From the NCBI GenBank assembly GCA_003054665.1, contig QAYY01000013.1, forward strand, positions 372,001-436,000: a stretch of 64,000 bases of DNA. Direction: 5' to 3'. The position numbers and the translations under genes were made by a program. The DNA comes from Opitutaceae bacterium EW11. Lineage in GTDB: Bacteria; Verrucomicrobiota; Verrucomicrobiia; Opitutales; Opitutaceae. Positions 1 through 64,000 of the stretch are shown one piece after another (position 1 is the first letter of the stretch; each line of letters opens with the position of its first letter). The notes beneath the pieces are model-generated. The model saw only the letters and a list, made by a program, of their open reading frames with translations, was not told the origin of the DNA and did no database searches.

Positions 1-720
1 AAGGAGCGTATCGGTCTCTTCCAACTTTCTGCCGGCCCGTTCGCCGAGGATGGCCCGGACCGTGGTGAGGGTCCCGCCGGTGCCGACCGCGATGCCTTCG
101 GATCCGACTGCAAAATGAAACCCACTCTTGGCCACAACCTCCTTCGTAAGTTCGGAAATGCGTCGGATCGCGTCGGTCGTGATCGGCGCCGATGGGTCTG
201 CAACGTACCGTTCCGTCAGCCGCACGCAGCCCAGGGCCAGGCTGACGGCCTGTTCGGTCCGGCCCTGCCGAAAGGTGAGGCACTCGAGGCTTCCGCCCCC
301 GAGGTCGAACATCGAGAAATCGGACAGCGCCGCGATCGCCGGATCGCAGCGAAGCCCGCGGCCGATGAGGCTGGCTTCCTCCTGGCCGGAGAGCACACGC
401 ACGGCGTAGCCCGTGTCGGCTTGGATCGCGGCGCAGAACGCGGGACCGTTCAAGGCATCTCGAACGGCGCTGGTCGCGACGAGAATGATGCGGTTAGGGA
501 AAAAGGCGCGGGCGTCCGCGACGAGCTCACGAACGGCGGCGCGGCCGCGTTGCATGCCTTCCTCGCTGAGCAGCGGTTTGGCGCGGCTGATCCCGGCGCT
601 GATGCGCGCATCCAGCGTCTTGAAACCCAACGATGAGAGCGTTCCCGCGGGAGTACGCTCGGCCACCAGCACTTTGATCGAATTGCTTCCGATATCGATG
701 ACAGCGATCGGCGCGGACAT
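1..720 (-). CDS. ppx: Ppx/GppA family phosphatase, 3'-truncated by window edge
   Basis: This is an exopolyphosphatase / pppGpp phosphatase of the actin-like ASKHA fold, hydrolysing polyphosphate or pppGpp in the cytoplasm. The first 240 residues are visible, starting MSAPIAVIDIGSNSIKVLVA. This carries the phosphate-1 motif DIGSNSIK; TSAVRDALN, the phosphate-2 motif FDLGGGSLE and the glycine-rich TGGTLTTV follow. The reading frame stays open to base 1, so the C-terminal part lies outside the window. The start at 720 is the only ATG that precedes the conserved N-terminal strand. It lies about 100 bp downstream of rsmI on the same strand and could be cotranscribed with it. Ppx and GppA cannot be separated from this fragment, so the symbol is tentative. 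Confidence 0.9.
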   Translation of the reverse strand, partial: MSAPIAVIDIGSNSIKVLVAERTPAGTLSSLGFKTLDARISAGISRAKPLLSEEGMQRGRAAVRELVADARAFFPNRIILVATSAVRDALNGPAFCAAIQADTGYAVRVLSGQEEASLIGRGLRCDPAIAALSDFSMFDLGGGSLECLTFRQGRTEQAVSLALGCVRLTERYVADPSAPITTDAIRRISELTKEVVAKSGFHFAVGSEGIAVGTGGTLTTVRAILGERAGRKLEETDTLL

Positions 721-817
721 GGCAGACACCAAACCGGCGTCCGGGCGGAAAGAAAAGCGCGGAGTGGGGAAGCGCTGGCGGCCCAGGCCGAGCGCCGGCT
801 GGCGGCCTGCGCTTGGC

Positions 818-1540
818 CTACAGCACGAAATCCGACGGGGCGATCAGGAGGACGAATTCGCCCTTCAGGCTGGTTTTCGCCAAGCGCGCGCGGACATCGG
901 CCGCCGTCCCGACGAGAAACGTCTCGTGCAGTTTGGTGACCTCCTTGGCCACTGCGATCACGCGAGACTCGCCGAGCGTAGCGACGATCTCGTCGACGAA
1001 CTTGTCGATCCGGTGGCACGATTCATAGAACGCCACTGTGTATTCGAAATCGCGGTACTTTTGGAGAAAGCCGACGCGGGCGGAGGTCTTCGGCGGCAGA
1101 AAACCGACGAAGAGAAACCCGTTTGTCGGGAGCCCCGCGGCCGAGAGAACGGAAACCAGTGCGCTCGCACCGGGCACGGGCACGACAGGTAAATTGCGTC
1201 GGCGGCAGGCGCGGACGATGCGAAAACCGGGGTCGCTGATCGCCGGCGTCCCGGCGTCGCTCACGAGCGCGATCGATTTTCCGGTTTCCAGGTCCGCCGC
1301 CAGTCGGTCGGCCGCTTCCGTCTCATTGTGCTCGTGGTAGGCGACGAGCGGACGATGGATTCCCAGGCGTGTCAGCATCGCGCCGGTGGTCCGGGTATCT
1401 TCGCAGGCGATAGCGTCGACCGCCGAAAGGATGGCCCGCGCGCGGTCCGACAGATCGGCCAGGTTGCCGATGGGAGTGGCCACCACGTAAAGATGGCCGG
1501 ACAACGGCTTGAGCGACGGATTATCGACGGTTTCGGGCAT
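818..1540 (-). CDS. rsmI: 16S rRNA (cytidine(1402)-2'-O)-methyltransferase RsmI
   Basis: RsmI uses S-adenosylmethionine to 2'-O-methylate C1402 in the decoding centre of 16S rRNA. The 240-residue protein is a little shorter than the usual 270-290, because the short C-terminal domain is reduced. Tetrapyrrole-methylase family motifs are clear: VVATPIGNLADLSDRA near residue 20, CEDTRTTGAMLTRLGI near 46, SDAGTPAISDPG near 97 and PVPGASALVSVLSAAGLPTN near 120. A strong terminator hairpin ends right at its start codon and closes the upstream lipoprotein gene. rsmI therefore needs its own promoter or depends on read-through. Confidence 0.95.
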   Translation of the reverse strand: MPETVDNPSLKPLSGHLYVVATPIGNLADLSDRARAILSAVDAIACEDTRTTGAMLTRLGIHRPLVAYHEHNETEAADRLAADLETGKSIALVSDAGTPAISDPGFRIVRACRRRNLPVVPVPGASALVSVLSAAGLPTNGFLFVGFLPPKTSARVGFLQKYRDFEYTVAFYESCHRIDKFVDEIVATLGESRVIAVAKEVTKLHETFLVGTAADVRARLAKTSLKGEFVLLIAPSDFVL

Positions 1541-1567
1541 AAAAAAATCCGGCCAGAACGGCCGGAT
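1541..1567 (-). terminator. Rho-independent terminator of the small lipoprotein gene
   Basis: On the minus strand an 8-bp perfect stem (ATCCGGCC / GGCCGGAT, 1547-1554 with 1560-1567) with a 5-nt loop is followed by a run of seven T. It begins about 20 bp after the stop of the small lipoprotein gene, and its T tract abuts the rsmI start codon. Confidence 0.88.
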
Positions 1568-1588
1568 TTCGCAAAGGCAAAGCGTTCT

Positions 1589-1756
1589 TCAGCGGCGCTG
1601 TTCTTCCATCGAACCCATGCCGGGAATGTTGCCTTCCCAGCTCGCCGGACGGCTCCACGGAATGGAAGTATCCTGGTTCGTTTTGGAGGTGCAGCCGCAG
1701 AGGGCGGCCATGATGCCGAGAGTGAGGAGGGCGAGGAGCGCCTTCGAAGATTTCAT
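1589..1756 (-). CDS. Small predicted lipoprotein
   Basis: This is a 55-residue protein starting MKSSKALLALLTLGIMAALC, a short positive n-region and hydrophobic stretch that run straight into the lipobox-like LCGC. After the predicted lipid-modified Cys only about 35 residues remain, with Trp/Pro-rich and Gly/Met-rich elements (PWSRPASWEGNIPGM). The gene has its own terminator and sits downstream of pgi. An in-frame ATG four codons upstream (at 1768) is an alternative start. The function is unknown; similar tiny lipoproteins may be outer-membrane or periplasmic accessory peptides, but nothing in the sequence shows which. The lipoprotein call rests only on the signal sequence. Confidence 0.62.
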   Translation of the reverse strand: MKSSKALLALLTLGIMAALCGCTSKTNQDTSIPWSRPASWEGNIPGMGSMEEQRR

Positions 1757-1779
1757 GTGAAGAGACATTAGAAGACTGG

Positions 1780-1826
1780 AGAGAAAGAGCGCAAGGTGGG
1801 TTGTGAGTGGACTTTCCACCCTGCGC
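1780..1826 (-). terminator. Probable pgi terminator hairpin
   Basis: Eleven-base arms (1789-1799 and 1816-1826) pair with one mismatch around a 16-nt loop. On the minus strand the stem is followed by the pyrimidine-rich tract TCTTTCTCTCC. It lies about 30 bp after the pgi stop and before the small lipoprotein gene. The T run is interrupted, so termination may be partial. Confidence 0.45.
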
Positions 1827-1858
1827 CCGTGTTCCGGGAAAATCGCCCTAAATCGGCG

Positions 1859-3436
1859 CTAGGCAGCTCGATAGGTGCTCTCGAACCACGGCTGCTTGGC
1901 GGTCTTGCGGACCGTGCCGTTGGCGGCGAGGTGCTCGAGAATCTTGAACACCGTTTCGGTTTGCTCCGCGGCTCCGATCTTCGCCGCCAGCGCTTCCGCC
2001 GTGAAACCGGTCTTGGGATCCGCTTTGAGCGCGGCCGCGACCTTGAGTTTGAGCGCGATGACGCCGCCGGCGGCCTTCTTGCCGGCCTCGACGCCGGGCT
2101 GGTGGTAAGCGTTGATCCCGATCAGCGAGGCGTAGAGGCCGACCACGCGCTCATACAGGGCGATGAGCATGCCGACCGTCCGGGGCGAGACGTCGGGAAC
2201 CGTGATCGTGATCGACTCGCGGCTCTTCTCGCTCAGGGCGTCGCGGGTCCCGAGATAGAAACCTTGCAGGTAGTCGCCCGAGGTGACTCCAGCCTCAACC
2301 TCCATCGAGGTGGTCGCCGGGCGGTCTTTCAGCACCTCGACGAAGGTGATGAAGAAGTTGTTCACGCCCTCGCGCAGTTGCTGGACGTACGCGTGCTGGT
2401 CGGTGGAACCCTTGTTGCCGTAGACCGAAATACCCTGGTTCACGATCCGGCCCTGAAGGTCGAGCTCTTTGCCCAGCGACTCCATCACGAGCTGCTGCAG
2501 GTAACGGGAGAACAGGAGCAGGCGATCCTTGTACGGAAGGACCACCATGTCCTTGGAGCCGCGGCCGTCCGTGGCGTAGTACCACATCAGCGCGAGCAAC
2601 GCGGCGGGGTTCTTCGCGGTGACGGTCTCGCGGGTGACGTTGTCCATCGCGGCGGCGCCATCGAGGAGCGCCTGAATGTCGATTCCCTGGAGCGCGGCGG
2701 GCAGCAGGCCCACGGCGGACAGCTCCGAGGTGCGGCCACCGACCCAGTCCCACATCGGGAATCGGGCGAGCCACCCCTCTTTTTTCGCTGTTTGTTCGAG
2801 CTTCGAACCCGCACCGGTAACTGCGACGAAGTGTTTCGTGTAGTCCAGGCCTGCGGCCTTGAACGCGGCCGCCGCTTCGAGCTGGCCGTTGCGCGTTTCC
2901 ACCGTGCCGCCGGACTTCGAGATCACAACGACCAGCGTCTCCGCCAGCTTGCCTGCGAGCGACGCGAGCACGTAGTCCATGCCGTCCGGATCGGTGTTGT
3001 CGAAGAATGACACCGCCAACTTGTCCGCGCCGGGCTGACCGAGGGAATGGTTGACGAACTGAGGTCCAAGCGCGGACCCGCCGATGCCGACGACGAGCAA
3101 CTGAGTGAACTTCTTGCCTCCCGGCGCGACGATCCGGCCGTCGTGGACCTGCTCGGCGAAGTCTTCGATGCGCGTCAGCGCGTCGGAGATTTCGGTGCGG
3201 AGCTCAGGCGTCGGAGCGAGCGAGGGCGAACGGAGCCAGTAATGCCCCACCATTCGGTTTTCGTCCGGATTGGCGATCGCGCCGCGCTCCAGTTCCGCCA
3301 TCGCGGCAAAGGCGGCCTGCATCGGCTTTTCCATCGCAGCCAGGTACGTCTCGGGAAATCCGATACGGCTGACGTCGAGCGCGAGTCCGAGCTCGGAGTT
3401 TTGGTAGTAGTACTTTTTGAATCGAGACCAGGACAT
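1859..3436 (-). CDS. pgi: Glucose-6-phosphate isomerase
   Basis: Pgi interconverts glucose-6-phosphate and fructose-6-phosphate in cytosolic glycolysis and gluconeogenesis. The first SIS domain has [19 protein letters not shown] and the sugar-phosphate loop [14 protein letters not shown]. Near the middle is the conserved region with [18 protein letters not shown]. With the start at [10 protein letters not shown] (3436) the protein is 525 residues, normal for bacterial Pgi. An upstream in-frame start at 3508 would add 24 Pro-rich residues that translate the degenerate intergenic repeat, so I reject it. It follows ilvD on the same strand with a 124-bp repeat-filled spacer. Confidence 0.95.
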
Positions 3437-3450
3437 GGGAATTGGGGGGA

Positions 3451-3552
3451 CGGGTGTCGGAGTCGGTAGCCAGGAATCAGATGTCAGAGGATTGAAACCA
3501 GAAGTCATGCGCCAGGTGTCTGATGTCTGGCCTCTGTCTTCCGATCTCTGCC
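3451..3552. repeat. Inverted pair of degenerate heptamer-repeat arms (ilvD-pgi)
   Basis: Arm 3451-3507 reads as loose 7-mers of the type GTCGGAG, ATCAGAT, GTCAGAG, ACCAGAA. Arm 3513-3552 contains the same kind of 7-mers on the opposite strand (ATCGGAA, GACAGAG, GCCAGAC, ATCAGAC). The best local pairing is GCCAGGAATCAGA with TCTGATGTCTGGC (11 of 13 positions). The element ends 8 bp from the ilvD stop and starts 14 bp upstream of the pgi start codon. Confidence 0.6.
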
Positions 3553-3560
3553 ATGCTGCT

Positions 3561-5267
3561 TCAGAGATTCTTGTCTGTCACGGCGCCTTCCGAGGCGCTG
3601 GTGACGAGTTTGGCGTATTTGGCAAGGGCACCGCGGGTTTCCTTGGGTTTGCGCGGGGACCAGGCCTTCTGGCGTTTTTTGATTTCGGAGGCGGGGAGAT
3701 CGATCGAGATCTCGTTCTTCACTGCGTCGATGGTGATCGGATCTCCGTTTTTCACGATCGAGATCGGGCCGCCCACGGCGGCCTCGGGCGTGATGTGGCC
3801 GACGACGAAACCGTGGCTGCCGCCCGAAAAACGTCCGTCGGTGATGAGAGCGACTTCCTTGCCGAGGCCTTTGCCCATGACGGCGCTGGTCGGGGCCAGC
3901 ATCTCGCGCATCCCGGGACCGCCGACAGGGCCCTCGTTGCGGATCACGATCACGTGCCCGGGCTTCACCTTGCCGTCGAGAATGGCCTTCAACGCTGCCT
4001 CTTCGGCCTCGAAGACGATCGCCTTGCCGGAGAATCGCAGCCCTTCCTTGCCGGAAATCTTCGCCACGGCGCCGGCCGGGGCCAGGTTGCCGTAGAGGAT
4101 CCGCAGATGGCTGTCGGCCTTGATCGGATTGTCGAAAGGACGCACGACGTCCTGATCTGCCGGATACGGTTGCACGTCTTTCAGGTTCTCCGCGACCGTC
4201 TTGCCGGTGACCGTCAGGCAGTCCCCGTGGAGAAGACCCTGATCGAGGAGCATCTTCATCAACGGTGGGAGGCCGCCGATGCGCGAAAGGTGGGCCATGC
4301 CGTATTTTCCGGAAGGCTTCAGATCGGCGAGGACGGGCACGCGTTTGCCGATACGGGTGAAGTCGTCGATCGCAAGCTTCACGCCCGCGGAGTGGGCGAT
4401 GGCGAGAAGGTGGAGGACCGCGTTGGTGGAGCCGCCCACCGCGACGACCACGGTGATCGCGTTCTCGAACGCCTTTTTCGTGAGAATGTCGCGCGGACGG
4501 ATGCCGGCCTTGAGCAAAGCGAGTGCGGCCTCGCCGGCGCGACGGCAGTCCAGCTTTTTCTCCTCGCTGATCGCCACCTGGGCGGAGCTGTTGGGGAGCG
4601 AAAGACCGAGAGCCTCGATGGCCGACGCCATCGTATTGGCGGTGTACATACCCCCGCAGGAGCCGGGGCCGGGGATCGAGCAGGTCTCAACCGTGCGGAG
4701 CCCGGCGTCGTCAAGTTTGTTCGCCGAGTGCTGGCCGACGGCTTCGAACACCGAAACGATGTCGCACTCCTTCTTGGTCTCGGGGTGGATTCCGGGGAGA
4801 ATCGTGCCGCCGTAGACGAAGACCGACGGCCGATTGAGGCGCGCCATGGCCATGACGCAGCCCGGCATGTTTTTGTCGCAACCTCCGATGGTAACCAGAG
4901 CGTCGAAGCCCTCGGCGCCCGCAACCGTCTCGACCGAGTCGGCAATCACCTCGCGCGACACGAGGGAGTACCGCATGCCGGGCGTGCCCATCGAGATGCC
5001 GTCGGACACGGTGATCGTGCCGAAGATGATGGCTTTCCCGCCCGCCGCATTGGCGCCGGTCTCCGCCTCGCGCGCGAGCTGGTCGATGTGCATGTTGCAG
5101 GGCGTGACCATGCTCCAGGTGGACGCGATGCCGACGACGGGTTTCTTGAAGTCTTCGTCCTTGAAGCCCACCGCGCGAAGCATCGAGCGATTCGGCGCGC
5201 GATCCGGGCCATCGAGGACGATTGAAGAGAACTTGCGCAGGTCGTCGGAAGGGGTCGTGGAGCTCAT
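3561..5267 (-). CDS. ilvD: Dihydroxy-acid dehydratase
   Basis: IlvD dehydrates 2,3-dihydroxy-3-methylbutanoate or -pentanoate to the 2-oxo acid in valine/isoleucine synthesis. Starting at [13 protein letters not shown] (5267) the protein is 568 residues, the usual size of the [2Fe-2S] IlvD class. The three expected cluster cysteines are visible: TPCNMH (Cys57), [10 protein letters not shown] (Cys130) and the [15 protein letters not shown] motif near residue 200. The upstream in-frame extension to 5465 is Pro/Ala-rich and runs across the divergent repeat-containing intergenic region, so it is rejected. The gene is divergent from scpB, and no other branched-chain amino acid gene is adjacent. 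Confidence 0.95.
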
Positions 5268-5635
5268 GCGGAGGCGGAGAACACCAAATGGCCCAACCCC
5301 GGGCAAGGGCGGAGTTGGAGCCACGGCCGCGGAGAAGTTGGGGACCAACCGAGCCTGAGCGGCCCGGTCGGAGTAGTTGGAATTTGGTGGTTCGATGTTG
5401 GCCGCAGGCGGGAGAGCGGGACGGTTTGACGGTTGGGCGCGCGAACCTTGGCGCGCCGTGGGCATGGCTCCGCCGACGACAAGCGGGGGCGATGCGCCCG
5501 CCCGCCAGGGTGCGATCAGTCACCAACTTCGAATTTCCAATTACCAACTTCCCGCCCGGCGCGTCTGGGTCGGGCGTTTGCTTTCATGGTTGCTAGGCCC
5601 GCGACCGAACCTTTTCACTGCCCCGCTCATCCCGC
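5268..5635. other. ilvD-scpB divergent intergenic region (368 bp)
   Basis: No gene is convincing here. The space holds an inverted pair of heptamer-type arms (5367-5401 and 5521-5553) around a GC-rich core containing GGCGCGCC. Just after the right arm is a 6-bp hairpin (CGCCCG/CGGGCG, 5553-5576) followed by TTTGCTTTC. Promoters for ilvD and scpB must lie here, but I cannot point to convincing -35/-10 boxes. Confidence 0.6.
5367..5553. repeat. Inverted heptamer-repeat arms with GC-rich core (ilvD-scpB)
   Basis: The left arm is built of GTTGGAA, TTTGGTG, GTTCGAT, GTTGGCC. The complement of the right arm reads GTTGGTA, ATTGGAA, ATTCGAA, GTTGGTG. Aligned over 27 bases the two arms agree at 21, so they could form an imperfect stem around the roughly 120-bp core. 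The core is rich in CG and includes two near-palindromic GCGCGC stretches. Confidence 0.65.
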
Positions 5636-6628
5636 ATGGCTTTCAATCTGAAATTGGTGCTCAAGGCGCTGCTCTTCTCCACGGGGCAACCGCTCTCGAT
5701 CAAGGATATCCAGGCTGCCTTCGCACGCTTTCACGATCAGTCAACGCTTCCACCCGCCGAGGCGGAGACCGAGGCAATCGAAGGTACTCCGGCACCTGAG
5801 GCAGCGCCGGCCGGTGAGCCCGCTCCGACGAGCGAAGTCGCGCCCGCAGAAAGCCCGGTGCTCGAGGCGCCCGCCTCAACGGAGATCCAGCTGGCCGGTG
5901 GGGAAGCCGCGGGTCAGGCCGCGCCGGAAGGGGCTGATTCTCCCGCGGCGGCGGTGCCGAAGGAGAACGACGCCGAGCTTTACAGCGAGGTGCCGTCGTT
6001 GATCACGGCCACTCAAATTCGCGAAGCGATGGCTGAGCTGGCCAACGAGATTCGCGCGCTCAACGACGTTTACCTGCTGATCGAAGGTCCGACGGGCTAT
6101 CGCCTGGTCACGCATCCGAGATTCGCGCGTTGGATACGCATTCTCCGCGACGAGCCGCCGCCGGTGAAACTCACGCAGTCGGCCTTGGAAACGCTCGCCA
6201 TCGTTGCGTATCGGCAGCCGGTTACCCGCACCGAGATCGAGACTATTCGCGGGGTGTCCGCCGAAGCTGGAATCAACAAGCTGCTCGAGCGCGAGCTGGT
6301 TTACATCACAGGTCGCGCCGATTTGCCTGGCCGCCCTCTGCAGTACGGCACGACGGACAAGTTTCTCGAGCTCGTGGGCGTGAAGTCGCTGGTGGAGCTG
6401 CCGTCTTCCGACGTGCTTTCTCCGCGGCAGATCGACGAGTGGCTCAAGAACGCGATCAACACGAAGCCACCGACCGACGCCGAAATGGGACTCCCGCTCG
6501 AGGAAGGGGAGGGCGAGACGCCAAATCTGGAGAGCGTTTCGGTGGAACACGCGGCTCCCGCCGATGCTCCTGCGGCAGAGCCCCCGAGCGCGGAGGCCGA
6601 CTCTTCGTCCGAACAGAAGCCCGCTTAA
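5636..6628 (+). CDS. scpB: Segregation and condensation protein B with long low-complexity insert
   Basis: ScpB is the winged-helix (kite) subunit of the SMC-ScpA-ScpB condensin that compacts and separates chromosomes. The 330-residue protein begins with the normal first helix pair (LKLVLKALLFSTGQPLSIKD). It is then interrupted at about residues 36-115 by a Pro/Ala/Glu-rich linker before the rest of the first winged helix resumes (LITATQIREAMAEL). The second winged helix carries the family signature LTQSALETLAIVAYRQPVTR and GVSAEAGINKLLER. A second acidic Ala/Pro-rich tail follows residue 285. Most ScpB proteins are 180-220 residues, so the insert and tail account for the excess. pheA begins 10 bp after its stop, which suggests cotranscription. 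Confidence 0.93.
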   Translation: MAFNLKLVLKALLFSTGQPLSIKDIQAAFARFHDQSTLPPAEAETEAIEGTPAPEAAPAGEPAPTSEVAPAESPVLEAPASTEIQLAGGEAAGQAAPEGADSPAAAVPKENDAELYSEVPSLITATQIREAMAELANEIRALNDVYLLIEGPTGYRLVTHPRFARWIRILRDEPPPVKLTQSALETLAIVAYRQPVTRTEIETIRGVSAEAGINKLLERELVYITGRADLPGRPLQYGTTDKFLELVGVKSLVELPSSDVLSPRQIDEWLKNAINTKPPTDAEMGLPLEEGEGETPNLESVSVEHAAPADAPAAEPPSAEADSSSEQKPA

Positions 6629-6638
6629 GCCTGCCGCC

Positions 6639-7718
6639 ATGGACCTCCAATCCATCCGTGAGAAGATCGATCAGCTGGATCGCAGGATCGTCGAGATCCT
6701 CAACCAACGCCTCTCGTTGGCGGCCGAGATCGGAAAGCTGAAGCGCAGCACGGGCGGGCAAATCTATGCGGCTGAGCGCGAGGACATCGTGCTCCGGAAG
6801 GTGGAGGACATGAACGAGGGCCCGATCAAGAACGAGGCGCTTCGGGCGATCTATCGCGAGATCATGTCGGCCGCCATCGCCCTGGAGAAACCGCTGCTGA
6901 TCGCGTACCTGGGGCCCGAAGCTGCGAATACGCACGTGGCCGCGTTGAAGAAGTTCGGCGCGAGCGTCGACTATCATGCGATGAGTTCGATCGGCGACAT
7001 CTTCACGGCGGTCGAGAAGGGCGAGGCGGACTATGCTGTGATCCCGATCGAGAACTCGACCGAAGGGAGTGTTCGGGAGACGCTCGATTGTTTCGTCGAG
7101 AGCGATCTCAAGATCGTTGCGCAGATCTATCTCGAGATCAGCCACGCGCTCATCTCCAACGAGCCCCTGGAGCGCATCACGAAAGTGTATTCAAAAGACC
7201 AGGCGCTCGCGCAATGCCGGCAGTGGCTGAAGCGCCATCTGCCGCACGCCCAGCAGATCGAGTCCCCGAGTACGACGCGCGGGGTCCAGATCGCGAAGAC
7301 GGAGGCCGGATCGGCCGCCATCGCCAGCGAACTCGCCGCGGAGCACTACGGCGTTCCCGTCGTGGAGCGGAATATCCAGGACAAAGCCGACAATACGACG
7401 CGGTTTTTCGTTCTGGGGAAGAAACCCTCTGGTTCGGTCGGCAACGGTCGCGACATGACGAGCTTCCTGGTTTCTCTCGGCGACGAGGCCGCCTCGCATT
7501 CCGGCGCGCTGCTCAAGATGCTCATGCCGCTTGCGGAGCGGGGCATCAATTTGTCGAAGATCGAGTCGCGTCCCAGCAAACGCCGCCCCTGGGATTATTA
7601 CTTCTTTCTCGATGTGACTGGCCACTACGAGGACGCGTCGATGAAAGAAGCCCTCGCTGAGCTGAAAAAGTTCTGCCCGATGGTGAAGTGGCTCGGCAGC
7701 TATCCCGTGGCCGGGTAG
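6639..7718 (+). CDS. pheA: Bifunctional chorismate mutase / prephenate dehydratase (P-protein)
   Basis: This enzyme converts chorismate to prephenate and then phenylpyruvate, the committed route to phenylalanine. From MDLQSIREKIDQLDRRIVEI (6639) the 359-residue protein has an AroQ-type chorismate mutase helix bundle (about 1-85). A prephenate dehydratase domain follows (about 90-270, from AYLGPEAANTHVAALKKFG, with PIENSTEGSV and the catalytic TTRFFVL). The C-terminal ACT domain (about 280-355) contains the Phe-binding ESRPSKRRPWDYYFFLD. The 5' extension in this frame is Arg/Pro-rich scpB shadow and is rejected. A heptamer-type repeat begins 8 bp after the stop. Confidence 0.96.
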   Translation: MDLQSIREKIDQLDRRIVEILNQRLSLAAEIGKLKRSTGGQIYAAEREDIVLRKVEDMNEGPIKNEALRAIYREIMSAAIALEKPLLIAYLGPEAANTHVAALKKFGASVDYHAMSSIGDIFTAVEKGEADYAVIPIENSTEGSVRETLDCFVESDLKIVAQIYLEISHALISNEPLERITKVYSKDQALAQCRQWLKRHLPHAQQIESPSTTRGVQIAKTEAGSAAIASELAAEHYGVPVVERNIQDKADNTTRFFVLGKKPSGSVGNGRDMTSFLVSLGDEAASHSGALLKMLMPLAERGINLSKIESRPSKRRPWDYYFFLDVTGHYEDASMKEALAELKKFCPMVKWLGSYPVAG

Positions 7719-7726
7719 ATCGGGCC

Positions 7727-7984
7727 GTCAGACATCCGATATCAGAGGCCAGGAAACCGGAGTCGGAGGTCGGAGCTCGGGTCTCGCGCGCGGGAGGTCT
7801 AGGCGGAAGGACCGATGAGTCCGGATCAAGGAGGCCGTGCTGGCAGGCTTCGGAAGCCGTGCCGTTGCGCTGCTCAAGCCGAGCGGGATCGGTTCGTTCG
7901 AATTTCTGGACCTCTCCCGCCTGTCTTTCGTTTCCAGCCTCCGATCGCCAACGCCTATCTCTGATCTCCGACCTCTGACTTCTG
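7727..7984. repeat. Inverted heptamer-repeat arms with foldable core (pheA-mcsA)
   Basis: The left arm reads as 7-mers ending GTCGGAG-GTCGGAG. The complement of the right arm reads GTCAGAG, GTCGGAG, ATCAGAG and later ATCGGAG, GCTGGAA. Inside, 7842-7863 can form GGCA-GGCTT-CGG-AAGCC-g-TGCC, and GGACCGAT (7810 region) can pair with ATCGGTTC (7887 region). The left arm starts 8 bp after the pheA stop. Confidence 0.6.
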
Positions 7985-8029
7985 CCCCGTCCTCCCTCTC
8001 CCCGCGGTGCGCCATTGTCGCGCATTTGC

Positions 8030-8048
8030 GTGTCTCACCTGTGTCTCA
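8030..8048 (+). promoter_or_regulatory. Direct repeat GTGTCTCA with 11-bp period upstream of mcsA
   Basis: GTGTCTCA occurs at 8030-8037 and again at 8041-8048, separated by CCT. An 11-bp period is one helical turn, as expected for two regulator monomers on one DNA face. It lies about 180 bp upstream of mcsA; the binding protein is unknown. Confidence 0.3.
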
Positions 8049-8180
8049 AGGCGTCGGCGGTGTTTACTTAGTGGTTACTGCGCACTGCGCCTCCCCAGGT
8101 CTTGCCAGCGAGTCCTCAGCTGGCATGTTTGGTGCAGATAATTGCTCAACTCACAAATGGCCTGTCGCTCCCACAATTTC

Positions 8181-8220
8181 CGACACCGTGTGTCGATAGT
8201 TCATTTGGACGTGCTATAGT
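8181..8220 (+). promoter_or_regulatory. Candidate mcsA promoter with overlapping operator-like dyad
   Basis: A perfect 6-bp inverted repeat CGACAC-CGT-GTGTCG (8181-8195) lies where the -35 region would be if TATAGT (8215-8220) is the -10 box. With that -10 the transcript would start within a base or two of the mcsA ATG at 8228, so the message may be nearly leaderless. No CtsR-type heptad repeat is visible. Confidence 0.4.
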
Positions 8221-8227
8221 TTTCATC

Positions 8228-8749
8228 ATGGCCAGCCCTCTCAAATGCGATCTGTGCTCCAAGCCCGCTACGGTCCACCTGACGCAAATTGTTAATAACA
8301 AAGTGCATAAGGTTGATCTTTGTGAAGAGTGCGCGCAGGCCAAAGGCATCACGGATCCCAACGGTTTTTCCCTGGCTGATTTGCTCCTGAAGGCGTCGCT
8401 GAACCCCGAGGTTCCGGCGGCCGGACTGCGTTGCGAGCATTGCGGATTTACCCAGAACGATTTCAAAAAGCACGGGCGGTTCGGCTGTCCGCAGTGTTAC
8501 GAGACGTTCCGCTCCATGGTGGAACCGATGCTCGACAACATGCACAAGGGGACGAAGCACACGGGCAAAGTTCCTCAGAAGGCGCTCGACCGTCAGTCCC
8601 TCTACGATCGGTTGACCCAGCTCGAAACCAACCTCGACGAAGCCATAAAATCCGAACGTTACGAAGACGCGGCTCGGTATCGCGATGAAATCCACCAGGT
8701 CAAACAAGCCTTCGAACCGAAGTCGCAGCAGCCAACCCATGACGATTGA
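8228..8749 (+). CDS. mcsA: McsA-like zinc-finger/UVR protein, activator of McsB
   Basis: McsA is the zinc-binding adaptor that activates the protein-arginine kinase McsB in Firmicutes. The 173-residue protein shows four CxxC pairs: CDLC (7-10), CEEC (32-35), CEHC (near 70) and CPQC (near 88). A C-terminal UVR motif follows (DRLTQLETNLDEAIKSERYE, about 130-150), the same type of motif as in the ClpC middle region. The start at 8228 gives MASPLKCDLCSK, directly before the first zinc ligand; longer in-frame starts add unrelated sequence. Its last 11 bp overlap mcsB out of frame, and clpC follows, so the order mcsA-mcsB-clpC matches the Firmicute clpC operon, but without ctsR. Confidence 0.9.
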   Translation: MASPLKCDLCSKPATVHLTQIVNNKVHKVDLCEECAQAKGITDPNGFSLADLLLKASLNPEVPAAGLRCEHCGFTQNDFKKHGRFGCPQCYETFRSMVEPMLDNMHKGTKHTGKVPQKALDRQSLYDRLTQLETNLDEAIKSERYEDAARYRDEIHQVKQAFEPKSQQPTHDD

Positions 8750-9824
8750 GTCGCTCCTCGCCTCACAATCCGAGCTGACGGACAGCGCCACCAGCAAGTG
8801 CGCGATTGTCCTCATGACCCGCATACGACTGGCGAGGAACCTGGCTAACACTCCCTTCCCTGGCTGGGCGCGTCCCGCGCAGCGCGAGTCGATCCTCGAG
8901 ATCTGCCGCGAAGCGGTCGGAAATGTCCCCCAGATGAAGCGGTCGGTGAACGTCGGCATCGCCGAACTCACCGATCTTCAGAAGCAGATCCTTGTTGAGC
9001 GCCACCTCATCAGCCGCGAGCTCTCCGGAGCCAAGAGCGGCTCGGGAGTGGTGATCAGCAAGGACCAAGCGTTTTCCGTGATGGTCAACGAGGAAGACCA
9101 TCTCCGTATCCAGGTTCTTCGGGCGGGATTCCAGCTGAAGAAAACGTGGAACGCCATCAACGACCTCGATTCGGAGCTCGAGGAGAAACTGGACTTCGCT
9201 TTTTCGCCGACCCTCGGATATCTGACGGCTTGCCCGACCAACCTTGGAACCGGCATGCGCGCATCGGCGATGATGCATCTGCCGGCTCTCGTTATCTCGA
9301 ATCAGATGGAAAAGGTCGTCCGCGCCGTGAACCAGCTCGGCATGGTCGTCCGCGGTCTGTTTGGCGAAGGGTCCGATGCCAGCGGCAGTATCTTCCAAAT
9401 CTCCAACCAGACGACGCTCGGTGAATCCGAGGAGGAAATCATCCGTCGCCTCGGCAGTGTGCTCAATTCCATCGTCGAGCACGAACTGAACGCCCGGCAG
9501 CGGCTGGTGGAGGGCGATTCCGCGAAGCTTTTCGACAAAATCGGCCGGGCCTACGGCATCCTGCAGAACTCGCATTTGCTCAGCTCGAGCGAGGCGATGA
9601 ACCTGCTTTCGCTCCTGCGGCTCGGCGTCGACCTCGGGGTCTTCCCCGACGACTCTCGCTCGGTCATTGACCGGCTGTTCATCGAGGCGCAGCCCGGCCA
9701 CATCCTCCATCTCTCGAAACAGGAACTCGAGTCCAACCAGCGCGATATGGTTCGCGCAGAGCGTCTCCGCGTGGAGTTCGGGGCGTTCGCGAAACCCAAC
9801 TTCACCCTGCGGCCGCAGAGTTGA
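8739..9824 (+). CDS. mcsB: Protein-arginine kinase McsB (ATP:guanido phosphotransferase)
   Basis: McsB phosphorylates arginine residues in proteins, marking them for ClpC-ClpP. The protein is 361 residues, matching the B. subtilis enzyme (363). Visible motifs are the nucleotide-site arginines in TRIRLARNL, the acidic loop VNEEDHLRI and the guanido-kinase signature CPTNLGTGMRAS with the reactive Cys165. The motif RDMVRA (Arg335, Asp336, Arg339) corresponds to the RDxxRA phospho-arginine-binding site of true McsB, which is absent from small-molecule phosphagen kinases. The start at 8739 is chosen because the ATG overlaps the mcsA stop region by 11 bp, implying coupled translation. This supports a protein kinase rather than a metabolic arginine kinase. 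Confidence 0.93.
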   Translation: MTIESLLASQSELTDSATSKCAIVLMTRIRLARNLANTPFPGWARPAQRESILEICREAVGNVPQMKRSVNVGIAELTDLQKQILVERHLISRELSGAKSGSGVVISKDQAFSVMVNEEDHLRIQVLRAGFQLKKTWNAINDLDSELEEKLDFAFSPTLGYLTACPTNLGTGMRASAMMHLPALVISNQMEKVVRAVNQLGMVVRGLFGEGSDASGSIFQISNQTTLGESEEEIIRRLGSVLNSIVEHELNARQRLVEGDSAKLFDKIGRAYGILQNSHLLSSSEAMNLLSLLRLGVDLGVFPDDSRSVIDRLFIEAQPGHILHLSKQELESNQRDMVRAERLRVEFGAFAKPNFTLRPQS

Positions 9825-9829
9825 CGCGA

Positions 9830-9859
9830 TTGGAAAATTCGCGGCTCAGGCAGTAATGT
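9830..9859 (+). promoter_or_regulatory. Possible internal promoter upstream of clpC
   Basis: TTGGAA (9830-9835) and TAATGT (9854-9859) are separated by 18 bp in the 84-bp gap between mcsB and clpC. The match to consensus is weak, and read-through from mcsAB may be the main source of clpC message. Confidence 0.28.
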
Positions 9860-9908
9860 AACGCCATACGATCCCTTTAATAAAAACAGAACACCAGGAC
9901 CCAACGAC

Positions 9909-12434
9909 ATGGAACCGATGAACAATTTCACCCCGCGAGCGCAGCAGGTTTTGGCGCTTGCTCGCAAGGAGGCCGATCGCTTCCACCACAACTATGTCGG
10001 TACGGAGCACATCCTCCTCGGCCTGATCAAGCTCGGGCAAGGTGTAGCGGTTTCCGTACTACAGAAGATGGGGCTGGATCTCGAGACCGTCCGGGCTGCG
10101 GTGGAAAAACAGGTGGGCACGGGCCAGGAAACCAAGACCACCGGTAGCATCCCTTACACGCCGCGCGTGAAGAAGGTCCTCGCCCTTGCGGGCAAGGAAG
10201 CCAAGGCCCTCAACCATTCCTACGTCGGCACCGAGCACATCCTCCTCGGCCTCCTCCGTGAAGGCGAGGGCGTCGCTGCCCGCGTGCTGAAGTCGCTCGA
10301 CATCGACATCGAGCGCACCCGGAACGAAATCCTCCGCGAACTCGATCCGCAGTTCTCCGGCGGCGAAACGGGCGGCGGCGGCGAAGAAGCCGCGGCCGGA
10401 GCTCCGCAGCGGAGTGGCCCGCAGGCCGAGGACAAGAAAGAGGTCAAGACCCCGGCGCTGAAGGCGTTTGGCCGCGATCTCACCGAGCTCGCCCGCAAGG
10501 GAGAGCTGGATCCGGTTGTCGGACGCAAAAACGAGATTCGCCGCGTCATTCAGATTCTCTGCCGCCGCACCAAGAACAATCCGGTGCTCATCGGCGAAGC
10601 CGGTGTCGGCAAGACCGCCATCGTCGAAGGTCTCGCTCAGGAGATCGCGAACGGGATCGTTCCCGAAATCCTGATGGACAAGAAAGTCATCACCCTCGAC
10701 CTCGCGTTGATGGTCGCCGGCACCAAGTACCGCGGCCAGTTCGAAGAGCGCATCAAGGCGGTGATGGACGAGATCAAGCGCGCGAAAAACATCATCCTGT
10801 TCATCGACGAACTGCATACGATCGTCGGCGCGGGTGCCGCCGAAGGCGCCATGGATGCGTCCAACATCTTCAAGCCCGCACTTTCCCGCGGCGAGCTGCA
10901 GTGCGTCGGCGCGACCACGCTGAACGAGTACCGCAAGTACATCGAGAAGGACAGCGCGCTCGACCGCCGCTTCCAGGCCGTGAAGGTCGAGGCTCCCTCG
11001 GTCGAAGACACGATTCAGATCCTCAAGGGCATACGCACCAAGTACGAGGATCATCACAAGGCCGTGTTCACCGACCGTTCGCTCGAAGCCGCGGCGAAGT
11101 TGTCCGACCGCTACATCACGGGACGTTTCTTGCCCGACAAGGCGATCGACGTGATGGACGAGGCTGGCTCGCGCGCCCGCATCGCATCCCTCAACCGCCC
11201 GCCGGAAATCGAAGACCTGACCAAGGAAATCGAGCAGGTATGCGCGGCCAAGGAAGAGGCGATCGCGAAGCAGCACTTCGAGGAGGCCGCCAAGTACCGC
11301 GACAAGGAGAAGCAACTCCGAGCGAAGCAGGACAGCGCCACCGAAACTTGGAAGAAAGCTCGCGAGGAAAAGCGCGTGCAGATCGACGACGACCTGATGA
11401 TGCAGGTGGTCGCCGACTGGACCGGCATTCCGCTCACCCGGATGGAGAAGAAGGAGAGCGAGAAGCTCCTCTCGCTCGAAACCGATCTCCAGAAAGTGGT
11501 CGTGGGCCAAGACCTGGCTACCCAGGCGATCGCTCGCGCCTTGCGCCGCTCCCGCGCCGATCTCAAGGATCCGCGCCGCCCGATCGGCTCATTCATGTTC
11601 GTGGGTCCGACAGGCGTCGGCAAAACCGAGCTGGCGAAGCAACTTGCCGCAAATATGTTCGGCTCTCAGGACGCGATCATCCAGATCGACATGTCCGAAT
11701 ACATGGAGAAGTTCGCGGTTTCGCGGCTGATCGGCTCGCCTCCGGGCTACATCGGATACGAGGAGGGCGGCCAGCTCACCGAGGCCGTTCGCCGCCGTCC
11801 GTACTCCGTGGTGCTGTTCGACGAAATCGAAAAGGCGCATCCGGACGTCGTTCAGCTGCTCCTCCAGATTCTCGAAGACGGCCGCCTGACGGACTCGCTG
11901 GGCCGCACGGTCGATTTCCGAAACACGATCATCATCATGACCTCGAACGTCGGTGCGCAGCTCCTGCAGCGCCAGACGTCGATGGGCTTCGGCGCAGCCG
12001 CGTCGGCCTTCAACGATCAGGAAAAGATGAAGGAAAAGGTGCTCGAGGAAGCGAAGCGCGTCTTCAAGCCCGAGTTCCTGAACCGCATCAGCGAAATCGT
12101 CTTCTTCCGGCCGCTCTCGCGCGAGGATCTGATCAAGATCGTCGATATCGAGGTCGCGAAGTTCGAAAAGCGGCTCATTGAGCGGAAGATCAAACTCGAG
12201 TTCACGCCCGAAGCGAAAGCGCTCCTCATCGAGAAGGGCTACGACGAGAAGTACGGAGCGCGCCCGTTGCGCCGCGCGATCGAGCACTATCTCGAAGACC
12301 CGCTGGCCGAAGCCATCCTCCGCGGAGACGTGAAGGACGGCGAGCCCTGCATGGTCGTACGCAACGGCGAGAAGCTCGAATTCAAGCAGAAGGAGCCGAG
12401 TAAGCCTTCCGCGGATACAGGCGTGGGCGCCTAG
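9909..12434 (+). CDS. clpC: ATP-dependent Clp protease ATP-binding subunit ClpC
   Basis: ClpC is a hexameric AAA+ unfoldase that feeds substrates, including arginine-phosphorylated proteins, to ClpP. The 841-residue protein has the double Clp-N repeat ([19 protein letters not shown] near residue 6, then [20 protein letters not shown] near 80). The first AAA module has Walker [14 protein letters not shown] and Walker [14 protein letters not shown]-type middle region ([20 protein letters not shown]) is followed by the second AAA module with [15 protein letters not shown] and [14 protein letters not shown]. The second codon Met at 9918 is an equally possible start. A perfect terminator follows, and no clpP gene is in the window. 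Confidence 0.97.
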
Positions 12435-12457
12435 GCTCGCCTGCCAAGACAACTCTC

Positions 12458-12490
12458 GAGGCGCCGTGGAAACACGGCGCCTCTTTTTTT
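12458..12490 (+). terminator. Rho-independent terminator of the mcsA-mcsB-clpC unit
   Basis: A perfect 11-bp stem (GAGGCGCCGTG / CACGGCGCCTC) with a GAAA tetraloop is followed by seven T, starting 23 bp after the clpC stop. This is the strongest terminator in the window. Confidence 0.95.
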
Positions 12491-12534
12491 GAGTGAGCGG
12501 GAGGCCGGCGTCCGGCGAGCCCGCGCCCGTGGCG

Positions 12535-12567
12535 TGCGTCCGGCAACGATCCGTCCTGCCGGACGCA
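12535..12567. repeat. 11-bp inverted repeat between convergent clpC and OMP gene
   Basis: TGCGTCCGGCA and TGCCGGACGCA pair perfectly around an 11-nt loop. It lies 26 bp beyond the stop of the outer-membrane protein gene (minus strand) and has no T tract. It may act as a stabilising 3' hairpin or a weak terminator for that gene. Confidence 0.5.
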
Positions 12568-12592
12568 ATGGCGCCGAACCCGCCCGCTCTAC

Positions 12593-13147
12593 CTAGAAGT
12601 TGAAGCCGATGCCGGTGCTCCAGATGTACTGACCATCGTTGAAGTTGTTATCGGCCTTGCTGGCGCTCTTGAAGAACCACTCGTACTCCGCCATCGCGAA
12701 AACGAAGGTCTTCGGTTTGACGTAGAATTTCGCGCCCGCTTCGAGGCCCGCAGCCCACGTGTCCTGCACGCCCTCACCGTAGACGCCGCCGATGTTGGCG
12801 CCGACAAACGGGCGCAGGCGCGAACCGGGCAGGAAATGGTAGTCGCCGGCGACGCGCGTCGCGCCGTTCCACATCGAGTCGGCTCCGCGCGGGTTTGTGT
12901 AGTTGATCGCCTGTCGGAGTGAGACTTCCCAGGCGTCAGTGAGGAACTGGCCGTAGGAGCCGTTAACTCCGGCAAACGAGCTGTCGAAGTCCTTGTTGCT
13001 TCCACCGCCGCCGCCCAGCGTGAATTCGCGGTCGCCGGTGCGCGGCCCCCAGTCGGCAGAGGCTTCGGTGGGAGCTGGTTGCGCCCAAGCTGCGCCTGCG
13101 ATTGCGGCCAGAAGTAGTCCCGTCTTCAGGATGGTGTGTGTTTTCAT
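12593..13147 (-). CDS. Predicted outer-membrane beta-barrel protein
   Basis: The protein has 184 residues. It opens with a clear Sec signal peptide (MKTHTILKTGLLLAAIAGAA followed by WAQP). The mature part is Gly- and aromatic-rich, with alternating strand patterns such as FTLGGGGGSNKDFDSSFAGV, LRPFVGANIGGVYGEG and FVFAMAEYEWFF. It ends in the terminal Phe typical of Omp barrels (IWSTGIGFNF). It resembles the OmpW / OmpA-barrel class of eight-stranded proteins, with no extra domain. The start at 13147 is chosen for the signal peptide; the upstream extension has no coding logic. Its role (porin, adhesin or structural) cannot be read from the sequence. Confidence 0.8.
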   Translation of the reverse strand: MKTHTILKTGLLLAAIAGAAWAQPAPTEASADWGPRTGDREFTLGGGGGSNKDFDSSFAGVNGSYGQFLTDAWEVSLRQAINYTNPRGADSMWNGATRVAGDYHFLPGSRLRPFVGANIGGVYGEGVQDTWAAGLEAGAKFYVKPKTFVFAMAEYEWFFKSASKADNNFNDGQYIWSTGIGFNF

Positions 13148-13481
13148 CGTTTGTGTTTTGGTTTCGGTCTTTCGTTCGCCGGGCCCGTGAAGGGACTGGC
13201 TCACACGGCGACATCCTCCTTCAACCGTGGTGGCTCTGACGGCCGCCCCAACCGGCGGTGGGGCGAGGGACGGTGGGATACCTGGGAATCCACCAGGCGG
13301 ATACAAAGGGGTCTCTTGCGCTCGTTTTCGGTCTGCGAGCCTGCTTTGGTCGAAGGCCTGCGAGGGAACTCTGTTTCGGACCTGAAGCAGGCGGGGGCTA
13401 AAAAAACGCCGGTCAGGCGAGGCTCCTGACATAACGGTGTCAGGGCGGCCGGGTAGAGTGCGTGAACAAACCCCACAATCC
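13148..13481. other. Divergent intergenic region between OMP and VOC genes (334 bp)
   Basis: No convincing gene is present. The only clear element is a perfect 7-bp dyad at 13425-13444. The remainder is mixed GC-rich sequence with an A7 run near 13401. Confidence 0.5.
13425..13444. promoter_or_regulatory. Operator-like dyad upstream of the VOC gene
   Basis: CCTGACA-TAACGG-TGTCAGG is a perfect 7-bp inverted repeat with a 6-bp spacer, 37 bp before the VOC start codon. The total width of 20 bp suits a dimeric repressor; it could equally be a small RNA hairpin. Confidence 0.35.
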
Positions 13482-13853
13482 ATGGCTACCACCCTGTGCT
13501 GGTCAGATATTCCGGTGCGCGACATCGACCGCGCCGTTTCCTTCTATTCCGCCGTCCTTGGCGCTCCCACTCAGAAAATGACCCTCGAGGGCGGCATCGT
13601 TTTCGGACTGCTGCCCGGCTCCGACACCGGCGCGTCCGGTTGCCTCGTTGTCGGACCAGACTATGTGCCCTCGCACCAGGGGCCGCTTGTGTACTTGAGC
13701 GTCGAAGGACGCCTCGATGCAGCCGTCGAGTGCGTTCGAAAATCGGGCGGCAAGGTGCTTGAGGAAAAACACCAGATCGGTCCGCACGGGTTCCGGGTCA
13801 TTGTGGAGGACTCGGAGGGCAATCGAGTCGCCCTGCACTCGATGGCGCCGTAA
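13482..13853 (+). CDS. VOC-family (glyoxalase-like) protein
   Basis: The protein has 123 residues with the two-module beta-alpha-beta-beta-beta fold of the vicinal oxygen chelate superfamily. The first module is CWSDIPVRDIDRAVSFYSAV; the second ends with FRVIVEDSEGNRVALHSMAP, where Glu of SEGN is a common metal ligand. It matches the bacterial subgroup often annotated 'glyoxalase/bleomycin resistance protein', whose substrates are rarely known. The start at 13482 gives MATTLCWSD, right before the first strand. It is isolated, with a GNAT gene convergent behind it. Confidence 0.85.
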   Translation: MATTLCWSDIPVRDIDRAVSFYSAVLGAPTQKMTLEGGIVFGLLPGSDTGASGCLVVGPDYVPSHQGPLVYLSVEGRLDAAVECVRKSGGKVLEEKHQIGPHGFRVIVEDSEGNRVALHSMAP

Positions 13854-13934
13854 CCGGATCTGACGAAAAACCGTGAATGTGCCGAGGCGGGCCCTGGGTT
13901 CGCCCTGGCGCGGCCGCGTGGCGCTTAGCTGCGC

Positions 13935-14447
13935 TCAGGCGGCGTCGACCCTGCGGCCGACGATGATGAGATCGCGTTCGATCTCATCGAGCACCGCGAT
14001 CCGCGGCAGGTGCGCCCAGCGTTCGAATCCAAATTGGGCGAAGAGTTTCAGACTGGGTTCGTTGTGGGCGAAGATGAAACCGAGCAGGGTGGTGACTCCG
14101 CATTCGGGCGAACGGCGTACTGCTTCCTGGAGAAGCCAGCGGCCCACTCCGCGGCGCCGGTGCTGTTCGTCGACGTAGATGCTGACCTCGACGGTGCCGT
14201 TGTACGCCGGGCGTCCGTAGAACGAATTGAAGCTCAGCCAGCCCACGGTCTGCCCCTCGGCCTCCGAGACCCATAGCGGGCGGGTCTTGGGGTTGTGGGC
14301 GCGAAACCATGCCACGCGGCTCTCGACCGAGACGGGCTCGGTATCGGCGGTGACCATACGGCTCGCGATGGTCTGGTTGTAGATCCGCACGATTGCGGGA
14401 AGATCGGACTCGCTGGCGCTGCGGAGAGAGAAGGGCGGCGTGGTCAT
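13935..14447 (-). CDS. GNAT N-acetyltransferase, phosphinothricin-acetyltransferase type
   Basis: This 170-residue enzyme uses acetyl-CoA to acetylate an amino group of a small molecule. The N-terminus FSLRSASESDLPAIVRIYNQ is the first strand-helix of the Pat/YncA subgroup. VSIYVDEQHRRRGVGRWLLQ holds the acetyl-CoA pyrophosphate loop (RRxGxG), and NEPSLKLFAQFGFERW is the characteristic C-terminal motif. YncA/MnaT-type members acetylate methionine sulfone/sulfoximine or phosphinothricin, so that is the likely range, but the true substrate is unknown. The start overlaps the stop of the upstream lipoprotein gene by 4 bp (ATGA), implying translational coupling. Confidence 0.87.
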   Translation of the reverse strand: MTTPPFSLRSASESDLPAIVRIYNQTIASRMVTADTEPVSVESRVAWFRAHNPKTRPLWVSEAEGQTVGWLSFNSFYGRPAYNGTVEVSIYVDEQHRRRGVGRWLLQEAVRRSPECGVTTLLGFIFAHNEPSLKLFAQFGFERWAHLPRIAVLDEIERDLIIVGRRVDAA

Positions 14448-15175
14448 GTCGATGGCTGATTCGAAAGCACGAAGTTCAGCGTGCCCTTCGGCAGCTTGCC
14501 GATGAGACGACGCAGGTCGCCGGTCGTTTGATCGAAGACGAACGTGACCTCGATCGGCTTGCCTCGCCCTCCGCGCGTGGTGAGGGGACGGTAGCGGTAG
14601 AGGCAGCGCACCACGCCATCGGCAACCGTGCGTTCCGTGGGCAGACCGAGCATGCTTTCGATGGCAGCGAGTTTCGGGCGGTTCGCCGGCGCGGACGCGG
14701 AGCCGCCGGTCCTGACTTCGGCGCGGCGCTTTTCGCGTTCGATCCTGGCCGAACCCGTCGAACGAAGCATGGAGACGAAAAGGTCCTTCGAGACGAATTC
14801 GAAGTAGCGCTCCGGAATCCGGGCCGATTTCAAGCGGCGGTCGCGCAGTTCGGCCTCGAGTTCGACGTCATAGACCGCGCTTTCGGTCACGCCCTCGGGG
14901 GGATCCTTCACCCAACGAACATGCCAATGTTCTCCGTCGGCTTTTCGGGTAATCGACTGCGGTTCGATTCCGAGCCAGCGGAGGTCATCGTCGTACAGCA
15001 CGGGATGCCTGCACGTCACCTGCACGCCGGAGGCGGTGTCGATGGCGAAATGCTTCTCGAACTCGGCCAACTGATTCTTCAGCTGGAGCAGCCGCAGATA
15101 GACGCATCCGCTGCTGAACAGCGCGATGGCCAGAAGACAGAGTGCGGGGAGGAGCCGGTTGCTGCGGGGCTTCAA
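14444..15175 (-). CDS. Hypothetical lipoprotein
   Basis: The protein has 243 residues. The N-terminus has basic residues, a hydrophobic stretch (LLPALCLLAIALF) and the lipobox SSGC, so it is probably a lipid-anchored envelope protein. A short coiled stretch follows (LRLLQLKNQLAEFEKHFAID). The rest is mixed alpha/beta, with charged middle and C-terminal parts (VTFVFDQTTGDLRRLIGKLP). I recognise no family. It lies 2 bp after the YeaQ-like gene and overlaps the acetyltransferase gene by 4 bp, so it is in the middle of a tight minus-strand operon downstream of rsmA. Confidence 0.75.
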   Translation of the reverse strand: MKPRSNRLLPALCLLAIALFSSGCVYLRLLQLKNQLAEFEKHFAIDTASGVQVTCRHPVLYDDDLRWLGIEPQSITRKADGEHWHVRWVKDPPEGVTESAVYDVELEAELRDRRLKSARIPERYFEFVSKDLFVSMLRSTGSARIEREKRRAEVRTGGSASAPANRPKLAAIESMLGLPTERTVADGVVRCLYRYRPLTTRGGRGKPIEVTFVFDQTTGDLRRLIGKLPKGTLNFVLSNQPST

Positions 15176-15177
15176 GG

Positions 15178-15426
15178 TCAGCGTTTGATCAGGCTCAGGA
15201 GGTACACGAAGACCAGAGCCCCAAGCACCGCGAAAATCAACTGGCCGAGGAAGCTAGAAGCGTAAATGCCGAGCAGTCCAAAGGCGAAGCGGGCGATGAA
15301 CGCACCGGCTACGCCGACGATAATGTTTCCCAGGATGCCGAAGCCTCGGCGGTGGGTAAGCAGGCCGCTGATCCAGCCGGCCAGGGCCCCGATCACGAGG
15401 AACGTGAGGAACGCCTGGAGCGACAT
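15178..15426 (-). CDS. GlsB/YeaQ/YmgE-family small membrane protein
   Basis: This 82-residue protein has three hydrophobic helices. The family pattern FLVIGALAGWISGLLTHRRG is followed by FGILGNIIVGVAGAFIARFA and the third helix FLGQLIFAVLGALVFVYLLS. Such 'transglycosylase-associated' proteins are common stress-induced inner-membrane proteins of unknown mechanism. It sits 13 bp downstream of the secreted 233-residue protein gene and 2 bp upstream of the lipoprotein gene, in the same tight operon. Confidence 0.9.
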   Translation of the reverse strand: MSLQAFLTFLVIGALAGWISGLLTHRRGFGILGNIIVGVAGAFIARFAFGLLGIYASSFLGQLIFAVLGALVFVYLLSLIKR

Positions 15427-15439
15427 GGGGGCGAGGGTG

Positions 15440-16141
15440 CTATTTCGACGCGTCCTTCGCCGTGGGCGTCGGAGCGGTGAACTGGATCTTCGTAACCAGA
15501 TCCATCAGTCGCTTGCGAAGAACGTCGTCTTCCTCGGCGGGCTTTTTGTCCCACGTCGAGCGATCAAGCACCCTTTCGGCCAACTCGATGCTGACGATGT
15601 AGACGTATTCGTTTTTCACGAACAGCAGATTGCCGCGTTTCGCGACAGGAGGCTCTTCGCCGGTAGCCACGATCACGCGGTCCATGAACATCGAGCCGCC
15701 AGGAATAAGGAGGTAGGCGAGGAGCGCGCCTTCCTGCGTGGAGGGAAGGTATTTAGCGCTCTCCACCTTCGTGCCGGGATGCGCTTCCTGGAAGTCGGCC
15801 TGAACGTAGTTCGTGAAAAACCAGATCAGGAATTCCTTCCGACCGCGCGTTTCTTCTTCCCAGCGGAGGGTGGCGTCCATCTTCACCGCTGCGATGCTGT
15901 CGTGGACGCTGAGATTGTCGTGGAAAGTGACCGCCGTATCCGTGTCGGTCACGATGCCGCCGAACTCGGCTAGGACCGGAACCTCCACCTTAAACGCACC
16001 GGTTGCCGAGAGGTACATGTTGCCCTCGACCCGGCCAGCCAAGCCGCCGTTGGCTTCGGCTGCGGGCTGCTGCGCTTGCAGCACAGCCGCGGCGGGAAGA
16101 GCGAGAGCTAGGAGTAGCGAAGCTAGATTGCGGGGAATCAT
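15440..16141 (-). CDS. Secreted protein of unknown function
   Basis: The protein has 233 residues with a Sec-type signal peptide (MIPRNLASLLLALALPAAAV, likely cleaved after LQAQ). The mature part has no transmembrane segment. It looks like a soluble alpha/beta domain with conserved-looking segments AFKVEVPVLAEFGG, KEFLIWFFTNYVQADFQEAH and LLFVKNEYVYIVSIELAERV, ending in a Thr/Lys-rich tail. I recognise no family; the shape is reminiscent of lipoprotein-like periplasmic domains that carry one ligand-binding sheet. It is 39 bp downstream of rsmA and heads the chain of envelope genes. Confidence 0.72.
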   Translation of the reverse strand: MIPRNLASLLLALALPAAAVLQAQQPAAEANGGLAGRVEGNMYLSATGAFKVEVPVLAEFGGIVTDTDTAVTFHDNLSVHDSIAAVKMDATLRWEEETRGRKEFLIWFFTNYVQADFQEAHPGTKVESAKYLPSTQEGALLAYLLIPGGSMFMDRVIVATGEEPPVAKRGNLLFVKNEYVYIVSIELAERVLDRSTWDKKPAEEDDVLRKRLMDLVTKIQFTAPTPTAKDASK

Positions 16142-16180
16142 GGATGGAGGAACTTGTGACTACAGGCAGACTGCAGAGTT

Positions 16181-17011
16181 TCAAGCAGGAGTGAGGTTGA
16201 CCCAGAGGGCGACTGGGACCTCTTCGGGCCGACTCCGGGGCCCGAAGCCGGCGGCTTCGAGCTGGCGAAGAAACGCGGCTCCGGCGTCCGGCAGACGATC
16301 CCGGAGGAGCGCTCCCAGCTGCTTCCGACGCTGCTGAAAACACCCTCGAACGATCGCTTTGGCCTCCGCGGAAAAAACGAAAGGCGTGGGTTTTCTGACG
16401 AGATGCAGCAGATACGACTCGATGTCGGGCCGGGGAAAGAAGCAGCCGGCCGAGACTTTGTGCCCCGGGGCGACATCGTACGCGGCCTGGAGAAAAATCG
16501 AGATGGCGCTGAACTGTTTCGACCCTGGCTGCGCAACGTAACGCTGGGCAGCCTCCTGCTGGAGCATCAGCACCATCCGGTCTGGCAGGGGACCGGAGAG
16601 CACGGCGTCCATCCACGGCGTGGAGATCGCGTAGGGCAGGTTTGCCACCACCTTGAAACCTCGGTTCGCCGTATCCAGCGGCAGGTTGGCAAGGGGGAAC
16701 TCCACGGCGTCGCCTTCGAGGAGATAAAAACGCTCCGGGTGGGCCGGCTTCAGGTTTTCTTCGAGGTAGGCATGCAGGTGCCGGTCTTTCTCAACGGCCC
16801 ACACCTGCGCTCCGGTCTCCAGCAATGCACTGGTGAGCGTACCCAGCCCGGGTCCGACCTCCACGACGACGTCGCCCGGGTGCACTTCGGCCAACTCCAG
16901 CGATTTCCGGACGATGTTGCCGTCGACCAGAAAATTCTGCCCGAGAAACCGCTTTGGCTGGTGACCCAGCTTTTCGAGAAGTTCGCGGGTGCCTGTGGGG
17001 GTAAGGGGCAT
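16181..17011 (-). CDS. rsmA: 16S rRNA dimethyladenosine transferase RsmA (KsgA)
   Basis: RsmA dimethylates A1518 and A1519 in helix 45 of 16S rRNA with SAM during 30S maturation. The protein has 276 residues, the normal size. It starts MPLTPTGTRELLEKLGHQPK and shows the target-site motif RFLGQNFLVDGNIV, the SAM-binding glycine loop VVEVGPGLGTLTSALLE, the acidic VWAVEKDRHL and the catalytic motif IV NLPYAIST. The C-terminal helical domain ends at PVALWVNLTPA. It follows trpC by 65 bp and precedes the secreted-protein genes on the same strand. Confidence 0.96.
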   Translation of the reverse strand: MPLTPTGTRELLEKLGHQPKRFLGQNFLVDGNIVRKSLELAEVHPGDVVVEVGPGLGTLTSALLETGAQVWAVEKDRHLHAYLEENLKPAHPERFYLLEGDAVEFPLANLPLDTANRGFKVVANLPYAISTPWMDAVLSGPLPDRMVLMLQQEAAQRYVAQPGSKQFSAISIFLQAAYDVAPGHKVSAGCFFPRPDIESYLLHLVRKPTPFVFSAEAKAIVRGCFQQRRKQLGALLRDRLPDAGAAFLRQLEAAGFGPRSRPEEVPVALWVNLTPA

Positions 17012-17076
17012 GAGAGAGGAAGCCGTCGATGCTACCTATCCGTGCCGGGGATACGAATCCGGCTGGAGAGCAAGAA

Positions 17077-17877
17077 TCAGCAGTTCCGAAATTCTTGGAT
17101 GAGCTGTTTTGGATCGGGTGCCTTCATCAGCGCTTCGCCGACGAGGACGGCGTGGGCGCCGACGGCCTGCACACGAGCGGCGTCGGCCCCGGTGAAAATC
17201 CCGCTTTCGCTGACGGCGGTGACATCTCGCGGGAAGCGGGGGATGAGCCTTTCGCTCAGGCCGAGATCGGTCTTGAAGATGGCGAGATCGCGATTGTTCA
17301 CGCCGATGATTCGCGCGCCGTGTTTCAACGCGCGCTCAATCTCCGGCTCTGTGTGAATCTCGAACAGAGCGTCCAGTCCGGCCGCCCGCGCACCAGAGAA
17401 GAGCACCGTGATCTCTTCGTCCGTCAGCGCTCGCACGATGATCAGAATCGCGCTGGCCCCGGCTTCGCGGGCCTCCGCGATCTGGAGCGGATGGACCATG
17501 AAATCCTTCCGCAGGCAGGGGAGGGGATTCGCGCCAGCGCGGAAGTGGGAGGTGACCGACCGCAGGTCGTCGAGGGTTCCCCCGAAGTATTTTGTATCGG
17601 TGAGAATGGACAACGCGCTCGCTCCGGCGGCTTGGTAGCGGGCGGCTTGGTCGACGGCGGAGATGCCTTCCTTGATCGCTCCGGCGGAGGGCGAACGGCG
17701 TTTCACCTCCGCAATCACGGCGAGCTTACCGTCGGGTCGGCGAAGCGCCTGGGCGAACGACGGCGACCGAGGCAGCGAGGCGTTCAGGCGGGCGAGTTCG
17801 GCGTCGGAAACCGGACGGAGACGCGGGGCGATCTCCTGTCGCTTCCACGCCATGATCTCGGTGAGTTTGTCGGCCAT
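17077..17877 (-). CDS. trpC: Indole-3-glycerol phosphate synthase
   Basis: TrpC closes the indole ring from CdRP in tryptophan synthesis. The 266-residue TIM barrel starts MADKLTEIMAWKRQEI. Key segments are VIAEVKRRSPSAGAI (substrate lysine and phosphate loop), CLRKDFMVHPLQIAEAREAG (catalytic Lys), GVNNRDLAIFKTDL and the phosphate-binding SESGIFTGAD. The long upstream extension to 18102 is Arg/Pro-rich and overlaps the mazG promoter region, so it is rejected. No other trp gene is adjacent, so the pathway genes are scattered. Confidence 0.96.
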   Translation of the reverse strand: MADKLTEIMAWKRQEIAPRLRPVSDAELARLNASLPRSPSFAQALRRPDGKLAVIAEVKRRSPSAGAIKEGISAVDQAARYQAAGASALSILTDTKYFGGTLDDLRSVTSHFRAGANPLPCLRKDFMVHPLQIAEAREAGASAILIIVRALTDEEITVLFSGARAAGLDALFEIHTEPEIERALKHGARIIGVNNRDLAIFKTDLGLSERLIPRFPRDVTAVSESGIFTGADAARVQAVGAHAVLVGEALMKAPDPKQLIQEFRNC

Positions 17878-18111
17878 GGGTGGAAATTGCCGCAAAGAGC
17901 GCGGACAGGCGCAAGCGGGTTTTGGGCCGCGGGCGCAGCGGCCGCGGAGGAGTTGCCAGCCGGAAGTTGGGCGTCGGGGCGCCGTAAAGCGGGAGCAGAC
18001 GACACTGCTTCCGAAGACGTGGCCCTTGGCGTGCCCAGGTATTCCGCAGCCCCGAGATCGACGTCGATTCGAGTTCTGGATTTTTCCCGCACTTCGTCTC
18101 AACGTTCACCG

Positions 18112-18777
18112 ATGAGCGCGATCGAAGACCTTCGGAAGACCATTGCACGACTCCGCGGACCGGGCGGCTGCCCGTGGGACCAGGAGCAGACGCACGCGTC
18201 GCTGACGCGGTGTCTGATCGACGAGTGCAGCGAGCTTCTGGATACGATCGACCGGCTCGACTTGCCGCACATGCGGGAGGAACTGGGCGACGTTCTGATT
18301 CAAGTGATCTTTCATGCTCAACTTGCCGAGGAAGCCGGGCAGTTCGATCTCGAGGACGTCGCACGTGAGGTGAACGAAAAGCTCATTCGCCGGCACCCGC
18401 ATGTATTCGGCGAAAACAAGCTCGAGACGTCCGAGCAGGTCTTGATTCAGTGGGAAGCGATCAAGGCGACGGAGAAGGGGCCCGGCCCGAAGAAAACGGG
18501 GCTCTTCAAGGAGCTTCCGCCGCGCCTCCCTGCGCTCATGTTCGCCGAGGCGATCTGGAAGCAGATCGAGAAGAAGGCGCTGCCGGCCGACGGCATCGCC
18601 GACGCGAAGGCGATCAAGGAGCTGGGCGAGGAACTCGATGACGCGGAACTCGGGCGGCGGCTTTTCGAGCTCGCTGCCGCGGCCCGGACGAAAGGCCTCG
18701 ATCCCGAGGGGGCCCTCCGGCTGCACGCGTCGCAGGTGATGCGCCATGTCGAACGTGCCGTCGAAGCCAAGCGTTGA
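18112..18777 (+). CDS. mazG: Nucleoside triphosphate pyrophosphohydrolase MazG
   Basis: MazG hydrolyses canonical or damaged NTPs/dNTPs to monophosphates and can lower ppGpp-related stress. It is a 221-residue all-alpha protein starting [20 protein letters not shown]. It has the family signature [13 protein letters not shown], the metal site [11 protein letters not shown] (Asp in place of the first Glu of the usual EExxE) and [20 protein letters not shown] second, weaker MazG-like half follows ([16 protein letters not shown]). The very long upstream frame is the antisense of trpC and is discarded. Its last 32 bp overlap the recombinase gene, so the two are coupled. Confidence 0.93.
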
Positions 18778-19699
18778 GCCGATTCCGGACGAGATCGCGG
18801 ACGAGTGGCTGCATCCGTTTCTCGAGTACCTGTCGAAGGAGAAGCGCTACTCGCAGTACACGGCGCGAAACTACCGCCAAGCTTTCGAGGATTTCTATCG
18901 CTGGCTCATTTCTGCCGGTTTGGCGGAAAACGAATTCGACGAACTCTCGCCGCGTGACCTGCGCGACTTCGTGATCGAGGCGCAGCGCCGTTTCGATCGG
19001 CGGACGCTGCACAACCACGTCTCCGGACTGCGGGCGCTCTACAAGTTCTGGATCAAGCGAGGTCGCCTGTCGCGGAATCCGTGGATCGGCATTCCGCTGC
19101 CGAAGCTCGAGAAACGTCTCCCGAAATTCCTGACCGAGGAGCAGATGAAGCGGCTGCTGCAGGGGCCGTCTCGGCTGCTGGAAAACGGTTCCGCGGACGC
19201 ATTCACCGCCTGGAGAGACCGTCTGATCATGGAGCTGCTTTATGGTGGAGGCCTGCGCGTCAGCGAGCTGGTGGGGCTCAACTACGGCGATGTCGATCCG
19301 TCGAGCGGCGTGGCGCGCGTGTTCGGCAAGGGGCGCAAGGAGCGGCTCTGTCCGCTGGGACGGGTGGCGATGTCGGTCCTCGAGAAGTTCAAAGTGGAAT
19401 TCGCCGACAAGTCCGGTCCCAAGGATCCGGTGGTCGTGACCTCGGCGCAGGGCCGCATGCCCGTGAGGCAGGTGCAGCTGATGATGAAGCGCTACCTGGC
19501 GCTCGCGGATCTTCCGCTCGATCTGTCGCCGCACAAAATCCGGCATTCGTACGCGACGCACCTGCTCAACGCCGGCGCCGATCTTCGCCTGGTGCAGGAG
19601 CTGCTCGGTCATGCCAGCCTGAATACGACTCAAGTCTACACGCACGTCAGCGTGGCGCGGTTGAAAGAGATCTATCAGAAGGCGCATCCGAGGGCGTGA
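18746..19699 (+). CDS. xerC: Tyrosine recombinase of XerC/XerD type
   Basis: Xer recombinases resolve chromosome dimers at dif sites. The 317-residue protein has the SAM-like N-terminal core-binding domain ([20 protein letters not shown]). The catalytic domain has all expected residues: Arg in [16 protein letters not shown], Lys in GKGRKER, His-x-x-Arg in [17 protein letters not shown], His in [11 protein letters not shown] and the nucleophile Tyr in TTQVYTHVS. It overlaps mazG by 32 bp rather than lying next to mobile genes, and there is no phage or integron context, so a housekeeping role is most likely. XerC and XerD cannot be told apart here. An octamer-type repeat begins right after its stop. 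Confidence 0.9.
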
Positions 19700-19701
19700 G
19701 G

Positions 19702-19750
19702 AAGGCGAAAGGCTGAATGGCTGAAGGACTGAAGGGCTGAAACCCTGAAG
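19702..19750 (+). repeat. Short tandem octamer repeat after xerC
   Basis: About five degenerate 8-mers follow each other: GGCTGAAT, GGCTGAAG, GACTGAAG, GGCTGAAA, CCCTGAAG. The run begins two bases after the recombinase stop codon. It resembles the heptamer arms elsewhere in the window but has period 8 and no partner arm on the other side. Confidence 0.75.
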
Positions 19751-19821
19751 ACGGTTGCGACTGTGACTCGGCTGCTGCCGGTGTTCGAGCTGCGGTTTCG
19801 CCTCGGAAAACGACGCTCGGC

Positions 19822-19855
19822 TTGACAGGAAACTCAAAGTACGTATGGAGTTTCC
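19822..19855 (+). promoter_or_regulatory. tetR-exporter promoter with palindromic operator
   Basis: A perfect -35 box TTGACA (19822-19827) and TATGGA (19844-19849) are 16 bp apart. The interval 19828-19855 is an inverted repeat with perfect 8-bp arms, GGAAACTC and GAGTTTCC, 12 bp apart, covering the spacer and the -10 box. This is the expected position for autorepression by the TetR protein encoded directly downstream. The start codon at 19866 lies about 10 bp after the predicted transcription start. Confidence 0.7.
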
Positions 19856-19865
19856 AGCGGTTCCC

Positions 19866-20534
19866 ATGGAGACTCCTGCTGACGTTCACGATCCGATTCC
19901 GACCGACGGCTCCGCCGGGACGCGCATACTTCGCGCGGCTCGGGAGCATTTCTTCCGCTTCGGATATGGGTCGTCGACGATGGACGATCTCGCGAGCGAA
20001 CTGGGGATGAGCAAAAAGACGCTCTACCTCCATTTCCCGAGCAAGGAGGCGATCATCGACACAATCGTGAACCACATGGGACGGATGATTTCGTCGCGAC
20101 TCGATGCGATCACGGCCGATCCCAAGAGGAGTTTCGTCCAGAAGTTGTGCGAGGTCGTCGAAACGGTCGGAGGAGCGCTCTCGCGAGTGAGCCCGATGAT
20201 GCTGCGCGATCTGCAGCGGTACGCGCCTCGGATTTACGACAAGATCGAGCAAATCCGTCAGCGGAACATCCCGATCTACTTCACTCGTTTGATCGAGGAC
20301 GGAATCAAGCAAGGCATGGTCCGTCCGGAGATCGATCCCCGTTTCGCCGGAGAATTCTGGCTGCATGCGATACGCGGGCTGATCCAGCCCGACATCCTGG
20401 AGAAAAATCAACTCACACCGAGGCAAACCCTTGAAAAAGCTATCGATCTCTTCTTCGGCGGACTTCTTACGCCGGTTGGTCGCCAAGATTATGCAAAGCA
20501 CCTTGCCCACTGCAAAAAGCACGCTTCCGCCTGA
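19866..20534 (+). CDS. TetR/AcrR-family regulator of the adjacent exporter operon
   Basis: The protein has 222 residues. The N-terminal DNA-binding domain has RILRAAREHFFRFGYGSSTM and the helix-turn-helix LASELGMSKKTLYLHFPSKE. The C-terminal helical region would bind a ligand and dimerise (about residues 80-205, with MMLRDLQRYAPRIYDKIEQI). I chose 19866 because the upstream ATG at 19845 lies inside the predicted -10 box and operator. The gene overlaps the membrane-fusion gene by 44 bp, so regulator and pump are one operon. The arrangement matches E. coli cecR (ybiH)-ybhGFSR. Ligand release by a toxic compound is the usual logic, but the inducer is unknown. Confidence 0.9.
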   Translation: METPADVHDPIPTDGSAGTRILRAAREHFFRFGYGSSTMDDLASELGMSKKTLYLHFPSKEAIIDTIVNHMGRMISSRLDAITADPKRSFVQKLCEVVETVGGALSRVSPMMLRDLQRYAPRIYDKIEQIRQRNIPIYFTRLIEDGIKQGMVRPEIDPRFAGEFWLHAIRGLIQPDILEKNQLTPRQTLEKAIDLFFGGLLTPVGRQDYAKHLAHCKKHASA

Positions 20535-21513
20535 GGTCGTCCGCGTCGCGCTTGCGACCGCGATGCTCACCGCCGGCTTTGGTCTGCAAGGTTGCCATCG
20601 TCGAAACGGAGGCTCGGACCAGTCGCTGACGGTCTCGGGAAATCTGGAGGTGGTCGACGCCCAGCTCGGCTTCAAGATTCCGGGCCGCGTGGTCGAGCGG
20701 CTCGTCTCCGAGGGCGAACGCGTGACGCGCGGGCAATTGATTGCCCGGCTCGACGATTCCGAACAGGTCGAGCAACTCACGCTGCGCAAAGCCGAACTCG
20801 CCGGCGTGGAGGCCGCACTGGCGGAACTCGAGGCCGGCTCACGGCCGCAGGAAATCGCGGCCGCGGAGGCGACGCTTCACAGCGCCGAGGCGGATCGCGA
20901 CCGCCTAAAGGTGGACTTCGCGCGCTTCGAGGAACTGCGTTCGAAGGACGTGGTGGCCGCCCGGGATTTCGAGGTGGTCCAGGCTCAGCTGAAGGTCGCC
21001 GAGGCCCGCGCTGCCGAGGCGGACGAGCGCCTGAAGCTGGTGAAGGAAGGGCCTCGTGTGGAAACGATCCAGCAGGCTCGCGCCCGAGTGCAGCAGGCGA
21101 AAGCCTCCGTCGCTCTGGCCGAAACCCAGGTGGAGAACACAAAACTCCTCTCGCCGCTCACCGGCGTGGTCTTGTCTCACAACATCGAGGCCGGCGAGTA
21201 CGTTTCCCCGGGAACTCCGGTGGTGACGGTGGCCGACGTCGCGCATCCGTGGGTCCGCGCCTACGTGAGCCAGACCGACCTCGGGCGCCTCAAGCACGGG
21301 CAGACTGTCTCCGTCCGCACCGACGCCTTCCCGGACAGGACTTACTCGGGCACGGTCGCGTTCATCGCCTCCGAGGCCGAGTTCACGCCGAAGACGGTGC
21401 AGACCACCAAAGAGCGCGTGAAACTCGTTTTTCGGATCAAGGTGGATGTCGCCAACCCCAACGACGAACTCAAGCCGGGCATGGCGGCCGACGTCGTGAT
21501 CCCGAACTCCTGA
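20491..21513 (+). CDS. HlyD/YbhG-type periplasmic membrane-fusion protein
   Basis: This adaptor links inner-membrane ABC exporters to an outer-membrane channel. From MQSTLPTAKSTLPPEVVRVA the 340-residue protein has one N-terminal hydrophobic segment ending near GLQGC, a possible lipobox. The lipoyl/barrel-sandwich half follows (GNLEVVDAQLGFKIPGRVVE). A long alpha-helical hairpin is very rich in Ala/Glu/Arg (about 90-210, including KAELAGVEAALAELEAGSRP). The second half-lipoyl is LLSPLTGVVLSHNIEAGEYV, and a beta-barrel end reads DELKPGMAADVVIPNS. An upstream in-frame start at 20431 is possible but lies deeper in tetR. Confidence 0.9.
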   Translation: MQSTLPTAKSTLPPEVVRVALATAMLTAGFGLQGCHRRNGGSDQSLTVSGNLEVVDAQLGFKIPGRVVERLVSEGERVTRGQLIARLDDSEQVEQLTLRKAELAGVEAALAELEAGSRPQEIAAAEATLHSAEADRDRLKVDFARFEELRSKDVVAARDFEVVQAQLKVAEARAAEADERLKLVKEGPRVETIQQARARVQQAKASVALAETQVENTKLLSPLTGVVLSHNIEAGEYVSPGTPVVTVADVAHPWVRAYVSQTDLGRLKHGQTVSVRTDAFPDRTYSGTVAFIASEAEFTPKTVQTTKERVKLVFRIKVDVANPNDELKPGMAADVVIPNS

Positions 21514-21606
21514 TCCGTATCCAACCTTCGGAGCGTCGGGCCCGGCTGATTGCCGCTCCCGACTGCCGGCCAGCACCGGCGCTCCATCGAAACCGGCTCG
21601 TCGCCC

Positions 21607-22542
21607 ATGATCCATGCCCAGAAGCTCCGGCGCACGTTTGGCGAGATTGTCGCTCTCGACGGTCTCGATCTCGCCGTTGCGCAGGGAGAAATCTTCGGGC
21701 TCGTCGGACCCGACGGGGCGGGGAAAACCACGACCATGCGGCTGTTGACGGGAATCCTGCGGCCGACGTCCGGCGGTGCCAAAGTCGCGGGTTTCGATGT
21801 CGTGCGCGACGCGGAGAAGTTAAAGGACCACCTCGGCTACATGAGCCAGCGCTTCGGCCTGTATCCCGATCTGACGGTGATGGAGAACATCGAGTTCTAC
21901 GCCGACATCTACGGCGTGCCGCCTCGCGGCCGGGCCGAGAAGGTCGAGCAGCTGCTGGGCTTCAGCAATCTCACGCCTTTCAAGCAGCGTCTGGCGGGCA
22001 ACCTTTCGGGCGGAATGAAGCAAAAGCTCGGCCTCGCCTGCGCCCTGATTCACACGCCGCGCGTCCTCTTCCTCGACGAGCCGACGAACGGCGTGGATCC
22101 GGTCTCGCGTCGGGATTTCTGGCGGATCCTGTATCAGCTGGTCCGCGACGGGGTGACGCTTTTCGTTTCCACGGCTTATCTCGACGAGGCGGAGCGCTGC
22201 AATCGGCTCGCGCTCCTGCACGAGGGCAGACTCCTCGCCCTGGGCACGCCCAACGAGGTCAAGCGGATGATGCCGGGCGCGCTGTACGAGGTTCGCACTC
22301 CGTCGCCGCGCCGCGCCGCCGCCTTGCTCCGCGAGGGTTTTCCGGGCGCGGCGGTCGGCCTTTTCGGCGACCGCGTTCATCTGGCTGTTCGCGACGGTGC
22401 GAACCTCGAGAAACGTACCCGCGACGTGGTGACGAGCGGCGGACTTGAACTCCAGTCGGTGCGTCCGATCGAACCGTCGCTGGAGGACGTATTTGTTTCC
22501 GTGCTGGCTCAAACCCGTTCGGAGGAGGGCAAACAACCATGA
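21607..22542 (+). CDS. ABC transporter ATP-binding protein 1 (YbhF N-half type)
   Basis: This is a 311-residue ABC-2 type nucleotide-binding subunit. Walker A is LVGPDGAGKTTTMRLL, where Asp replaces the usual Asn of GPNGAGK. The Q-loop is in LGYMSQRFGLY, the signature is NLSGGMKQKLGLACAL, Walker B is VLFLDEPTNGVDP and the switch region is FVSTAYLDEAERCNRL. Here the switch His is replaced by Ala (STAYL where STH is usual), so this site may be catalytically weak. It starts 93 bp after the fusion-protein gene and overlaps the second ATPase gene by 4 bp. Together the two ATPases equal the two halves of the fused E. coli YbhF. Confidence 0.93.
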   Translation: MIHAQKLRRTFGEIVALDGLDLAVAQGEIFGLVGPDGAGKTTTMRLLTGILRPTSGGAKVAGFDVVRDAEKLKDHLGYMSQRFGLYPDLTVMENIEFYADIYGVPPRGRAEKVEQLLGFSNLTPFKQRLAGNLSGGMKQKLGLACALIHTPRVLFLDEPTNGVDPVSRRDFWRILYQLVRDGVTLFVSTAYLDEAERCNRLALLHEGRLLALGTPNEVKRMMPGALYEVRTPSPRRAAALLREGFPGAAVGLFGDRVHLAVRDGANLEKRTRDVVTSGGLELQSVRPIEPSLEDVFVSVLAQTRSEEGKQP

Positions 22543-23576
22543 GCGCGGAAGACTCCTCCAGGAAGGGCCAAAGCAGCGCCGGGGCGGCCAACGAAACGGC
22601 CGCGAAGAGTGTGGAGGCGGGGGCGGTCGTCGAAGTTCACAATCTGGAGAAACGGTTTGGAACGTTTCGCGCGGTCGCGGGGATTTCCTTCTCCGTGCGG
22701 CGCGGCGAGATCTTCGGTTTTCTCGGACCGAACGGCGCCGGCAAGTCGACGACCATCCGGATGCTTTGCGGGTTGCTCACGCCGACATCGGGATCGGGCC
22801 GCGTGGCCGGGTACGACGTCTCGACCGAAGCGGAAAAGATCAAGAGCCAGATCGGCTACATGAGCCAGAAATTCTCCCTCTACGACGAACTGACGGTGGA
22901 GGAGAACATCGATTTCTACAGCGGCATCTACCGGCTTCCGAAGGCGAAGAAAGCCGAGCGGAAGGCGTGGGTGTTGAAGATGGCCGGACTGGAGCGGCAC
23001 CGAACATCGAGGACGAGCGATCTTTCCGGCGGTTGGAAGCAGCGCCTCGCTCTCGGCTGCGCCGTGCTGCACGAGCCGCCGATTCTGTTTCTCGACGAGC
23101 CCACTTCGGGCGTCGATCCGAACAGCCGCCGCCAGTTCTGGGATTTGATCTACGAGCTCTCCGGCCATGGCGTGACGGTTTTCGTCACGACGCACTACAT
23201 GGAGGAATCCGAGTACTGCGACCGGTTGGGCGTGATCTATCGGGGCGAGCTGATCGCTCTTGGCACTCCGCGCGAACTCAAGACGCAGCACATGCCGGAA
23301 GCGGTGCTCGACGTCGACTGCGAGCGGCCCAACGACGCCATGGCGCTGATCGAGCGGGTTCCCGGAGTGAAGGAAGTGGCGCTGTTCGGCCACGGACTGC
23401 ACGTGGTCACGGTCGATCCGGAGCCGACGGCCCGGGCGCTGCGGCAGCGGCTCACCGACGAGCGTTTCCGGGTCGAACGCGTGGAGCGAATCACGCCGAC
23501 ACTGGAGGACGTCTTCGTTTCCCTGATCGAGGCGCGCGACCGCGCCGACTCCCCGCAGAAGGAGGTCCATCGATGA
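22539..23576 (+). CDS. ABC transporter ATP-binding protein 2 (YbhF C-half type)
   Basis: This 345-residue ATPase carries a 30-residue Ser/Ala/Glu-rich N-terminal leader before the domain begins at VEVHNLEKRFGTFRAV. All motifs are canonical: Walker A FLGPNGAGKSTTIRML, Q-loop GYMSQKFSLYDELT, signature DLSGGWKQRLALGCAV, Walker B ILFLDEPTSGVDP and switch VTTHYMEESEYCDRL with His present. The partner ATPase lacks that switch His, so this subunit is probably the active site of an asymmetric dimer. It overlaps both neighbours by 4 bp (ATGA). Confidence 0.94.
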   Translation: MSAEDSSRKGQSSAGAANETAAKSVEAGAVVEVHNLEKRFGTFRAVAGISFSVRRGEIFGFLGPNGAGKSTTIRMLCGLLTPTSGSGRVAGYDVSTEAEKIKSQIGYMSQKFSLYDELTVEENIDFYSGIYRLPKAKKAERKAWVLKMAGLERHRTSRTSDLSGGWKQRLALGCAVLHEPPILFLDEPTSGVDPNSRRQFWDLIYELSGHGVTVFVTTHYMEESEYCDRLGVIYRGELIALGTPRELKTQHMPEAVLDVDCERPNDAMALIERVPGVKEVALFGHGLHVVTVDPEPTARALRQRLTDERFRVERVERITPTLEDVFVSLIEARDRADSPQKEVHR

Positions 23577-24706
23577 ACCTCCGTCGACTGCGGGCGGTCG
23601 CCCGGAAAGAGACGATCCACATTCTCCGGGACCCGCGGAGCCTCATTCTCGCCATCGGCATCCCGATGCTGATGATCGTGCTTTTCGGATACGCGCTCAC
23701 CCTGGACGTCGATCGGGTGCCGGTGATGATCTGGGACCAGAGTCACACGACGCTCAGTCGCGATCTCGCCGCCCGGTTCACCGGCTCGCGCTATTTCAGC
23801 TTCGTCGGGTCGGCGCAAAGCTACGCCGACATCGAGCGTGCCATCGACCGTCGGGACGCGTACATCTGCTTGGTGATTCCTGGCGACTTCGCGCCGCGCC
23901 TCGCCGCGGGGAGGAGCGCGGGGGTGCAGGCGATCATCGACGGTTCCGACTCGAACACGGCGGCGATCGTCCTGGGCTACACTCAGGTGGTCACGTCCAC
24001 CTTCAACGCCTCCGTGTCGCTAGAGCAGATCCAGCGTATTGCCGGCCCGATGACAAAAGCTCCCTTGGATTTCCGACCGCGGGTGTGGTTCAACGCCGAC
24101 CTTGAATCAAAAAACTTCATCATCCCGGGACTGATCGCCGTGATCATGGGGTTGATTGCGGCGCTGCTGACTTCCCTGACGATCGCCCGGGAATGGGAGC
24201 GGGGCACCATGGAGCAGCTGATCTCCACCCCGGTGCGGCCGGCCGAGTTGATCCTCGGAAAACTCGTGCCGTATTTCGTGGTGGGCATGCTCGACGTGCT
24301 GATCGCCGTCCTGATGGCGGTGTTTCTGTTCCAAGTCCCGCTCCGCGGAAGCGTGCCGCTCCTCTTCGCGATGGCGTCGCTCTTCATCGTGGGGACGCTG
24401 GCGCAGGGAATCCTGATCAGCACGCTCGCGAAACAGCAACTGCTCGCCAGCCAGTTCGCGATGGTTTCGACGTTCCTGCCTGCCTTCCTGCTTTCCGGCT
24501 TCATGTTCGCGATTTCGAACATGCCCGTGCCGGTCCAGGCGGTGACGTACATCGTTCCGGCGCGGTATTTCGTCGCCTTGGTCAAAGGCATCTACCTGCG
24601 CGGCGTGGGGCTCGAGACGCTTTGGTGGGACTCCCTTTTCCTGTTCATCTTCGCCACCGTCGTCACCGGACTGGCGATCGCGAAATTCAAAAAGAGGCTT
24701 GGCTGA
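23573..24706 (+). CDS. ABC-2 type exporter permease 1 (YbhS-like)
   Basis: The 377-residue protein has an N-terminal transmembrane helix after a cytoplasmic stretch (RLRAVARKETIHILRDPRS, then LILAIGIPMLMIVLFGYALT). A periplasmic domain of about 140 residues follows, and five C-terminal membrane helices starting FIIPGLIAVIMGLIAALLTS. REWERGTMEQLISTPVRPAE is the conserved coupling loop. It is preceded by the best ribosome-binding site seen in the window, AAGGAGGT (23559-23566), and overlaps the second ATPase gene by 4 bp. With the next gene it forms the membrane channel. Confidence 0.93.
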   Translation: MNLRRLRAVARKETIHILRDPRSLILAIGIPMLMIVLFGYALTLDVDRVPVMIWDQSHTTLSRDLAARFTGSRYFSFVGSAQSYADIERAIDRRDAYICLVIPGDFAPRLAAGRSAGVQAIIDGSDSNTAAIVLGYTQVVTSTFNASVSLEQIQRIAGPMTKAPLDFRPRVWFNADLESKNFIIPGLIAVIMGLIAALLTSLTIAREWERGTMEQLISTPVRPAELILGKLVPYFVVGMLDVLIAVLMAVFLFQVPLRGSVPLLFAMASLFIVGTLAQGILISTLAKQQLLASQFAMVSTFLPAFLLSGFMFAISNMPVPVQAVTYIVPARYFVALVKGIYLRGVGLETLWWDSLFLFIFATVVTGLAIAKFKKRLG

Positions 24707-24708
24707 CC

Positions 24709-25839
24709 ATGTGGGAACGCGTCCTCACGATTCTGAGAAAGGAGTTTCGCTCCGTCTTCCGCGATCCGCGGATGCGCATGGTGATCTTCGGCGTGCCGAT
24801 CCTCCAGACGTTGATCTTCGGATACGCCGTGACGATGGACGTGCGGCACGTCCAGCTGGTCGTCGTCGACCGCGACAACACTCCGGAGAGTCGCGCACTC
24901 GTCTCGCGGTTCACGGGGTCGGGCTATTTCGACGCCCTGCTGCAGACGAACGACGAGCGGCAGGCGCAGGCGCTGATCGATGCCGCCAAGGCGGCGGCGA
25001 TCCTCCAGGTCAACGCCGGCTTCGAGGAGAATCTCCGCGCCGGCAAACCCGCGCAGGTGCTGCTGACCGTCGACGGTGCCGACTCCAACACCGCACGGCT
25101 GGTGCTGAACTACAGCGCGGTGATCACGGCGTCGTACGGGGACTCGATCGTGCTCGACCAGGCATCCCGGCGCCTCGGGCGTCCGGTCGCGGTGGGCAGC
25201 GTGGATCTTCGTCCGCGAGCCTGGTTCAACGAGAATCTCGAGAGCCGGAATTACTTCGTGCCGGGAGTCATGGCGATCCTCGTCATGCTGATCAGCCTGA
25301 TGCTGACGGGCATGGCGGTCGTGCGGGAAAAGGAGGCCGGCACGATCGAGCAGATCATGGTCACGCCGATCCGGAGGACCGAGTTCATCATCGGGAAATG
25401 CGCGCCGTTTGCCGTGATCGGTTTCATCGACGTGGCGCTCGTCACCGCCGTGGGCGTGTACTGGTTCGATATTCCGATCCGGGGTAGTTTTCCGCTGCTC
25501 CTGCTGGGAACCAGCTTCTTCCTGCTCAGCACGCTCGGCATCGGGCTTTTTATCTCGACGGTGAGTCACACGCAGCAACAGGCGATGATGACGACGTTCT
25601 TCTTCTTTTTCCCCGCGATGCTGCTGTCGGGCTTCATCTATCCGATCGCGAACATGCCGACGGTCGTGCAGTGGCTGACCTACCTGAATCCGCTGCGCTA
25701 TTTCCTCGTGATCATCCGCAGCGTCTTCCTGAAGGGCGTCGGTCTCGGCATCCTCTGGCCGCAGATGCTGGCGCTGCTAGTCATTGGGATTTGCGTGATG
25801 GGTTTTGCGGTGGGGCGGTTCCGGAAGACGGTCGCCTGA
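24709..25839 (+). CDS. ABC-2 type exporter permease 2 (YbhR-like)
   Basis: This 376-residue protein is a paralogue of the preceding permease. The N-terminal RVLTILRKEFRSVFRDPRMR leads into the first membrane helix (MVIFGVPILQTLIFGYAVTM). A periplasmic domain with DGADSNTARLVLNYSAVI follows, then five helices from YFVPGVMAILVMLISLMLTG. REKEAGTIEQIMVTPIRRTE is the coupling loop. It starts 2 bp after the first permease stops. The two permeases, two ATPases and one fusion protein give a full exporter for an unknown hydrophobic or cationic compound. Confidence 0.93.
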   Translation: MWERVLTILRKEFRSVFRDPRMRMVIFGVPILQTLIFGYAVTMDVRHVQLVVVDRDNTPESRALVSRFTGSGYFDALLQTNDERQAQALIDAAKAAAILQVNAGFEENLRAGKPAQVLLTVDGADSNTARLVLNYSAVITASYGDSIVLDQASRRLGRPVAVGSVDLRPRAWFNENLESRNYFVPGVMAILVMLISLMLTGMAVVREKEAGTIEQIMVTPIRRTEFIIGKCAPFAVIGFIDVALVTAVGVYWFDIPIRGSFPLLLLGTSFFLLSTLGIGLFISTVSHTQQQAMMTTFFFFFPAMLLSGFIYPIANMPTVVQWLTYLNPLRYFLVIIRSVFLKGVGLGILWPQMLALLVIGICVMGFAVGRFRKTVA

Positions 25840-25862
25840 GGTTGGGCGCAGTCGATAGGAAA

Positions 25863-25886
25863 AAGGTCATGGGGCACCGTGACCTT
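25863..25886. promoter_or_regulatory. Inverted repeat between exporter operon and histidine kinase
   Basis: AAGGTCA and TGACCTT (7-bp perfect arms) are separated by 10 bp. The site starts 23 bp after the exporter operon and ends 43 bp before the kinase start. There is no T tract, so an operator or an RNA hairpin are both possible. Confidence 0.35.
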
Positions 25887-25929
25887 CGGGAGATTGCGTC
25901 ACCTGGGCGCCGTTGGTTGAGTTCGTTCC

Positions 25930-27096
25930 GTGATCCAGGCTTCCGACTCCGCCCTCAAACGCCTCACGTCCGTGGCTTACCTGAGCCTCGGGGCGGTGGT
26001 GTTTCTCGGCACGGTATTCATCCCGCGGTTTCATTTTTTCTCCCAAGCGGGCTTGGTGTTCTGCGCCGGTCTGGCGATCTACGTCTTGCTTTGGTTCTGC
26101 CAGGGGCTGGTGGCCAATCGGACGATCGCTGCGGCCCTGTTTGTCGTGGCGCACCTGGTCCTCTTCGTCGTTTTTAACCTCGCGGGAGTGCCGGCGGACT
26201 ATCTCTACCTGCTCGCGATGCCGATTGTGAGCCACGCCTCGGCGCATCTCCGATGGCACGGGACAACGATCGTCGTTGCGACGTATCTCGTGGCGATGGC
26301 CTGGTTTTTCCAGGGTGGAAAACCGACGTTGCAGCACACGGTATCGCTCACGGCGAGCATGCTGGCCGCCTTCCTGTTCGTGATCCTCTTCACGCGCCTC
26401 GTCATCGTTTCCATGGCTTCGCGCGATCGCGCCGAACAACTGGCGAAAGAACTCGAGACGGCCAACGCGCAGCTTCGGGAGCAATCCGCCCAAACGGCGG
26501 CTCTCGCCGCGGCCAACGAGCGCAACCGCATCGCTCGGGATATCCACGATGGGCTGGGGCACTACCTCACGGTGATCGCGGTTCAGCTCGAGGCCGCAGG
26601 GGCGCTGCTTCCGGCGGACCCGGTCAGGGCGCGCGACGCAGTGGCCAAAGCGGAAACGCTCTCCCGACAGGCCCTCGACGAAGTCCGGCGCTCGGTGGGA
26701 GCGCTCCGCGCCGCGGCTTCGACCGGTGGATTGGCGGCTGCATTGCAGGGACTCGTTCAGGAGCTAGGCGCTCCCGGCAGCCTCTCGATCCGAGGCACGC
26801 CCCGGGAGGTTCCCGCGCCGGTCGAACAGGCGCTTTTTCGCGTCGCGCAGGAAGGGCTCACCAACGCTCGAAAGCATGCTGCGGCCACGTGCGTCGAGGT
26901 CGTCCTCCAATTTGACGAACGCGGCCGAACGACGGTGGAGATCAACGACAACGGCCGGGGCAGCGCCGCGACGCCATCGCAGCCCGGTTTCGGTCTGGTG
27001 GGACTTCGCGAGCGGCTTGCCACGGTGGGAGGCTCGCTTTCCGCGGGAAACCGGGCCGAGGGCGGGTACTCCTTGAAAGCGGAGGTGCCGGCATGA
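25930..27096 (+). CDS. Two-component sensor histidine kinase (NarL/DesK class)
   Basis: The 388-residue membrane kinase starts with GTG. About six hydrophobic helices fill residues 12-165 with only short loops, so the sensor probably detects a membrane or intramembrane signal as in DesK. A coiled linker (RAEQLAKELETANAQLREQS) leads to the HisKA_3 dimerisation domain with the phosphorylated His in ERNRIARDIHDGLGHYLTVI (near residue 205). The ATPase domain follows, with the N-box TNARKHAAATCVEV and the G-box INDNGRGSA. It overlaps the response-regulator gene by 4 bp. Neighbouring transport genes suggest envelope-stress or drug sensing. Confidence 0.93.
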   Translation: MIQASDSALKRLTSVAYLSLGAVVFLGTVFIPRFHFFSQAGLVFCAGLAIYVLLWFCQGLVANRTIAAALFVVAHLVLFVVFNLAGVPADYLYLLAMPIVSHASAHLRWHGTTIVVATYLVAMAWFFQGGKPTLQHTVSLTASMLAAFLFVILFTRLVIVSMASRDRAEQLAKELETANAQLREQSAQTAALAAANERNRIARDIHDGLGHYLTVIAVQLEAAGALLPADPVRARDAVAKAETLSRQALDEVRRSVGALRAAASTGGLAAALQGLVQELGAPGSLSIRGTPREVPAPVEQALFRVAQEGLTNARKHAAATCVEVVLQFDERGRTTVEINDNGRGSAATPSQPGFGLVGLRERLATVGGSLSAGNRAEGGYSLKAEVPA

Positions 27097-27749
27097 AGCG
27101 CGTCCGGGTTCTGCTCGTCGACGACCAAGCGCTTTTTCGCGAGGGTGTCGCCACGCTCCTCGGCATGAACGCCGGGCTCGAGATCGTCGGCCAGGCCGAG
27201 GACGGACGCAGCGCTATCGAGGCCTGCGAACGTCTCCGGCCGGACGTGGTGCTGATGGACCTGCGCATGCCGGGCATGGGCGGAGTCGAGGCGACACACG
27301 TGCTGCGCCAGGCACACCCGGAGATTCGTATCCTGGTTCTCACGACGTTCGAGGACGACGAGGAGGTCTTTTCGGCTCTTCGGGCGGGAGCTGCAGGCTA
27401 CCTGCTCAAGGCATCGCCGTCGGCGAAACTGATCGAGGCGATTCTCGCCACGGCAAGGGGCGAAAGCGTGCTTCAACCTTCGGTCGCGGCGAAACTGATC
27501 GGCGAATACACCCGTCTGGCACGGCGGGAGAACAACCGCCGCGAGCAGCCGCTCGCCGATCCGCTCTCCGGCCGGGAGTTGGCGGTGCTCGCATCGCTCT
27601 CCGACGGGCTTTCGAACAAGGAAATCGCCGGCAAGCTCGGCATCACGGAGGGCACGGTGAAAAACCACATGACGAGCGTCTTTGGAAAACTCGGCGTGCT
27701 CGATCGGACGCAGGCGGCGCTCCGAGCCCGCGAGCTGGGATTGATCTAG
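27093..27749 (+). CDS. LuxR/NarL-family response regulator
   Basis: The 218-residue protein has a receiver domain (RVLLVDDQALFREGVATLLG; phospho-Asp in DVVLMDLRMPGMGGVE; Lys in AGYLLKASPS) and a LuxR-type helix-turn-helix (ELAVLASLSDGLSNKEIAGK, then LGITEGTVKNHMTSVFGKLG). It is translated from a start overlapping the kinase stop (ATGA) and is its obvious partner. A 7-bp dyad lies 65 bp downstream, in front of the large permease gene, and is a plausible target. Confidence 0.95.
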   Translation: MKRVRVLLVDDQALFREGVATLLGMNAGLEIVGQAEDGRSAIEACERLRPDVVLMDLRMPGMGGVEATHVLRQAHPEIRILVLTTFEDDEEVFSALRAGAAGYLLKASPSAKLIEAILATARGESVLQPSVAAKLIGEYTRLARRENNRREQPLADPLSGRELAVLASLSDGLSNKEIAGKLGITEGTVKNHMTSVFGKLGVLDRTQAALRARELGLI

Positions 27750-27813
27750 CGGCTGTCCGAGGAATCGAAGGGCTGCGCAAGGCGCGGCTCAACGGCTCGT
27801 TCCGTTGCCGTAC

Positions 27814-27831
27814 GTCATGCGGCGGCATGAC
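27814..27831. promoter_or_regulatory. Inverted repeat upstream of the orphan permease
   Basis: GTCATGC-GGCG-GCATGAC, with perfect 7-bp arms and a 4-bp centre, lies 57 bp before the permease ATG. It could be a binding site for the response regulator encoded just upstream, since NarL-type dimers bind paired 7-mers. It could also be a hairpin. Confidence 0.38.
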
Positions 27832-27887
27832 TTCGGGAGTGACCTCCGTCGGATGTGGACGGCGGTTGAATCTGCGAAGCTGGCGGC

Positions 27888-30308
27888 ATGCAACGCACCG
27901 AACTCTTCGCGGAAATCCGAGGCGCTTACCGCCACCTGCGGCGCACGTGGGGTTTTTCACTGCTCGCCACACTTCTACTCGCGACCGGCATCGGGGCGGT
28001 GACGCTGGTCTATTCCATCGTCGACGGCATCCTGATCCGCCCGTTGCCGTATCCCGACGCGGGGCGGCTCGTCGGCGTGCAGGCGGTGAACCGGGCGAAA
28101 TCCGTCGTGCAGCCCGCGATGGCCATCGGCGATTTTCGCGATCTGCACGCTCGCCAGAAATCGCTGCGCGCCCTCGGCGCGTACCGGCCCGATTTTGCGA
28201 CCTGGCAGCGCCCGGGACTGAGTCCGGTGCAGCTGACGGCAGCGCTCGTTACCGAGGATTTCTTCGGCGTCCTGGCCGTGCGGCCGGCGCTCGGCCGCAC
28301 GTTTTCGCAGGGTGAGTTCTCCGCCACCGCGCCCCGGAGCATCGTGTTGAGCGACGCAGCGTGGAAGCGGCGTTTTAACGCGGATCCCGGCGTCGTCGGC
28401 CAGGTGATCACGGTCGGCGATCAGCCCACGACGATCATCGGCGTGATGCCAGCTTCGCTCCGCGAACCGGCGTTTGTCGACGTGTGGCTGCCGTTTCCCA
28501 TCGAGGCCGGAGAGAACCTTACTCGCGATTCCCGCTACTGGGTGACGATCGGTCGGCTGGCAGAGGGCTCGACGGTGGGGCAGGTCCAGACGGAGTGCTC
28601 GACGATTGCCGACGACCTCGCGCGGCGGCATCCGGAGACGAACCGCGGCTGGAGCCTGGGAGTCGCGCCGCTTCACGAGCTTCGTGTTTCCGGAGTGCGT
28701 TCGTCGCTGTGGGTGCTTCTCGCCGGTACCGTCCTGCTGCTGGTGGTGGCATGCCTCAACCTCGCCAATCTACTCCTGGCGCGCGGACTCAAGCGACTCG
28801 GCGAGATGGCGGTGCGGTCGTCGCTCGGAGCGACCAGGGCGATGCTCGTGCGGCAGGTGCTTTGGGAATGCCTCTTTCTCGCCGTGCACGGCGGGGCGCT
28901 GGGCATCGGGCTCTCGTATGCGGCCGTCCACGCGATCACGAAATCGATTCCGCCCTCGATCGTTCCGCGGATACACGAGATCGCGATTGACACGCGGGTG
29001 CTGGCGCTCGCCGTGATCGTAACGGCGCTTTCCGCCCTGCTTGCCGGCATTTTCCCGGCGCGGCAGGCGGCGCGTGCGGATGTCGCCGAGCTGCTGAAGC
29101 AGGGGAGCACCCGGGCCGGTACGAGCCGGGGGATCCGGCGGCTGCAGCGTGTGCTGGTCGTGGTGCAGGTCGCGGTGACCTTCGTGGTTCTCACCGGCGC
29201 GAGCCTGCTCTGGCGAAGCCTGTCGGCCCTGAGCCAGGTGGAGCCGGGTGTGACGGTGACCGGCCTGTACACCCTTCAACTCGCACCAACTCCGTCCCAA
29301 TTCGAAAGCAGCCTCGATCTCGCGCGGTACTTCGAGCGGATGGAGACGGCGGCCGCGTCGGTGCCCGGTGTAGCCGCCGCCGCGGTCGATGCGAGCGCCC
29401 CGCTTCACGGCATCAGCTTGCGTTTCCCGTGCACGATTGTCGGCGCTGCGCTCGACAATTCCGAAGGGCTCCAGCCCGTGTACCATTTTGTGACGCCGTC
29501 GTTCACGCAGACAGTCGGGCAACGACTGCTGGAAGGACGTTGGATCGAGGAAACGGATACCGAAAAGACCAGGCTCGTCGCGGTGGTGAACCGCAGCCTG
29601 GCCCGCGCGATCGGTTCCGGCGCGTCGGTGCTCGACCGCAAGATCCATGTGGTGCCGTGGATGGCGTCGGGAGAAGTGGAGATCGTCGGAGTGCTCACCG
29701 ACGCCCTGCAGGAGAATCTCGTGGATCCGGCCCCTCCGCAGCTGTACCTCGCGCAGCGCCAGATTCCGTGGTTCTTTTCGACGCTGGTGATCAAGGCGGC
29801 TCCGGGGCAGGCGTTGCCCAGGCAGGGCTTGAGGGAGGCGCTGCAGCGGGTCGACGGCTCGCTGCCGGTGGAGTTCACGCCCCTGGCAGATTCGATCGCG
29901 CGCAGCACGGCGCAGCCCCGGCTCCTGTCGCGGCTCTTCGAGATCCTCGGCGCCGCCACCCTCGGCTTCACGCTATTCGGCATCTACGCTTGTATCAGCT
30001 TCTCCGTGACGCAGCGCACACCCGAGTACGGCTTGCGCATGGCTCTCGGAGCGAGCCCCGGCAGGATCGTCGGCGAAATGGCGCGCGAAGTCGGCGCGCA
30101 GGTCGGCGCCGGCCTGGCGTTCGGCTGCGTCGGGGCGTTCCTCTTCGCCTCGGTCCTGCGCAGCCAGCTGTACGGCATCGGAGCGCACGACGGACCGACG
30201 CTCGCCGTGACCGGGAGCGTTCTGGTCGCGACGAGCCTGCTCTCCGCCCTGGTCCCGTCGCTCCGCGCGGGCAGCGTGCCTCCCGCAATGGCGCTGCGGA
30301 ACTCCTGA
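27888..30308 (+). CDS. Large MacB/FtsX-family permease (ADOP type) without its own ATPase
   Basis: The protein has 806 residues in two MacB-like halves. Each half has a membrane helix, a large extracytoplasmic MacB_PCD domain and three more helices forming the FtsX domain. The N-half has GFSLLATLLLATGIGAVTLV, VLLAGTVLLLVVACLNLANL and LGATRAMLVRQVLWE. The C-half ends with QRTPEYGLRMALGASPGRIV. The N-terminal extension MQRTELFAEIRGAYRHLRRT matches acidobacterial duplicated orphan permeases. No ABC ATPase is next to it on this strand. Such permeases export peptides or lipids, or act as mechanotransmitters; the substrate is unknown. Confidence 0.9.
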   Translation: MQRTELFAEIRGAYRHLRRTWGFSLLATLLLATGIGAVTLVYSIVDGILIRPLPYPDAGRLVGVQAVNRAKSVVQPAMAIGDFRDLHARQKSLRALGAYRPDFATWQRPGLSPVQLTAALVTEDFFGVLAVRPALGRTFSQGEFSATAPRSIVLSDAAWKRRFNADPGVVGQVITVGDQPTTIIGVMPASLREPAFVDVWLPFPIEAGENLTRDSRYWVTIGRLAEGSTVGQVQTECSTIADDLARRHPETNRGWSLGVAPLHELRVSGVRSSLWVLLAGTVLLLVVACLNLANLLLARGLKRLGEMAVRSSLGATRAMLVRQVLWECLFLAVHGGALGIGLSYAAVHAITKSIPPSIVPRIHEIAIDTRVLALAVIVTALSALLAGIFPARQAARADVAELLKQGSTRAGTSRGIRRLQRVLVVVQVAVTFVVLTGASLLWRSLSALSQVEPGVTVTGLYTLQLAPTPSQFESSLDLARYFERMETAAASVPGVAAAAVDASAPLHGISLRFPCTIVGAALDNSEGLQPVYHFVTPSFTQTVGQRLLEGRWIEETDTEKTRLVAVVNRSLARAIGSGASVLDRKIHVVPWMASGEVEIVGVLTDALQENLVDPAPPQLYLAQRQIPWFFSTLVIKAAPGQALPRQGLREALQRVDGSLPVEFTPLADSIARSTAQPRLLSRLFEILGAATLGFTLFGIYACISFSVTQRTPEYGLRMALGASPGRIVGEMAREVGAQVGAGLAFGCVGAFLFASVLRSQLYGIGAHDGPTLAVTGSVLVATSLLSALVPSLRAGSVPPAMALRNS

Positions 30309-30318
30309 GAATTTCTCC

Positions 30319-31110
30319 ATGAAAACCACAAAAGTCGTTCGTTTCCTCTCCATCGCGCTTCTCGCGTTCGGAATCTCGACCCACGCCGAAGAGCCCGGCA
30401 CCCGCGATCGCGCCCTCAGCGCCGTCGCCGCGAAAAACTGGGAAGTCGCCGAGCCTCTCCTCGAACAACTGGCTCAGGCGAATCCAGCCGACCCCGACGT
30501 TTGCCTGCAGCTCGGTATCCGCCGTCTGGACGAGCATCGGGCCAAGGAAGCGGTCGATTTGATCGGCCGCGCCGCTGAAGCCGCACCGAAGCGCTCGGAT
30601 ATCCAGGCGCAGCTCGGTCACGCGCTGGCGCGCCGGATCGGCGAAGTCACGTTTGTGCACCAGCCGCTGCTCGCGGCCCGGATGCGCAAGGCGTACCTCA
30701 CCGCGGTGGAACTCGATTCCAACAACGTCGGCGCCTGGATCGGGCTGACGCAGTATTCGCTCAACGCGCCGGAGATCGCCGGCGGCAGCATGGAAAAGGC
30801 CGAGGAGTACGCCAAGGAAGTCGAAAAGCGCGCCCCCGGACTCGGCGCGATCCAGCGAGGGCAAGTCTGTGAGCAGGCCGGGAAGGCAGAAGAGGCGGCG
30901 GGCTTCTTCCGTCGAGCGACCGAAATCCAGCCCGGCGATCCGTGGGCCTGGACCTGCCTCGGTCGGGTGTACGCGAACTCCGGCAAACTCGCCGAGGCTC
31001 GTCAGGCGTTTACCACAGCGATCGAACGGCAGCCGGGATTCCCGCCTGCAGAGCAGGGCCTGAAAGATCTCGCCGCGAAGTCCGCCGAGAATCCCGCCGG
31101 CGGCAAATAG
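30319..31110 (+). CDS. Secreted TPR-repeat protein
   Basis: This 263-residue protein has a signal peptide (MKTTKVVRFLSIALLAFGIS, cleavage probably after THA). At least four tetratricopeptide-type helical pairs follow, for example KNWEVAEPLLEQLAQANPAD, AKEAVDLIGRAAEAAPKRSD, KAEEAAGFFRRATEIQPGDP and GKLAEARQAFTTAIERQPGF. It begins 10 bp after the large permease and probably shares its transcript. A hairpin terminator follows. A periplasmic scaffold function for the permease is plausible, but it is inference. Confidence 0.85.
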   Translation: MKTTKVVRFLSIALLAFGISTHAEEPGTRDRALSAVAAKNWEVAEPLLEQLAQANPADPDVCLQLGIRRLDEHRAKEAVDLIGRAAEAAPKRSDIQAQLGHALARRIGEVTFVHQPLLAARMRKAYLTAVELDSNNVGAWIGLTQYSLNAPEIAGGSMEKAEEYAKEVEKRAPGLGAIQRGQVCEQAGKAEEAAGFFRRATEIQPGDPWAWTCLGRVYANSGKLAEARQAFTTAIERQPGFPPAEQGLKDLAAKSAENPAGGK

Positions 31111-31172
31111 ACATCCGCCGGTGCTCCGGGGCATCGGCGTGGACCGATCCCTTCGTGAACCGATTCTGTCGC

Positions 31173-31200
31173 GAGCCGCCCGAGGGCGGCTCGTTTCGTT
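31173..31200 (+). terminator. Probable terminator of the permease-TPR unit
   Basis: GAGCCGCC and GGCGGCTC form an 8-bp stem with a CGAG tetraloop, then GTTTCGTT. It lies 63 bp after the TPR stop. The T tract is interrupted, so efficiency is uncertain. Confidence 0.5.
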
Positions 31201-31244
31201 GGGTGCTGCGCAAAACCGCGCGCTTCGTCTGCTTCGGGAGGCCG

Positions 31245-31907
31245 TCAGGCGACCTGCATGCCGTCGCGCAGCTTCAGGATGCGGTGGCCATAGGCGGCGT
31301 TCGCCTCCGAGTGCGTCACCTGGACGATCGTCGTGCCCTCGGAGTTCAGGCGCTTGAAGAGCTCCATGATCTCGCGACCCTGGTCGGTGTGGAGATTGCC
31401 GGTCGGCTCGTCGGCGAGCAGGAGCTTCGGTTTGGCGATGATCGCCCGGGCGACGGCGACGAGCTGCTGCTGGCCGCCCGACAATTGCCGCGGATAGAGA
31501 TCTTTTTTCCCGACGATGTTGAACCGATCCAACATATCGGCCACGGCGGCGGAACGCTCCGAGCGGGAGACGTTGCGGTAGGAGAGCGGGACTTCGAGGT
31601 TCTCGGCGACCGTCAGATCGTCGAGGAGGTGAAACTGCTGGAAGACGAATCCGACGTACTGCTTGTTCAGCACCGAACGTTTGTTCGGCGCGAGACGGTG
31701 AACGGCGTCGCCGAACAGCGTGTATTCACCGGTCCACTCGTTGTCGTACATCCCGAGGATGTTCAGGAGCGTCGATTTTCCCGCTCCGGACGGCCCCATG
31801 ATGGTGAGAAATTCGCCGGGCTGAATCTCCAGGTTGATCTGGCGGAGGATGTAGTAGGGCCCCGCCTTGAGTTGGATACACTTTTCCACCTGCTTGAGCG
31901 TAATCAT
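31245..31907 (-). CDS. Orphan LolD/MacB-type ABC transporter ATPase
   Basis: The 220-residue protein starts MITLKQVEKCIQLKAGPYYI. Walker A is IMGPSGAGKSTLLNIL, the Q-loop is VGFVFQQFHLLDDLT, the signature is QLSGGQQQLVAVARAI, Walker B is LLLADEPTGNLHTDQGREIM and the switch is IVQVTHSEANAAYG. It belongs to the LolD/MacB/FtsE branch, which pairs with FtsX-fold permeases. No permease gene is adjacent on its strand, while the large permease 1 kb away has no ATPase, so they may work together. The 60-bp longer frame to 31967 lacks conserved features. Confidence 0.92.
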   Translation of the reverse strand: MITLKQVEKCIQLKAGPYYILRQINLEIQPGEFLTIMGPSGAGKSTLLNILGMYDNEWTGEYTLFGDAVHRLAPNKRSVLNKQYVGFVFQQFHLLDDLTVAENLEVPLSYRNVSRSERSAAVADMLDRFNIVGKKDLYPRQLSGGQQQLVAVARAIIAKPKLLLADEPTGNLHTDQGREIMELFKRLNSEGTTIVQVTHSEANAAYGHRILKLRDGMQVA

Positions 31908-31980
31908 GGTATCGCCGGCGTAGTGCCGCTGCCTTGACGAGGTGCGCGCAGCAACCGGGAGTGTCAAGGGAAACGCTGGC

Positions 31981-32027
31981 GAAAAATCCCGTCCCGATTC
32001 CGAACGGAAACTTCTCGAAAACGGGAT
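31981..32027 (-). terminator. Possible terminator after the propeller-protein gene
   Basis: ATCCCGT/ACGGGAT arms (31986-31992 and 32021-32027) enclose a 28-nt loop with an inner TTCCG/CGGAA hairpin. On the minus strand the stem is followed by TTTTCG. It lies about 60 bp beyond the propeller stop and before the ATPase gene. Confidence 0.35.
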
Positions 32028-32088
32028 GAGCCTGAGGACGTGAAAACGCGCAGGGTGTCGGCGGCGAAACGGTCACTGAACGGGCGCC

Positions 32089-34353
32089 CTAGTGAAGCGG
32101 CGGGACCACGGCGCGTTTCGAAGAGCGGTTTCCGACGCTGTCGTAGAGGTTCACCTCGACGGACGTCGCGCCGGTCAGCCGGTCCGCGGGTATCTCCGCG
32201 GCGAAACTTTCTGTCTGGCTATCGCGGATACCGTCCACGGGCTGCGTGACCGCCTCCCGGTGGCCGTTGTTGAAAACGAAATCCGCCCCCTCGAGGAGAC
32301 TGAGACCGTCGCGGCCGGAGACTTTGACCTTCACGGCGCCTGCTTCGCGCGTGACCTTGAATTCGGCGATCGTCGGCGGGGTGTTGTCGATCACGATGTC
32401 GGGCGTCTCGAAGATCACGCTCAGGCGATCCGCGGCGGGGCGGGGCGCCTGCTCGTCCGCGATCAGACGCGTCGCGTAGACGCCGTCCTCCAAATTGGAG
32501 GTCGCAAACTGCGCGTAACCGTCCGTCGAGTTGACCGCCAGGTCGGTCCAGTCGGTGCTGCCGGCGCGCCGGATGGAGAACGTGCACGCCACGCTGTCGC
32601 CGTCGGGATCGGTGACGTTCCAGGTCACGACCTGCATGCCGGGCTCCGGCACGACCTGGCTGGACATGAGGGACGGCTTCTTTCGCTCATCGCGCTCCTG
32701 CGTGCTGACGAGCTGCGAAAGCGTCGTCACGACGGGCGGGTTCGGCTCGGGCGGCGGGATGAGGGCGTAGTTCGGAGCGATCACGCGGAATTCGGAGAGC
32801 TGCGGCCGCCGATTCTGCGGGAGGAAATGCAGGACGGCGTCGTCGAGTTCGGCGCCCTGGCTCCTCGGCCCCGAGATTTCGAGGCGGACCTTCACGTTGC
32901 GCGCTTTCATGTCGGGAGCCATCCAGCCGTCGGCCCGGCGTTCGGTGGCGGTCCAGGGTGTCCAGCCCTCGATCTCGTCGCTCCCCAAGTTTCCGCGCAG
33001 CTCTATTTTCAGCTGGTCCGGCGAGATTTCGGCGAGGCGACCGATGCGCAAGGCGCCAAGCCGGCCCGGCGTTCCGAGATCCAGTCGGCGCGTCTCGGCC
33101 GAGCGGGAGCCGCTCCCGGCGAAATCGATGAGGGCCAGTCCGGGGGCGTTGTTCCGGAGCGCGAGAAAGCGGTCGGTTGCGCCGCCGCCCGTCGTCGGCG
33201 GGATCGGGACGAGCGCGTTTACCTGGGCGGAGTCGCTGCCGGCAAACGAGAGACTCTGCCGCGCGGGAATGTCGTAACCGAGAACGTCGCCCTGCTCGCC
33301 GCCGCCGATCACGAGCGTGTCCCCGTGTTTGGCCAAGGCGTAGAAGGCGAGATTCGCCCGGGCGACGACGGTCTCCGGAAAGCCGTCCTTCGGAAGGAAG
33401 ACCACCGCGCTGCGGCCGTTGAATCGCTCGGGCGGCAGGGGTGCGGTCGCCGGATTCGCCGGCGTTTCCGGCGCGCCCGACGGAGGCGGTGTAGCGGGCC
33501 GATTGATACGGTTTTCGCCCTGCGTGGCGGCGAAAACGAGCGCCGCGTAAAGATCGCCGTTGGGCTGGGGCAGCAGCGCCGCGACTTCGGCGTCGCGGTT
33601 TTCCTGGAGCAATTCCGGCGGCGCCCCGGCGGCGTCGAACGCGTAGATGTTGCCCTTGGGGGAGGAGCCGGCGACCAGGCGTTTGCCGAGCCAGGCGAGC
33701 CTGCGGACGTTGCGGTCGCGCACTTCGCCAAAAAGCGAGATGCCTTTTTCGGACAGCGCGGCGGTCTGGCGCACACGCTCTTTCACCAAGCCCGCCGAAG
33801 AGAATTTCGCCAGGTCCACGGCGTAGATCCGGGCTGGATTGCCCGTCGCAACGAAGGCGCGGTCGCCCTGGAGAACAATATCGAAAACCGAATCCACCGG
33901 CAGCGGCACGCGGGCGGCGACCTTGCCGTCGCGAACGAGCGCCAGCACGCCGTTGGGCGACGTACCGGCCAGGATCGATCCGTCGGGCAGGCGCTTGAGC
34001 GCGAGCACCTGCGGCTCGTCGACCTTGGCGACGTCCCGCACCGTGTAGCCCGTGCCGGCGGTATCGAGGGCGATCTCGATCACCCGGCCTTCAGGGCCCG
34101 TGCCGACGAGCCACTTCCCGGATCCGGCCGGTTCGATGCACCAGAGCAATTCCGGCAGCGCGGGACCGCCGAGATCCGTCAGCGTCGGCCCGGCCACCAA
34201 TCGACCGTCCGAGCGGGTCGCGAGGCCTCTCAGGCTCCGGCTGGGAACGTCGCGGTAGAAATCGAGCGGGAAGCTTTTCGACAGAGGCTCCGCCGCGGAC
34301 AGCGCAATCGCGCTGGAGATAATCCAAGGGGCGAGACGAAGACGTGAAAGCAT
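32089..34353 (-). CDS. Secreted beta-propeller-like protein
   Basis: The 754-residue protein begins with a signal peptide (MLSRLRLAPWIISSAIALSA). Residues of about 60-380 form propeller-type repeats, with LVGTGPEGRVIEI, ILAGTSPNGVLALVRDG, FVATGNPARIYAVDL, LVAGSSPKGNIYAFDAAG and LVIGGGEQGDVLGYD spaced 40-70 residues apart. A Pro-rich insert lies near residue 285. The C-terminal part has beta-sandwich-like regions (TWNVTDPDGDSVACTFSIRR and the Ca-binding-looking YDSVGNRSS). It follows the S55-type protein on the same strand, 197 bp away, and may act with it in the envelope. The longer upstream frame to 34911 is a shadow. Confidence 0.78.
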   Translation of the reverse strand: MLSRLRLAPWIISSAIALSAAEPLSKSFPLDFYRDVPSRSLRGLATRSDGRLVAGPTLTDLGGPALPELLWCIEPAGSGKWLVGTGPEGRVIEIALDTAGTGYTVRDVAKVDEPQVLALKRLPDGSILAGTSPNGVLALVRDGKVAARVPLPVDSVFDIVLQGDRAFVATGNPARIYAVDLAKFSSAGLVKERVRQTAALSEKGISLFGEVRDRNVRRLAWLGKRLVAGSSPKGNIYAFDAAGAPPELLQENRDAEVAALLPQPNGDLYAALVFAATQGENRINRPATPPPSGAPETPANPATAPLPPERFNGRSAVVFLPKDGFPETVVARANLAFYALAKHGDTLVIGGGEQGDVLGYDIPARQSLSFAGSDSAQVNALVPIPPTTGGGATDRFLALRNNAPGLALIDFAGSGSRSAETRRLDLGTPGRLGALRIGRLAEISPDQLKIELRGNLGSDEIEGWTPWTATERRADGWMAPDMKARNVKVRLEISGPRSQGAELDDAVLHFLPQNRRPQLSEFRVIAPNYALIPPPEPNPPVVTTLSQLVSTQERDERKKPSLMSSQVVPEPGMQVVTWNVTDPDGDSVACTFSIRRAGSTDWTDLAVNSTDGYAQFATSNLEDGVYATRLIADEQAPRPAADRLSVIFETPDIVIDNTPPTIAEFKVTREAGAVKVKVSGRDGLSLLEGADFVFNNGHREAVTQPVDGIRDSQTESFAAEIPADRLTGATSVEVNLYDSVGNRSSKRAVVPPLH

Positions 34354-34443
34354 AGGCAATGTGTTTCGCGCGCGGCCCAAGCGCCCGGCGCCAACCGCAA
34401 TGTTGGATCCCGGTGGGAAATGACAAACCGAACTTGTGGAAAG

Positions 34444-34468
34444 GGAAACGCGCGAATGCGCCGTTTCC
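34444..34468. repeat. Bulged hairpin between S55 and propeller genes
   Basis: GGAAACG-c-GCG pairs with CGC-CGTTTCC around AATG, giving 10 pairs with one bulged base. It lies 83 bp beyond the S55 stop. Lacking a T run, it may serve as an RNA-stabilising or processing hairpin. Confidence 0.4.
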
Positions 34469-34550
34469 GGCAGGGAGGTTCGGAGGACCGGCCGCTCGCC
34501 GGCGGATGGGTGGGCGCCAGCCAGCGGCCGGCGCTCCGTCTGGAGCCGCC

Positions 34551-36374
34551 TCAGTTCATCACCTGGAAACCGCGGCGGACCTTCGCGTCGACGACTTTGC
34601 CGGCGAGCACGTGCGTTTCCCAGAGGGGCACGAGGACCTCGCGCTTCTGGAAGCGGGATTCGTCGGAGGAGCGGGCGATGCGTTCGACGCTGCCCGGGTA
34701 GTCCAGTGTGGCCTGCGTCTGGTCGAGAAACGCGGAGGCTCGCTCCACCACGGCGACGTACAAGCCGTCGGCCGAGCGCTCCTGGCGCATCAGGTCGAGG
34801 TAGGCGGAAAAACTGCGTATTTGGGAAACGGAGACGATGTCCGGGCGGCCCGAGAGCTTGTCCAGCTCGTCGCCATTGGCGACAAGGAGTTCGAGCTTCT
34901 TGCCCGTCCATTCGGCGGGAACCTGGACCTGCACGGTCTGCTGTTCCGGCGCGCCCTGGAAGTCGCGCACGCTGAGCGTGGCGGTGAGCGTCTCACCGGG
35001 GCTGATACGGCTGCGCGAGAGCTGCACGTAATCGAGCGAGGCGACGGGATTCTTCGGCAGTGGTTCGACGGAGAAGGCGATGGAAGTCGGGAAAACGTCG
35101 GCGATCGGATTCGTCAGGCCCGCGGAGAGGCGGCGGATGAAGCCGTCGAGCCCGGCGCTGAAACCCTGCGGACCGGCGTACACGGCGTCGGTGCTGAGCG
35201 TCTGGCCGTCCGGATAGGAAACGGTGCTGGAGACGCGGAAGCCTTCGGCGAGGCCGTTGTCGTTCGAGCCGAGAACCGCCTGGGATAGGCCCATCGCCGC
35301 AATCGTCGGGGTGAGGCGAGGATGGCGCACCGCGGAAAAATGGAGCGTGCGATGCGGGGTTTTTACCTCGATCGGCAGCATCTGCGGGATCCGGCCGACC
35401 TCGCCGTAGATGGCGGAGAGGCGGTCCTGGCTGATCGTGCCGATCACGGCGCCGGTGTTGGAAATCTTGAAGGAGTTGAGGCTGGAAGGGAGGATCGCGA
35501 CGATCTCGGCCAGCGCCATCGGAAGATCGACATTGCCCAGGCCCATGAGCGGATGGCCAAAAGCGAGCACACGATCGCCGTCGACGTGGGAGACGGTTCC
35601 GGTGCCGGCGAGGGTGATATCGCCGGTCGCGAGCGCGACGGCTACGGCGGCGCCGGCCTGCAGCTGTTTGAGCGCGTCGTCCTTGGAAACGGGAGCGGCC
35701 GATTGGGTGGATCCACCCACTGCCGTGACATTCAGTCCCAGTGCGTGGAATTCATCGCCGAAAAGGGAGGCGACCGAAGGCGCGACGCCGCCGAGGGCGA
35801 ACATCGGCGTCAGCGGCGAAAACCCCGTCACGTCGTTGTCGCTCCGGGCTGAAGCGGGGCTGGCGTCGCCCATGCCGGGCTTGTTGCGCGACGCTTCGCG
35901 GTCGAGCGGGATAAAACCGGCGGGTGCCGTGGGGACATGGGGGCCTTTATCCAACTTGCTGACCTCCAAAAGGTCGGCGATGGGAGTGAAGCCCGCATAC
36001 CGGACGGTCTCAAATTTCTGGATTTGGTAGCTCAGCGCGCCGGCGAGCTTGCCGTCGATGTAAAGCGGGCTGCCGCTCATGCCGGCGACCGCGCCCATGT
36101 TCTGCACTCGAGGATCGGTGAGCTGGCAGAGGATCAACGACTTGCCAGGACCGAGGGCGTTGCGGATGACCCCGGTGACTTCCACCTTGAACGGCTCGGC
36201 TTTGCTGCCCTGGAAGACGGTCCAGACGATCCCCGTTTGCCCCGGATGCAGCTCGTCGATCGTGATGAGCGGAGCATCGACCGGCTGAGTCTCGAGAGAA
36301 GGGGCGGCCATCGCGACCGCCACGCCTAAGGTTAGGACCGAAACAAGGCAGGAAACACTACGGACGAGACTCAT
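34551..36374 (-). CDS. SpoIVB-like S55 peptidase-domain protein, permuted motif order
   Basis: The 607-residue protein has a signal peptide (MSLVRSVSCLVSVLTLGVAV, then AMAA). The first domain contains TDPRV (Asp87) and VAGMSGSPLYIDGKLAGALS (Ser100), matching the SpoIVB Asp-Ser half of the S55 serine peptidase. About 170 residues later comes VSHVDGDRVLAFGHPLMGLG with His274, which matches the SpoIVB His half and in that enzyme precedes the Ser half. C-terminal beta-sandwich-like regions follow. A TTG start 21 bp upstream is possible. In this non-sporulating context it is probably an envelope protease or a domain-reuse protein; activity is not proven. Confidence 0.82.
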   Translation of the reverse strand: MSLVRSVSCLVSVLTLGVAVAMAAPSLETQPVDAPLITIDELHPGQTGIVWTVFQGSKAEPFKVEVTGVIRNALGPGKSLILCQLTDPRVQNMGAVAGMSGSPLYIDGKLAGALSYQIQKFETVRYAGFTPIADLLEVSKLDKGPHVPTAPAGFIPLDREASRNKPGMGDASPASARSDNDVTGFSPLTPMFALGGVAPSVASLFGDEFHALGLNVTAVGGSTQSAAPVSKDDALKQLQAGAAVAVALATGDITLAGTGTVSHVDGDRVLAFGHPLMGLGNVDLPMALAEIVAILPSSLNSFKISNTGAVIGTISQDRLSAIYGEVGRIPQMLPIEVKTPHRTLHFSAVRHPRLTPTIAAMGLSQAVLGSNDNGLAEGFRVSSTVSYPDGQTLSTDAVYAGPQGFSAGLDGFIRRLSAGLTNPIADVFPTSIAFSVEPLPKNPVASLDYVQLSRSRISPGETLTATLSVRDFQGAPEQQTVQVQVPAEWTGKKLELLVANGDELDKLSGRPDIVSVSQIRSFSAYLDLMRQERSADGLYVAVVERASAFLDQTQATLDYPGSVERIARSSDESRFQKREVLVPLWETHVLAGKVVDAKVRRGFQVMN

Positions 36375-36470
36375 GGACAGGTGACGCGTACTCAATGCAC
36401 GGTTTTATCGACGCGCACGAGTCGAAGTTCAGCATTTACCTATCCAACTAACGGAAAAATCCCCGAAATC

Positions 36471-37748
36471 TTACAGCCGCTTGACGGCCCCGGCCATCAC
36501 CTCGCAGGCACGGTCGATCGCCTCGCCCTGGTGGGCGGTGCTGATGAAGCAGGTTTCGTAGGCGCTCGGGGGGAGGTAAACCCCATGGTCGAGGCAGTCG
36601 CGGAAGAAGCGGGCGAAGAGCGGTGCGCTGGCCTTCAGGGCCGATGCGTAGTCCGTCACCGGATCGGGCGTGAAGAAGATGGAGAACATCGACCCGACTT
36701 GGGGGACCTGCGCGGCGATGCCCTTGGCGCGGGCGGCCGCCGCCAGCGTGTCGCGGACCTGGCGCCCCAGTGTATCCAGGCGTGAATACGGATTGAGCTC
36801 GTCGAGCAGTTTCAGCCCGGCGATGCCCGCCGCCATCGCGAGCGGGTTTCCGCTCAGCGTTCCGGCCTGGTAAACCGGGCCGACCGGCGCAAGTTTGTCC
36901 ATGATGTCGGCCCGTCCGCCGAACGCGCCGACGGGAAGACCGCCGCCGATGATTTTCCCGAGCGTGGTGAGGTCGGGCACGATCTTTTCGATCTCCTGCA
37001 CGCCGCCCTTCGCCAACCGGAAGCCCGTCATCACCTCGTCGAAAATCAGCACGGCGCCTTCGCGCGTGCACAGTTCGCGGACGAACTTCAGGTAGCCGGG
37101 GGCGGGGAGGATGAGACCGACGTTGGCCGGGTACGGCTCGAGGATGACGCAGGCGATCTTTCCTGGATTTGCGGCGAACGCGGCTTCGAGCGCGTCGCGG
37201 TCGTTGAAACCGACGACGACGGTCTCCTGGGCAAACGACGCCGGCACGCCGGCGCTGTCGGGATTCCCGTGGGTGAGGGCGCCCGAACCTGCCTTGATCA
37301 GCAGCGAATCCGAGTGGCCGTGATAGCAGCCGGAGAACTTCACGATCTTGTCGCGACCGGTGAAGCCACGCGCCAGCCGGATGGCCGACATGGTCGCTTC
37401 CGTGCCGCTGTTGCACATGCGGACCTTCTGGATCGAGGGAACGAAGCGCGTGATCAGCTCGGCCATCTCGACCTCGTACGGGTTGGGCGTGCCGAAGCTG
37501 GTGCCGTTCTCGAGCGCTTTCGCAATCGCGGTTTTGATCACCGGATGGTTGTGGCCGTGGATTGCGGGCCCCCACGTGCAGACGAAGTCGATCAACTCGC
37601 GGTCATCCGCCGTCGTGAGCGTCGCCCCGTGCGCCGCCTTGACGAAAAACGGCGCGCCCCCAACGGAGCGGAAGGCTCTGACGGGCGAGTTGACGCCGCC
37701 GGGGATGACTTTGAGAGCGCGGGCAAAGAGATCGTCGGAAAGGGCCAT
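36471..37748 (-). CDS. hemL: Glutamate-1-semialdehyde 2,1-aminomutase
   Basis: HemL makes 5-aminolevulinate from glutamate-1-semialdehyde in the C5 heme pathway. The 425-residue PLP enzyme starts [20 protein letters not shown]. Landmarks are [38 protein letters not shown], the cofactor Asp region [15 protein letters not shown] and the Schiff-base Lys in [19 protein letters not shown]. The S55 gene lies downstream on the same strand. It has a 385-bp gene-free leader region upstream. Confidence 0.97.
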
Positions 37749-38133
37749 GGGAGTCGAAAAAGGAAAACGCGGAGTCTGGAGTTCGGACTGGGGGGCGGGA
37801 AAGCCGGAAGTGCGAATCCCGCGTCGCTTCCCGAATGGACGCGTCGCCGCTCCTGTCGGCGGTCGGCTCCTCCTCGCGCATTTTCCCTCCTGCGCCGCGC
37901 CGAAAAACCTCTCCGCCGCGGGGGCCTCCTCACTTCGACGGCACGCGCCAGTCGGCAGTCAGCGCGGCGTCGGCGGAGAGATGAGGCTTACTCGGACTGG
38001 CTGGGCGGGCACGAAAGGGCCGGCTCAGCGGACGGGCGAGTCGCGCTTACCGCTGCATCTTGGCGGTGCACGTCGAAGCTTCGCGATGCTTCCGTGACCG
38101 CACGTTCCTTCGCGACGGTTGCGTCGCGCCCGG
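37749..38133. other. hemL-infA intergenic region (385 bp)
   Basis: No ORF has coding character. A short weak heptamer-like stretch (GGAGTCT, GGAGTTC, GGACTGG; 37771-37791) lies upstream of hemL. The rest is GC-rich with no clear promoter or known riboswitch by eye. Confidence 0.5.
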
Positions 38134-38427
38134 TTAGCGACGACGGCGTGCCGGCGGGCGGTACGTCGACGACGAATCCTTCATCCGGTAGGTGATTCGT
38201 GCCTTCTCCGTGTCGTACGGGCTCATTTCCATTTTCACCATGTCGCCTGAGGCGATCTTGATGAAATGCTTGCGCAACTTACCGGAGATGTGAGCGAGCA
38301 CAATGTGCCCGTTCGAAAGTTGCACCCTGAACATGGTTCCCGGTAGCACCGCCACGACCTTCCCTTCGATTTCGATCTGAGACGTGGATTTCGGCGATTC
38401 CGTGCTTTGCGTAGTATTTTCGATCAA
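38134..38427 (-). CDS. infA: Translation initiation factor IF-1, extended form
   Basis: IF-1 binds the 30S A site during initiation. The S1/OB-fold core is plain: [20 protein letters not shown], then [40 protein letters not shown]. At 97 residues the protein exceeds the usual 71-75, because it has about 17 extra Ser/Thr-rich residues at the N-terminus and an Arg-rich tail ending PPARRRR. If translation began inside, no ATG lies just before the core, so the extension is probably real. Confidence 0.93.
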
Positions 38428-38609
38428 GCGTCGAACAAATCACACCCATCGCGCCGGCGCAAGGGGAGAGCCGGATCTCGCGAAAAAAGTATGATCCATG
38501 TGCGATGCCGACCGGCCGCAATGACAGGGGCGCAGCGTGAAGCAAGACTCCCTCGGACGCCGGCCGTGAAGCGAAAGCGTAACCAGCTAACCGCTACAGG
38601 TCCGACGCA

Positions 38610-39851
38610 TCAATCCTGGAACCTCACGGCGAGGTTGGGGGCGGGGAACGCGGGCGCCGCCGCGGTTCCCGCAGCGCCTTCCTTCGCCATGGGGACTCGG
38701 GCCTTGTCCTCGAAGACGGCGGCGAGGGTCTCGAAGCGGCCGATTGAAACGAAGCCGCTGAGAAGGTACGGCAGGCTTTCGGCATCGAGCGGCGAGTTCC
38801 GATTCGCGACGTGAAAATGCAGGTGCGGAGCGGTGGTTTGGCCGGTAAAGCCAACGCGGGCGATCGCTTGCCCTCGGCGAACGCGTTGGCCCGGTTTCAC
38901 CTTCAGACCGGGCTGCAGGTGCTCGTAAAACGCGGTGCGGCCGTTTCCCAGGTCGAGAGCGATGTAGTTGCCCGTCGCGTCGGCAATCGGCACCGACGGC
39001 GCGTCGGCGATCGTCCGGGGCTCGGGGAAGTTGTCCCGCGTAGCCGCTACCGTCGCATCGGCCACCGCCAGCACGTCGGCGCCGTATCCGAAATAGTCGG
39101 CGGTCTTGGCACCGTCGCCCTGTGCGACGCCTCCGTTTTCGCCGAGCTTGAACCAATCGATCGCAAATCGTCCGGGCACCCGGGCGTGGCCAGCCACGGC
39201 GTACACGACCCGGCGGTGGCCGGCATCCATGGCGGGATCGTAAACCGCCACCCAGGGCCCGCCGCGCAAGGGCGGTCCGAGCTCGAGCGGCGGCGATGTA
39301 TCGAGCGGAATGGATACAGAAACGGAGGAGCCTGGTGCCTCCGTCTCGTCGCGACCTTCGCGAAAGCCGAAGTCATGCTGCAGGGCGCGAGGGATGGGTT
39401 TTTCGCCGAGGGGTACTTCCAGGTAGAGGACGGCGCGTGCGCCGGTCGGAAGGGCACCACTGTCGCCCTGGCTGCGATCCGTCGCGATGAGGCGCAGTCG
39501 CTGGCCGAGTGTCTCCCCCGTGAAGGTCGCCAGGGGCTGACGGGAGCCCGGAGCTTCGATCCGAAGAGATGCGATCCTGAGCGGCCGTCTGGAAAAGTTG
39601 GTGAGGTGCAGTTCGTAGACCGCTTGGGTGCCGTCCGTGGAACGCACAACGGCTGGAGGCTGAAGCGAAAGCACCTCGCACGATTGCCTCGGCGGCGGGA
39701 GGTCGACTTCCGAACTCGCCCGCAACGGGCAGAACAGCGTCGCGAGAACCAGCATCGCCGCTCCGAGCGCGGTGGCTGCCGCAGAGCGAGTCGCCCGCGT
39801 GTTCGCTGCGTGAGAGAGATCGGGTTTCAGGAAGGAGTATCCGCGGCGCAT
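38610..39851 (-). CDS. M23-type (LytM/lysostaphin-fold) envelope protein, likely degenerate
   Basis: The 413-residue protein has an N-terminal hydrophobic segment (AAATALGAAMLVLATLF). A large N-terminal beta-rich domain (about 60-200) precedes a LytM-type domain at about 265-350. The second metal motif is intact (TTAPHLHFHVAN), and the core GQRVRRGQAIARVGFTGQ is typical. In the first motif, where HxxxD is expected, the sequence is DYFGYGADVLAV, so the His ligand is missing. Such proteins often bind or regulate rather than cut peptidoglycan. It is the first gene of a minus-strand stretch without close neighbours. Confidence 0.82.
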   Translation of the reverse strand: MRRGYSFLKPDLSHAANTRATRSAAATALGAAMLVLATLFCPLRASSEVDLPPPRQSCEVLSLQPPAVVRSTDGTQAVYELHLTNFSRRPLRIASLRIEAPGSRQPLATFTGETLGQRLRLIATDRSQGDSGALPTGARAVLYLEVPLGEKPIPRALQHDFGFREGRDETEAPGSSVSVSIPLDTSPPLELGPPLRGGPWVAVYDPAMDAGHRRVVYAVAGHARVPGRFAIDWFKLGENGGVAQGDGAKTADYFGYGADVLAVADATVAATRDNFPEPRTIADAPSVPIADATGNYIALDLGNGRTAFYEHLQPGLKVKPGQRVRRGQAIARVGFTGQTTAPHLHFHVANRNSPLDAESLPYLLSGFVSIGRFETLAAVFEDKARVPMAKEGAAGTAAAPAFPAPNLAVRFQD

Positions 39852-40005
39852 CGGTGTGGAGGATCGGTGTTCTCGACGTTCGGGGAACGGAGACGCCGAC
39901 AGTTAGCCGCAAAAACGCGCCAGAACCACTCGGAGGAAGAAAAACGCCGCGACGGGCCGAGTCACTCCGGCGTCTGCCGTGCCTGTTCAGGTCCGACGTT
40001 CGACC

Positions 40006-40025
40006 CCCGAAGGGTCACCTTCGGG
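40006..40025. repeat. Perfect 8-bp hairpin next to a heptamer repeat
   Basis: CCCGAAGG and CCTTCGGG flank the loop GTCA. On the minus strand the hairpin directly follows the heptamer repeat after the glycoside hydrolase-like gene, 47 bp beyond its stop. No T tract follows. Confidence 0.5.
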
Positions 40026-40026
40026 T

Positions 40027-40062
40027 CACCAACTACCAACTACCAGATTCCAACTTCCAACC
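40027..40062 (-). repeat. Tandem heptamer repeat after the glycoside hydrolase-like gene
   Basis: On the minus strand it reads GTTGGAA, GTTGGAA, TCTGGTA, GTTGGTA, GTTGGTG: five units in exact register of 7. It starts 10 bp after the stop codon. It is the cleanest member of the family in this window and has no partner arm. Confidence 0.8.
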
Positions 40063-40072
40063 ACGCTCAGCC

Positions 40073-42721
40073 CTACTGCACCTCAAAAACCTCCGCGAGC
40101 GCGACGCCCGTCGTGTCGTTCACCCCGGAGATGACGCCGGTGTACGCCCCTGGCTGGAGCGTCGTGAGAATGACGGCGTCTTTCGAGTCGGCGGCGAGAT
40201 CGAAGGCATGAACAGCTGCGGTGGCACTCTGGATTTCCGCCAGGTTGGCCGACGATCCCCAGTTGTCGTTTTGTGCGATCGGCGTGTCGCTGCCGAGCGG
40301 GCGCAGGGTGAGGACCGGATCCGCGAGCACGCCGTCCACGCTGAACTGCTTCAAACCGGGACCGGTTCCGCGGATGAGGACTTTCAAGGGCGTGGAGCCA
40401 CCCACGATGAATCCGACGATCAACACATTTCCCCCGGTGCCGACTTGGGCGCGTGCGGAGATGTTGATCAGGCGGGGTGTCTCGGCCGTGTAAACGGGGC
40501 TCGCGTCGTAAAACTCGGCGAGTGCGATTCCGCTGCCGTTCGGGCTGCTCGTGCCGCTGTTCACGTGAGTGGTGTAGCCGGCTCCGGTCGCCAAGTTGAC
40601 CGCGAGAGCCGAATCCTTGCTGGTGGGGCCGGCGAACGGAAACGCGTTCACCTGCGTCATCAGGGCGGGGACGGACAAATCCGTGGCCCAGTCGTCATTG
40701 GTTTGGATTGGCGTGCTGCCGCTGAAAACGGTCAGGGCCGGATCGGGCAGGAAACCGCTCGTCACGCCATAGCTCGCGAGGGTGGGGCCGACGCCGCGGA
40801 CCAGGAGAGGTTTGTTGCCGCTACCGCCGCCGACGACAAAACCGACGATGAGCGTTTGACTCCCGCTTCCGGCGACCGCCCGGGCCGACAGGTTGATCAG
40901 GTGTCCGGCGTTGCTGGCATCGACCACCGTCACGGTGGCCGCGGAACTCGTGGCCGAACCCAGGCTGTTGGTCGCGACGACCGTGTAGCTGCCGGCATCG
41001 GCGCTCGAGGCGTTCGCGATCGTGTAGGTGGACTGGGTCGCACCGGCGATGGGCGTTCCGTTGAAGTACCACTGGTAGGCGATCGTGCCGGAGCCGGTAG
41101 CTTCGGCACTCAGCGTGGTGGATCCGCCGGTGACCGCGGCGGTCGACTGCGGTTGTTTGGAAAAGACGGGGGTCTGCGAAACCGGGGCGTCGGGATTCTG
41201 AATGCGCCAGAGCTGATCCGCTTCTCCCGAATAGGAGCGCTGCACCACGCTCGAACCGGTCTTCGCGACGCTCAGGCATTTGCCGCTCCAGCGGCTCCGA
41301 ATGAGGAAGTTGCCCTGGCCGACGTATTCAAAATACCAATGCTCCACCGCGTTGTCGGGGTAGTTGTATTGTTTGATGACGGCCTCGTCGGCGTACACCC
41401 ACTCGGGGAGGTCGGCATAGAGCCCGCTGTTGACATTCGAAACCAGCGAGTAGCTGAGATCGCCGATTTTATTGTTCGCCAGCGGGGTGATGTTCCAGAG
41501 CTGGCTGGTCGCCTTCGTGTACGTGCTCAGTTGAAACGCCGCTCCCGAGGCGGTGCTTCCGCCCGCGACGTCGAGCGCCAATCCGGTGCTCGAGTTGATG
41601 ATGGAAAACCGGCCGCTGACCGCCGGCTGGGCGTCGGGACCCCAGGTGATATTGACCATGCGCTCCTGGTCGGCCGTGATGGTGACCGTATAATCGCGCT
41701 GCGGCCCGTGGCCGTCGTAATATACATCCCGGTCGGTGGAGTGGAGCGTGTACGTCGTCGTCCCGCCCACGCGCTCGCTGCCGCCGAAAAAGGCCTGGAC
41801 GGCGCCCGACGGGGTTCGATACACCGCGGCCGCGGTCCAGCGCGGACGGTCCTCTGCGTAACCGAGGCGGACGCCCTTGCTCGCCCTCAGAAAATTGCCG
41901 CGGGCCAATTCGGCGGTTCCCCACCAGATGAGTCCCTGGATGCCGTACTCCGCGCCGACGATCGCTTCCACGACGTTGTGGCCTTCCGGGTTGACCGGGA
42001 TGCCGTCGGAGCCGGCGACATGCTGAATAAACGAGACGTAGCTATCGACGGTGCCGTAGAGGCAATGGGTGGTGCCGACCTTGGCCTTGGATTTGACCGC
42101 GTCGTACCAACTCGTCGATTGGTCCACCGACATGGTGCTTCCGCCCGCCATCATCGCGCCGGCGAACTCGGTCGATCCCTGCAGCGCGCCCATGATATCG
42201 AAGAGATTCTGCTGCGAACCCTCCTTCCAGGAGGCGTAATCGGGTTCGTTGAACGGTTCGACCATCCAGAACGCGTGATTGTAGTATTGCTGGCACAACT
42301 TCAGCGCCTTCACCCAGCGATCGACGTTCACCTTTCCGGCACCGTCCTGATACCAGGCGTTCACCGTGTCGGAACCGGGGGCGCACATATCCCATTTCGC
42401 CGAAGGATCCGCCATGCCGACGATCGACATGCAATCGTCCAAGTGGCGTTTCTGATCCGCCGTAAGGCCGGTATCCGCCGGTTGGTCGACCATGCCCGGG
42501 ACGCGGACGACGTTTACGTTCTCGCGCCCCATATAAAACAGACCACGCCGCATGTTGTCGGCGCTCGCCCAGTTGGTATCGAGACCCCAGTTGGGGATTC
42601 CCTTGGCGACGCCCGCGTCGCTCGTGCTGAAATTGACGGTGACGTCGGCGTGAACGGCGGCGACGAGTGCCGAAGCGAAGACAAAGGCACGCAAAGAGCG
42701 AACGACGGGAGAACGCATCAT
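40073..42721 (-). CDS. Secreted glycoside hydrolase-like protein with RICIN, Ig-like and twin C-terminal domains
   Basis: The 882-residue protein has a signal peptide (ending about VHA, residue 25). Residues 30-350 look like a clan GH-A TIM barrel, with the acid/base Glu159 in WMVEPFNEPDYASW and a possible nucleophile in VGAEYGIQGLIWW. Residues 370-508 form a ricin-type beta-trefoil with repeated QLWNITP/QLWRIQNP. Residues 520-600 are an Ig-like domain (YQWYFNGTPIAGA). The C-terminus has two related modules of about 130 residues, starting HLINLSARAVAGSGSQTLIV and RLINISARAQVGTGGNVLIV. It probably acts on a polysaccharide outside the cell; the substrate is unknown. Confidence 0.85.
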   Translation of the reverse strand: MMRSPVVRSLRAFVFASALVAAVHADVTVNFSTSDAGVAKGIPNWGLDTNWASADNMRRGLFYMGRENVNVVRVPGMVDQPADTGLTADQKRHLDDCMSIVGMADPSAKWDMCAPGSDTVNAWYQDGAGKVNVDRWVKALKLCQQYYNHAFWMVEPFNEPDYASWKEGSQQNLFDIMGALQGSTEFAGAMMAGGSTMSVDQSTSWYDAVKSKAKVGTTHCLYGTVDSYVSFIQHVAGSDGIPVNPEGHNVVEAIVGAEYGIQGLIWWGTAELARGNFLRASKGVRLGYAEDRPRWTAAAVYRTPSGAVQAFFGGSERVGGTTTYTLHSTDRDVYYDGHGPQRDYTVTITADQERMVNITWGPDAQPAVSGRFSIINSSTGLALDVAGGSTASGAAFQLSTYTKATSQLWNITPLANNKIGDLSYSLVSNVNSGLYADLPEWVYADEAVIKQYNYPDNAVEHWYFEYVGQGNFLIRSRWSGKCLSVAKTGSSVVQRSYSGEADQLWRIQNPDAPVSQTPVFSKQPQSTAAVTGGSTTLSAEATGSGTIAYQWYFNGTPIAGATQSTYTIANASSADAGSYTVVATNSLGSATSSAATVTVVDASNAGHLINLSARAVAGSGSQTLIVGFVVGGGSGNKPLLVRGVGPTLASYGVTSGFLPDPALTVFSGSTPIQTNDDWATDLSVPALMTQVNAFPFAGPTSKDSALAVNLATGAGYTTHVNSGTSSPNGSGIALAEFYDASPVYTAETPRLINISARAQVGTGGNVLIVGFIVGGSTPLKVLIRGTGPGLKQFSVDGVLADPVLTLRPLGSDTPIAQNDNWGSSANLAEIQSATAAVHAFDLAADSKDAVILTTLQPGAYTGVISGVNDTTGVALAEVFEVQ

Positions 42722-43107
42722 AACTCCTGGGGGAGAGTGGGTGGGTAACTGCTGGGGACCGGGGGAGCCTCCAGACTAACGACGCCCGTCCCGCTTGGGC
42801 ATCACCTGATTGGGTGAAATGCGGTCGCACATGCGAACCCCGTGGCAATCCATCACGGGCGAGCTTCCAATGCCCCGCGCGTGGCCCCGTGCATCGCTTA
42901 GGCGCGGCGCATGATCGCGACAAATTCGTCTCGATCACCGGCCATCCCGGCGGTGCGGCACTCCCTCAGAGGAGCCGCGGGGCGTCGTCCGCCAGGAAAA
43001 GAGCGAGCGCCGTGCGCGTCAGTTTTCCCAACGGTAACCAAACTCCCACTACAGGCCACAAACTGCCAAATCCAAACTTCCAACTTCCCCACGCCGGAGG
43101 CGCGGCC
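42722..43107. other. Intergenic region upstream of the glycoside hydrolase-like gene (386 bp)
   Basis: No gene is supported. The region carries a heptamer-type repeat at 43025-43090 next to the nadE stop. The rest is unique GC-rich sequence; a promoter for the hydrolase-like gene should lie here, but I see no clear boxes. Confidence 0.5.
43025..43090 (-). repeat. Degenerate heptamer repeat after nadE
   Basis: On the minus strand the units are GAAGTTG, GAAGTTT, GGATTTG, GCAGTTT, GTGGCCT, GTAGTGG, GAGTTTG. It begins 17 bp after the nadE stop, following a GGCCGCGCC-type GC clamp, and has no partner arm. Confidence 0.65.
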
Positions 43108-44748
43108 TCAACTCACATACTTCTGCACGATCGGGATGCGGCGGCCTACGCCGAAGGCTAGGGGAGTGATCTTCAGACCGGGGGCGGCTTGCTTCCGCTT
43201 GTATTCGTTGAGGTCGACTTTGCGGACGACGTCGTTGACCACGGAGGCGGCGAAGCCCTGGCGGACGAGGTCCACGCGCGAGAGGCCTTCCTCGACGTAG
43301 CCCTTCAAGATCGCGTCGAGCACCTCGTACGGCGGCAGGCTGTCCTGGTCGACTTGGCCGGGGCGCAGTTCGGCGCTGGGCGGTTTGACGATCGTGTTGT
43401 TCGGGATGATCTCGCGCTCGCGATTCATCCAGCGGGCCAAGGCGTAGACCTGCGTCTTGAACACGTCGGAAATCACCGCGAGTCCGCCGGCCATGTCGCC
43501 GTAGAGCGTGCAGTATCCGACCGCCATCTCGCTCTTGTTTCCGGTGGTGAGCAGGAGCGAGCCGAACTTGTTCGAAAGCGCCATCATGTAGATGCCGCGG
43601 GCGCGGGCCTGGATGTTTTCCTCGGCCACGTCGCGTGCCCGGCCGGAGAAAAGGGGCGACAGCGCGGTTTCGAAGGCCTCGACGGCGTTGCCGATCAGGA
43701 TCGTCTCGAAACGGATGCCGAGGTTGGCGGCCAGGATGCGGGCGTCGTCGCGGGAATGCTGCGACGAAATGGAGGAGGGCAGGGAAACGCCGATCACGTT
43801 TTCCGCGCCGAAGGCTTCCGTCGCGATCACCGCGACGACCGCGGAGTCGATGCCGCCGGAGAGCGCGATGAGGGCGCGTTTGAAACCGCTCTTGTAGGCG
43901 TAGTCGCGCAGGCCGAGCACGAGCGCGCGGAAAACCTCGCCGATGTCGTCGTCGGGCCGCGTCTCGACCGGCGCCGCCGCGGGGATTGCGGTATTCACGA
44001 CGCGAATATGGGTGTCGAACGCGGCCAGCCGGGCGAGCATCTTGCCCTGGGCGTCGGCCACGAGGGAGCGTCCGTCGAAGATGAGTTCGTCGTTTCCGCC
44101 GACCACGTTGCAGTAGACCACCGGGCAGCCGAGCGTCTTGGCAGCCTCGGAAACGAGCAGCTCGCGGGTCTGGCCTTTGCCGTAGTGCCAGGGACTTGCC
44201 GAGAGATTGACCATCAGGTCGATGTGCTCCTTCGCGAGTTCGGCGACAGGGTCGACCTGATAGAGGCGGCCGGTGGAGACCATGGAGGTTTTCCAGATAT
44301 CCTCGCAGATCGTGATGCCGATGCGCACGCCGTTGTAGTTGATGATCCGGGGGGCGTGGGCGGGCTCGAAATAGCGGTCCTCGTCGAACACGTCATAGGT
44401 GGGCAGCAGGCATTTCCGCGCGATCACCTGGATTTCGCCGCGGTAGCAGAAGGCGGCGGCGTTGTAGAAACGGCGGCCGTCCGGCGAGGGATTGGTCTCG
44501 ACGAAACCGACCAGCGCGGGAACGTCGCCGACATGCGTCGCGATTTCGGTGAGGGACTGCTCGTTGTCAGGGACGAAACGGCGCTTAAAGAGCAGGTCAC
44601 GGGGGGGATATCCGCAGACGGCCAGTTCGGGAAACACCACCAACTCGGCGCCGTGCAGGACGAGGTCGTGATAGGCGTCGAGGATCAGCTGACGGTTTCC
44701 CGCCAGATCACCGACGGTCGGATTGATTTGGGCGATGCCGATGCGCAT
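43108..44748 (-). CDS. nadE: Glutamine-dependent NAD+ synthetase
   Basis: This two-domain enzyme releases ammonia from glutamine and amidates deamido-NAD. The 546-residue protein has an N-terminal nitrilase domain with the catalytic Glu in [17 protein letters not shown], Lys in [18 protein letters not shown] and Cys in GITICEDIW. The C-terminal synthetase domain has the ATP pyrophosphatase loop [15 protein letters not shown] and [20 protein letters not shown]. The start at 44748 is the first Met, [18 protein letters not shown], directly at the first nitrilase strand. It is divergent from maf across 255 bp. Confidence 0.97.
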
Positions 44749-45003
44749 GGATGGTGTGTGGGCGCCCTGAGCGGCGCGAAGAGGTAGTAGTTAGCGGTTG
44801 AACGTGCGTACGCAAGCGAGCCGGCAGCACCTTACAGCACAGTGCCCCGCTCCCGCAGGCCGGGCCGGCGGCGTATCCGGTGTTTTCCACGCTGGGCGAT
44901 GTCCCAGCTCGGCGGCGTGGCGGAGTGCGCCGGCGCGGTGCGTCGCGCGAGGCGGGCCACATTTCCGCATTGCGGCGGCGTCATCCCTGCGCCTTTTGCC
45001 TGG

Positions 45004-45591
45004 ATGGCTCCCAACGGTTCACCGCACATCATCCTGGCTTCGGCTTCGCCGCGCAGAAAGCAGCTCCTCGCGGAGCTCGGGCTGGCGTTCGAGGTGAAAG
45101 TGGCGGGGGTGACGGAGCACGAGGATCCGACGACGGATCCGCGGGTGATGGTGTCGCACAACGCCGCGTTGAAGGCGGATGCGGTCGCCCGGCAGTACCC
45201 AAACGCGTGGGTGCTCGGGGCGGACACGACGGTGTTCATCGACAACACCGTGCTGAACAAGCCTGCGGACCTCACCGAAGCCCGGGCGATGTTGAAACGG
45301 TTGTCCGGTCGGACTCACACGGTTTTCACCGGCGTGGCGGTGCGGCGGCTGGCGGACCGCTTCGCGATCGACGAGGGCGTGAGCAGCGAAGTCACGTTCA
45401 AGCCGCTCGACGACGCCACGATCGACGCCTATTTCAAAATAGTGAACCCGCTCGACAAGGCCGGCGCCTATGGAATCCAGGAGGGCCGCGAGCTCATCAT
45501 TGCCGACTGGCGCGGTTCGCTCACGAACATCATGGGTTTACCGATGGAGGCCACGAAACAAATTTTGACTCGGTGCGGTCTCCTGCGCTGA
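45004..45591 (+). CDS. maf: Maf-family nucleotide pyrophosphatase
   Basis: Maf proteins hydrolyse dTTP/UTP or modified pyrimidine nucleotides and affect septation. From MAPNGSPHIILASASPRRKQ the 195-residue protein has the substrate loop SASPRRKQLL, VLGADTTVFIDNTVLNKP, the conserved GRTHTVFTGVAVRR, and NIMGLPMEATKQIL at the end. A longer frame to 44842 is Arg/Cys-rich and unlike Maf. It is followed by a TonB-like gene 24 bp downstream. Confidence 0.95.
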   Translation: MAPNGSPHIILASASPRRKQLLAELGLAFEVKVAGVTEHEDPTTDPRVMVSHNAALKADAVARQYPNAWVLGADTTVFIDNTVLNKPADLTEARAMLKRLSGRTHTVFTGVAVRRLADRFAIDEGVSSEVTFKPLDDATIDAYFKIVNPLDKAGAYGIQEGRELIIADWRGSLTNIMGLPMEATKQILTRCGLLR

Positions 45592-45615
45592 TCTTTTGCG
45601 TCTAGCATCGGAAAC

Positions 45616-46743
45616 ATGCCCTCTCTTCTGGACCGTCCGCCGACTCCACCCGCACGCCCGCGCCGCCGGCGAATTCTCTCTGAGGATGAGGACGTCCGGT
45701 CCGTGCAGGCCGGGTTGCTGCTGACGATCGTCCTCTGGCCGCTGATCGTTTTTCTGCTCGGCGCCGCGCTCAGGCACCTGGGCCACGTGGCACCTGGTGG
45801 ACCGAGCACGGCGGCGAAACCGGTATTCAACATCGAACTCGCACCCGAGGAGTTTTATCTGCCCGAAAAAAAGCAGCCGCCGCCGGACAAGTTCGTCGAA
45901 ACGAACCCCGACGCGCCGGAAAACATCCCGGACAAGACGCGCAATTTCGCCGCCCGCAACCAGCAGGTCGCCCAGGAAAAGCCGACGCCCGACGGCAAAA
46001 GCGACACGCCGGCTCTGGAAGGAAAGAAGGATCGCGAAGTCACGCAGATCGTGAGCGGCCACCTGCAGACGCAGGAAGAAACCCCGCCCCCGGCTCCTCC
46101 GCCGATGCCCGCCGTCGCCGCCACGCCCGGGCAGGCCGCGCCCCGCCGCGAGCAGAATCCGCTTCCGGGCGAAGAGAAGATCCAGGGCGATAACCCGGAC
46201 GGCATCGGGACCGCCGCTTCAAAAGAGGTGCAGAATGCCGCCGACGTCCCGGAAAAGGTCGAAGGGCAGAAAGACGCACCGCTTCTCACCGCGATTCCCG
46301 GCCAGATGCCGCAGCCGAGGATTGACCCGCAACGGCCGCAGCCGCGCCGGCGCGTCGATCGCAATGTGCGTCCGGCCATTCTCGCCGAGAACAAATTCGG
46401 CACCTCGAACATCGGCCCGATCGCGATCGACGCCCGCTGGAGCCAATACGGCGAGTACATTCAAAAGCTGATCGAGACCGTGCAGGTGCAGTGGGAGCGC
46501 ATTCTCGATCAGAGCAAAGTCTATCCGCCGTCGGGCAGCACCGTGACGGTAAAGTTCCGGATCGAAGCCACCGAAGGCGCCATCGCCGAGATCGTCCATT
46601 CCGAGAGCACCGCCGGCACGCAGGCCGAGCGCGCCTGCATTTCCGCCATCACGGCCCGGTCGCCCTACGGCAAGTGGACCGAAGACATGATCGCCGTCCT
46701 GGGGCAGTCCCAGGAGATGACGTTCACGTTCTACTACTATTGA
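45616..46743 (+). CDS. TonB-like envelope protein with proline-rich spacer
   Basis: The 375-residue protein has a cytoplasmic N-terminus with Pro and Arg (DRPPTPPARPRRRRI) and one membrane helix (VQAGLLLTIVLWPLIVFLLG). A long periplasmic Pro/Glu/Lys-rich stretch with PEKKQPPPDKF and TPPPAPPPMPAV follows. The C-terminal domain at about 280-375 has TonB-like strands and ends EMTFTFYYY. TonB proteins span the periplasm and transmit inner-membrane energy. No exbBD gene is adjacent, but tolQR-like genes lie 16 kb away. The pseudouridine synthase overlaps its stop. Confidence 0.75.
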   Translation: MPSLLDRPPTPPARPRRRRILSEDEDVRSVQAGLLLTIVLWPLIVFLLGAALRHLGHVAPGGPSTAAKPVFNIELAPEEFYLPEKKQPPPDKFVETNPDAPENIPDKTRNFAARNQQVAQEKPTPDGKSDTPALEGKKDREVTQIVSGHLQTQEETPPPAPPPMPAVAATPGQAAPRREQNPLPGEEKIQGDNPDGIGTAASKEVQNAADVPEKVEGQKDAPLLTAIPGQMPQPRIDPQRPQPRRRVDRNVRPAILAENKFGTSNIGPIAIDARWSQYGEYIQKLIETVQVQWERILDQSKVYPPSGSTVTVKFRIEATEGAIAEIVHSESTAGTQAERACISAITARSPYGKWTEDMIAVLGQSQEMTFTFYYY

Positions 46744-47492
46744 GCGCGACGGGAGAGCTTCTCAGCCTGCCGCTTGGACGTGGGGTGCAGGTCATCAAAG
46801 CCGATCCCAACGGGCTCGTCGCCCTGGCCAAGCCGGCCGGAGTCCTCTCTCATCCGAACGAGCCGGCCGATGAACCGCGTTCTCTGCTGACCTGCCCGTA
46901 TCGCACGGACGGCGAGTATTTCGAGTGGAAGGGCGCAGCGTCGGGCGCCCAGCGGCTTTACCTCCTCAACCGGCTCGATTCGGCGACGTCGGGCGTGATC
47001 CTGGCGGCTCTGACGGAGAAGTTGGCGAAGGAGATCCGCGCGCTTTTTCAGCGGCGGCACATCCACAAACTCTACTACGCCCTCGTATTCGGCGTGCCGT
47101 CGAATGCCCAGCAAGCCTGGCGCGACAGGCTTGCGGTGCAGAAGCGGGGAGGGCAGGTGCGAACTCAGGCTTCCGGCAACATCCCGGCGGAATCGACGAT
47201 GCGCGTGATCCGCTCGAAGCGCGGAGACGTGCCGCTGGCGTTGATTTCGCTCGAACCGAAGACGGGCCGGAGCCACCAGCTGCGGGTACAGTGCGCCAAA
47301 CGGCATCTGCCGATCGTGGGCGACGCGACCTACGGGGATTTCGCCGCCAATCGAGCCTTCGCAAGAACGTCGGGCCACAAACGCCTTTTCCTGCATTCGT
47401 TCGAGACCCAGTTCGACTACGCCTGGGCGGGCCGCACGCATTCGTTTTCGGCCCGGGCAGATCTGCCGAAAGAATTCGACGAAGTGTGGTGA
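46740..47492 (+). CDS. RluA-family RNA pseudouridine synthase
   Basis: The enzyme isomerises uridine in rRNA or tRNA. The conserved catalytic segment RLYLLNRLDSATSGVILAAL has the Asp nucleophile. RRHIHKLYYALVFGVP and EPKTGRSHQLRVQCAKRHLP are typical RluA motifs, and the protein lacks an S4 domain. The best start is the TTG at 46740, overlapping the TonB-like stop as TTGA; it gives 250 residues. ATG-initiated alternatives upstream lie in the wrong context. Which RNA site it modifies cannot be read from sequence. Confidence 0.85.
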   Translation: MSATGELLSLPLGRGVQVIKADPNGLVALAKPAGVLSHPNEPADEPRSLLTCPYRTDGEYFEWKGAASGAQRLYLLNRLDSATSGVILAALTEKLAKEIRALFQRRHIHKLYYALVFGVPSNAQQAWRDRLAVQKRGGQVRTQASGNIPAESTMRVIRSKRGDVPLALISLEPKTGRSHQLRVQCAKRHLPIVGDATYGDFAANRAFARTSGHKRLFLHSFETQFDYAWAGRTHSFSARADLPKEFDEVW

Positions 47493-47741
47493 CCGGCGTG
47501 TCGCCTGGCGGCGACCCGAGCCCGGTTTGGCGACGCGACCGGGCCGCCAGAAAACAGGTGAAACGAGCAGCCGCCGTCTCGGTGCAGCACCGGAGCGCGG
47601 CCGGTGTGGATGAGCGGAATACGCAGGCACTGTGATCGTTTTCCGAGTGAGCTGGTGTGTTCGCCTGCGCCGGTCCGGCGATCCAGGTTAGAATTTGTCC
47701 TGTAAAAGTCCGACCCTGCGCCTACACTTTCATCCTTTTTC

Positions 47742-48785
47742 ATGATCCTTCCGAAATCCCAGCGCCTGACACCCGAGCAACTCGCCGAAGTGACCGAAAT
47801 CGTCGAATCGTTTGGCTGCCATATCCAGCAGATCGTCGGCGCGGTGCGGACCATTTACGCCATCGTCGGCGACGAACGCGACGAACTGATGATCAACCGA
47901 ATTGAAGGCCTGAGTTACATCGAACGCGTCGATAAGATCCAATCTCCGTTCAAGCTGATGGACCGCCGTTCTGATCTTTCCACCCATCGCATCAGCCTGG
48001 GCGGCGTCACCCTCGGCGAAGAGCTGTTTGTGATCGCCGGCCAGTGCACGATCGATCCAAAAAACCCGGATCTCTTCTATGAGACGGCGCACGCCGTGAA
48101 AGAAGCCGGAGCGCATGTCCTGCGGGGCGGCGTCTGGAAGCCGCGGACCAATCCGTACTCGTTTCAGGGCGACGTGAAATCGCTCGAGATCCTGATGGAG
48201 GCTCACCGTCAGACCGGTTTGCCGGTGGACGCGGAAGTCATGGACGAGCACCAGCTGAAGCTGGCGCTGGATGCCGGCGTCCATATGCTCCAGGTCGGCG
48301 CCCGCAACGCCCTGAACTACTCGCTCCTCCGCGCCATTGGCCGGGCGGTGGCGGAGCGGGACACGGTGGTGCTGCTCAAGCGCAGCATGCACATGGGCCC
48401 GCTCAACGAGTTCATCTCGGCGGCCGAGTACATCGCCGCTTTTGGGAATCCGAGCGTTATTCTCTGCCCCCGTGGAACGGCTCCGGCGCCCGATGGCTAC
48501 CGGAACCTTCCCGATGAATCGATCACGCCGCTGTTGAAGGAGCGCACCTGGGCTCCGGTGGTGGTCGATCCTTCTCACTCCGTCGGCAAGGCCGCGTACG
48601 TTCCGGCCTGCGCGCTCGCGGCGGTGGCGTACGGGGCGGACGGCCTTTGCATCGAGTCGCACGTGCAGCCGAGCAAGGGCATGGGTGACGACCCGAAGCA
48701 GGCCATCACGCCGGCGCAACTTGCGGAAACGATCTCCCAGGCTAAACAGATCTGGGCGCTTCGCCGGCCCGTGAAAGTCGCATGA
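47742..48785 (+). CDS. aroF: 3-Deoxy-7-phosphoheptulonate synthase (class I-beta)
   Basis: DAHP synthase condenses PEP and erythrose-4-phosphate, the first step to aromatic amino acids. The 347-residue protein has an N-terminal ferredoxin-like domain of about 75 residues (PEQLAEVTEIVESFGCHIQQ). The TIM barrel follows, with the class I-beta hallmarks VIAGQCTIDPKN (Cys metal ligand), LRGGVWKPRTNPYSFQG, LQVGARNALNYSLL, VLLKRSMHMGPLNEF and VVVDPSHSVGKAAYV. The family includes Thermotoga and Bacillus enzymes that lack the AroG-type fold. It is coupled to the S1C protease gene by a 4-bp overlap, an unusual partner. Confidence 0.95.
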   Translation: MILPKSQRLTPEQLAEVTEIVESFGCHIQQIVGAVRTIYAIVGDERDELMINRIEGLSYIERVDKIQSPFKLMDRRSDLSTHRISLGGVTLGEELFVIAGQCTIDPKNPDLFYETAHAVKEAGAHVLRGGVWKPRTNPYSFQGDVKSLEILMEAHRQTGLPVDAEVMDEHQLKLALDAGVHMLQVGARNALNYSLLRAIGRAVAERDTVVLLKRSMHMGPLNEFISAAEYIAAFGNPSVILCPRGTAPAPDGYRNLPDESITPLLKERTWAPVVVDPSHSVGKAAYVPACALAAVAYGADGLCIESHVQPSKGMGDDPKQAITPAQLAETISQAKQIWALRRPVKVA

Positions 48786-49783
48786 CGTTTCCCATGTCTC
48801 CGTTTCCCGGGTTTGCTTCCCGCAAGTTCAGGCTGGCCGTAGCGGCCATTTCCGCGGCGCTGGTCGGCGGCCTGCCGGCGTCGGCCGTCAGCACGATCAA
48901 GCTGAAGAGCGGGGCGGGAGTTCAGGGCGACATTTTGACGGAGCGCGCGGACCGCATCGTGGTGGATCTCGGATTCACGGTGCTCACCGTTCCGATGGAG
49001 GAGATTGAGTCGATCCATGCCGAAAACGCGCCCGCGGCGGCCCCCGACGACACCGGCGATCTCTACCGCGTTTCTCCCGGCCAGCCGGCGCTGACGGTCA
49101 ACGAAAACGTCGGTCGGGTGGGCGAGGCGGTGGTGCAGGTCCGCACTCCGGTGGGCCTCGGTTCGGGCTTTGTCATCCATCCCGCCGGCTATGTGTTGAC
49201 CAACGAACACGTCGTGGCCGGCGAATACAGCATCAGCATCACGCAGTTTCGCCGCGGCACGGCGGAACTCGAAAAAGTGACGTTCAACAAGGTCCGGATC
49301 GTCGCGCTCGATTCGAAACTCGACCTCGCGCTGCTGAAGATCGAAGACCCGCTTTCCGCTCCGCTGGCGACGGTGCCGCTGGGCGACTCCAACACCGTCA
49401 CCGAGGGCCAGACCGTTTTCGCCATCGGCAGCCCCCTCGGACTCGACCGCACGGTGTCGCAGGGCATCGTCAGCTCGCGCAACCGCCCGATGGAAGGGCA
49501 GCTCTACATTCAGACCACGACGCAGATCAACCCCGGCAACTCGGGCGGTCCGCTGTTCAATCTGCGCGGCGAAGTCGTCGGCGTGAGCAACATGAAGGCC
49601 ATGATCGCCGGCGTGGAGGGGCTCAATTTCGCCATTCCGATCTCCGTCGCGAAGACCTTTCTGCGGAACCGCGACGCGTACGCCTTCGACCCGCGGAATC
49701 CGAATTCGGGATACCGCTACCTCGAGCCGCCGCATCCGGTGAAGGCCCAGGCCGCCCAAACTGCGGTAGCGCCCAAGCCGTAG
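48782..49783 (+). CDS. S1C (DegP-like) serine protease without PDZ domain
   Basis: The 333-residue protein has a signal peptide (cleavage near SAVS, residue 35). A short beta-rich N-terminal module (IKLKSGAGVQGDILTERADR, about 38-80) precedes a trypsin-like domain with the triad His143 (VLTNEHVVAG), Asp181 (KLDLALLKIE) and Ser254 (NPGNSGGPLFNLRGE). It ends without a PDZ domain, unlike DegP or DegS. It is probably a periplasmic quality-control protease. Its ATG overlaps the aroF stop (ATGA), and a clear terminator follows. Confidence 0.9.
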   Translation: MTFPMSPFPGFASRKFRLAVAAISAALVGGLPASAVSTIKLKSGAGVQGDILTERADRIVVDLGFTVLTVPMEEIESIHAENAPAAAPDDTGDLYRVSPGQPALTVNENVGRVGEAVVQVRTPVGLGSGFVIHPAGYVLTNEHVVAGEYSISITQFRRGTAELEKVTFNKVRIVALDSKLDLALLKIEDPLSAPLATVPLGDSNTVTEGQTVFAIGSPLGLDRTVSQGIVSSRNRPMEGQLYIQTTTQINPGNSGGPLFNLRGEVVGVSNMKAMIAGVEGLNFAIPISVAKTFLRNRDAYAFDPRNPNSGYRYLEPPHPVKAQAAQTAVAPKP

Positions 49784-49817
49784 ACACCGGTTTTGGGCCG
49801 GCCGCCTTCCTCTTGAC

Positions 49818-49846
49818 GCCGCACGGACACGTGCGGCTTTCTTTTT
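49818..49846 (+). terminator. Rho-independent terminator after the S1C protease
   Basis: An 8-bp stem (GCCGCACG/CGTGCGGC) with a GACA loop is followed by TTTCTTTTT. It lies 35 bp after the protease stop and just before the next gene's ATG at 49850. Confidence 0.88.
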
Positions 49847-49849
49847 CCC

Positions 49850-51682
49850 ATGACCTTTCCCCGTCGGTTAGCCTGCTTCGCCTTCCTCGCCGGTGGTCTC
49901 TCCATCGCCGCGGCGGCGACACCCCTGACCCGCCTCGTCAACGATCGCGCGGCAGTGATCCTCTCGGTCCACGACGTTCCCGCCGTCGTCTCGCAGTGGG
50001 ACAAGAGCCCCTGGGCCAAGACCTGGAACGACGAGCAGGTGAAGAAATACTTCGCCCCCCTTCGCGCCCAGATGAAGGTCGAGCAGTGGGACGAGGAGAC
50101 AAAAAAGGCGACGGGCTACACCGTGAACGAGCTGCTCGCGTTCGCCACGGGCGACGCGATCCTCGTCGTGCCGGATTTCGAGTTCATCCGCAGCGAAAAG
50201 CACGACGTCGTGCCGCCGCTGCTCATCGGCATCGACGTCGGTTCGAACGGCGGAAAGATCGAGGAGCTTTTCGCCAAGGCGGCGAAGGAGAAAAACACGC
50301 CGGACGAAACCGAGCAGTTCTCCGGTGCGACCGTGCACACGATCCAGCCGAAATCGGAAGAGGGGAAACCCGCGCAGTCGCCCACGAGCTGGGCGATCGT
50401 CGAGGGCAAATGGCTTCTGAGCCCCAGCAAGGAGACGGTGTTCGCCGCCATCGACGCGGTGAAGAACGGCGGCGTCGACAATCCCTGGGAGAGCTCGGAG
50501 CGCTGCGTGCGGCTCCGCCAGCGCACCGGCGACTCGCATTTCACGTTTGTCGTCAACGTCGAGGCGATCTACCCGGCCATCCGCGACACGGTCATCGCCA
50601 AGACCAAGGCTGATCCGCAGCAGCAGCAGGGGCCATTTGCCTTTGACGGCCAGGCTCTGTTGACCGCGCTGGGCCTGGACGCCTGGCGCGAGCTTTACGT
50701 CACGGGCGAACTCGGCGACACCGCGACGGAAGTCCGGGCCGGCCTGACGTATTCAGAATCTCGTGGCCTGCTCAAGCTGATGGCCTACCACGATGGCCCG
50801 CCCGCGCAGCCGAAGTTCGTCTCGGCAAACTGGGCCACGGTCTCGACCGCGAAGTTCAGCCTCAAGGAGGCGTACGCCGCGCTGGAGGAGATCCTGGAGA
50901 ACTTCAACCCGGCCATTTCGGGGATGCTGCAGGGCCAGATCCGCAAGATGAACAAGGATCTGAACGTCGATTTGAAGCGCGATCTGATCGGCAGCACCGG
51001 CGACACGGTCGTCATGGTTTCCATCGTTCCCACGGGCGACGCCGCCGGCGCAGCTTCCGGCCCGGTGAATCTGCAGCAGCTGTTTGCTGTCTCGCTGGAG
51101 AATCCGGAAGCGTTTGCCAACGCGATCGACGCGTTTCGCCGCAGCATGGGCCCGCAGGGCGACTCGGCGTTCAAGACCCGCGAGTACCTGGGCGAGAAGA
51201 TCGTGACCTACGCCGCGCCGAACACGAACGGCGCCGGGGGCGTCAGCTACTCCATCGCGAAGGGCTATTTCCTCTTCTGCGTGGGCTCCGCCGCTCCGCT
51301 TGAGACCGCGCTTCAGGGGCTCACCGGCAAGCAGCCGAGCCTATGGGAAAAGCCGGAGGTCAAGGAGGCCTGGGCGCAGATGCCGTCGAACGCGAGCGCC
51401 TTCCAGTACCAGGACGTTCGCGCGCTCCTCGCCAACGTTTTCCAGTCCATCTCGCAGGCGTCGTCGATGATGGGCCACAGCGCACCGCAGCCCGTCGCCG
51501 AAGAAGGCGCAGAGGGCGAGGAAGCTCCGAAGCCGGTGCAGCCCGCGTCGTCGATTCCGGTCGATCCGTCCGCCCAGCCCGATGCCGCGGCGCTCGCCAA
51601 ATACTGGAGCATGGGTTGGGGTTACTCCGTTCGCGAAAGCACCGGCATCCACAGCGTCTACCGCATCAATTACCCACAGTGA
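49850..51682 (+). CDS. Large secreted protein of unknown function
   Basis: The 610-residue protein has a signal peptide (MTFPRRLACFAFLAGGLSIA, then AAA). The rest is a mixed alpha/beta protein without membrane segments. Several repeated-looking segments (GDAILVVPDF, DGQALLTALGLDAWRELYVT, VSYSIAKGYFLFCVGSAAPL) suggest two related halves, as in periplasmic or surface 'DUF3352-like' proteins, but I cannot assign a family. A Glu/Pro/Ala-rich linker precedes the last 50 residues. It overlaps the FG-GAP gene as GTGA, so both are translated together. Confidence 0.7.
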   Translation: MTFPRRLACFAFLAGGLSIAAAATPLTRLVNDRAAVILSVHDVPAVVSQWDKSPWAKTWNDEQVKKYFAPLRAQMKVEQWDEETKKATGYTVNELLAFATGDAILVVPDFEFIRSEKHDVVPPLLIGIDVGSNGGKIEELFAKAAKEKNTPDETEQFSGATVHTIQPKSEEGKPAQSPTSWAIVEGKWLLSPSKETVFAAIDAVKNGGVDNPWESSERCVRLRQRTGDSHFTFVVNVEAIYPAIRDTVIAKTKADPQQQQGPFAFDGQALLTALGLDAWRELYVTGELGDTATEVRAGLTYSESRGLLKLMAYHDGPPAQPKFVSANWATVSTAKFSLKEAYAALEEILENFNPAISGMLQGQIRKMNKDLNVDLKRDLIGSTGDTVVMVSIVPTGDAAGAASGPVNLQQLFAVSLENPEAFANAIDAFRRSMGPQGDSAFKTREYLGEKIVTYAAPNTNGAGGVSYSIAKGYFLFCVGSAAPLETALQGLTGKQPSLWEKPEVKEAWAQMPSNASAFQYQDVRALLANVFQSISQASSMMGHSAPQPVAEEGAEGEEAPKPVQPASSIPVDPSAQPDAAALAKYWSMGWGYSVRESTGIHSVYRINYPQ

Positions 51683-53988
51683 AACGCCTCCTGTCCGCCT
51701 CCCTCGCCGTCGTGGTCGCGCCGATCCTTTTCGGCGCCCCTGAGCCCGCGCCCAAGGACGTCTCCCTCGGCGGGCCCGAGGTCGTGAAGGTGGACTGGAA
51801 CACCCGTTCCCTGCAGACCGCCGACCTGAACGGCGACGGTCTGCTCGATCTGATGGTGGTGAACAACGATCGGTCGGCGATCGATCTGTTGTATCAAGTG
51901 AAGCCGGGAACGCCCGCGCAGAAAAGTCCCGCCTCGGCGCGGAGCAATCGCTGGGACCCCGTGCTCGAGGATGCGCGCTTCCGCAAGGCGAGCGTGACCA
52001 CGGGCGTGACGGTCTTCGATCTCGCCTCGGGCGACTTCAACGGCGACGGGCGTATCGACGTCGCTTATACCGGGGATCCGCAACTGCTGACGCTCCGGCT
52101 GCAGCAGGCCGACGGTTCGTGGTCGGAGAAACGCATTCCGGAGGCTCCCGTGCCCTCGCAGCTCGTGGGCTCGCTTCGGTCGGGCGACCTCGACCGCGAC
52201 GGTCGCACCGATCTCGCGATACTCGGGCAGAAGGAGCTCGCGGTGTTTTTCCAGGAGAAGGGCGGCGATCTCGGAGCTCCCGAACGCTACACGCTGCCGG
52301 ACGAGAGTTGCTACGGCCTCGAGCTGGTCGACGTGAACGGCGACGGCCGCACTGATCTCGTTTACCTCTGCGGCAACGCCCGCGAGCCGGTCCGTGTGCG
52401 CCTGCAGATGGGCGAGCGGCAGTTCGGGCCGGAGCAGGCCTACGCGATTCGTCCGACGCGTTGCACACTTCAGGTTCTCCAGCCCGCCACGGCGAAGGTC
52501 CCGGCGGTTTTCGCCTTCGCCCAGGACGCCACGGGGCAGTTCGAGGAATTCCGCCTTGAGCCCGCGAAGTCCGACGACCAGACGCTGCAGCTGAGACCCC
52601 GCGTTTTCAGTCCGCGCCCCGGAAGCAAGTCCGCCGCGAGCTATGCCCTTGGCGATTTCGACGGGGACGGTCAGATCGACGTCGCGGTCAGCGATCCCGA
52701 CGGTGCCCAGGTATACCTCTATCTGCGCCAGCGCGACGGCGGTTTCACGCGACCGGAGCGGTATCCGGTGTTCTCCGACGCGCGCGGCATCGCCGCGGGA
52801 GATTGGGAGGGCAACGGCCGCGCCGATCTCTTTGTCGCCAGTCCGAAGGAGCAGAGCGTGGGAATTTCCCATTTCACGTCCGACGGCCGGCTTTCCTATC
52901 CGCAGCCGCTCCCGGTCACCGGCCGCCCCGTGGCTCTCGCGGTCGGCAGGTTGAAGGAGGGAGGACCGCTGCACCTCGCCGTAATTCGCGAGGAAAAAGG
53001 CAAACGCGCGCTCGAGCTCCTCGTGCGCAAGGGCGACTCCGCGGAGCTGGTGAAGTCAATCGAGCTGGCCGGGCTCAAGACGGATCCGCGCGCCGTCCGC
53101 TTCATCGACGCCAACCAGGACGGCAAGATGGACCTCGCGGTGTTCTCCCCGCTGGATGCGCTCAGGATTTTCGTTCAGGGCGACAATGCCTCGTTCACCG
53201 ATGCCTCGACCGTTCCCGGTTTCCGTCGCGGGTTGGTGGACAACCTCGACGCGGCGGCGGCGACGCTGGGCGACCTCAATGGCGACGGAAAGCCCGAGTT
53301 GATCGTGAGCAGTGGCAATTTCGCCCGCGCTCTGCGGGTGGACGACAAGGGCCAGATCAGCGTGATCGATCAGTTCAACGCCCGGGATTCCACGGCGGAG
53401 ATCGCGACCTCTCTCGTGCTGCCTCAGCCGGGGAAGAAGGGGCAGCGCCCCGCCGTCGTGCTCTACGACAACAAGACGAATGCGTTCCAGATCTTGAAGG
53501 CCAACGACCAGAAACTGTATCAGGTTTCCGATACGACGCCGGCCGGAAAGATCGAGGTCGTCGGGGCCGAGGTGCTGACCACGTCGAAAAACGGCACGGA
53601 GGGCTTCGTCTTCGGCAAGGACCGCTTTTGGTGGCTTCCGCTCGGACGCGGCGATCTCACCGCGACGACGGTGGCGACGCACGCCACCGACCTGCCGGAC
53701 ATCCATTACAGCGACGTCGTGGTGGGTGACCTGAACGGCGACGGGGTGGCGGAGGCGGTTTGCATCGATCCGGACAAAAACGTGATCGAAGTGCTCGGCC
53801 GCGCTCCGGAAAAGCGCTGGGAGAGTCGGCTGCATTTCAAGGTTTTCGAGACGGACGAGCATTTCCAGGGGCACAAAGGCCCGCCGCAGGAGCCGCGTGA
53901 GACCGTGGTCGCCGACGTCACCGGCGACGGCAAGAAGGACCTCGTCCTCCTCGTGCACGACCGCATCCTGGTTTACCCGCAGGAGTAG
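51679..53988 (+). CDS. Secreted FG-GAP/VCBS repeat protein
   Basis: The 769-residue protein starts with GTG (overlapping the previous stop, GTGA). The signal sequence is KRLLSASLAVVVAPILFG. It has many FG-GAP/VCBS-type blades with calcium-binding loops of the DxNGDGxxD kind: DLNGDGLLDLMVV, DFNGDGRIDVAYT, DVNGDGRTDLVYL, DFDGDGQIDVAVS, DLNGDGKPELIVS and DLNGDGVAEAVCI. These form integrin-like propellers found in bacterial surface proteins. It probably binds ligands or partner proteins outside the cell; with its partner gene it forms a secreted pair. Confidence 0.85.
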   Translation: MKRLLSASLAVVVAPILFGAPEPAPKDVSLGGPEVVKVDWNTRSLQTADLNGDGLLDLMVVNNDRSAIDLLYQVKPGTPAQKSPASARSNRWDPVLEDARFRKASVTTGVTVFDLASGDFNGDGRIDVAYTGDPQLLTLRLQQADGSWSEKRIPEAPVPSQLVGSLRSGDLDRDGRTDLAILGQKELAVFFQEKGGDLGAPERYTLPDESCYGLELVDVNGDGRTDLVYLCGNAREPVRVRLQMGERQFGPEQAYAIRPTRCTLQVLQPATAKVPAVFAFAQDATGQFEEFRLEPAKSDDQTLQLRPRVFSPRPGSKSAASYALGDFDGDGQIDVAVSDPDGAQVYLYLRQRDGGFTRPERYPVFSDARGIAAGDWEGNGRADLFVASPKEQSVGISHFTSDGRLSYPQPLPVTGRPVALAVGRLKEGGPLHLAVIREEKGKRALELLVRKGDSAELVKSIELAGLKTDPRAVRFIDANQDGKMDLAVFSPLDALRIFVQGDNASFTDASTVPGFRRGLVDNLDAAAATLGDLNGDGKPELIVSSGNFARALRVDDKGQISVIDQFNARDSTAEIATSLVLPQPGKKGQRPAVVLYDNKTNAFQILKANDQKLYQVSDTTPAGKIEVVGAEVLTTSKNGTEGFVFGKDRFWWLPLGRGDLTATTVATHATDLPDIHYSDVVVGDLNGDGVAEAVCIDPDKNVIEVLGRAPEKRWESRLHFKVFETDEHFQGHKGPPQEPRETVVADVTGDGKKDLVLLVHDRILVYPQE

Positions 53989-54052
53989 CGCGCCGGTTCT
54001 GCGGGGAACTCGGACCGCTGGCTCCCGACCGCTCGCGTCGGTGGGATCTCAC

Positions 54053-54073
54053 CGGTATCGGATTCCGATACCG
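54053..54073. repeat. Perfect 10-bp palindrome, 1-bp centre
   Basis: The arms CGGTATCGGA and TCCGATACCG flank a single T. This is the longest near-uninterrupted palindrome I found, in the convergent space between the FG-GAP gene and the phosphatase fusion. It is too tight for an RNA hairpin loop without opening the centre, so a DNA-binding site is also possible. Confidence 0.75.
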
Positions 54074-54092
54074 AGGCGCGGACAGCGGCCGC

Positions 54093-54126
54093 GCCCTCCA
54101 GTCGATTCCCCGTTTGCCTGGAGGGC
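54093..54126. repeat. 9-bp inverted repeat between convergent genes
   Basis: GCCCTCCAG and CTGGAGGGC are perfect arms 16 nt apart, 35 bp before the phosphatase-fusion stop. A bidirectional terminator role is possible, but neither side has a T tract. Confidence 0.5.
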
Positions 54127-54160
54127 TCGCCGTTGTGCGGGCCTCAAGGGGCACCGCGCG

Positions 54161-55954
54161 TCAGATACGCTCAGGCTTTTCGTGCCGGAGCGACTCGACG
54201 ACGTCCTTGAATTTTTGCCGATTGCTGGCCGACGCCTCCATCAGCGCTTCATGCGCCGAAAGGATCAGTTCCGAGCAGGCCTGCTGCGTGTCGTTGGGCG
54301 TGATCGCCATCGCGACCTGAGGTTGAGGCGACGGATCGTGGCTGACGTTGAACAAATGCAGCACACCCATCTCGTGCAGCTGACCGACGACGCGTTTGCC
54401 GGGTTGGTGGAGGATCAGATCTTCCGCCTGTTGCAGGAGGAGGCCGAGCATCGTCGAGTCCATCGCTTCGCACTCGGAGAGGTCCACGTGGAAAGGCGGC
54501 GTCGCGCGCTCTTTGGCCTGCTTCACCATTTCGCGAAGCGCCGGGGCCAACTGCCAGGTCATCAGGCCGCTGAGTTGGATCACGCAGCTCTTTTCGCGGA
54601 AACCGGCGTGGATCTGGCCTCGGACGTCGGTGCGCACGTGGCGCAGCTTTTCCGGCATCACGATTTTCACGGAGTCCGGAATGATATCGTCCCGGGAATG
54701 CGGGAGCTCCGAGGGGTGCACGCCGTTGCGGGACGCGACGAGGAAGGTGATATCGTCGGTGGGCGCGACGCCTTCCAGGTGCCCCAGCAGGTGCTTCTCG
54801 AGGTTTTCGGCGATTGAGCGGGCGGGCTGCGTATGCTGCTGCCCCATGATCTCCTGCAGCCGAGCAGCGGAGAACTCCTTGCCCTCGGTGTTGCGGACCT
54901 CGGAAAGCCCGTCGGAATAAAAGAGCAGGGCGTCGCCCGAGTTCAGCTGGAAGGAGGACGCCTTGTAGTCCGGGTTCGCTTGGGTGCCGAGGACGATTCC
55001 CGAGTCGGCCACCTGGCTCCGCACACCGTCCGCCGAGACGAGGATCGGGGCAGGGTGCCCGGCCGACGCGACGGAGGTCTGGCCCGTCCGCGGGTCGAGC
55101 ACGCAATAAACCATCGAGACGAAGATCGGGGGCTCGAATTTCTCCTCCAGCAGCGCGTCGTTCATGTAGCGGAGCACGGCGGCGGGATCTCCAAACAGGG
55201 CGTCGTCCGGAGCCGAATGCCTCCGGGCCCGCATGAGTTCGCGGAACGTCACCGTGATCATCGCCGCGCTGACGCCGTGGCCGGCGACGTCGACCAGGTA
55301 GAGCGCAAGGCGGCCATCCGCGAGCGACAGGGTGCCGAAGAAGTCGCCGCCGAGTTGATCGCAGGGCGCGTAATAGCCGAAGAAGTCGTAACCCGAGATG
55401 CGGGGGAAGCCCGCGGGAAGGAACGTGCGCTGCACGCGCTGCGCCTTGAGCAGGTCCGACTCGAGCGCTTCCTCCTGCTGTCGCAGCTGGCCGAACGCCT
55501 CGTGAAGCCGGAGCAGGCTGTATTCGAGCTTGGTGTTCTGCTCGCGCAGGTTTTCCAGCAGGGCGTCGCGCTCGCGCGTCAGGCGTCCACTTTCCGCGGC
55601 GCGGTCGACCACCATGGTGAGCGCCGCCAGCTCCGGGATGGGTTTGTCGATGAAATCGAAAACGCCGATTTTCAGAGCGGAGATGATGTCGCGGCGCGTT
55701 CCGAGACCGGACATCAGAATGCACACCGCCTGGGCCTGCAGGCTTTTCACCCGCCGGATCAGCTCCAGCCCGTCCATGCCGGGCATGGAGATGTCGGAGA
55801 TCACGAGGTCGTAGATTCGGTCCTCGACCAGGCGGAGGGCCTCGATGCCGTTTCCGGCCACGTCGCAATGATCCCTGCGGTGGCGGAAGAACTCTTTCAT
55901 CACCTGCAGGATCAGGTCTTCGTCGTCGACCACCAACACGCGTAAATCAGCCAT
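54161..55954 (-). CDS. Receiver-PP2C (RsbU-like)-STAS fusion protein
   Basis: The 597-residue protein has a receiver domain (about 1-125; VLVVDDEDLILQVMKEFFRH; phospho-Asp54 in VISDISMPGMDG). A coiled linker of about 50 residues leads into a PP2C/SpoIIE phosphatase (LGGDFFG, VDVAGHGVSAAM, SAGHPAPIL, FYSDGLSE and DDITFLV, about 180-410). A C-terminal STAS domain (about 460-560) contains SECEAMDSTMLGLLLQQA, where Ser/Thr is the residue phosphorylated in anti-sigma factor antagonists. The combination suggests a receiver-controlled partner-switching module. It lies downstream of mutS on the same strand; no sigma or anti-sigma gene is adjacent. Confidence 0.9.
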   Translation of the reverse strand: MADLRVLVVDDEDLILQVMKEFFRHRRDHCDVAGNGIEALRLVEDRIYDLVISDISMPGMDGLELIRRVKSLQAQAVCILMSGLGTRRDIISALKIGVFDFIDKPIPELAALTMVVDRAAESGRLTRERDALLENLREQNTKLEYSLLRLHEAFGQLRQQEEALESDLLKAQRVQRTFLPAGFPRISGYDFFGYYAPCDQLGGDFFGTLSLADGRLALYLVDVAGHGVSAAMITVTFRELMRARRHSAPDDALFGDPAAVLRYMNDALLEEKFEPPIFVSMVYCVLDPRTGQTSVASAGHPAPILVSADGVRSQVADSGIVLGTQANPDYKASSFQLNSGDALLFYSDGLSEVRNTEGKEFSAARLQEIMGQQHTQPARSIAENLEKHLLGHLEGVAPTDDITFLVASRNGVHPSELPHSRDDIIPDSVKIVMPEKLRHVRTDVRGQIHAGFREKSCVIQLSGLMTWQLAPALREMVKQAKERATPPFHVDLSECEAMDSTMLGLLLQQAEDLILHQPGKRVVGQLHEMGVLHLFNVSHDPSPQPQVAMAITPNDTQQACSELILSAHEALMEASASNRQKFKDVVESLRHEKPERI

Positions 55955-56059
55955 AAGCTTCTCGGGGTTGAGGCTCGGACACCGACACGGCGCGACGGTG
56001 CGTCGTATCTACCCAAAGGAAATCACGGCAGACGGCGCCGCAAGCGACCCCAGCCGAAA

Positions 56060-56104
56060 CCCGGGAATTTTACCGTCTACCGAGGTAAAAAGCGCCTTCC
56101 CGGG
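56060..56104. repeat. Long bulged hairpin between mutS and the phosphatase fusion
   Basis: CCCGGGAA-TTTTACC pairs with GGTAAAA-(6-nt bulge)-TTCCCGGG around a 9-nt loop, giving 15 pairs in total. It lies 79 bp after the mutS stop and 106 bp before the phosphatase start. It may terminate mutS transcription or form a 5' structure of the next message. Confidence 0.55.
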
Positions 56105-56182
56105 CTGGTCGGAGGCGTGTCTTTTGCCTGGGCGACCCGCCGCTCCCGCCGGCGAAACCAACCGTCCGTATCCAGGCGCCGC

Positions 56183-58732
56183 CTACAAAAGGCTGAGCTG
56201 TCCGTCGTCCGGCGCCTTGACCGAAATCTTTCTCTTCGGCTTGGCCTGAGGCGACGGCAATTCGACCGAGGCGTCGTCCGACTCGAGTCGCGAAAGGATG
56301 GTTTTCGCGCGATCGATCACGGTCAGCGGAAGGCCCGCCAGCCGGGCGACCTGGATGCCGTAGCTCCGGTCCGCCGCGCCCGGGACCACGCGCCGCACGA
56401 AAACGATGTCGTCGTTCCACTCCTTCACCGCGACGGAGAGATTGCGCAGCCGCGGCAGGTGTTTTTCGAGCTGGGTCAGCTCCTGGTAGTGGGTCGCGAA
56501 GAGCGTGCGCGGTCCGCGCGTCGGGTCCCGGTGCAGGTGCTCCACGACGGCCCAGGCGATGCTCAAACCGTCGTAGGTCGAGGTGCCGCGGCCGATCTCG
56601 TCGAGGATGATGAGACTCCGGTCGGTGGCGTTGTTGAGGATGTTCGCCGTTTCGTTCATCTCGACCATGAACGTCGAGTTGCCGCGCGCCAGGTCGTCGC
56701 TGGCGCCGACGCGCGAAAAGATGCGATCCACCAGACCGATCCGGCACCGGGCAGCAGGCACCCAGCAACCGATCTGCGCGAGCAGCGCGATGAGCGCGAC
56801 CTGCCGGATGTACGTCGACTTGCCGGCCATGTTGGGACCGGTGATCAAGGCGATCTGCGCCTCCTCGCAGGACAGCTGGGTGTCGTTGGGCACGAAAGCC
56901 TGCGGCGAGGAGGTCACGGCGGGATCCTTGAGCATCTGCTCCACCACCGGATGTCGGCCGTCGACGATTTCCAGCACGGAGCCTTCGTCGATGGCCGGTT
57001 GGGAGTAGTCCCAGTCGCGCGCCAGCGAAGCCCAGCCGGCGAGCACGTCGAGTTCGGCCAGCGCTTCGGCCGTGCGAGCGAGGCCGACGGATTCGTCGAG
57101 GACGGCCTCGACCAGTTTGGCGAACAGGTCCATCTCGCGGGCGAGGGCATTTTCCTCGGCGTGGAAGATCTCCTTTTCCTTTAGCCGCAGCGCCTCGGTG
57201 ACGTAACGCTCGCCGTTCACCGTGGTTTGCCGGCGTAGGTAATCGGCGGGTACAAGGTGCAGGTTGGCCTTGGTCACCTCGATGTAGTACCCGAAATTAT
57301 TCGTGAACCTGACCTTCAGACTGCGGATGCCCGTGCGCTCCTGCTCCTGGCGCTCCAAGTCGGAGAGCCAGGTTTTGTTGTCGGTCGTGAGGGAACGCAG
57401 CCGGTCGAGCTCCGAATCGTAGCCTGCCCGGATGAATCCGCCGTCCTGAAGATCGGCGGGGAGTTCGTCGGCCAGGGCGCGGGTGAGAAGCGCGCGGAGT
57501 TCGGCGAAATCCTGGAGCCTGCAGCCCAGCTCGCAGAGACGCGGCGCTTCCTGGCAGGCGGTGATGGCGGCGCGGAGCGCGGGGATCTGCGCGAGGGTGT
57601 CGCGGATGCCGCCCAGCTCGCGCGGATTGCGCAGACGATTCTGAATACGGCCGAGGATGCGGGGAATATCGCGGATTTGCGGCAAGCTCTGGCGGAGCTC
57701 GGCCAAGCCGGGACCGTTTTGGATCAGCTCGCCGACGACGATCTGGCGGCGCTGGATCTCGGGAAGTTCGAGGGTGGGCGCGGCCAGCCAGCGCTCGAGC
57801 AGGCGCGCGCCCGCGGCGGTTTGGGTGCGATTGATCGCTCCGATGAGCGAGCCTTCCCGGTTTCCGCGGGCGGAGGCGAAAACCTCCAGATTGCGGAGCG
57901 TGGCCGGATCGACGAGGAGAGTGCGGGCGCTGCGATATTCCTGGAGGCTGCGCAGGTTTTCCGGTTTCGCGCAGAGATTCTCGGTGGCGTAGTGCACCAG
58001 AGCACCGGCGGGCCCGAGACCCGGGTGCTGGCTGTCCAGACCGAAGCCTTGAAGATTCAGCACGCGGAGCGCCTCCATCACGGACTTGGCGCCGGCGGCC
58101 GTCTCGAACTGATACGCGGGGAGCTCGCTCACGAGGCGCATCGCGCAGAACTGATGGAGCGCGTGCAGCCCGGTCGCGTCGTGGGGCGCCTGTTTCCAAC
58201 TCTCGACGCTGCCTTCGGCCGTCAGAAGTTCGGCCGGGTCGAGGGCGGAGAGGACGGGCAGAAGATTCTCGAGACGCGTATCGGTGGCCACGCGGAACTC
58301 GCCGGTCGAAAGGTCGAGCCAGGCGGCGTGCAGGCCGTGTTTGTCGTGGTTGATCGCGCAGAGGTAGTGGTTGCGCGAGGCGTCGAGCTGGCTGGCGGCG
58401 AGGGTCGTACCGGGAGTCAGGATACGCGTGAGCTGCCGCTTCACGAGTTTGCCCGGCTTTGCAGCCTCCTGCTGATCGCAGACGGCGACTTTTTTTCCGG
58501 CGGCGAGCAGCTTCGTGAGGTAATTGTCCGCCGCGTGAAACGGAATGCCGGCCATCGGATAGTCCTGGCGCTTCGTCAGCGTCAGCCCAAGGAGCCTCGA
58601 GGCGATCTCCGCGTCCTCGAAAAACATCTCGAAGAAGTCCCCCAGACGGAAGAGCAGCAGGGTGTCGCGCGGCAACCCGCGCTTCACTTCGAAGTACTGC
58701 TGCATCATCGGCGTCAATTTGGCTTCAGCCAT
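56183..58732 (-). CDS. mutS: DNA mismatch repair protein MutS
   Basis: MutS recognises mismatches and starts repair. The 849-residue protein has the mismatch-reading motif LLLFRLGDFFEMFFEDAEIA (Phe-x-Glu) at residues 28-47. Connector, lever and clamp domains follow, and the ATPase domain has Walker A LITGPNMAGKSTYIRQ, FMVEMNETANILNNATDRSL and LDEIGRGTSTYDGLS. The C-terminal helix-turn-helix (YGIQVARLAGLPLTVIDRAK) is present. The start at 58732 gives MAEAKLTPMMQQYFEVKRGL, standard for MutS1. A heptamer-type repeat begins three bases upstream of the start codon. Confidence 0.97.
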   Translation of the reverse strand: MAEAKLTPMMQQYFEVKRGLPRDTLLLFRLGDFFEMFFEDAEIASRLLGLTLTKRQDYPMAGIPFHAADNYLTKLLAAGKKVAVCDQQEAAKPGKLVKRQLTRILTPGTTLAASQLDASRNHYLCAINHDKHGLHAAWLDLSTGEFRVATDTRLENLLPVLSALDPAELLTAEGSVESWKQAPHDATGLHALHQFCAMRLVSELPAYQFETAAGAKSVMEALRVLNLQGFGLDSQHPGLGPAGALVHYATENLCAKPENLRSLQEYRSARTLLVDPATLRNLEVFASARGNREGSLIGAINRTQTAAGARLLERWLAAPTLELPEIQRRQIVVGELIQNGPGLAELRQSLPQIRDIPRILGRIQNRLRNPRELGGIRDTLAQIPALRAAITACQEAPRLCELGCRLQDFAELRALLTRALADELPADLQDGGFIRAGYDSELDRLRSLTTDNKTWLSDLERQEQERTGIRSLKVRFTNNFGYYIEVTKANLHLVPADYLRRQTTVNGERYVTEALRLKEKEIFHAEENALAREMDLFAKLVEAVLDESVGLARTAEALAELDVLAGWASLARDWDYSQPAIDEGSVLEIVDGRHPVVEQMLKDPAVTSSPQAFVPNDTQLSCEEAQIALITGPNMAGKSTYIRQVALIALLAQIGCWVPAARCRIGLVDRIFSRVGASDDLARGNSTFMVEMNETANILNNATDRSLIILDEIGRGTSTYDGLSIAWAVVEHLHRDPTRGPRTLFATHYQELTQLEKHLPRLRNLSVAVKEWNDDIVFVRRVVPGAADRSYGIQVARLAGLPLTVIDRAKTILSRLESDDASVELPSPQAKPKRKISVKAPDDGQLSLL

Positions 58733-59065
58733 GGGAGTCGGAGATCTGGGGGACGGAGGTCAGAGGTCGGAGAATAAAGATCGGAAGACGGATGGAAGTC
58801 GGACGCGCCGGGAGCATCCCGGGATGGTGTATTGGCGCGCCAGCCGGCGGTCATCAGAGGTGAGAAGTTTGCCCGAGAAAATGAAAAACTCGCGGCGCGG
58901 GTCGCGCGTGGTCCGTTTCCTAGGGCGGGCGAATGTTCGAAGCCCGGAAGGCCCCCGCAACCCGTCCAGCGCCCCGCAGTGTTTCCTTGTCCTCCCGCCT
59001 CAGCCCTCTGTAGCTCCTCCACCTCCGAACTCCGAGAATCCGGCTTCTGACCTCTTTCCTCCGCC
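58733..59065. other. mutS-hydrolase divergent intergenic region (333 bp)
   Basis: The entire space is filled by an inverted heptamer element (58735-59063) with a GC-rich core that contains GGCGCGCC and CCCGGGA. Both genes must take their promoters from within this element, because its ends are 2-3 bp from the two start codons. Confidence 0.6.
58735..59063. repeat. Inverted heptamer-repeat arms with GC-rich core (mutS-hydrolase)
   Basis: The left arm (58735-58803) reads GTCGGAG, ATCTGGG, GGACGGA(G), GTCAGAG, GTCGGAG, AATAAAG, ATCGGAA. The complement of the right arm (58981-59063) includes GTCAGAA, GCCGGAT, TCTCGGA, GTTCGGA, GGTGGAG. The core has the small hairpin CCGGGAGCATCCCGG and GGCGCGCC. 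It is the longest member of the family in the window. Confidence 0.6.
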
Positions 59066-59839
59066 ATGACCGTACATCTCCATCACCGCGATTTCGGCGG
59101 CTCCGGGAAGCCGCCGTTGATCCTGCTGCACGGGCTCTTGGGTTCGTCGCGCAATTGGCAGACGGCGGGGACCGACTTGGCGCAGCGGCATCATGTCGTC
59201 GCGTTGGATCTGCGGAATCACGGGCGTTCGCCGCACACGGACGAGATGTCCTACGAGGCGATGGTGGGGGACGTGCTGACCTGGATGGACGCGCATCATC
59301 TGACGTCGGCGACGCTGCTCGGGCACAGCATGGGGGGAAAGGTCGCGATGCTCCTGGCCTGCCGCCACGCGGCGCGGGTGGGGCGGCTCGTCGTGGTGGA
59401 CATTGCGCCCAAGGACTACCTGTCGCATGCGCACCGGTCCGAGTTTGCCGCGATGAACGAGCTCGATCTGCGCTCGCTGCAGTCGCGGGGCGAGGCCGAG
59501 CTGCGCTTCGAATCCCGGGTGCCCGACTGGGCGATGCGGAAATTCCTGACCACGAATCTGGAGCGACGTGGCGAAACGAATACGTGGCATTGGCTCATCA
59601 ATCTGCCTGTGCTGACGGAGAAACTCGCTGACCTGGAGAAAAGCCCGCTCGCGCCGTCGGACCTTTACGCGGGGCCGACCCGCTTTGTGACCGGAGGCAA
59701 ATCCAGCTACGTCGAGCCTGCCGACTGGGCGGGGATTCAACAGCACTTTCCGAAGGCGACGCTGGAAGTCATCTCAGGATCGGGACACAACCCGCACATG
59801 GAGACGCGGGCGGAGTTTGTCCGCGCGGTGGAGGGCTGA
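59066..59839 (+). CDS. Alpha/beta-fold hydrolase (YbfF-like)
   Basis: The 257-residue esterase-type enzyme has the oxyanion loop LILLHGLLGSSRNW, VVALDLRNHGRS, the nucleophile elbow ATLLGHSMGGKVAMLL (Ser in GHSMG), the cap region and a C-terminal catalytic His in VISGSGHNPHMETRAEFV. The closest known type is E. coli YbfF, an acyl-CoA/short-ester hydrolase, but the physiological substrate is unknown. It starts directly after a heptamer element that abuts its ATG. Confidence 0.92.
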   Translation: MTVHLHHRDFGGSGKPPLILLHGLLGSSRNWQTAGTDLAQRHHVVALDLRNHGRSPHTDEMSYEAMVGDVLTWMDAHHLTSATLLGHSMGGKVAMLLACRHAARVGRLVVVDIAPKDYLSHAHRSEFAAMNELDLRSLQSRGEAELRFESRVPDWAMRKFLTTNLERRGETNTWHWLINLPVLTEKLADLEKSPLAPSDLYAGPTRFVTGGKSSYVEPADWAGIQQHFPKATLEVISGSGHNPHMETRAEFVRAVEG

Positions 59840-59875
59840 GCGCCGCCGCGTCGCATCCGCCAATCGGCCGAGGCG

Positions 59876-60856
59876 CTACGCTCGGCGCGTCCAGATGCGA
59901 AGCGAAGCGAGCAGGAATTCTTCGAGGGCGGCCGACTCGTTCAGGTTCAGGCGCAGGAGCCCGACGGCGTGTTCCAGTTTCTCGACGGAGTTCGTGAGCG
60001 ACCGGCGCGCACCGGCGTCGCCTTTCTCCAAATACGGAAGGGCGAACGTGCGGGTCGCCAGTTCGATCTCGGCGAAGAGACGGGCTCGGATGCCGTTGGC
60101 GATGCCCGTCTCGATCGCGACCTGCTCGTCCTCGTCGAGGTCGGGCGGCAGTTTCACTTTCTGCTGTTTCCAGATTTCGGTCGTCGCGGCGTCGAGTACC
60201 GTGCCGAAGCGCGCGACCAGTCCGTACGCGGCAAATACGGAATCGGTCACCGCTTTTTTATCCGTCACGCCGCCGACCAGCCGCTCGAGCCACGCCCGGT
60301 AGTCGCTGAGCCAGGGCGCCCAGCCGTCGGGAGAGAATCCCGAGACGTCGGTTGGAAATCGGAAATGGAGGCAGCGGCTGCGAATTGTCGGCAGGAGCGA
60401 GTAGGGCCGCGTCGTGAGGAGCAGAAGCGTGGTGTTGGCCGGCGGCTCCTCGAGCGTCTTGAGAAAGATGTTGGAGGCGGCGACGTGCATCCGGTCGCAT
60501 TCGTAGATGATCGCCACCTTCCGGGGCGCCGCGGTCGGCGACACCTGAACCTTGCCGATGAGGTTGCGCGTCGCCTCGGCGCTGATCTGCCGCATCTTGC
60601 CGGCGGGGCGCAGGGCGAAAAAATCGGGATGCTGCTCGGGCGCGAACCGCACCGCCGGTGCGGCGGCTCCGGGAAGCGGAGCGTTGAGGAGGCGATCGGC
60701 GAGGGCGCGGGCGATGGACCCCAGCGTATCGATGTCGTCGCCCGTGAGCAGCAGGCTGTGGGAAAGCCGTTGGCGCTCGAGAGCGCGTTCCATCACCGCG
60801 ATGGCGGGCGACCCGGCCAGCGCGGGAGGCCAGGGGAGCGTGGCAGCTTCAGCCAT
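59876..60856 (-). CDS. holB: DNA polymerase III delta' subunit
   Basis: Delta' is a clamp-loader subunit that opens and closes the beta-clamp loader ring. The 326-residue protein starts MAEAATLPWPPALAGSPAIA. It shows the AAA+-type order SHSLLLTGDDIDTLGSIARA (degenerate Walker A), VAIIYECDRMHVAASNIFLK, TLEEPPANTTLLLLTT and the sensor/SRC motif TIRSRCLHFRFPT. It lacks the four-cysteine zinc module usual in HolB (the stretch around residue 60 has none). It follows tmk by 41 bp, as in many bacteria. A longer frame is a shadow of tmk. Confidence 0.88.
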   Translation of the reverse strand: MAEAATLPWPPALAGSPAIAVMERALERQRLSHSLLLTGDDIDTLGSIARALADRLLNAPLPGAAAPAVRFAPEQHPDFFALRPAGKMRQISAEATRNLIGKVQVSPTAAPRKVAIIYECDRMHVAASNIFLKTLEEPPANTTLLLLTTRPYSLLPTIRSRCLHFRFPTDVSGFSPDGWAPWLSDYRAWLERLVGGVTDKKAVTDSVFAAYGLVARFGTVLDAATTEIWKQQKVKLPPDLDEDEQVAIETGIANGIRARLFAEIELATRTFALPYLEKGDAGARRSLTNSVEKLEHAVGLLRLNLNESAALEEFLLASLRIWTRRA

Positions 60857-60897
60857 GGGCCGGAGTTGTCGGCGATGAGAGCCGTTCGCGTCGCTGC

Positions 60898-61602
60898 TTA
60901 GCGGCCCGCCTTGACGGGTTGCGGAGCTGCGGCGGCGGTCGGGATCGGACCGAGACGTTTTTCCACCTCGGCCCAGATTTTCTTCTCGATCACGTCTTCG
61001 GTCTGCGTGCCGTCGACCACGAAGAAACGCTCGGGAATGCCTTTGGCGAGGAGGAGGTAACCTTCGCGGACCTTCTCGTAGAAACCGATATTCTCGCGCT
61101 CCATCCGGTCCGGCAGATCGGAGGCCCGCTGGCGGATGCGAGCGAGGCTGACCTGCGTCGGCACGTCGATGATGATCGTCAGGTGCGGCATCACGTTGCC
61201 GACCGCGAAACGGTTGATCTGGTTGATCGGGTCCATCGACAGATTCCGCGCGACGCCCTGATAGACGGTCGACGAATCGAGAAAACGATCGCTGAGCACA
61301 AACGCGCCGCGGAGCAGCGCGGGAGCGATCACTTCGCGCACCAGCTGAGCTCGCGCGGCCGCAAAAAGGAGAAGCTCGGTCTCTGCGCACATCTCATCGC
61401 CCTTGGAATTATGGACGATGATGTTGCGCACCTGCTCGCCGATCTCAGTGCCACCCGGCTCGCGGGTGGAAATGACATCGCGACCCAGCTTTTGCAGTCG
61501 CTGCGCCAGACGCGCGATCTGAGTGGTCTTGCCGCTTCCCTCAGAGCCCTCGAACGAGATGAGCTTACCGGCGGAGGCGGGGGAGGTGTCTTTTTGTGGC
61601 AT
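60898..61602 (-). CDS. tmk: Thymidylate kinase
   Basis: Tmk phosphorylates dTMP to dTDP. The 234-residue protein starts MPQKDTSPASAGKLISFEGS and has the P-loop FEGSEGSGKTTQIARLAQRL, the DR[YF] motif VLSDRFLDSSTVYQGVARN and the lid RQRASDLPDRMERENIGFYE. A 20-residue Ala/Pro-rich tail is extra. The 90-residue upstream frame is Arg-rich and rejected. tmk and holB form a conserved pair. Confidence 0.95.
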   Translation of the reverse strand: MPQKDTSPASAGKLISFEGSEGSGKTTQIARLAQRLQKLGRDVISTREPGGTEIGEQVRNIIVHNSKGDEMCAETELLLFAAARAQLVREVIAPALLRGAFVLSDRFLDSSTVYQGVARNLSMDPINQINRFAVGNVMPHLTIIIDVPTQVSLARIRQRASDLPDRMERENIGFYEKVREGYLLLAKGIPERFFVVDGTQTEDVIEKKIWAEVEKRLGPIPTAAAAPQPVKAGR

Positions 61603-61931
61603 CGGAAAAACGCTGGAGAGATTATTCCCAGTTCGCGAGGAATGTTTCAAGGCCGCGGAATGTAGCAGGGCGAACCTTCGAGGGCCGCGCCGGGACGCTT
61701 TCGCGAAACACCGGCTGCCATCGGGAAAATCCCCAGGCACGGGTCCGAGAGATGTCCGTGGCGGCGGGCGCGTCGCTCTCGGATTGCGCGTTCGCTTGTT
61801 TCGTATCCGTCGACGGACGGCTCCGCGCGCGCTCGCGCAACGGTCGCGACTCGGATCCACCTCGATGAAGATTTGCTTTTCCATTGAACGCGGCTGCGAA
61901 ACGCGGCAACGCTTCAGCAGAATTTACCGAG
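61603..61931. other. tmk-tolQ divergent intergenic region (329 bp)
   Basis: No ORF is convincing. The sequence is GC-rich with the palindromic CCGTCGACGG near 61808. An alternative tolQ start at 61884 would extend into it. No heptamer repeat is present here. Confidence 0.5.
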
Positions 61932-62621
61932 ATGCTCGCACCTTTTTTTGCCACGACCAACCTCTTCGAAGTTTTCCTGCGCTGCGACGTTGTCGGCCAG
62001 GTCATCACGGTGGGGCTCGCCGTTTTCAGTATCATCGCCTGGGCCGTGATGATCGGCAAACGGAACGATTTGGCTCAGCTCCGGCAGCTGAACCACATGT
62101 TCGAGCAGAAACTGAAAGAGCAGCGCACGCTGCTCGATCTGCCGGAATCGTTTCACACCAGCCGCGCCATTCCGTACGCGGATCTTTTTGCTGACGCGAT
62201 GGACGCCTACGCCCGCGCCGCCGCGATCGGACAAGCCCGCGGCACCGACACTTCCCGCTACCGGCTCGAGCACACGGAGAACGCCCTTCAGCGAGCGCTG
62301 GCCCGGCAGATTCTTCGCTACGAATCGAGCATGGTTTTCCTCGCCTCGATCGTGTCCGGAGCGCCGTTCCTCGGACTGCTCGGAACCGTCTGGGGCGTGA
62401 TGGAGGCGTTCAGCGCCGTATCCGTGCAGCAGACCGCGAGCATCCAGACCCTGGCGCCCGGCGTATCCGCGGCGTTGTTGACCACGATCTCCGGCCTGGT
62501 GGTCGCGATTCCGTCTGTATTCGGCTACAACTACCTTTTCGCGAGCACCAAGCGGCTGATCACCGAACTCGAGAACTTCGCCAGCTCCCTGGCGGACCGC
62601 ATCGAACTCGAATCCTCCTGA
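61932..62621 (+). CDS. tolQ: TolQ/ExbB-family proton-channel protein
   Basis: TolQ forms the inner-membrane proton channel with TolR that energises the Tol-Pal envelope system. From MLAPFFATTNLFEVFLRCDV the 229-residue protein has three membrane helices: VGQVITVGLAVFSIIAWAVM, SSMVFLASIVSGAPFLGLLG and SAALLTTISGLVVAIPSVFG. The signature segment GLLGTVWGVMEAFSAV is intact. It is the first gene of a tolQ-tolR-tolA set; the order and the Pro/Ala-rich third gene favour Tol over Exb. The start at 61932 is preferred to 61884, which adds a charged N-terminus. Confidence 0.9.
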   Translation: MLAPFFATTNLFEVFLRCDVVGQVITVGLAVFSIIAWAVMIGKRNDLAQLRQLNHMFEQKLKEQRTLLDLPESFHTSRAIPYADLFADAMDAYARAAAIGQARGTDTSRYRLEHTENALQRALARQILRYESSMVFLASIVSGAPFLGLLGTVWGVMEAFSAVSVQQTASIQTLAPGVSAALLTTISGLVVAIPSVFGYNYLFASTKRLITELENFASSLADRIELESS

Positions 62622-62629
62622 GTCGAGCC

Positions 62630-63055
62630 ATGGCCCGGACCTTCAGACGCCAGCGCCAAGCGCATCCGATCTCGGAGCTCAACGTCACGAACCTGATCGA
62701 CCTCGGGTTCACGCTCCTGATCATTTTCATGATCGCCACGCCGCTTATCAACCAGGAGCAGACGATCCCGGTGAACCTGCCGGTCGAGTCGAAGAGCCCG
62801 CAGGTGAAGGCGGACAAAAACACGAAGTTCGTCTCCGTGACGATCGATCCGAAGGGAAACACCTTCATCGACAATGCTCCGGTGAACGCCCGCGACCTCT
62901 CCGCGCGCCTCCGCCAGCTGGGGGCCGAGTCGAAGCCGCCGGTCATCCGCATCCGCGCGGACGGTGCCGTGGCTTATCAGAAGGTCATCGGCTTGATCGA
63001 CGAGCTGAAGAAGAATAACTTGTCGCGTATCACTTTCGACACGCAGGCGCCTTGA
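62630..63055 (+). CDS. tolR: TolR/ExbD-family protein
   Basis: The 141-residue protein has an N-terminal membrane helix containing the proton-relaying Asp (ELNVTNLIDLGFTLLIIFMI) followed by the periplasmic domain (TIPVNLPVESKSPQVKADKN, VTIDPKGNTFIDNAPVNARD). It works with TolQ as a stator-like motor. It starts 8 bp after tolQ and ends 25 bp before the TolA-like gene. Confidence 0.92.
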   Translation: MARTFRRQRQAHPISELNVTNLIDLGFTLLIIFMIATPLINQEQTIPVNLPVESKSPQVKADKNTKFVSVTIDPKGNTFIDNAPVNARDLSARLRQLGAESKPPVIRIRADGAVAYQKVIGLIDELKKNNLSRITFDTQAP

Positions 63056-63080
63056 ACGCCCGAGCCGCCGACCGCTGTCC

Positions 63081-63995
63081 ATGAACGCCCAGTCTCCCAG
63101 CGCTTACGTCGCCTCCCTGGTCCTGCACGGACTCTTTGTGGCGGCGATTTTGCTCTCCGCGTGGGCGATGAACAGCAACCGCGCGAGCACGAAGATCTTC
63201 GAACTCGTGGCGGGCGAGGGCGATAACTACGGCGCAACCGAAGCTCCGGCCCTCGGCACGCCCGAAGGCACAAAAGATCAGTCGGAGGCGTCCGCTCCCG
63301 CGCAGCCGCCGGCCGTCCCGGTGCAGATCGAGGCCGTCGCGGCACCGCCCGCGACAGTACCGAAGGCGACTCCGACCACCCCGAACTTCACCCGCACGAT
63401 CACCCGCATCTCGAACCGTGTTCGCGACCGGGAAATGAAGAAGTTCGAGAAAGAGCAGAAGGCGAAGGCGGAGGCCGAAGAACGCGCCGCCGCCAAGGAA
63501 GCCGCAGCGGCCAAGAGTGCTGCGAATCGGATGACCAAGGAGGAATTTGATCGGCGCTATGGGAAGCAGCTCGCGGCGAACAGCGCCCGCACCGGCACCT
63601 CGGGCACGATCAAGACTTCGCGGATCGACGCGAAGGGCATTTCCGGCGGTGTGGTCGGAGGCTCGACGGCTAACACAAAAGGCGGAGCGGGTGGCCCTGC
63701 GATGACCCGGGAGGAGGGCGACATGCTCGACGCCTATTTCTCGCTGCTTATCCAGCGGTTGAAGAACGCCCACGAACGCCCCACCGGCGTGAGCGACGTC
63801 CTGACGGCTCAGGCCGAGTTCTCGATCCTGGCCGACGGCACCATTTTCGACGTTCGTATCAGCCGCTCTTCGGGCAACGCTGAATTCGACCAGTCCGTGC
63901 TTTCCGCGTTTCGGAATGTCGGCTCCATCGGCCCGCGTCCGGACGGGGAAGGTACCCTCACGCGCCGGGTGACATTCAAGATGCGCGACGACTGA
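63081..63995 (+). CDS. TolA/TonB-like periplasm-spanning protein
   Basis: The 304-residue protein has one N-terminal membrane helix (SLVLHGLFVAAILLSAWAMN). A Pro/Ala-rich section is followed by an Ala/Lys/Glu helical stretch (EKEQKAKAEAEERAAAKEAA, about 130-155), the hallmark of TolA's long helix though much shorter. The C-terminal TonB/TolA-type domain has AEFSILADGTIFDVRISRSS. The stop is 5 bp from the window end, so downstream tolB and pal cannot be seen. It is a good TolA candidate, but the shortened helix makes TonB possible. Confidence 0.82.
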   Translation: MNAQSPSAYVASLVLHGLFVAAILLSAWAMNSNRASTKIFELVAGEGDNYGATEAPALGTPEGTKDQSEASAPAQPPAVPVQIEAVAAPPATVPKATPTTPNFTRTITRISNRVRDREMKKFEKEQKAKAEAEERAAAKEAAAAKSAANRMTKEEFDRRYGKQLAANSARTGTSGTIKTSRIDAKGISGGVVGGSTANTKGGAGGPAMTREEGDMLDAYFSLLIQRLKNAHERPTGVSDVLTAQAEFSILADGTIFDVRISRSSGNAEFDQSVLSAFRNVGSIGPRPDGEGTLTRRVTFKMRDD

Positions 63996-64000
63996 AATTT

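Follow-up and report, generated by a model that had tools for sequence, protein, structure and literature searches.

Serine proteases of the chymotrypsin-like fold (clan PA) are built of two barrels, across which the catalytic serine and histidine face each other. Proteases of other folds can work together with a β-propeller, as in the propeller-gated tricorn and prolyl oligopeptidase, where the β-propeller belongs to the same chain as the serine protease. The described protein most similar to the one considered here is SpoIVB from Bacillus subtilis (family S55, PDB 9lnf). In the portion of the 2025 crystallographic report drawn on here (PMC12502668), the two barrels of SpoIVB meet at the active site, with His236 near residue 378, and the accepted Asp363 lies about 24 Å from His236; the authors question Asp363 and propose Thr393, which leaves the third catalytic residue of SpoIVB unsettled. 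The crystallised protein carries, according to the same portion, an Ala mutation and has one segment swapped; its conformation is perhaps not the active one. The mutation described there is S378A; the deposited 9lnf chain reads GMAGAP, with Ala at 378 and apparently at 380 too.

Family S55 has been widely detected in acidobacteria, as stated in the excerpt used of PMC8841776, and these S55-annotated proteins, compared by annotation only, may belong to the same family as the protein analysed below. In the open-access literature, no description was found of a permuted SpoIVB or S55 protein, nor of an SpoIVB/S55 gene paired with a β-propeller gene. As far as the excerpts of two papers go, “permuted” is applied to PDZ domains and not to SpoIVB in PMC6411480, and SpoIVB is present in a reference only in PMC1949818. 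The S55 annotation itself was already known.

The protein is encoded in a 64,000-nucleotide stretch of DNA from Opitutaceae bacterium EW11, hereafter called the window. Its open reading frame is a real gene, as judged from GC by codon position (0.66/0.47/0.82) and from conservation in 19-row and 39-row alignments. Residues are counted from the ATG at 36374, as in the first-pass annotation of this DNA; an alternative TTG start at 36395 would give 614 aa, and the Pfam, NCBIfam and PDB searches, as well as the 19-row alignment, used this longer numbering (+7). The first-pass annotation had placed Asp87, Ser100, and His274 correctly, and its statement that TDP and GMSGSP come first, with AFGHPL some 170 residues later, holds: the motifs start at residues 86 (TDP), 98 (GMSGSP), 257 (GTGTVSHVDGDR), and 271 (AFGHPL) of the 607-aa protein, and Ser100 is followed by His274 after 174 residues. 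GMSGSP occurs a single time across all six frames of the window. The features of the locus are as follows:

34551..36374, (-) strand: permuted S55-like protease gene, 607 aa, with ATG at 36374 and stop at 34551-34553
36306..36374, (-) strand: residues 1-23, a probable signal peptide whose cut site was placed by eye; the sole above-threshold hydrophobic window of the protein
36033..36230, (-) strand: Ser half, residues 49-114, matching the SpoIVB C-terminal barrel (hhalign 97.3%)
36111..36119, (-) strand: TDP motif containing Asp87, which is aligned to SpoIVB Asp363 and probably non-catalytic; in 37/39 members
36066..36083, (-) strand: GMSGSP with the putative nucleophile Ser100, in 39/39 members
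35670..35939, (-) strand: stretch joining the halves (linker or insert), residues 146-235, variable for the most part, with no family match
35619..35621, (-) strand: Asp252, second candidate acid, near SpoIVB Asp213, in 39/39 members
35397..35615, (-) strand: His half, residues 254-326, matching the SpoIVB N-terminal barrel
35547..35564, (-) strand: AFGHPL with His274, in 39/39 members
35424..35426, (-) strand: Asp317 (in SQDR), favoured candidate acid, in 39/39 members
34554..35339, (-) strand: C-terminal region, residues 346-607, extra relative to SpoIVB, with no family match above cut-off
32089..34353, (-) strand: β-propeller-like partner gene, 754 aa, start set by eye and alignment; present at 22/22 loci by clustering

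Profile comparison gives solid evidence of homology to SpoIVB in the Ser half and moderate evidence in the His half. The Pfam Peptidase_S55 model aligns its positions 104-194 of 210 with residues 28-118 of the window protein (35-125 in the 614-aa numbering; E 7e-10), and the score of 39.7 bits exceeds the curated cut-off of 25 with the second half of the model only. A phmmer search of the PDB returned 9lnf as the best match and the sole one at E ≤ 0.01 (E 1.7e-4, in the C-terminal part), and a 19-row family profile recovered the same C-terminal part with E 1.2e-7. In the 9lnf alignment, the two TDP motifs coincide and GMSGSP is matched with the nucleophile motif, Asp87 being the equivalent of SpoIVB Asp363. 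The SpoIVB equivalog model TIGR02860 gives 32.1 bits, below the NCBIfam cut-off of 305.25, and a PDZ domain is absent among the five Pfam families listed up to E 10 for the window protein.

Both SpoIVB halves were recovered in a single hhalign comparison, in reversed order along the family profile. This profile has 39 rows, and the SpoIVB profile only four, namely 9lnf and three genes carried on plasmids of Clostridia and Tissierellia, of which two have a spoIVB annotation and one comes from an unannotated record. Residues 49-114 were aligned to the C-terminal barrel of SpoIVB at 97.3%. The N-terminal (His) barrel was matched by residues 254-326, at 30.6% with the entire domain as target and at 63.1% (E 7e-5) once the segment following residue 150 was set against the His barrel by itself. 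The earlier suggestion that the S55 halves are exchanged and that the flanking sequence agrees on either side is therefore borne out, and in terms of profile matches the two halves do stand in swapped order in the window protein.

The His half deserves separate consideration. It might be supposed that homology to S55 is confined to the Ser half and that the histidine resides in an unrelated domain; an S55 barrel would then have served as the scaffold of a protein with a binding or structural role, not of a protease. Indeed, Pfam and PDB searches with the whole protein or the family detect the Ser half alone, and the His half weakly matches DUF7139: in single scans of the His halves of 19 members, this family was found in 9/19 (best E 0.004), and Pfam S55 in 2/19 (best E 0.047). 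Yet the alignment of the His half with SpoIVB barrel 1 beats every shuffled control. Residues 236-345 score 30.6 against the His barrel, with a maximum of 22.2 in 200 column shuffles, and the 19-row version scores 30.1, with a maximum of 18.9 in 60. Besides, Ser100 and His274 are both invariant (39/39), and a binding protein would not need the two together, so a Ser-half-only origin appears unlikely. The DUF7139 match itself (window 35340-35663, (-) strand) possibly reflects a distant relative of the His barrel, or chance. Two AlphaFold2 models, each made from the window protein together with L023, reached pLDDT 42.5 (380 aa) and 37.0 (119 aa), a quality too low to read the fold.

Two further origins of the arrangement were rejected. 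A chance motif is ruled out by conservation in both alignments and by the shuffle-beating score of the His half. A tandem S55 with one decayed copy finds no space for a preceding barrel, since the Ser-half match begins at residue 28 according to Pfam and at residue 49 according to hhalign. A second barrel-2 match after the His half was not found (hhalign best 0.1-0.2%), and a second G.SG[SAC]P motif follows the Ser motif in 0/39 members. A GH-like motif precedes the Ser motif in 1/39 (L047), where it sits roughly 20 residues inside the matched piece, at the place expected of a signal peptide.

In a profile search, the permuted protein was detected in 42 of 387 genomes of the phylum, belonging to 27 of 197 genera; in 37 of these genomes the open frame measures 576-660 aa. 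L023, an Opitutus sp. MAG, carries a relative with 53% identity to the window protein. The Pfam S55 model matched 32 of 288 phylum genomes, each time starting at model position 92 or later of 210; among the 32 is a below-cut-off match in a 365-aa frame (G162). No native-order S55 match was seen among these 288 genomes with the same model. The Ser motif precedes the His motif in all 39 distinct members, the window's included, and none of them has the His-Asp-Ser order of S55. Because this order is uniform and all 32 S55 matches fall in the Ser half of the model, the swapped order is, at the level of motifs and profiles, the arrangement of the entire family. No relatives were found in plasmids (tblastn, E 0.01), and neither relatives nor SpoIVB were found in viral contigs.

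Residue conservation was counted over 39 distinct proteins, including that of the window, out of 43 known members (42 genomes and L023; G160, G207, G333, and G384 are not represented). Five residues are invariant: Ser100, His274, Asp252, Asp317, and Lys303. The invariance of Ser100 and His274 means that the protein does not look like a relic, in agreement with the first-pass annotation. The same annotation had named Asp87 as the third catalytic residue, which fits less well. A permuted S55 protease with the triad Asp87, Ser100, and His274 would be in line with the exact alignment of TDP with SpoIVB Asp363 and with its retention in 37/39 members. In the remaining two (L019 from G059 and L078 from G344), however, Asp87 is replaced by Gly, and both proteins keep Ser100 and His274; G059 and G344 are the sole genomes of the 42 outside the window's class. 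Taken together with the distance of the SpoIVB equivalent from His236, although that was measured in a crystal that is perhaps not the active form (PMC12502668, in the portion cited above), this indicates that Asp87 is probably not catalytic, and such a triad is improbable.

The alternative proposed for SpoIVB fares no better: Thr393 has its counterpart, found by counting from the nucleophile in the alignment, in Ser115, which is present in 29/39 members. Judging by conservation, the data favour neither the Asp363 nor the Thr393 counterpart as a requirement in the permuted family.

The invariant acids of the His half offer other candidates. Asp317 lies 43 residues after His274, and the spacing between His57 and Asp102 of chymotrypsin is close to this. 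In a hand alignment anchored on the block ending in IYG/IFG, Asp317 pairs with SpoIVB Asn290 (residue number counted manually), a position occupied by Asn, Ser, Asn, and Asn in the four SpoIVB rows. In hhalign, instead, a gap follows Asp317, which then stands opposite a non-conserved Glu of SpoIVB, so the pairing with Asn290 is uncertain. Asp252 lies 22 residues before His274, and a nearby Asp is kept in all four SpoIVB rows. With somewhat better than even odds, Asp317 would be the catalytic acid; Asp252 is a distinctly weaker candidate, and Asp87 is weaker still, with little chance of filling this role.

On these grounds, the protein is best regarded, with a probability of about 0.6, as a secreted serine endopeptidase-like homolog of SpoIVB/S55 in which the barrels are swapped and which has a dedicated propeller-like partner; we infer the fold, the triad, the proteolysis, the secretion, and the role of the partner. 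The chain would run from the Ser barrel through a linker of about 90 residues to the His barrel and then to the C-terminal region. The barrels would pack as in SpoIVB, bringing Ser100 to His274, and the acid would come from the His half, Asp317 preferably and Asp252 as the second choice, in place of Asp87. The propeller-like protein encoded downstream may recognise or present the substrate, or be the substrate itself.

The mostly variable linker between the halves, and the fact that the SpoIVB crystal itself has a swapped segment (PMC12502668, same portion), would also suit an enzyme that needs dimerisation or the propeller for its activity, in which Ser and His barrels from different chains complement each other and the change of order reflects inter-chain pairing. 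Packing within a single chain nevertheless suffices, and we attach only a small probability to such an assembly.

The secreted, swapped-barrel reading includes the partner, whose gene lies downstream of the protease-like gene on the same strand, with 197 bp between the two. When open reading frames were clustered for the window, L023, and 20 fetched regions, a partner homolog adjoined the protease-like gene at all 22 loci. Direct comparison with the window partner at E 1e-8 found it at 18 of the 21 other loci, and the partners of L076, L077, and L082 are linked to the window copy via other members of the cluster, identity to this copy going down to 18-19%. A partner profile was then made from 20 of the 22 partners (without L067 and L074), that is, from genes found beside the protease-like gene, and was applied with an E 1e-20 threshold of our own setting to a phylum sample of the same size (387 genomes), only the top candidates per genome being scored. 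It returned 42 genomes, a set identical to that of the protease-like gene. At the thresholds used, both genes are present in 42 genomes and neither in 345, the 42 paired genomes sharing ancestry and not being independent events. Within the window's own family, the 14 genomes that lack one gene lack the other as well. Thus, the protease-like gene is strictly paired with the β-propeller-like gene.

Where both genes lie on one contig (41 genomes), they are always co-directional, with the partner downstream (41/41), and the gap between the profile matches is below 250 nt in 33/41. In the remaining genome (G116), the genes are split between contigs C40 and C28 and lie within 300 bases from the start of each, positions that fit a break in the assembly. 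The two genes are 1.2-2.7 kb apart in G008, G042, G072, G149, and G262, all five from a single family; at two loci of these genomes (L070 3656-4723 and L082 6850-7599), the intervening space encodes a protein with two CxxCH motifs that resembles a di-haem cytochrome c peroxidase by eye.

The partner is called β-propeller-like on the basis of a Pfam scan of three partners: propeller repeats are above cut-off in those of L070 and L078, no single repeat passing alone, and the window partner has no Pfam match over cut-off.

As for the location of the two proteins, an N-terminal hydrophobic window above the threshold that we chose is present in 13/19 protease-like proteins, the window's among them, and in 15/20 partners. 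The window partner is below this threshold, although its first residues resemble a signal peptide. Internal hydrophobic windows above the threshold occur in 6/19 protease-like proteins, at differing places, and in 0/20 partners. Both proteins are by inference likely to be secreted or periplasmic, and together with the pairing this suggests a two-part secreted protease system.

Comparison with SpoIVB brings together what is shared and what is not. Both barrels are matched by profile, and GMSGSP, the GH base motif, and TDP are common to the two. The order of the barrels is, by contrast, reversed in the permuted family. In SpoIVB a PDZ domain precedes the protease domain, whereas the window protein lacks a PDZ match and has about 260 extra residues at its C-terminus. 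Asp317 stands, by the hand alignment, at a position that is Asn or Ser in all four rows of SpoIVB, and the permuted family has a propeller-like partner gene. Tricorn and prolyl oligopeptidase are similar in that a β-propeller works with a serine protease; they differ both in the protease folds and in having the propeller in-chain, not as a separate gene product as here.

A bolder reading could be built on these differences: the permuted two-barrel protease would have kept a canonical-type Asp that SpoIVB has lost (to Asn), and would form with its partner an obligate two-protein secreted system, the separate propeller replacing PDZ as the substrate handler. We regard this fuller scheme as doubtful.

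If the swapped-barrel reading is correct, the family is relevant in three respects. A permuted sister family in which the Asp363 counterpart is Gly in 2/39 members and two other acids are invariant would provide an independent route to the catalytic acid of SpoIVB. Exchanged barrels in a two-barrel serine protease found in nature would be an unusual test of the freedom with which the two can be reconnected. Finally, an uncharacterised, presumably proteolytic secreted system in part of one phylum is suggested by how strictly the gene is paired with a propeller-like one.

Several neighbouring genes were also recorded. Beyond the pair, the window encodes an ABC ATPase (31245-31967, (-) strand), and an ATPase with an FtsX-like permease comes directly after the pair at L077 9178-11348 and L078 9280-11501, in distant members of the phylum. 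A conserved ABC transporter as a part of the system was rejected, given that it is the best match at only 2 of the 21 other loci (L077 and L078). Upstream of the protease-like gene, the window encodes a protein matching Peptidase_M23 (38613-39851, (-) strand) and, on the same strand as the protease-like gene, a class-III aminotransferase (36471-37748, (-) strand) that resembles hemL by eye; a homolog of the latter is present at 10 of the 21 other loci.
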